A DNA stretch of 21,160 bases from Synura sp. LO234KE. Its lineage: Eukaryota; Sar; Synurophyceae; Synurales; Mallomonadaceae. Of this stretch, positions 1 to 21,160 are shown one piece after another. Below the pieces are notes generated by a model, which was not told the DNA's origin, made no database searches, and was given only the letters and a program-made list of their open reading frames with translations. Position 1 is the stretch's first letter. Every line of letters begins with the position of its first letter. Location: NCBI GenBank assembly GCA_015143735.1, contig VKHC01000066.1, positions 1-21,160 of the forward strand. Reading direction: 5' to 3'. The position numbers and the translations under genes were made by a program.

Positions 1-543
1 TATAAAGACGCCACCCAATATATAAGGCTTCCTTAAGTTTTTCTGAAAACTGCACCACCAATCGGAAGAAATTAATTTGCAAAAATTTACAAATTTCTGA
101 CCCTTTCCCAAGCATCGCTTCAACTTGAAAATCTTCAGGTAAACGAATTTGAAATCGTTTTTCCTTCATAATTAGTCGATTTGCACTTGGAATTACCATG
201 TCTGTTGCTGTATCTGCCATCTTAGACCATCTGCTGAATTTGCATATTTGACCCTCCAAACCATGTTAGCCAGCTGCTGTAGAAAGCTCCCTCCGTCCAC
301 GGTAAGCGTTCCAGCACCTCATACCTGTCTCATATGACATCCTTAACATGCCCATAACCTTAATCTTGCATTAGGCCATCCAGAAATGCTCCTGCTCCAC
401 GCTGGTAGTTGCTCTCGCCCCCAGGTACGTTCGAACCCGTAACAGTACGCTTGGGCCTCCCGCGCATGAACGTACCACTCAGCCATCTCTCTTAATGTCC
501 CCTTGAGCTCCCGCGATGCCCTGCCTCGCTGTTCTTGCCGTAT
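1..543 (-). pseudogene. Decayed, unrecognised coding sequence (possibly gag-like), cut by the left edge
   Basis: Read on the minus strand, one frame is open from 543 down to a TAA at 343-345 and contains residues such as REMAEWYVHAREAQAYCYGF. Coding sense then seems to shift frame (around FLDGLMQD and DRYEVLERLPW, with stops). A third frame is open from 265 to the window edge, with an ATG at 218-220 followed by MADTATDMVIP and later RLPEDFQVEAML. The fragments are charged and aromatic in a protein-like way, and the middle part has a loose retrotransposon-gag flavour, but I recognise no family. At least one frameshift and two stops make it a remnant. The reading could be a chance run of open frames; that it is coding at all is inference. 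Confidence 0.35.
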
Positions 544-1966
544 TTACCTGACTCCTAGCTCCTGCTGCATGCTCACGTTTCTACACCCGTCTCACGCACG
601 TCATAGACACGGCTCACGCCACCCGATATCACCCGCACGTCATATCATGTTACGCACATCGTTCAAAGCATGTCAGAACACCCCAGTCATGTTGCCACCA
701 CATCCTTCATGCTTAACGTAATTCAAAATATTTACTTCTTCTATAGCTGTGACATCTGACTAAAAGCTAACTAGAAACCAACAGTAGGGTAGATGAAGTA
801 GCAGTAGAAGTGTACCAAGTGTAGCAAACAAAATAAAACGCAGCCGTTAATTACGGATAGATCCTGAGGGTGGAGATACACCCTCCGCTGATCAGTCGAC
901 TTAACGGATAGAAGTTACATAGTCAGGGTGACACAGTGTAGTAGGGTTAAATAGAAACTGCACAGAATAACTAGTAGTGCCCTATGCAGCTGCCATGCTG
1001 CAACACGCTTGACAACATGGAGTTACCACAGACAAGACGTAACCTGGAATGGGCGAGGATAGTTACCCAAGAAGGCACCAGTCCTTGATTTTACAATATG
1101 GTAAAATTTCGTCGTGATCCAGGAGTATTTTTCAAGAACGATGCCAGTATTGACTGGGGAGTAACAGAATCAAGAGTTCGGCACGCAGGCGAAGGGGGAA
1201 AAGGTCCGCGTGAAGATTTACGCAGGGAAAATGTCTGAACATCTATGCCAGGCCTTGGTGTCCGATCGCCATTTAAGTAAGTCACAACAGATAGTGGAGA
1301 GCCTCAACTAGAGGTATTAGGGATTCATCGTGGAGAAGAGGGATACAATGCTGATCCAGCCAGATGGCCAGTGAGGAGGAAAAACCTTCCTTTAGCTGCG
1401 GGCTTAAGCAGTTTGGAGATGCAGGAGGTGACTGTGAGATCGTAAGGCAGCACATTGGACACCCGAAAACCCGAATGAACATCTTTTGTAAAGTAAGAGG
1501 ATAAAGAGGGACGTGATGGGGAAAGATATGGCCGAAAGCGTTTCGCCGTCTCGGATGTGCACACATTTTGGGTGCATCGCCTATTTTCCACTTCAAAGAG
1601 AAAGTCAATAGAAAACCAGGGCAGGAGTATCCCAACGTATGCCCTCATCGAGAACACAAGCCATAACCATAGTGATGACTTTGATGAAGGCCTCCTTAGT
1701 TGAGATGGCAAGGAAAAAACTAAGAGTTTTCGCTTCGTGAGGAGGTGGAGAGTGGACGAGTCTGCCAAAACAATTGAAATCTCTGCTTCGAGACTCGTGT
1801 AGGTGACCTGTACGGAATCTGACTGGGAGTTGGGGACTGCCACAGGAGGACGTCGAAGTCCGCAAGTGTCGATGGAACTTCGACAATGACGAGGAGCTTC
1901 GAATGTCAACTTGACCGGTGCCCCGTTCTAAATTGGAAGGAGGACAAGGAGCTTCCAGTCCTTTGA
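544..1966. other. No recognisable gene
   Basis: Several frames stay open for 60-190 codons on both strands between about 1100 and 2100, including a 163-codon minus-strand frame at 1605-2096. None shows a motif I recognise and they overlap in conflicting frames. The stretch is richer in G+C than the DNA at 3831-6350, which fits old coding transposon sequence. Confidence 0.4.
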
Positions 1967-2242
1967 AATCCCACCGGAAATCAGAAAATAGTCTCCGTAC
2001 AACTGCGAAGACCTGTTCATCCACACGATCAGGGGCTTGGAGACCAAATTGAACGCTTTCCTTATGTCCCAGGAGCAGCTGTAAAGCGGTCTGCACCCAT
2101 CATCCCAGGCAGTTTCAAGGGTATTCAGAAGTTGAAGATTGGCCGTGACAGAGCCCCGACGCGGAAGATTTCCGTGTTAGGATGGAGGGAGGACTCCGTA
2201 TTTCATGAGCAAACCGGTAATTTGTCGTACTTCCAGACTTAA
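1967..2242 (+). other. Unrecognised 91-codon open stretch
   Basis: Between a TGA at 1964-1966 and a TAA at 2240-2242 one plus-strand frame is open for 91 codons. It includes QIERFPYVPGAAVKRSAPII and later KISVLGWREDSVFHEQTGNL. The mix of aromatic, basic and proline residues looks protein-like, but there is no start codon with context, no known motif and no continuation in frame on either side. It may be a piece of the same decayed element as its surroundings, or chance. Confidence 0.25.
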
Positions 2243-3830
2243 TCACAGTTCGTGAAGTACCTCCACAAGCATGATAGGGCGGACATCATTAATCTTGAGG
2301 GAAGCATTATTGGGAATGAGGACTAACCATAGCACTTTCAGAACGCAAGAATATGACAATTCTCGGACATCGAAGCCAGGCAGGTATACGTACTCAAAAA
2401 AAATTGTCGGGGATCATTCCCGGATATGCTTGTATTGTAACCCCGATGGTTCACCAAAGAATTTGCTTGCTCGGAGTGTATCACGTTATTTTTTCTAAAT
2501 TCGATGAGGCTGTATGAAGCAACAGCTGTAGTTCTGAATATACCCTCTGGAACCAGAGGGCATTACATGTGTGGCAGTTCAGAGAGAAATAGGGATCCGA
2601 GTCAGTTGAGGAAGGCATTTGAAGGTCAGCGTGAGCCGTGCAGAAGTTGTCGTACCAACCCATGTGAAGGTTAATTGAAGTGTAGGAGCCGTGGTGAAGG
2701 GCGAGGGAGAAAGTTGAGCGCTAAAATGTTGTTGATGATTGTCAGTGAGATTCTACAGAAGAGTTTCGGCGTTCGGTCTTCTTGTAACAATGGAAGGTAA
2801 AAGCTGGAGACGCTTTTTTGTTCGATACGGAGAGAGTAAATGTCCGAAGCATTTTGAGTTTGCAATTTAATGGGGGATGTACCCGTGCCTTAAAATTGGA
2901 GGGAACCTCATGAGTTAATGTGATACTAGCTATAACGCGGTAATGGGAGTACAACAATATGTACCTTTGTTAGCTAATTATAACTAAAAGTTGGGACTGA
3001 ATAGCAGTATAGGTCGAGATTCCCCAGTGCCCTTTGAATTCATTTTTCATTTTCCAGTTATTCCGTTTAGAGGTCGCCAAGAGAGTGAGATCCGTAGCTA
3101 AAGTGATCTAGGTGTTCAGCGGCTACGATGGATTCATCAGGGGAGGTTGTAACCAAGCAGGTTAAACGAAGTTCGTTCTGGAATTCAGTAAGCTGTTAGG
3201 TTGAAGGCGAGAGGAGACAAATAGCCAGCGTCGGGGTGCCCCCAAACAAGTGCTTGAATATAGGGTGGAGGTCGTCCTTTGGGCCATGATCAACGGCAAT
3301 GAGAACACGTCTGTGACCCGAGATACTCAATCACAGACTATCGCTTCCCGAATGGTAAGTTTAAATGCGCATAAACCAAATGTTGTATATCTCGTGGTCT
3401 ATTTCGGTTCCTCTCCTAAGTTGAGTAAAGGGACGGGTGATAGATGCGCCGTCAGCTAGATTAATCCTGCGGGCGCGCTATGCCTTGGACTCAATCCACG
3501 AGAAGCGGTCCCTATTAATCGAAAAAGGCTTCGTCCCTACCACGCAAGGCCGAGTTGATATTCCCGGCGCAGCTAGAGTGGCGTCTTGCCCTGCCTAGGT
3601 GGTGGTAAGATCGATGCTGAATTTAGTGGTCTGTGCGTATTCAATGGGCAAGAAGGAATTCTTTTGAGAGAAATGGTACTGAGAGAGACAGTGTTAAAAT
3701 CCTCATCGGATATTTAATTCTTCGTGAACGCCCAGTGAACGCTCGACCCAATCATTTGATTGGAAGGACCAATAGTGTGTGGCAAGTATCCGGTGTTGAC
3801 CCCCTCCTAGGAGACCAAGAATAGCGTACC
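2243..3830. other. No recognisable gene
   Basis: Short open stretches occur on both strands, for example 69 codons at 3250-3459 plus, but none has a recognisable domain. G+C falls near 3830, where an AT-rich block begins. Confidence 0.4.
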
Positions 3831-4300
3831 ACAAAAATAATATCAAAATAAATGTCACACGGCCTAAATTTACCATAAATAGAGTAAGTCTGTTGTGTAG
3901 AAAAGCAGAAGAAAACAATACCTGTTTTTGCAATTTTTTAAAACACTTATATCTTTTGCAAAACCTCATATTATTTGACAAAGTAGTACACTGGTCAATG
4001 CGTGCTTCAATGCGGAATCGATTGGTACCATCCGCAGCTCATGGCACGTTGTAGCTGTCGAGAAATTTCACAAAAACGTGCTTATACCAGGGAAAAATAC
4101 CATACTTTTACAAACTCCCCAAAATATTAGTAGCAGCGAAGTATATAATACGTTTTGGTCTATATCTTGGAATAAACAAGGTGTTCGAGCTACTAAATTT
4201 TTTAAGTAAATATTTTGTGCCATTGTTTCTTCATCACAGCTTGCCTCCTATTTCACTTTTCTAGTGAAGGTAGGCACCATAAAAAATAGGTATCCAGAAT

Positions 4301-4343
4301 AAAACACGTTGTGGTTTATTACTGAACATCAACAACGTGTTTT
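4301..4343. repeat. Perfect 12-bp inverted repeat, 19-nt loop
   Basis: AAAACACGTTGT at 4301-4312 is exactly complementary to ACAACGTGTTTT at 4332-4343. The arm holds the palindrome AACGTT-like core CACGTT/AACGTG. No gene lies beside it, so a terminator role is not supported; it may be a small foldback remnant. Confidence 0.7.
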
Positions 4344-5427
4344 GTCAAAACCTTTCGTAGTAAAATAGCCCATGATTAAACCTTTAAGAATCACCCTTGA
4401 TCGCTTCATAAATCGACGCCGTTCAAAAGATATCTATGAAACCGTTTTTTCCTGTTTTTTCACATTTTTCCTGCTTTTCTACAAAACAGACTTTAGTGTA
4501 TTTTCATAGAATTGGGTTCTAGATCGATCAAAAACAGATAATGTCCATGGATGGATTGGAGTGACCGAAAAAAGGATTGACGATTAAATTTGAGCATTAA
4601 AAGCTTGTGGTGCAATTATATTGGGTGAGCATGATAGCTATTGATAAGGAGACATCAACTGAGGCAAGAAGAAACGCGTCCTTTGTGAGGTATGAGTATT
4701 TGTAGACTTCTGCCAACTACTCATGCTCCGGTTGATATTAATGTATTCTACCTAATTTAGTTGACAACATTACTAACGGATTCGTGTGAATGCATTACTA
4801 ACCGTATGTAGCACATTTCAAGATCTTCATCTGTAGCATTTATGAGTTTATCCTTATAAAGTATCTTTGTGAAAATGCTTCAAGACACGCAAACTAGGGC
4901 AGTTTTTTGAGTAACAACGGGAGGCGAATATCGCTATTTCAAGGAAGAAAGCATGTCTCTTCAAGGAGCGGGATTTCTTCTATCCCTGTAGATGGTCTAA
5001 TTGAAACGGTCAGCTCAGATTCCAAACCGATGGTCTCAGAGCTCGTCCGCTAATGGCCCCTTGCAGACTAGCGCAACTACAGAGAGATCACTTCGAAGAA
5101 AGCCCCACCGACGCTAATGAATTGTATGTGCGGTTGAATGGGATGTAGTAGATGGTTTGGTAATTAATATTTGAATACTGTTTATCTATCAAATGGCTTT
5201 GTCAAATTTCTATTACCGCGCTAGAATAGAGCTTTAGAATAGGGTGCTTTTTACCGCACTTTTTACCATGCAATAAAAGGACAATTTTTTTGTCGAACTC
5301 TTTTTACGGATGCTGCTGCTTTCAGGGTTCTTTTTAACGACGCAGTAAGATATTTCTTTACAAGCACCCCATAGAATTACTTCTAAATTTTATTCCACTG
5401 AAGGGTACCACGACCAGTGGAGCCTGT

Positions 5428-5470
5428 CTATTTACGGATAGCTCTGACCCTATTTAGAGTCCGTAAATAG
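5428..5470. repeat. Perfect 11-bp inverted repeat, extendable hairpin
   Basis: CTATTTACGGA at 5428-5438 pairs exactly with TCCGTAAATAG at 5460-5470. Inside the loop CTCT and AGAG can pair again, giving a longer interrupted stem. The TTTACGG core matches the recurring T-run/ACGG motif of the surrounding 5240-5520 stretch. Confidence 0.7.
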
Positions 5471-6352
5471 AATTCTAATTACGCTCATTTTACCACTCTT
5501 TTTTTACGGTCGTTCTAGTCCGACTGTATAGGGTAATTGTTTATTACTACGATGACGTGCTGGTTTATAGTGTCGCCATTTTGGAGTCTAACAATCTTAA
5601 ATGAATTTATTTTATTGACCAACTAATATTAATCAATATAAGGAGAAGCGAGATCAACTGCACTCCCAAAATCGCTAAGTTCGCCGTGTTTGCAACAACT
5701 TTTAGGTCTTGGTTTTGCTTAATAGTGCCGCCGTTGGGCGAACAATATTTTTCAACCACACTAGAAATTCATTATGTACCTTTTTCTGTCTGGCTAGGCT
5801 CCGCCCTCAAATTACTTATCTTAAAAAATATTTTAGTAAACGGATAAATTCATTTACTATTATTTAGTATACGCATTTTGTTGGGTAATGACGACTGATT
5901 GCTGAAGGGTTTCTAATTTTAGTTGTGGAAATGTCTCGTATTTATAACGGCAAACTTGTTCATATCACCATATTTTCTAGTAGCCTATACTTACATACGC
6001 AAGTTTACTGATTCTTCCGTTCCCGAAATCGTTTAAATTCTATATTAGGCGCATGTAAACCAATAAGTACTATTGTAACTAGAATTTGCGTAGCTGGTTT
6101 GTATAGACCGTCCCTCTAGAGAAAAAGCTCTATTTTTGGTCACCAGTCTAGACCGCTACTATATTTTTGATACTATATTATTGGTAGGCACTTAACAGAG
6201 GTTGAGTCTCTATCATTTTAAGGTACTTTTATGACACTAGATGTTCTTTAACAGAAGTCTATATTTAATTTTACCCAGACAGAAGAAAGATATAGACAAG
6301 ATGGCCGAGTGAACTCGCCACTAGTTTACCTTTCGGGAAAATTTCAACCTCC

Positions 6353-6503
6353 ATATAGTTATAGGTTAGAATAAAGACGATCGTGGGACCTGTTTAATAG
6401 GGAAGAGGAGATCATAGTGTTGATCGTCGGCATCAGGGATCATAGCGCCATGCATTCTAGATCATTCCTGACACCCTCTTCGCTAAAGTTCAAGTTGAAG
6501 TTT
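6353..6503 (+). repeat. Direct repeat, copy 1 (~150 bp)
   Basis: Starts at ATATAGTTATAGG and contains GGGACCTGTTTAATAGGGAA, TAGCGCCATGCATT and CAAGTTGAAGTTTT. All recur in the same order and orientation at 6830-6976 with scattered substitutions and small indels. The two copies are separated by about 330 bp. Confidence 0.8.
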
Positions 6504-6699
6504 TGCACTGTTGTCGCTGGAATCGCATTTAGGTACATAGAGGTTGTTACCAACCCAGCGTATGTGAAATGAAGTTACTGCTTTCATCTGTTTTTACCCC
6601 TGAGTTATGACAATTGGATTCTTGGCAAATACTTCCTAATTTAGTGTCACGCGAAACGTTTGCCTACACGGAAATATTCTTCTACAAGTGAGCACTACT

Positions 6700-6729
6700 C
6701 TACTGCTGCTTAGAGCGGCACAGCAGTAG
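6700..6729. repeat. Perfect 9-bp inverted repeat
   Basis: CTACTGCTG at 6700-6708 pairs with CAGCAGTAG at 6721-6729 across a 12-nt loop, between the two ~150-bp direct repeats. Confidence 0.6.
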
Positions 6730-6829
6730 CACTAAACTACCAAAATTCAGTAGCCATCGTGAGATACGACTTTAACAACTTTGAAAGTGAGACTTGAACA
6801 CACTTTAGAGAGTAATGTACTGGTATTTT

Positions 6830-6976
6830 ATATAGTTATAGGTCAGAATGAAGATGATGTTGGGACCTGTTTTATAGGGAAGAGGAGAGCATAGTATTAA
6901 TCGTTGACGTAAGGGATTATAGCGCCATGCATTATCATTCTTGACACCCTCCGCGCTAAATTACAAGTTGAAGTTT
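6830..6976 (+). repeat. Direct repeat, copy 2 (~150 bp)
   Basis: Second copy of the 6353-6503 repeat, with the shared blocks GGGACCTGTTTTATAGGGAA, TAGCGCCATGCATT and CAAGTTGAAGTTT. The pair could be a local duplication or worn ends of a small element. I saw no target-site duplication outside the copies. Confidence 0.8.
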
Positions 6977-7231
6977 GTCTACATCACCATGAGAGATATG
7001 GTGTGAGAGACAGCACTAACGTCGACCACCTCATCCGCCAGTTGGGGCTTTCATAATGCCTTGCATAAGCCCATGTCGTGAACTTTAATTAGAGGAGCCT
7101 GCAATGCCAGAGCGCCGCACGCTGACGCACACAGGTTGGAGGTAGAAATGTCTACCTTTGGAGCGGAGCGGTACAGGAGATAGACAGAAACCACCACATG
7201 CGAGCCACCTAGTAGACCTAAAACCCCTCGC

Positions 7232-7883
7232 TCACGTCACCTGCCGAGGGGTCTTCACCGGCTGTTTGGAATACGCCGATCTGCTCAAGAGGTCTTCGGG
7301 GAACTTAACCTTTTCATTCGCTCCAGCTCTGATAGCAGATATAGATCTCCCTATGTTCTTCGCCTCCACCACCACTCTGACATAATCGTTGATCGTCAAG
7401 TCATTGAACAACGCGTGCTCGTAACGGTGGGCGGATAGTATGCGATGGAGGGTCCTCCCGTAACCGCCCTTGTCCGTGAATCATAGAGCTAGGCTGCATG
7501 GACTCAGTAGATTTAACCAGTGACCTGGAGAACGCCACACAAATTTGCAACACGAGTTCCGGTGCCGTCACCTGTACAGAGGAAACATTGGATGCAGTCC
7601 AGTGCGTCAGTCTCCTACATATGACTCCGTCATAATCTTATATTGACAACAATGTCCCGCATACGTAAACAACTAGGACAGCATGCAGATTAGCAAATTC
7701 CGTTGATTCCAATTGGGCGAGGTCTGGGAAATGCTCTGCGGAGAAATCACTGGTATCCAAATCAGCCGCCTCACGAAGGAGCAGTAGTTTTAGTTCAATA
7801 GTTTTTAAAATTGTTATTGTTGGTTGTAGGGCGTCAAGTAAAATCACTGGGTAAATGATGCCGTTTGCTCCCCCCAATCCCAC
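7232..7883 (-). pseudogene. Decayed unrecognised coding sequence
   Basis: Two minus-strand frames look coding. The upstream one (7883-7638, ATG start) reads MGLGGANGIIYPVILLDALQ and later LREAADLDTSDFSAEHF, ending in a stop. The downstream one (7480-7232) is open for 82 codons, including FTDKGGYGRTLHRILSAHRY and EAKNIGRSISAIRAGANEKV, ending TGA. A shifted frame with some coding character lies between them, so this may be one gene of about 220 codons broken by frameshifts. I recognise no domain; a transposon protein is the likeliest origin given the surroundings. Chance open frames remain possible. Confidence 0.35.
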
Positions 7884-9480
7884 TACTAAGAGCCGCGGTA
7901 CTAGTTAATCACGGTTTCCTCCGTCTATTCTTCCATATTTTTTATAAATTCTCATTAACAGGTCTATTCTTCCATGAATTCCTTGCGCCTCCCGCCACGC
8001 TCTCGATGTTGCCTCCAATCTAGTGGGGGGATGTAGTAGTCCGGTGAAGATTTCTGCCTAAGACGAGGATTACAAAATTCCGACCGACTGGGATCACGGA
8101 TATATGGGGAGCGTGGGGATGAGTTCTCCAATTAGTCCTAGATGCTTCTGAACTTTAGTAGGGACGCTCTAGCCACCGGGAGGTCCACCTCTGTATAACC
8201 TTTAGTCTCTACGGTATCCGCTTCGGCGTGAGAAGAATATGGAAGCTCTTAACGTGACCAGGAGTAGGTCGAGCACTCTAAGAATTTCATAAAAAAGAAT
8301 CCAGTGATTATTTTGCAAGATAATCGGACGAGAAGCGATTAGTTTTACAGAGTAGTTGTAATCCTAGATGATGTAAAAACAGCGATGTTATATGAACACA
8401 AGTTTCAACAGTTTCTAACTATCCAAAAATTGTTGTAAATTCTAATTTACAGGAATATCTCAACCAAGACATCTTATTTTGATTAAATTTTTATTTTATT
8501 TTTGGGCACTATACAAATAGTCTATTATGGGTAACAATCCAGTATTTTCTATGTTTTACTATCGGTAGACACTCGATAGAAGTAACGACTCTATTATTTA
8601 AGACTTATTATTTGGTTTGACCGTACTTATGAATATCTTATTGTCAGAGAATAGTTTCGTCGATCTCGAATCTTAATTATTTGTTATGCGGACGATAGTG
8701 AAAACAAGATTTGAAAAATTCGCATTCCCACGGTAAATCATGTGTTACACAGATAACAATACCCCTTCCGTGATCAAGTAGGGGCTGGAAAAAAATGCTG
8801 AGCGGCAAGGAGCGAAAATTCCCCCGTCCCGAAAGATTAGAGTTTATATCTGCAACGAAGCTAATGGGGACGCGCGGCCGAACCCCACCTAGTAAGATAC
8901 TACCTATTTGGGGTGAGCAGGGATAAAATTTCAGTGAAACACACACAGGGTGAGAACTAGAACTGCTATTAGCATTTCTTCTTGCCTGACAGAAGCTGAT
9001 AAGTAGTAGTGGGGAAAGTGCACCAGTTTAGAAGCGTCCCGTAGTCTCCTCTTGCCCCAGGGGCGCCCGTCCGGGCTATTAGGCAATGGGTGGATAGTTT
9101 TTGGGAGAACGTGTTTGAAAAGGCGTGCCTATGAAGTGCTCCATTCACACTGTAGGTGCGTCATCCGATGACACTACCGGAGTAAAGAGTGAAAGACACT
9201 CTTCTCCGCGTTCAAGTTCTGACAGGCTTTTCCTGCCAGCTAGGCCTCCTCCTCTACATGCCGCGTATTTGCGAATTTCATGCCGCGTGATTTTTGCCAG
9301 TACGGGTAAATGGGTTCCATCCTCGGACCTTGTTCATCTGGGCTCCGGCACAAGCGCCTCTTCATATTTACCTAATCAAGTGTGAAGTGTGACAAAAAAC
9401 TTTGAATGCTGACTGACTGGAATCCGCTTCAATGCGGCGAAGAGAACAGAGAAAATTTGGTACTGGTAACGGAGCCGCGT
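7884..9480. other. No recognisable gene; AT-rich centre, probable 5' flank of the Copia element
   Basis: A 14-bp direct repeat GTCTATTCTTCCAT occurs at 7923-7936 and 7962-7975. About 8280-8670 is AT-rich; part of it (about 8557-8605) resembles 6171-6230, both with GGTAG-CACT followed by CTCTAT. A minus-strand 89-codon frame (8677-8946) and a plus-strand 86-codon frame (9125-9385) show no known motif. The 5' LTR of the Copia element should end near 9500, but I could not match it to the 3' side. Confidence 0.35.
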
Positions 9481-9498
9481 TCAATGACATGAAGCAAA

Positions 9499-9510
9499 TT
9501 TATATATAAG
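9499..9510 (+). promoter_or_regulatory. TATA-like motif upstream of the gag-like frame
   Basis: TTTATATATAAG lies about 40 bp before the first gag-like codons at 9544. A similar TTATATATAAG lies at about 18812-18822, beyond the Copia 3' end. Matching TATA boxes in both flanks would fit a pair of worn LTR promoters, but the sequence around them is not clearly alike. Confidence 0.25.
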
Positions 9511-9862
9511 GCCCAGAAATATATTAGACTATATCAGTTCCCGTTGGACCCTCTTACTTTTAACGATATGTCTTCGAAGTTGTTCACCCCATTGCAGTTG
9601 CCTCAACTTTGGACGTATGCTAGCGCGGAAGCAGTGGAGATGAATAGAGAAGGTCGATTCGACATCACCGCGTGGTTCAAAATCGAGAGGTTGTGTGCAG
9701 AAGCAATTATGAGAAGACGGAATATAAGCTACTTTATCAGGCGCAGCAGATCCAGAGTTCCAGATATACGTCACAGCAGAGGGCAACTACTATAATAAAT
9801 CCAGGACTGCGAGGACAGTCGAATATCAACGTTGTGATACCACCTTCGTTGATAGGCAGACC

Positions 9863-9881
9863 AATCCACCCGCGTATAAGT
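9863..9881 (+). repeat. Target-site duplication, left copy (SINE)
   Basis: These 19 bp, ending CCACCCGCGTATAAGT, recur at 10127-10145 with one mismatch and flank the SINE exactly. The last T merges with the A-tail's complement. Confidence 0.9.
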
Positions 9882-10054
9882 TTTTTTTTAAAACTTAAAA
9901 CTTAGCTTAGCAAAACATGACGGCATATAATGCTAAGCACCCATATGAGCCAGATTGGCAAATCCCACGAGGGTATGGGCAAACGGACCCCCTTAACTAA
10001 CTACTAGGTCCCGATAAATTCTCCGAGGTCTCCGTCGACCCCCTATAATTTAAC

Positions 10055-10126
10055 GGGGACAGCCGGGAGTCGAACCCGGGACCTCACGCACCCGAAGCGC
10101 AAATCATACCACTAGACCACTACCCC
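10055..10126 (-). tRNA. tRNA-Pro(CGG)-like head of the SINE
   Basis: The minus strand folds as a 72-nt tRNA. The acceptor arms GGGGTAG and CTGTCCC pair fully with two G-U type pairs (4 and 5), the anticodon loop is TTCGGGT (anticodon CGG at 10094-10092), the anticodon stem has two wobble pairs, and the T-arm is CCGGG-TTCGACT-CCCGG. The overall pattern matches eukaryotic tRNA-Pro. No CCA is encoded and there is no intron. Because it is fused without a gap to a LINE-derived body and lies inside target-site duplications, I read it as the SINE promoter head and not a working tRNA gene, although a tRNA scanner may call it. Confidence 0.85.
10066..10119 (-). promoter_or_regulatory. Internal Pol III promoter (A and B boxes)
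   Basis: The A box TGGTCTAGTGG is read from 10119 to 10109 and the B box GGTTCGACTCC from 10076 to 10066. Both fit the eukaryotic consensus. They would drive SINE transcription leftward from about 10126. Confidence 0.85.
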
Positions 10127-10145
10127 ACTCCACCCGCGTATAAGT
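10127..10145 (+). repeat. Target-site duplication, right copy (SINE)
   Basis: Right copy of the 19-bp duplication (18/19 identical to 9863-9881). It abuts the first base of the tRNA head, so the SINE is full length at its 5' end. Confidence 0.9.
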
Positions 10146-10890
10146 GCGCCTGGATACAGAGGAGCAGTTGAAGCTCCTGCTTAGTTACGCGACAGTAAAA
10201 CGATTCTTAAATTTGCGACAAACTAGAGTATCCATGTGGCCATTGGCTATTCTTACGAGGTCAAGAGATGTTTTCTGAAGCCCTTCTGATGTATTTTTTC
10301 GGGTGCATTCATTTCAATAACCTATTTCGACAGCGTTACGGGGACTTAGGCTTACATTTTAAGAGGCGACTCAATTTGGATTCCCCAATCAACAGGTGCG
10401 CGATTCGAATGAATTGCCGTTATTTTACCAGGTAGTTTTCTTCTCAAAAGTGGGCTTGAGGACGGGACAAGCGAGCATTGATCTGGTTACAAAGAGACCG
10501 CCCATGATTCAACAGACAGTAGAATATCTATACCAACAGAGTCAAGCCATGGATAGGGCATAGGTGAAGACACATCGACAACTGCTATGAATCATAGACC
10601 CATTGAATACTCCTGCACATGTTACATAGTATGAACCTCTATGTAAATATGTTTGAGGTCCTACAATAAATTTTCTTCAAATGCGCGGGGAGTCTCATGA
10701 AATTTTCAAATGATGAATAACAGAAGGCTTAGATCATACGGACAGTGTTGCTACAGCGGTAACAGCCTATTATCGATCGCTTTTGCGTTCGGAAATATTT
10801 CAGACAGGCCCGTGTTCATATGAAATCAAGGATATTCTACATGTGATGAATTTAACTCTGTTCGCTGCGGTCATAAAGTTATTGAACTAG

Positions 10891-11458
10891 GCGGAAGAGA
10901 ATTGCATGAACTGGGCGCATTGGTCTAGGGGGGTGGTGGCCATCAGAGATGCATACTATTTCTTGCATATATATGCTTGCAACCTAATGCTCAGAGTGCA
11001 CGCCAGATTATGAGATGGCAGAACGCAAAGAGGGTGTTACGAGACGGACTGTACATGAACTGTTCATGAACGCGTGACTTTGATGGTAAATGAGATGCGG
11101 GGGTGGGAACTCTATCATTTGACAATCCTAAACCCAGTGTTCACTAGGGTATAATTTGTTGCTTTGAATATTGATGAAGATTCTGGGTCAGATACGTGAA
11201 GGGGTTGGAGGTGTGTGGTAAGCGTGCGATTGATACATGACCGTTCGATGTTTGAATGCGATCCTGAACTTTCGATATAATCGTAATATTCCATCGTGTA
11301 CCTTACTTCCCGCTACGATCACCTCGCGTACTATTACATATAATCAGCCACTTCGGATGCTTATATCGTTATGTTAAAAGCCATGACAGTGGCAATAAGA
11401 ATACATAGTCAGACTGTATGGCACCTGAACTGAATATGACATCCGCGGCAACGAATCG
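10891..11458 (+). other. Copia interior between gag-like and protease remnants, no readable domain
   Basis: Only short open stretches are left here. I looked for a CCHC zinc knuckle, expected between capsid and protease, and did not find one. Around 11050-11075 TGTACATGAAC and TGTTCATGAAC form a short near-perfect direct repeat. Confidence 0.4.
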
Positions 11459-11560
11459 ACCGGATTATGTGGTATTAACTTCATAGTGGACTCCGGAGGG
11501 CTAAGTCATACTTTAACTGGTTATATTATGTTGATAACTATATGGTTATGGAAGACTTAA
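11459..11560 (+). pseudogene. Copia aspartic protease remnant
   Basis: One frame reads NFIVDSGGLSHTL followed shortly by a TAA at 11558-11560. This fits the Copia protease active site (W-I-x-D-S-G-A-S-x-H-M): the catalytic Asp (11489-11491), Ser and Gly are kept, and the His three residues on is also kept. The enzyme would cleave the Gag-Pol polyprotein in the virus-like particle. Frame is lost where a 44-bp tandem duplication begins (11514). Upstream and downstream protease strands are not readable. Position between gag-like and integrase remnants supports the call. Confidence 0.65.
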
Positions 11561-11598
11561 CAGGTTAGATTATATTGACAACTATGTGGTTATAGAAG
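11514..11598 (+). repeat. 44-bp imperfect tandem duplication
   Basis: Unit 1 (11514-11557) starts TAACTGGTTATATTATGTTG and unit 2 (11558-11598) starts TAACAGGTTAGATTATATTG. Both contain AACTAT-TGGTTAT-GAAG. The copies differ by about 15%, so the duplication is not recent. It lies directly after the protease motif. Confidence 0.75.
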
Positions 11599-11746
11599 TG
11601 GAGGACCACTCTTCGATGAATCCAGCGGATAGAACCAGAGTCTAGAAAGAGACTGAGGGACTTGTGTAGTGTTTTGGGGTGTAAACTATGTTTCAGATAT
11701 ATATCTTTTATCTGTACGTCAGATAAACCGACAAGGTGTTACTAGA

Positions 11747-12590
11747 AGCTTTAGTAATGGGGCATGTGATATTAGCGATATAGCAACAGGAAAGTTAGTG
11801 CTTCGCTCTGAGATTTAAGATTTAAACGGGTTGTATACGTCGTCACAAGAGCAACTTGAGGAGCAATAGGAATAGGATATCAGCTGCGTATGGCTCATTC
11901 AATGCGTCCATACCCTGCATCAAGACTCACATTCCGAATCATGCTTCGGCAGTAAGGTGTATTATGAATGCAAACGTAATAATTATCCAGGACCAAAGAA
12001 TCCTTTGACGGCGAAGTTGAGAAATAAAATTAAAACGTGTGTGCTCTGTCACAAAACAAAGGGGACACATAGGCCAAACTGCCCAACTCTTGAGAGAGGC
12101 ATTCAGTTTAAAGAAAGTTGTTCAGTGTTGGTTTACAAGGGCTCAAAAGGAACGCTGTCGCGTGAGTACGGGAACGTATGCATAGGGGGCTTCATTGCAA
12201 ACAACTCTCGTTTTATTATAAAGAATTTTGTGAAGAATAATAGTGACATATGTGCTTTGACAGTGTTTTGGGTTGACGCGATTTTTACTCTATGGAAGAT
12301 AGAAGAATTTAGAGCTAGGGAAAATCTTTTTGCTTAGTGACAATGGGGAGTTCAATAGTAAGAAGACGCAGGCATTTTTTCTGAAGCACGGAAAGCTGGT
12401 TTGTCCGTATACACCTCGTCATAACGGTGTTATTGAGCGAGTATGACAAATGTTGATGTCGGCTGCTGTGGTTCTTTTTTAACGGCGAGATTACAGGAGC
12501 GTTTGGCTATGCTGTGCACGTGTATAACATGATAAATTGTACTCCAAAAGCAACCATCCAGCAACGCAAACATCGTAGTAGGAGCAATTG
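11747..12590 (+). pseudogene. Copia pre-integrase and integrase remnant
   Basis: The segment begins with the pre-integrase style SFSNGACDISDIATGKLVL and an NGLY block, then a 126-codon frame (11957-12337) with CVLCHKTKGTHRP, the expected end of the zinc-binding domain. FIANNSRFIIKNFVKNNSDI follows, recalling Copia F-I-D-D-x-S-R...K. A one-base shift leads to LLSDNGEFNSKK (Asp at 12339-12341) and CPYTPRHNGVIER (Glu at 12435-12437), the second and third catalytic residues of the D,D-E core; the first Asp is not readable. A TGA at 12444 breaks it. GYAVHVYNMINCTPKA at about 12510-12560 is the next conserved block. Integrase would insert the cDNA into chromosomes. GC-rich LINE sequence takes over soon after. 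Confidence 0.8.
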
Positions 12591-12639
12591 CGTCCGACGC
12601 TTGGTTGTGGTTTCGGAGGCGAGGTGGCTAGAGGGGCAC

Positions 12640-13305
12640 TGCAAACCTCGTCTCTTATCTATGGACTCGTATGATCACATTTATTGAGCATGCCCACATC
12701 CTTATCGCTACCACCCGTTAAGGGCTCTTGGAGGGGATCACCAAGAAAAACTCTACCCTCAATCGGAATAAAGCTCTACTTCAGCTACCCTCCTTCAGCT
12801 GTATCACGAAGCAGATGGGTACAGAATAATCTAAGCGACCTGACGCTTCAACATCCACTCCGTCTGCTACCGATATACTAAAAAATCCCAACCCACTTTC
12901 CGGGATGGAGACGCGCATTTCTTTCAATCAACTCCTCGTCTGGAATCTTGGCGAAACGCTCCCACATCCTTCTTAGTTCCGTTAGTTTCTGAGGGGAAAG
13001 TGTTCCCGAAGGTTTTATGTGGCGTATGCTCTATCGAGGGCACTCTTTGGGCTTGTACTCAGAGTACGAACTTGCCGACTCCCAACTGCAAAAGTTTTCC
13101 AACGAACGCATTCAAGAATTACCGGACAAATGCGGAGCCCAACGAGTCTCCAAAAACGACACACCCAGCACCTTCTTCTTGCCTCTATACGGATGGGTCT
13201 CACAATTAACCTAATGGAAAGCGAAGACTCCCTGCCCTGGCAGGCTGGGAGTTCCTTGCGCCGGACCGGAAAATGGATATTACGTGTCCTCGCTGAGGGC
13301 CCGTG
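12640..13305 (+). mobile_element. LINE fragment ending inside its RNase H domain
   Basis: G+C and C-richness rise sharply after about 12600. In one frame the end reads SSCLYTDGSHN (13174-13206), a stop, then LPALAGWEFLAP (13231-13263) and GPV (13297-13305). YTDGS followed by A-G-W-x-F and G-P-V is the N-terminal half of the same RNase H type found at 16550-17024; the first catalytic Asp (13192-13194) is kept. Upstream frames (for example YSEYELADSQLQKFSNERIQ at about 13050) look coding but I recognise no reverse transcriptase motif. The sequence ends exactly where a long inverted repeat begins. The left border is uncertain by about 50-100 bp. Confidence 0.6.
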
Positions 13306-13510
13306 CCCTACAACCGACCATAACGACGCAATCCTGACCCGTCCAAATTAATAATGAATATCACCGCATCACTCTTGATACGTGCGGTTTCAACACCAAG
13401 AGACTCAATGGCTGGTAAGTCACACACCTTGTTATTCACATTAAGGGAGTGTATGCCACAGGATATGCCCAGTCGGTCAATCTTGTATCGTCCCAAAAGT
13501 CTTACTAAGC
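13306..13510 (+). repeat. Long inverted repeat, left arm (~205 bp)
   Basis: The reverse complement of this arm matches 13667-13872 from end to end at roughly 80-85% by eye, with blocks such as CCCTACAACCGACCA, CACCGCATCACTCTTGATAC and GAGACTCAATGGCTGGTAA in the left-arm orientation. The minus strand of this arm is open and reads KVCDLPAIESLGVETARIKS. Confidence 0.85.
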
Positions 13511-13666
13511 AAGCGCTTGCGCCCTCCTGTGTGCTCAGCTCCCTAAGGACCGTTTATATATGGAGCACCTGTGTCTGGTTAACGTTGAGTCCTTTCAAAG
13601 AAATCTTGCTAGCGGAGTGTACACACTTTCCCGTCTTCCTTCTTCAACCGACGAGATATGAAATGC
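13511..13666. other. Loop between the inverted-repeat arms (156 bp)
   Basis: Unique within this window as far as I can see. A plus-strand frame (13354-13743) crosses it only because the arms are partly open in that frame. Confidence 0.5.
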
Positions 13667-13872
13667 AGTTAGTAAGACCTTCGGGAGGACTCAAGATTGA
13701 CCAATTGGGCATATCCTCTGTGGCATACAGTCCGTTGATGTGAATAACGAGGTGTGCGAGTTACCAGCCATTGAGTCTCTTGGCGTTAAGACCGCATGTA
13801 TCAAGAGTGATGCGGTGGCATGAAATATTTACGTGTACGGGTCAGGATTGAGTCTTCTGGTCGGTTGTAGGG
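13667..13872 (-). repeat. Long inverted repeat, right arm (~206 bp)
   Basis: Inverted partner of 13306-13510. Its plus strand reads EVCELPAIESLGVKTACIKS, nearly the same peptide that the left arm gives on the minus strand. The repeated unit therefore probably came from coding DNA. Plus-strand coding character continues beyond the arm to about 13930, so this arm may be the original and the left arm the inverted copy. Confidence 0.85.
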
Positions 13873-15230
13873 AAGGGGAAATCTTGCTCACATCAAGGTT
13901 TTTGCGTGAGTGGCACTGATCAGCTACTTTATCACCTCTGTCAGAATGTAAAGGGCCCGATCAACACATACCAAGCATGTCATATGACATGGCAACTTTC
14001 CATCCTTATCGTGCTGAGATAACAACGAAATCTGGAGTCAAGGGCATCCCTGAGTTTACTCCCGTTCCTACATCTGAGGAGTGCTTTACATATACTCCAG
14101 AGGAGAGGGATACAAGTGTATTGGGTTAGTACTTCCCGACCCCATTATATGTACAAGTGTGTAAGTCATTAGTAGAAGGACTTTTGAGAATACGTTTGGT
14201 AGTTGCGTTGCAAGGGACAGGTGTACGCCTGTATAAGCCACCACCAAACTTTTGTTGGTATGTGACCCACAAATGCCGGTGAAGTAATGAGTACAGAGTG
14301 ACATCTTCCTCATTATTGTTGATCCTGTTAGATGAACTGTATCTGTAGGAATCCACACTTGCAGTGGCAAACTTGATCCGCTTTGTGCAACTTATCTTGA
14401 TGGGCCCATCCAGGGATGGCGTTAAAGGATAATTGTAGATTCAAACCCTAACTTGAATGAGGAGATATTAAGGAAATGTCATAATCTATGAGTAATCGGA
14501 GTGGGTTCACTGTTGAGTTTGTTGAGGAAACTGGGTAAGGTACCGATAAATATCAAGCTGGCGCAGTAAGTCTAAGGGAGTGGTCAGGGTAGGCATTGAC
14601 GAAGTTAACTTTAATGCGTTATGAAAGATTAAAGTGGACGCTAACTTTTGAGAGAAGAGAGCAAAGACTATTTACGATGGGGACGAGGAAGCGTTTTTTT
14701 GCATTGATTCCGATTGGTTCTTGCGATAATGGATCATCATGTTATGATAAGCGTGCGACGTAATAGTTATAAAACTGCTGCATCGAAGTGAAGATCAACT
14801 TACTGAGGAAGTGTGCATGAGATCGAGAAGAGGACGTCAGTTTAAGAGTCGGGTAAAGAGAAGTCGCTTGCTTATTTGAGAGATTCTATCCAATGTGATC
14901 CTTAGCATGGGTTACTGTGCTGAGTGTTGAGAGTGCATGATTGCAAGAGGGTATGCGGTTGACGATGGGTAATAGGGTACTGATACTTCCAAACGAAGAA
15001 GCTTTAGTGAGCTCAGCAGAGTAAGTAACTGCTGGAGTAGTGAATCTATATCCGAAGCTAGACGTAGAGTTTGGACCTAGGAGAGCTTTCAAACTTTACG
15101 AAGTGTCTTAGGTAGCGAAGTATAAAGAAGATTAGAGGGACCTTCTTCGCGGCGTGTAATGGAAAGAGTGTGACGGTGATGGTTTTATCGTCTGCAGATC
15201 GATGGAGGCAGGTTGAGGAGGCAGAGATCA
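13873..15230 (+). other. Copia interior between integrase and reverse transcriptase, no readable domain
   Basis: In an intact Copia element this linker spans the integrase C-terminus and the approach to reverse transcriptase. Short plus-strand runs look coding (for example around 14000-14110, IPEFTPVPTSEECFTYTPEE) but no conserved motif is readable. The minus-strand frames at 14086-14370 have no supporting motif. Confidence 0.4.
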
Positions 15231-15790
15231 AATGAGAAAATTTTTTTATTGTCGATGAAATTACCGGGAGGACGGAAATCAATGCACACGAAGTTGATCT
15301 ATGCTATCAAGTAGTACGGGGGGGGGACATTTTCAAGAGGAAAGCTAGGTTAGTTACTCAAGGTTTCGATAAGTGTTTGGTGTGAACTTAGATGAGGCCT
15401 ATGCCCCTGTGACAACAATTGTCAGCACAGTTAGGTTTGACCGTTCATCAGATGGAGGTAGAAAATAAGTTTGAATCAGAAATTTTAAAAAATGTAGAGA
15501 CTGAGTTCTTGAATGCTAAGATAGTCGACGAGGTGTTAATTTGCCGTCGTTATGCAGACTATTTATTGATTGCTGGGACAGTTTTAATGCCATGGGGAGA
15601 CTTACGTTATATTAAGGAGATTTAAAACATACGACTTGGGGAAGATTCATCGTATATTGAGATGTGAGGCAATACGTGATGAAGCGCCAGGAGGCTACTC
15701 TATGAATCAGAGGCATTATATATGGTAGAGCTATGTAAAGATGTACTTACTGCTTGGGGGAGCCAGAGTATAGACGCCAATGTCTGATGA
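15231..15790 (+). pseudogene. Copia reverse transcriptase remnant
   Basis: Just upstream a frame reads ADRWRQVEEAEIK, then LPGGRKSMHTKLIYAIK, the Copia run-in (W..A...E, LP-G-K, K-W-V). FKRKARLVTQGFD (15332-15370) is a near-perfect R-x-K-A-R-L-V-x-x-G-F block. LTVHQMEVENKF follows (Q-M-D-V motif with Asp changed to Glu). The active site reads RYADYLLIAG (15548-15577) against Y-V-D-D-L-L-I-A-G, so one catalytic Asp is Tyr. After a frame change, FKTYDLGKIHRILRCEAIRD (15621 on) matches the M-K-D-L-G-x-x-x-x-x-L-G region. A large part between Q-M-D-V and Y-V-D-D is deleted, since these lie only about 100 bp apart. It would have copied element RNA into cDNA. Confidence 0.85.
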
Positions 15791-15998
15791 GACCTTCTCG
15801 AGAAGAAGATGTCACCGACTGCAGATAAACAGAGGCTTGAGATGCCTAATATACCTTACAGACAGGTGGTGATTAGTTTTTTGTGGTTGGTTATGGGATC
15901 GAGAGTTGACATTGTGTTTGCCACTAAATATTGTCTTAAGTACAGTATTGATCCGGGGATGACCAAATGGTATGCTTTGCTTGGAATATTATATTTAC

Positions 15999-16040
15999 GT
16001 ACTAAGGGAACGAAGGGTTAAGGTACTAAGGGAACGAAGG
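15999..16040 (+). repeat. 24-bp tandem duplication in Copia RNase H
   Basis: GTACTAAGGGAACGAAGG at 15999-16016 is repeated perfectly at 16023-16040. The period is 24 bp, so the frame is kept, but a TAA lies in the spacer. Confidence 0.9.
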
Positions 16041-16430
16041 TGAAGGATTGGTCTACAAGAGACAACAGAAAGATGTTGAGTTTGAGTGTTATTCAGAGAG
16101 GGTACCAGACTGTAAGTTGGATCAGTATATGGGACCTCGGACGGAAGTCCTCTTATCTATGCTCATATTGATTCAGATAATGCAAGAGACCTGGTTACAA
16201 GGGGGTCTATCACAGCATGCGCTATCTTTGGGTCGGTAGTTGAAGTTGAAATCTTTTGTGTAGCAAAGTCGAGCTTGGCAGAGTACACGGCCTTATGCAT
16301 TAGTACTCGCGAGATCGTAGTACTTAATATAACTATTACTAAGCTGGGATATGCGAAAGAGCAGAGACCTATCTCAGTTTATGAAGACAATTAGTCTCGA
16401 GAAAAAACATGGGCAATGCCAAGACTAAGC

Positions 16431-16456
16431 ATATAGATATTATTTATCATTTTGTT
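16431..16456 (+). repeat. 26-bp inverted repeat, Copia-side arm
   Basis: This arm is part of the Copia RNase H codons for H-I-D-I-I-Y-H-F-V. Its exact reverse complement (26/26) is at 16524-16549, with 67 bp between. Confidence 0.95.
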
Positions 16457-16464
16457 AGTGAACA

Positions 16465-16478
16465 GCTTGTTGTGGGAC
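16465..16478 (+). repeat. Probable target-site duplication, left copy (LINE)
   Basis: GCTTGTTGTGGGAC matches GATTGTTGCGGAAC at 18187-18200 in 11 of 14 positions. Joining the two Copia halves at this repeat restores the expected order of conserved residues across the gap. Confidence 0.65.
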
Positions 16479-16523
16479 AGCGTTGGAGCGGCAGCGCCTG
16501 CGGTACCGCGTACTAGCGGAAGG

Positions 16524-16549
16524 AACAAAATGATAAATAATATCTATAT
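16524..16549 (-). repeat. 26-bp inverted repeat, LINE-side arm
   Basis: Perfect inverted copy of Copia 16431-16456, placed just before the first LINE RNase H codons. The TATA at its inner end overlaps a similar run in the LINE, suggesting a microhomology join. Confidence 0.95.
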
Positions 16550-17024
16550 ACGAGCATATACACGTACAGCTCTTTCACCATGGCAGACCCAGCGCAACAC
16601 ATCCAGGATAAAGCGGACTGGGGCTACATCGTGGTTTAACAGTCCGAGACTTTATGTCGAAAGAACAACTACCTCATCCTGGACCCGGCAAACGACCGCT
16701 ACCACGAAGAGTAACAACACAGGGGAAGTAACCGCAATTGGCGAAGCTCTCGCCTGAATCCTACAACAGCAATCCAACCCCGTCATCAGTTACGAAATCT
16801 GCTCGGACAGCTACTACGGAATTGATGCAGTGGATAGCTCCCGCATCTGCAACGGAGCACTCATCCAATGGGCCTACGATCAACTCGATCTAAGCAGTGG
16901 AGCGGTAAGCCTCGTCCCATTCCAAAAGCTAAAGGCACACCGCAACGACAACTCGATCGACAATGGAAAAAATCGCGAAGCAGACAAACTCGCCACACGG
17001 TTCGCCAACAGACCTACCGGCTGA
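16550..17024 (+). pseudogene. LINE RNase H domain remnant
   Basis: The first frame reads IYTYSSFTMADPAQHIQDKA then DWGYIVV and LDPANDRYHEE; this is YTDGS with the catalytic Asp (16565-16567) changed to Tyr, followed by the A-G-W-G-x-x-V-V strand. A frameshift near 16705 leads to SNNTGEVTAIGEALA (catalytic Glu 16725-16727), a TGA (16755-16757) where related enzymes usually have Trp, EICSDSYYGIDAV (second Asp 16806-16808) and KNREADKLATR (last Asp 16983-16985), ending at TGA. KAHRND supplies the usual His region. The enzyme would remove RNA from the RNA/cDNA hybrid during LINE insertion. All blocks are present in order, so identification is firm although it is inactive. Confidence 0.88.
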
Positions 17025-17786
17025 CATGGAAGCGGAGACGGTGCAACAATTCCTGTACCCCTTGGACTGGGATGAAGACTCCGACGACCTAGTTCCTCCT
17101 ACAGATTCACGGATAGGCGTCCCCAGCCCCGCAGCCGGACCCGGTCATGACTACTCGTTCCCCCCCCCCCCCGTAGTTGGTTGAACTATCCCTTTTACCA
17201 CCCATGCTCACTGCTGCACAATGCGACAATGCACCCCCTAGCACGCATATTCATTCCGTACCCTGCAATGATGCTCATCCTAAAACTAAAAGCAGCTCCC
17301 ACAGATCAGCTCTTTGCATATCGACGCGTGCTCCGCGCCCCAAACCACCCTCTGGCCAGAGGCTCAACCCGAAACCCACAGAGGACAGACTGGTTCTTTA
17401 CCTCGGACCACAGCACCGCAAAGACTGGGCCCGTCCCCGAGGCTACACTGGGCGAAGAGGCAACAGGGGTTCAAGAGAAACCGGGGGCCCCAGTAGCTCA
17501 AAGCCCCGCTGCCTACTTGATAGGTCTACCATAGCTGCGCCGCCGGACCCCCACCGACCACCTGCAGCAAACCCTCACGCATCCGAACCCCAACAGCAGA
17601 GCGGCAAGCGCCCGGCGGAATGTCCCGGGCCGGTCAGGCGGACAAGACACAGCAGCATACTACACACACCGGGATGGGGCGGACAGCGAAGGCACGCTCA
17701 GGTCTGCGGGACAGAGTCGGGCCTGGCCAGACAAGGGGGCCCGTCGTCACTGCGGGCAGGAAAGAGCAGCCCCTGCGCAACAGTAG
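17025..17786 (+). pseudogene. LINE C-terminal region, proline/arginine-rich, with poly-C tract
   Basis: Downstream of RNase H the frames stay open unusually long because the DNA is C-rich: one plus frame is open for 206 codons (17177-17797) and others overlap it. DWDEDSDDLVPPTDS at about 17070-17110 looks real. A run of 13 C at 17160-17172 and another of 9 C near 17803 are likely frameshift points. A frame ending in GARRHCGQERAAPAQQ before a TAG at 17784-17786 leads, in phase, into the terminal frame at 17787. I recognise no domain. Overlapping open frames here may be a composition effect, so none is called as a gene. Confidence 0.45.
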
Positions 17787-18077
17787 CACCCTACTAAGCC
17801 ATCCCCCCCCCTATGGGGACCGGTCTCCTCCCGACAACACCGACCTTTTGCAGCCACCAAAGAGCCCAGCCACGAGACAGGAACCAGAAAGCGGCGGAGA
17901 TATGGCGAGACGCGAAGCACCTTTGAGATGATGGTAGCAACCCGGAAGTGGGACGCTACTCGTCGTATCAGGGTGGCCCGTGAGAGAGACTTGTTTCTAA
18001 AAGAGTTCCCAGGCGTAAAGAATGAGAGGGGTCAGCGGGGATCTCGGGGGATTTATCGGGACCTAGTAAATAGTTGA
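17787..18077 (+). CDS. C-terminal frame of the LINE polyprotein (partial)
   Basis: After a TAG at 17784-17786, one frame is open for 96 codons to a TGA at 18075-18077. The last third (from ATG 17928) is strikingly protein-like: MMVATRKWDATRRIRVARER then DLFLKEFPGVKNERGQRGSR and GIYRDLVNS. It is rich in Arg and Lys, as expected for a nucleic-acid-binding C-terminus, but I recognise no domain. Its last ~21 codons lie inside the 3' segment shared with the SINE. The matching part of the SINE has stops, so the SINE took this stretch as RNA signal and not as protein. This is the terminal part of a dead LINE reading frame and not a stand-alone gene. Confidence 0.55.
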   Translation, partial: HPTKPSPPLWGPVSSRQHRPFAATKEPSHETGTRKRRRYGETRSTFEMMVATRKWDATRRIRVARERDLFLKEFPGVKNERGQRGSRGIYRDLVNS

Positions 18078-18186
18078 GGGGGTCCGCTTGCCCATACCCC
18101 AAGTGGGATATGCCAATCTGGCTCATATGGGTGCTTTGCATAATATGCCCGTCATGTTTCGCTAAGCAAAGTTTTACTTAAAAAAA
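18015..18186 (+). repeat. LINE 3' tail shared with the SINE
   Basis: This segment (end of the reading frame, ~110-bp 3' untranslated region and A-run) matches the SINE body 10054-9882 in inverted orientation along its whole length, at about 85-88% by eye after the first ~15 bp. Shared blocks include ATTTATCGGGACCTAGTA, TTGCCCATACCC, CCAATCTGGCTCATATGGGT and GTTTTA before the A-run. Both copies end at the A-tail. This is the part that a LINE reverse transcriptase would recognise. Confidence 0.92.
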
Positions 18187-18335
18187 GATTGTTGCGGAAC
18201 TTATTACGATATTTTAAGATCCCTATGACGAGCATTACAGCGGATATCTTAACAAAGCCGCTCCCTGCAGAAGCTCATCGGAGACATATTTCTAGTCTCC
18301 TGGTGATCATCTATCCAGAGGATGAAGGGCGTTAA
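18187..18335 (+). pseudogene. Copia RNase H C-terminus (ADILTK block)
   Basis: Right after the LINE A-run, ELITIF (18197-18214) continues the Copia strand. A one-base shift at a T-run gives RYFKIPMTSITADILTKPLP (18207-18266) and ...HRRHISSLL to a TAA at 18333-18335. A-D-I-L-T-K-P-L is the terminal signature of Copia polyproteins, so this fixes the element's coding end. It was separated from the rest of RNase H by the LINE. The first 14 bp form the right copy of the LINE's probable target-site duplication. Confidence 0.9.
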
Positions 18336-18937
18336 GGATTGTCTATCAGCACTCCTTATTTGCAATCCGTTTTAAGTAAGAGTGCTCGTAGGCTTGTAGA
18401 GCTTTAGAATGGCACTCAAAAATATGCTACGGATTTTTCTAATTTCTAAGTTTTTTTAGACGGAACTCCACATAGTTCATTTATGGTGTATGAAAATGCC
18501 TACGTATATGTTATATGAGTGTGTAGTAATCAATGTCAATATAGACTCAGTCTTGCTCTATTTGTCTAAGGGAGACTGCCAGAATATCTGCTTATACGAA
18601 AAAGAGCACAGTATTTCACTAGTAAGTCGGGATCACGAGCAAAGGTACTGAAGGGTACCCTAAGCAGTCTAGCTTGGGGTGGTGTGTCTATCTACCAAGG
18701 GATCTGTAGCTGGAGGAATGTACTTTATGCGTGTCTAAGACTTGAGTACAGTTGCTGGCTAGTTCTCAGGTACTTTGGAATTTTTATTTATCGGAATAGT
18801 ACTGCTTATAGTTATATATAAGACGGTTAAGGTTTATCTCAGTGTACGAACACCAGTACATGTCTATACTCTTTCCGGAAAATCTTACATCACCTATACG
18901 CAAATGCATGCAACACGCAAAATGTCTACTAGTTAAG
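18336..18937 (+). other. Expected 3' LTR region of the Copia element, borders unresolved
   Basis: AT-rich, no coding frame. The 3' LTR should begin soon after 18335, preceded by a purine-rich tract (GAGGATGAAGGG at 18318-18329 is a weak candidate). TTATATATAAG at about 18812 could be its TATA box. I found no convincing match to the DNA upstream of 9544, so LTR identity is an expectation from the element type. Confidence 0.35.
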
Positions 18938-19035
18938 AGCCCCCCATGTGCCAACTGGCAAACCCCGTGACTGAGTGAGGGTAGGGGGAGGAAGCCTTTG
19001 CCCGAGGGCGAATGAACGGCCCCCTCAGGGGAGGG
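18938..19035 (-). repeat. Diverged third copy of the LINE/SINE tail (possible)
   Basis: On the plus strand this reads AGCCCCCCATGTGCCAACTG then GCAAACCCC, which lines up with AGCACCCATATGAGCCAGAT and GGCAAATCCC of the SINE at 9936-9966. GAACGGCCCCCT about 50 bp on parallels AAACGGACCCCCT. The match is short and gapped and no A-tail is visible, so this may be an older related family in the same orientation as the SINE. Confidence 0.4.
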
Positions 19036-19920
19036 TTAGTACGCAGCGGCATTCCCAACTAGGTAGAAGGGAACGCACGCACCACCCCTTGGGGAATATT
19101 TTCCTACAGAGCAACCACAGTGGGAGGTCATGATATTGTAGCGAAGCGGCAAGGAAGTACTACTAACACCAGTGATGTCAGCAAGGGTACTATGTAGGGC
19201 ACAGTATAAGAATTGGAATGCGTGGCGGGAAAAGGTAGACCACCAGTTCGACCTAGACCAGGAAGGCAGGAAAGCAGACAAGCATCTTAGCGGAAAGCTA
19301 ACTAACACATTAAAACTGATCGGTTTCCCGCACGAAGTGAAAGGGGACAAGTGACGAACCACCGGTAAAGGACAAAGGGAGCAGTGTGGACCGAACACAT
19401 TCGAAGCTGCAGACTCAGGCAAGCAACTGGGGTAAAACCTGCAACATGTGAGCTACCACACGCAGCTACCGCTTCTGCAAAGCTATGTTTACCCCGCCTA
19501 CCAGCGTTAGCTATAGCAACGGAAACACTCCTAGCCAGATCGGAGCAGCTCTTGATAGGCATAGATCCCGCATGGGGAGCACTGTATCGTGCGTAGTGGT
19601 CAATGGTAGTGCGATGCCGACGCACCCCTCCGGGAGTTGAGCCTCTTGACTGGGGGTGCATAGTACGAGATCATTTAACCGAGATGGATATAGCTTGGCG
19701 GCGGTCCGCGAGGATTCTACAGCCTCTATAATCTTGTTCCAGAGCGAGTTGACAACGGTATCCCAAGGAACTGGACTATTTCCACGTGTAATATGCACCG
19801 CGCAGCTGCTCAAACTGAAGAGCTATCATATTGTAAGCGAGGTCAGGAATGTGCAATTTTAATCCAATGTTCTCAATTAGGTCCACGAGACTAGGGGCAC
19901 TCCTCGTCGGGTGTAAAACG
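19036..19920. other. No recognised gene; overlapping open frames on both strands
   Basis: Minus-strand frames of 128 codons (19036-19422) and 119 codons (19302-19661) and a plus-strand frame at about 19172-19354 (YKNWNAWREKVDHQFDLDQE, ending TGA) overlap one another. The plus one has the more protein-like content. None has a motif I know. If the tail-like copy at 18938-19035 is real, this stretch could be the upstream part of that minus-strand element, but I see no RNase H here. Confidence 0.35.
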
Positions 19921-20789
19921 TCAGGAGGACGACGTCGTTTTTGGCAGAGTTTCCTCCGCGTGCCGTGTATGCTGTTCACGACAATTGATTTTCGTAAACA
20001 CTGAAATCAGAGGAGGGAGACTCCCTGTCGTCATCATCTGCCTTAGAATAAATCGGATTTGTCGATACCAGAATGTTCTGATTCGCTCCAAATTGGAAAG
20101 CAGTTGATTTAGACCTGCAGCAGTGCTGTGACCGAGCTGAAATTCTGGAACATCATTTGGCAAGCGAAATGATGGAGAGTTATCGCCAGAGCTATGTTGC
20201 GAAGACTTTAGGGTTCGAGTGAACAGCCCTTCAGCTCCAAACCTATCCTATGCGCAAGATTAGCTTGATCAAAAGTCAGTTGAGGATTCATCGTTGCTGG
20301 TGCGCAATCTTGGTTATCATCGGCGCTTCCGCCTTTACTAAGAAATGGAAATAGATTGAAGCCGAGATTTTCCCTCTGATTTGCTTTTATAAATTTGCCA
20401 GCTTGAGGTTCCTAATTGTATTTGATCTCTTCAAATCTGAAGCGTGGAACATAATTGAGGCTATTGCCAAACTGAAATGCTAATTAGGTGGAAGTGGTCA
20501 AATGGGATATTGCAGGATTTGGAGTTGATTTACCATGGGCTTCAAATTTCCTGAAAATTTGTGTTGACCTAAATTCGGGTTTGGGCGGTTGACTAAAAAC
20601 TTGACAATTTTGTCTCTGTCAGTATTGAGTTGGCTGAGGCCTGGATTACCGTCGCATTAAGAAATACTCTTGGATTCCCGTCTCCTTGACGATCGCTATT
20701 TTAAATAGGTTGGTAAAACCAGTTTTGCGATTTTCAATTTCACAGCTCACGCTAGAAGCCGTCAGCAGTGTCGCATTCGCTTTGTAGGG
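19921..20789 (-). pseudogene. Decayed unrecognised coding sequence
   Basis: On the minus strand one frame runs from 20789 to 20208 (194 codons) with only four internal stops, each one C-to-T change away from a sense codon (CAA, CAG or CGA). It includes KETGIQEYFLMRR, RFRFEEIKYN, ENLGFNLFPFLSKGGSADDN and NPQLTFDQANLAHRIGLELK. A second frame, open for 108 codons from 20247 to 19921, carries on with SSGDNSPSFRLPNDVPEFQL and LLSNLERIRTFWYRQIRFIL. Content is rich in Gln, Asn, Phe and Pro. I know no matching family; a retrotransposon structural protein is possible. The low stop count supports, but does not prove, past coding. Confidence 0.4.
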
Positions 20790-21112
20790 TTAGATTACAT
20801 TGATCTAGAGGGCTGTAAGTGAGTTCTGAGGCAAAACTACTCAGGAGCCGAGTGATGAAAGACTTAGATATGTTTTTGGTGGTACAAGCACACAAAACAC
20901 GTTCTCTTTACCAATACTATCATGTCTAAACTGGTTCTTATATCCTTTATCTATGTTGAAACAATGAGATGAAGTTGCACTTGTTCAAGTTGGCGATTGC
21001 TTCCCTTCCTAAATCTATGTTAACTAAGATTGTGATTTAGCTATGATATTCCTACTATTCCAACCCCTCTCCCTCTGCCCGGTCATCTGTGTACCAAAAT
21101 AAAAGCACTTTA
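20790..21112. other. No recognisable feature
   Basis: AT-rich, with no open frame of note. A-T-rich words increase toward the tandem repeat at the right edge. Confidence 0.5.
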
Positions 21113-21160
21113 GTATCCGTTAAAGTGTTCCTAAAGTACCGGTAAAGTACCGTTAAAGTA
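21113..21160. repeat. 11-bp tandem repeat running off the right edge
   Basis: Units read GTATCCGTTAAA, GTGTTCCTAAA, GTACCGGTAAA, GTACCGTTAAA, then GTA at the window end. The consensus is GTACCGTTAAA, and the last two full units are nearly identical. About 4.3 copies are visible and the array probably continues. Confidence 0.85.

Follow-up and report, generated by a model that had tools for sequence, protein, structure and literature searches.

A tRNA-Pro unit and a LINE with a common structured 3′ end in the alga Synura sp. LO234KE

A retroposed unit and a truncated LINE

The window analysed here is the whole 21,160-nucleotide stretch of contig VKHC01000066.1 (Synura sp. LO234KE, assembly GCA_015143735.1). 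RbcL, compared with the relatives listed (at least 120), has a best full-length match of 94% identity and speaks for a red-type plastid. At 9882..10129, on the minus strand, it carries a retroposed unit of 248 bases that reads as a leader of 2-3 nt, a tRNA-Pro, a 12-nt spacer, a LINE 3′ end and an A-run. The head (10055..10126, minus strand) is tRNA-Pro(CGG)-like: Rfam RF00005 matches it with 48 bits against a gathering score of 29 and ARAGORN also calls tRNA-Pro(CGG), in agreement with an earlier note on this DNA that had named the head tRNA-Pro. The spacer (10043..10054, minus strand) lacks a CCA, lies outside the BLASTN alignment of the LINE part and resembles neither of its neighbors. The LINE-derived part spans 160 nt (9883..10042, minus strand), and 9882..9986 on the same strand forms a structured 3′ module, a three-way junction and a hairpin, together with the A-run. 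The absence of CCA and the 12-nt spacer are a poor fit to a jump onto a mature tRNA.

A 16-bp target-site duplication, (T)CCACCCGCGTATAAGT, encloses tRNA, spacer, LINE 3′ end and A-run, with one copy at 9866..9881 on the A-run side and the other, again CCACCCGCGTATAAGT, at 10130..10145 on the tRNA side (both given on the plus strand); the stricter of the two duplication finders used below reads it as 21 bases with one mismatch. Because this single duplication encloses both parts, the tRNA and the tail entered as one unit, which has the make-up of a chimeric retrogene: two RNAs fused, one A-tail and one enclosing duplication. Insertion of a LINE tail next to a tRNA-Pro gene already in place, without a fusion of RNAs, would account for the complete tRNA recognized by both searches, but it is very improbable, as the duplication lies outside both parts and both its length, 16-17 bases, and its C|A start match those of other tail copies.

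Two stretches of the head, TGGTCTAGTGG and GGTTCGACTCC at unit positions 11 and 54, carry letters that we take to fit the Pol III A and B box consensus, and both are intact. There are also three T4 runs inside the unit, which, judged from the letters, would speak against Pol III transcribing its full length efficiently. With its 2-3 nt leader the unit would also suit a genuine Pol III transcript of a SINE.

Some 8 kb away, on the plus strand, lies a 5′-truncated LINE copy with an RNase H-like region (16479..18188), recognized from some 1.7 kb of similarity to a copy on another contig (C61:13556-15174) and from an empty site elsewhere. Its frame ends in a stop codon at 18075-18077; its RNase H reaches a Pfam E value of only 0.064, but there is 65% identity to a C61 frame. 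The 3′ end common to the tRNA unit (18028..18186, plus strand, by BLASTN) includes at 18085..18186 the module that is found elsewhere as headless units, delimited by the 5′ ends of those short units. The target-site duplication of the LINE consists of TTGTTGTGGGAC on the left (16467..16478) and TTGTTGCGGAAC on the right (18189..18200), both on the plus strand, which differ by two mismatches and correspond to a 12-base overlap of two matches on each of C174 and C358.

This overlap comes from relatives of the host sequence that lack the LINE. The flanks are Copia-type fragments, a decayed one at 15678..16478 (matching C174:6247-7071 and others) and one at 18189..18857 (matching C174:5583-6258 and others), both on the plus strand. 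Matches to both flanks occur on C174, C418, C358, C68, C339, C52 and C142; they overlap by 12, 18, 12, 6 and 1 bases on the first five and are separated by 11 bases on C52 and 110 on C142. The letters ADILTKPL near 18240 are presumably a Copia-type motif, and by eye we take the protein letters in 15678..16478 to be of the same type, a segment on which Pfam is silent. No RVT_2 match was obtained on the window contig (46/46 candidates scored), and 20 pieces searched with Pfam yielded no Copia-related domain and three matches in all, each below the cut-offs and one of them the RNase H of the LINE. The Copia copy in the window is decayed. The earlier note had placed both elements inside one Copia element, a claim that holds for the LINE, since Copia copies without it exist, and lacks the same support for the tRNA unit: for the sequences related to 9473-9805 on C522 and C151, no resemblance to the window was found beyond the unit, so that Copia contiguity across 9882 was not seen.

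As to the LINE that owns the tail, RVT_1 was not found on the window contig or on C4, and no reverse transcriptase was found that could place it in a clade. On C4 the copy has a frame of 404 aa with PF01693; among 11 relatives found, two have both PF00075 and PF01693 and five have one of the two.

A common 3′ end

BLASTN aligns 9883-10042 (minus strand) with 18028-18186 (plus strand) at 85.8% over 162 columns (E 3e-46), and both segments finish at an A-run. The alignment seen by eye in the earlier note, at about 85-88% and stopping at the A-run in both elements, is thus confirmed, and with it the view that the non-tRNA part is LINE-derived and that tRNA unit and LINE have a common 3′ end. Its extent is smaller than the note had it: the similarity starts at 10042/18028 rather than 10054/18015, and it takes in about 16 codons of the LINE plus the stop rather than the last 21 or so.

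Further copies were sought in the 8.09-Mb assembly (549 contigs; the contigs seen are at least 10 kb). The tail core has 92 matching places and its reversed control none; leaving out C549 and collapsing identical contexts gave 88 copies that were read, 86 of which were aligned and 84 counted as distinct rows. The tRNA head is absent from all 87 other tail copies read. Apart from itself, the tRNA part matches just one place, where an ordinary tRNA-Pro(AGG) gene lies (2/2 candidates scored), and among 50 reported tRNAs (63/326 candidates scored) only the tRNA-Pro(CGG) unit adjoins the tail. No second tRNA-headed copy was found in 8.09 Mb (40/78, 63/326 and 2/2 candidates scored); further ones may exist beyond it. 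The exact module core has no match in the viral_contigs and genome_contigs sets. The SINE/LINE reading of the earlier note accordingly stands for the common 3′ end and the LINE-derived body, while its SINE family is not supported: no other tRNA-Pro/tail junction turned up in the 8.09-Mb assembly, the outcome that the note itself had said would refute its reading.

Headless units with a sharp 5′ end

Clear duplications flank 33 of the 88 copies read by the stricter finder, against 1/440 in a mismatched-partner control; a looser finder, at a score of 10 or more, also gives 33/88, with 4/264 in controls. In 27 of the stricter finder's 33 the duplication starts with A, and in 22 it is preceded by C. 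Most copies with a readable duplication have neither LINE coding sequence nor a head and start just upstream of the fold. These headless units are mostly 98-112 bp long and come in two core types. Their 5′ ends are sharply placed: 21 of the 33 copies with duplications begin within a 5-nt window, -29..-25, with L090, placed at -61, counted outside it (a second reading would give -27).

Upstream of the core, similarity is undetectable in 55 of the 84 testable copies (4 of the 88 are not testable), an upper bound, since L027 is counted among the 55 although it aligns from unit position 86. Common upstream sequence is present in the other 29, in groups of 14, 9 and 6. In the largest group LINE protein similarity lies upstream in 8 copies, reaching in several to about 40-80 nt from the core; the groups of 9 and 6 have no LINE protein match upstream.

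These groups bear on the possibility, raised in the earlier note as a test of its own reading, that the common stretch is a third repeat, unrelated to either element, that inserted into both. The many places where the module stands without LINE-like upstream sequence, and the two groups without a protein match, would suit such a repeat. It is nevertheless hardly credible: LINE protein similarity precedes the module in 8 of 14 copies of the largest group, near the core in several, the tRNA unit contains the frame end as well as the module, and among the copies read none was seen of a LINE that ends before the module with an A-run and duplication of its own. What the two have in common is the last part of a LINE frame, and in each unit it falls within that unit's own duplication.

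The distance from stop codon to 5′ border was also considered. In the A-type LINE the border lies about 8-10 nt past the stop, and in one TAAGGG-type group about 17 nt past a possible stop (by eye). This difference between types led us to reject a terminating ribosome as the explanation for the sharp end.

A literature search on uniform LINE truncation and algal SINE/LINE pairs, with subscription papers largely outside its reach, returned nothing on point, and no title among the matches listed names the present LINE/tRNA-unit pair.

The folded 3′ module

The module comprises about 100 nt, a three-way junction followed by a hairpin, and ends in the A-run; the tRNA unit, the LINE and many other copies have it in common. 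Folded as single sequences and compared with shuffles, the module of the tRNA unit scores z -3.98 and that of the window LINE z -1.23, only a modest gain over its shuffles. Covariation was counted over the 84 distinct rows in helices that had been named by hand, the fold not being one found blind from the alignment. Two of the four helices exceed their shuffles, P1 with 25 both-side cells (shuffle maximum 15) and P4 with 37 (maximum 23); P2 (2, maximum 6) and P3 (1, maximum 3) do not. What was counted in P1 and P4 may go back to a small number of inherited changes. From the raw 86-row alignment RNAalifold predicted no structure (energy 0). With cmscan, Rfam at E<=5 gave no match on L036:1400-1700; the sole match to a known RNA family at window positions 17900-18260, with E 0.81, was judged to be due to chance. 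Most likely the module serves as a handle by which the LINE enzyme would recognize its template.

What makes the 5′ end of the headless units so sharp? One possibility is that the enzyme drops off its template at the fold's upstream border, another that the RNA starts at that point. The latter, by a separate promoter or by RNA cleavage, is quite possible. The 5′ ends fall within 5 nt although the enzyme would already be past the fold, and by eye UC stands directly before the border in all three groups that have upstream sequence in common; against it, no known ribozyme was found in the Rfam searches just described (E<=5 on L036:1400-1700; only the chance match at 17900-18260), and the ends vary by a few bases, the way polymerase drop-off would leave them.

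Origin of the tRNA-headed unit

A module tree built on 48 A-type rows puts the tail of the tRNA unit in a 20-member clade with support 92/90, at zero branch length, and the tail of the window LINE in a different subfamily. The earlier note had made the window LINE the likely partner of the unit; the two do have the same 3′ end, but this LINE is not the closest relative. In-register continuation into the LINE beyond -90 is seen in 0/20 members of the clade against 9/25 other A-type copies (Fisher p 0.0025), a comparison that leaves out c8, which matched only its own neighbor at the same locus. In the clade member L056 a match of 31% to LINE protein P0003 was found; it stops 172 nt upstream, is not in register and lies outside the L056 duplication. 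When L056 is counted, the comparison becomes 1/20 against 9/25 (p 0.027). A further A-type row with a LINE protein match, c68, comes from the same contig stretch as the LINE copy c54. Outside the clade, too, there are headless units that begin at the same point.

A tail at zero branch length among short copies without in-register LINE coding sequence suits a SINE master more than a one-off event.

Could the unit then be the rare full-length copy of a true low-copy tRNA-Pro SINE family, with the young clade of short units as its 5′-truncated offspring? The position of the tail in that clade, the absence of in-register LINE sequence beyond -90 and the intact A and B box letters behind a 2-3 nt leader all speak for this. 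Set against them are the 87 other tail copies without a tRNA, the three internal T4 runs that could end Pol III transcription, the L056 match, which weakens the comparison, the same-start headless units outside the clade and a private one-base deletion in the module of the unit. Because of that deletion the tRNA unit itself is not the master. On balance a family of this kind is possible, though on the unlikely side. Less likely still is that a tRNA-Pro-headed RNA was the source of the young subfamily, with the head lost at the same point in nearly every insertion as reverse transcription ended at the upstream edge of the module shared with a LINE; it would be a SINE spreading almost only as promoterless stubs of about 100 bp.

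We consider it probable that 9882-10129 is a one-off chimeric retroposon, a tRNA/LINE fusion inserted by LINE machinery. To form it, a LINE reverse transcriptase would copy a LINE-type 3′ end and the cDNA would run on into a tRNA-Pro transcript that carried a short leader and some 3′ trailer, unless the RNA was already fused; the chimeric product would then be inserted by target-primed reverse transcription.

Comparison with known systems

SINEs are thought to originate from Pol III RNAs that have acquired the tail of a LINE, and a tRNA/LINE chimera found once, with a readable duplication, stands close to that step. LINE truncation points are usually expected to be scattered, an expectation that becomes testable in this alga: since some twenty insertions, each with a duplication of its own, begin within a few bases of one another beside a covarying fold, the headless units would be a direct readout of where LINE-type reverse transcription ends.

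In eel UnaL2 and UnaSINE, as in other stringent-type LINEs, a structured 3′ end is common to LINE and SINE. The Synura LINE and tRNA unit are alike in this; they differ in a module of about 100 nt, a three-way junction with a hairpin, that mostly occurs alone and with narrowly placed 5′ ends.

In Chlamydomonas, SINEX-3_CR and L1-1_CR are named as a SINE/LINE pair in the accessible part of the source (PMC3747384). Synura, by comparison, has a single tRNA-headed copy and many headless ones, a distinction drawn from the description of that pair. The passerine TguSINE1 and PittSINE, whose swap of heads is ascribed to template switching in the available text (PMC5729268), likewise join a tRNA head to a LINE tail with a hairpin that binds the reverse transcriptase; according to the same text they number about 2,000-2,500 copies per genome and their tail finishes with an 8-bp microsatellite instead of an A-run.

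The MINE elements of Magnaporthe and related LINE chimeras are likewise attributed to template switching in the portion of the report available (PMC2104539), which counts 33 bipartite elements with WEIRD RNA as the main partner. As far as that portion goes, they too fuse a copy of a cellular RNA to a 5′-truncated LINE 3′ end between short direct repeats; the partner there is mainly WEIRD RNA, whereas in Synura it is a tRNA, once. Together with the passerine heads, these chimeras are precedents for the fusion proposed here. Ordinary 5′-truncated LINE copies, finally, share with the Synura units a 3′ end with A-run and a target duplication. They are ordinarily cut at various positions, 100 to 1,000 bp, in the account available in part (PMC3747384), whereas in Synura 21 of 33 starts fall inside 5 nt.

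The tRNA unit

The tRNA unit lies on the minus strand at 9882..10129 and joins a complete tRNA-Pro(CGG), called at 10055-10126, to a LINE 3' end and an A-run, with 12 bases between tRNA and LINE part that match neither. A perfect 16-base duplication, CCACCCGCGTATAAGT, encloses it, one copy adjoining the A-run (9866-9881) and the other the tRNA (10130-10145). Because this duplication surrounds the entire unit, tRNA and tail were inserted together. The similarity between the unit's body and the 3' end of the window's LINE, proposed in the earlier note, was confirmed by aligning the two segments: 10042->9883 matches 18028->18186 at 85.8% over 162 columns (E 3e-46).

The further suggestion of a tRNA-headed SINE family found no such footing. 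In the window's own assembly (8.09 Mb, 549 contigs), 92 places match the 20-base tail core with at most 3 mismatches, and the reversed core pattern matches none. Among the scored candidates for the whole unit (40 of 78), the tRNA part was covered by the window copy only. Searched alone, the tRNA part has one other match, to a normal tRNA-Pro(AGG) gene that has a tRNA-Lys next to it. A genome-wide tRNA search (63 of 326 candidates scored) reported 50 tRNAs, of which the window's tRNA-Pro(CGG) is the sole one at a tail place; many of the 50 sit on contigs C1 and C13, and C1 carries a red-type rbcL, which makes the host a photosynthetic eukaryote whose plastid is of the red lineage.

Headless units and their 5' ends

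We read 88 distinct tail contexts with a duplication finder anchored at the A-run. Duplications scoring at least 10.5 flank 33 of them; mismatched controls, pairing the upstream sequence of one copy with the downstream sequence of another, reached score 10 once in 440 and score 11 never in 440. Twenty-one of the 33 have their 5' end at -29 to -25 from the core, and the units starting there measure 98-112 bases, with one of 138, in a looser listing. The other 12 begin at -24, -22, -21, -16, -13, -4, -39, -41, -61, -66, -165 (the tRNA unit) and -627. When the copies are sorted by core, starts at -29 to -25 account for 15/20 TATGGG, 3/5 TAAGGG and 3/8 other copies. The duplication begins with A in 27/33 and is preceded by C in 22/33; that of the tRNA unit likewise starts C|A and is 16-17 bases long.

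What lies upstream was compared for the 84 copies in which this sequence extends over 100 bases or more. As many as 55 have no in-register similarity to any other copy, a count that is an upper bound because one of them, L027, shows LINE-like sequence upstream in the whole-unit search. The remaining 29 form groups of 14, 9 and 6. The group of 14 is the window's LINE, with LINE protein similarity in 8 of its copies, and includes the tRNA unit through its LINE part. The groups of 9 and 6 are mostly TAAGGG-type, and a LINE protein search of them gave no match.

Individual copies show further detail. In L056, some 39 bases of other sequence separate the duplication from the point where the module usually begins, possibly a second small template jump. 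In L113 the module's first 20 bases are duplicated directly ahead of it.

RNA fold of the module

Folded one at a time, the sequences form a three-way junction (P1-P3) and, after it, a hairpin, P4; z is -3.98 for the tRNA unit's module, -2.38 for the headless copy L036 and -1.23 for the window LINE. RNAalifold by itself returned no structure from the alignment; pairing was counted over 84 distinct rows in helices named by hand. Paired cells amount to 440/502 in P1 and 467/568 in P4, and changes on both sides of the helix exceed the shuffle maximum in each (25 vs 15 and 37 vs 23). Those in P2 (2, maximum 6) and P3 (1, maximum 3) do not go beyond shuffles. Clearest among these changes is one in P1, where 21 rows have UA in place of AU. 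An Rfam search with L036 and the window LINE's 3' end gave nothing above chance.

Place of the tRNA unit among the A-type modules

A tree was built from 48 A-type modules (95 columns); 31 of its 45 inner branches are open. The tail of the tRNA unit sits there at zero branch length in a 20-member clade (support 92/90), whose other members are 18 short copies and a fragment reaching about -60. The linker is mostly AAGTT or CAGTT in this clade and mostly ACTT in LINE copies. No clade member runs on in register into LINE sequence beyond -90, vs 9/25 of the other A-type copies (p 0.0025). One member, L056, has a 31% match to a LINE protein, ending 172 nt upstream, out of register and outside the copy's duplication; counting it as a continuation gives 1/20 (p 0.027). 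It is because of this tree position and this lack of in-register continuation that we keep a reading we consider improbable, namely that a tRNA-Pro-headed RNA was the source of a young subfamily landing nearly always as headless stubs. However, the head occurs only once, the unit contains three T4 runs and a private one-base deletion in P2, and headless units occur outside the clade as well.

The LINE and its host element

The window LINE, a 5'-truncated copy of about 1.7 kb (16479..18188, plus strand), is 70% to 73% identical to a copy on C61; its RNase H-like region (Pfam E 0.064) has 65% identity to an open frame there. A better preserved copy on C4 holds a 404-aa frame (L124:85-1296) with PF01693, the RNase H1 N-terminal domain (E 1.8e-4). 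Among 11 database relatives, two carry both PF00075 and PF01693 and five carry one of the two. PF01693 together with RNase H would be an unusual combination for a LINE. A search for the reverse transcriptase part of the tail-owning LINE did not find it.

Seven contigs match both flanks of the LINE insertion and lack the LINE, which therefore sits in a multi-copy element. The flank matches overlap on C174 and C358 (12 bases each), C418 (18), C68 (6) and C339 (1), and leave gaps on C52 (11) and C142 (110); the 12-base overlap is the LINE's duplication, TTGTTGTGGGAC / TTGTTGCGGAAC. Judged from motif letters, the element would be a Copia; a Pfam and RVT_2 search of the window contig gave no confirmation. 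Of the idea that both copies lie in one Copia, the half concerning the LINE stood, in that its multi-copy host lacks it elsewhere. A corresponding search for the tRNA unit gave no empty site: relatives of 9473-9805 on C522 and C151 stay alike further on and are unlike the window past the unit.

By eye, the HNGVIER letters at 12335-12450 resemble a Copia integrase end. A module copy lies just past the Copia match on C142 (12263-12357, minus). An inverted repeat has one arm in the Copia flank (16431-16455) and the other within the LINE copy (16525-16551). The C61 copy lacks most of the latter, which looks as if a short stretch had been templated from the flank after insertion. Elsewhere in the window are a foldback-like insertion at 13300-13878 (imperfect inverted repeat, each arm some 210 bp long, 84%), a segment at 12581-13270 with relatives on C184, C380, C475 and C291 (67-76% identity), and a direct repeat of about 150 bp (6353-6503 / 6830-6976; 85% identical, spaced 477 bp).

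Comparison with known systems

Passages of PMC3747384 and PMC5729268 make LINE tails common to SINEs and LINEs a known kind of arrangement, and passages of PMC2104539 and PMC5729268 do the same for template-switch chimeras. In the literature searched, we found no description of a LINE 3' module that in most cases lands by itself and begins within a few bases of one point; the mechanism behind these solo landings is one that we infer. Unlike LINE copies, which the review PMC3747384 describes as cut at various positions, the module here has most of its readable 5' ends within a narrow range.
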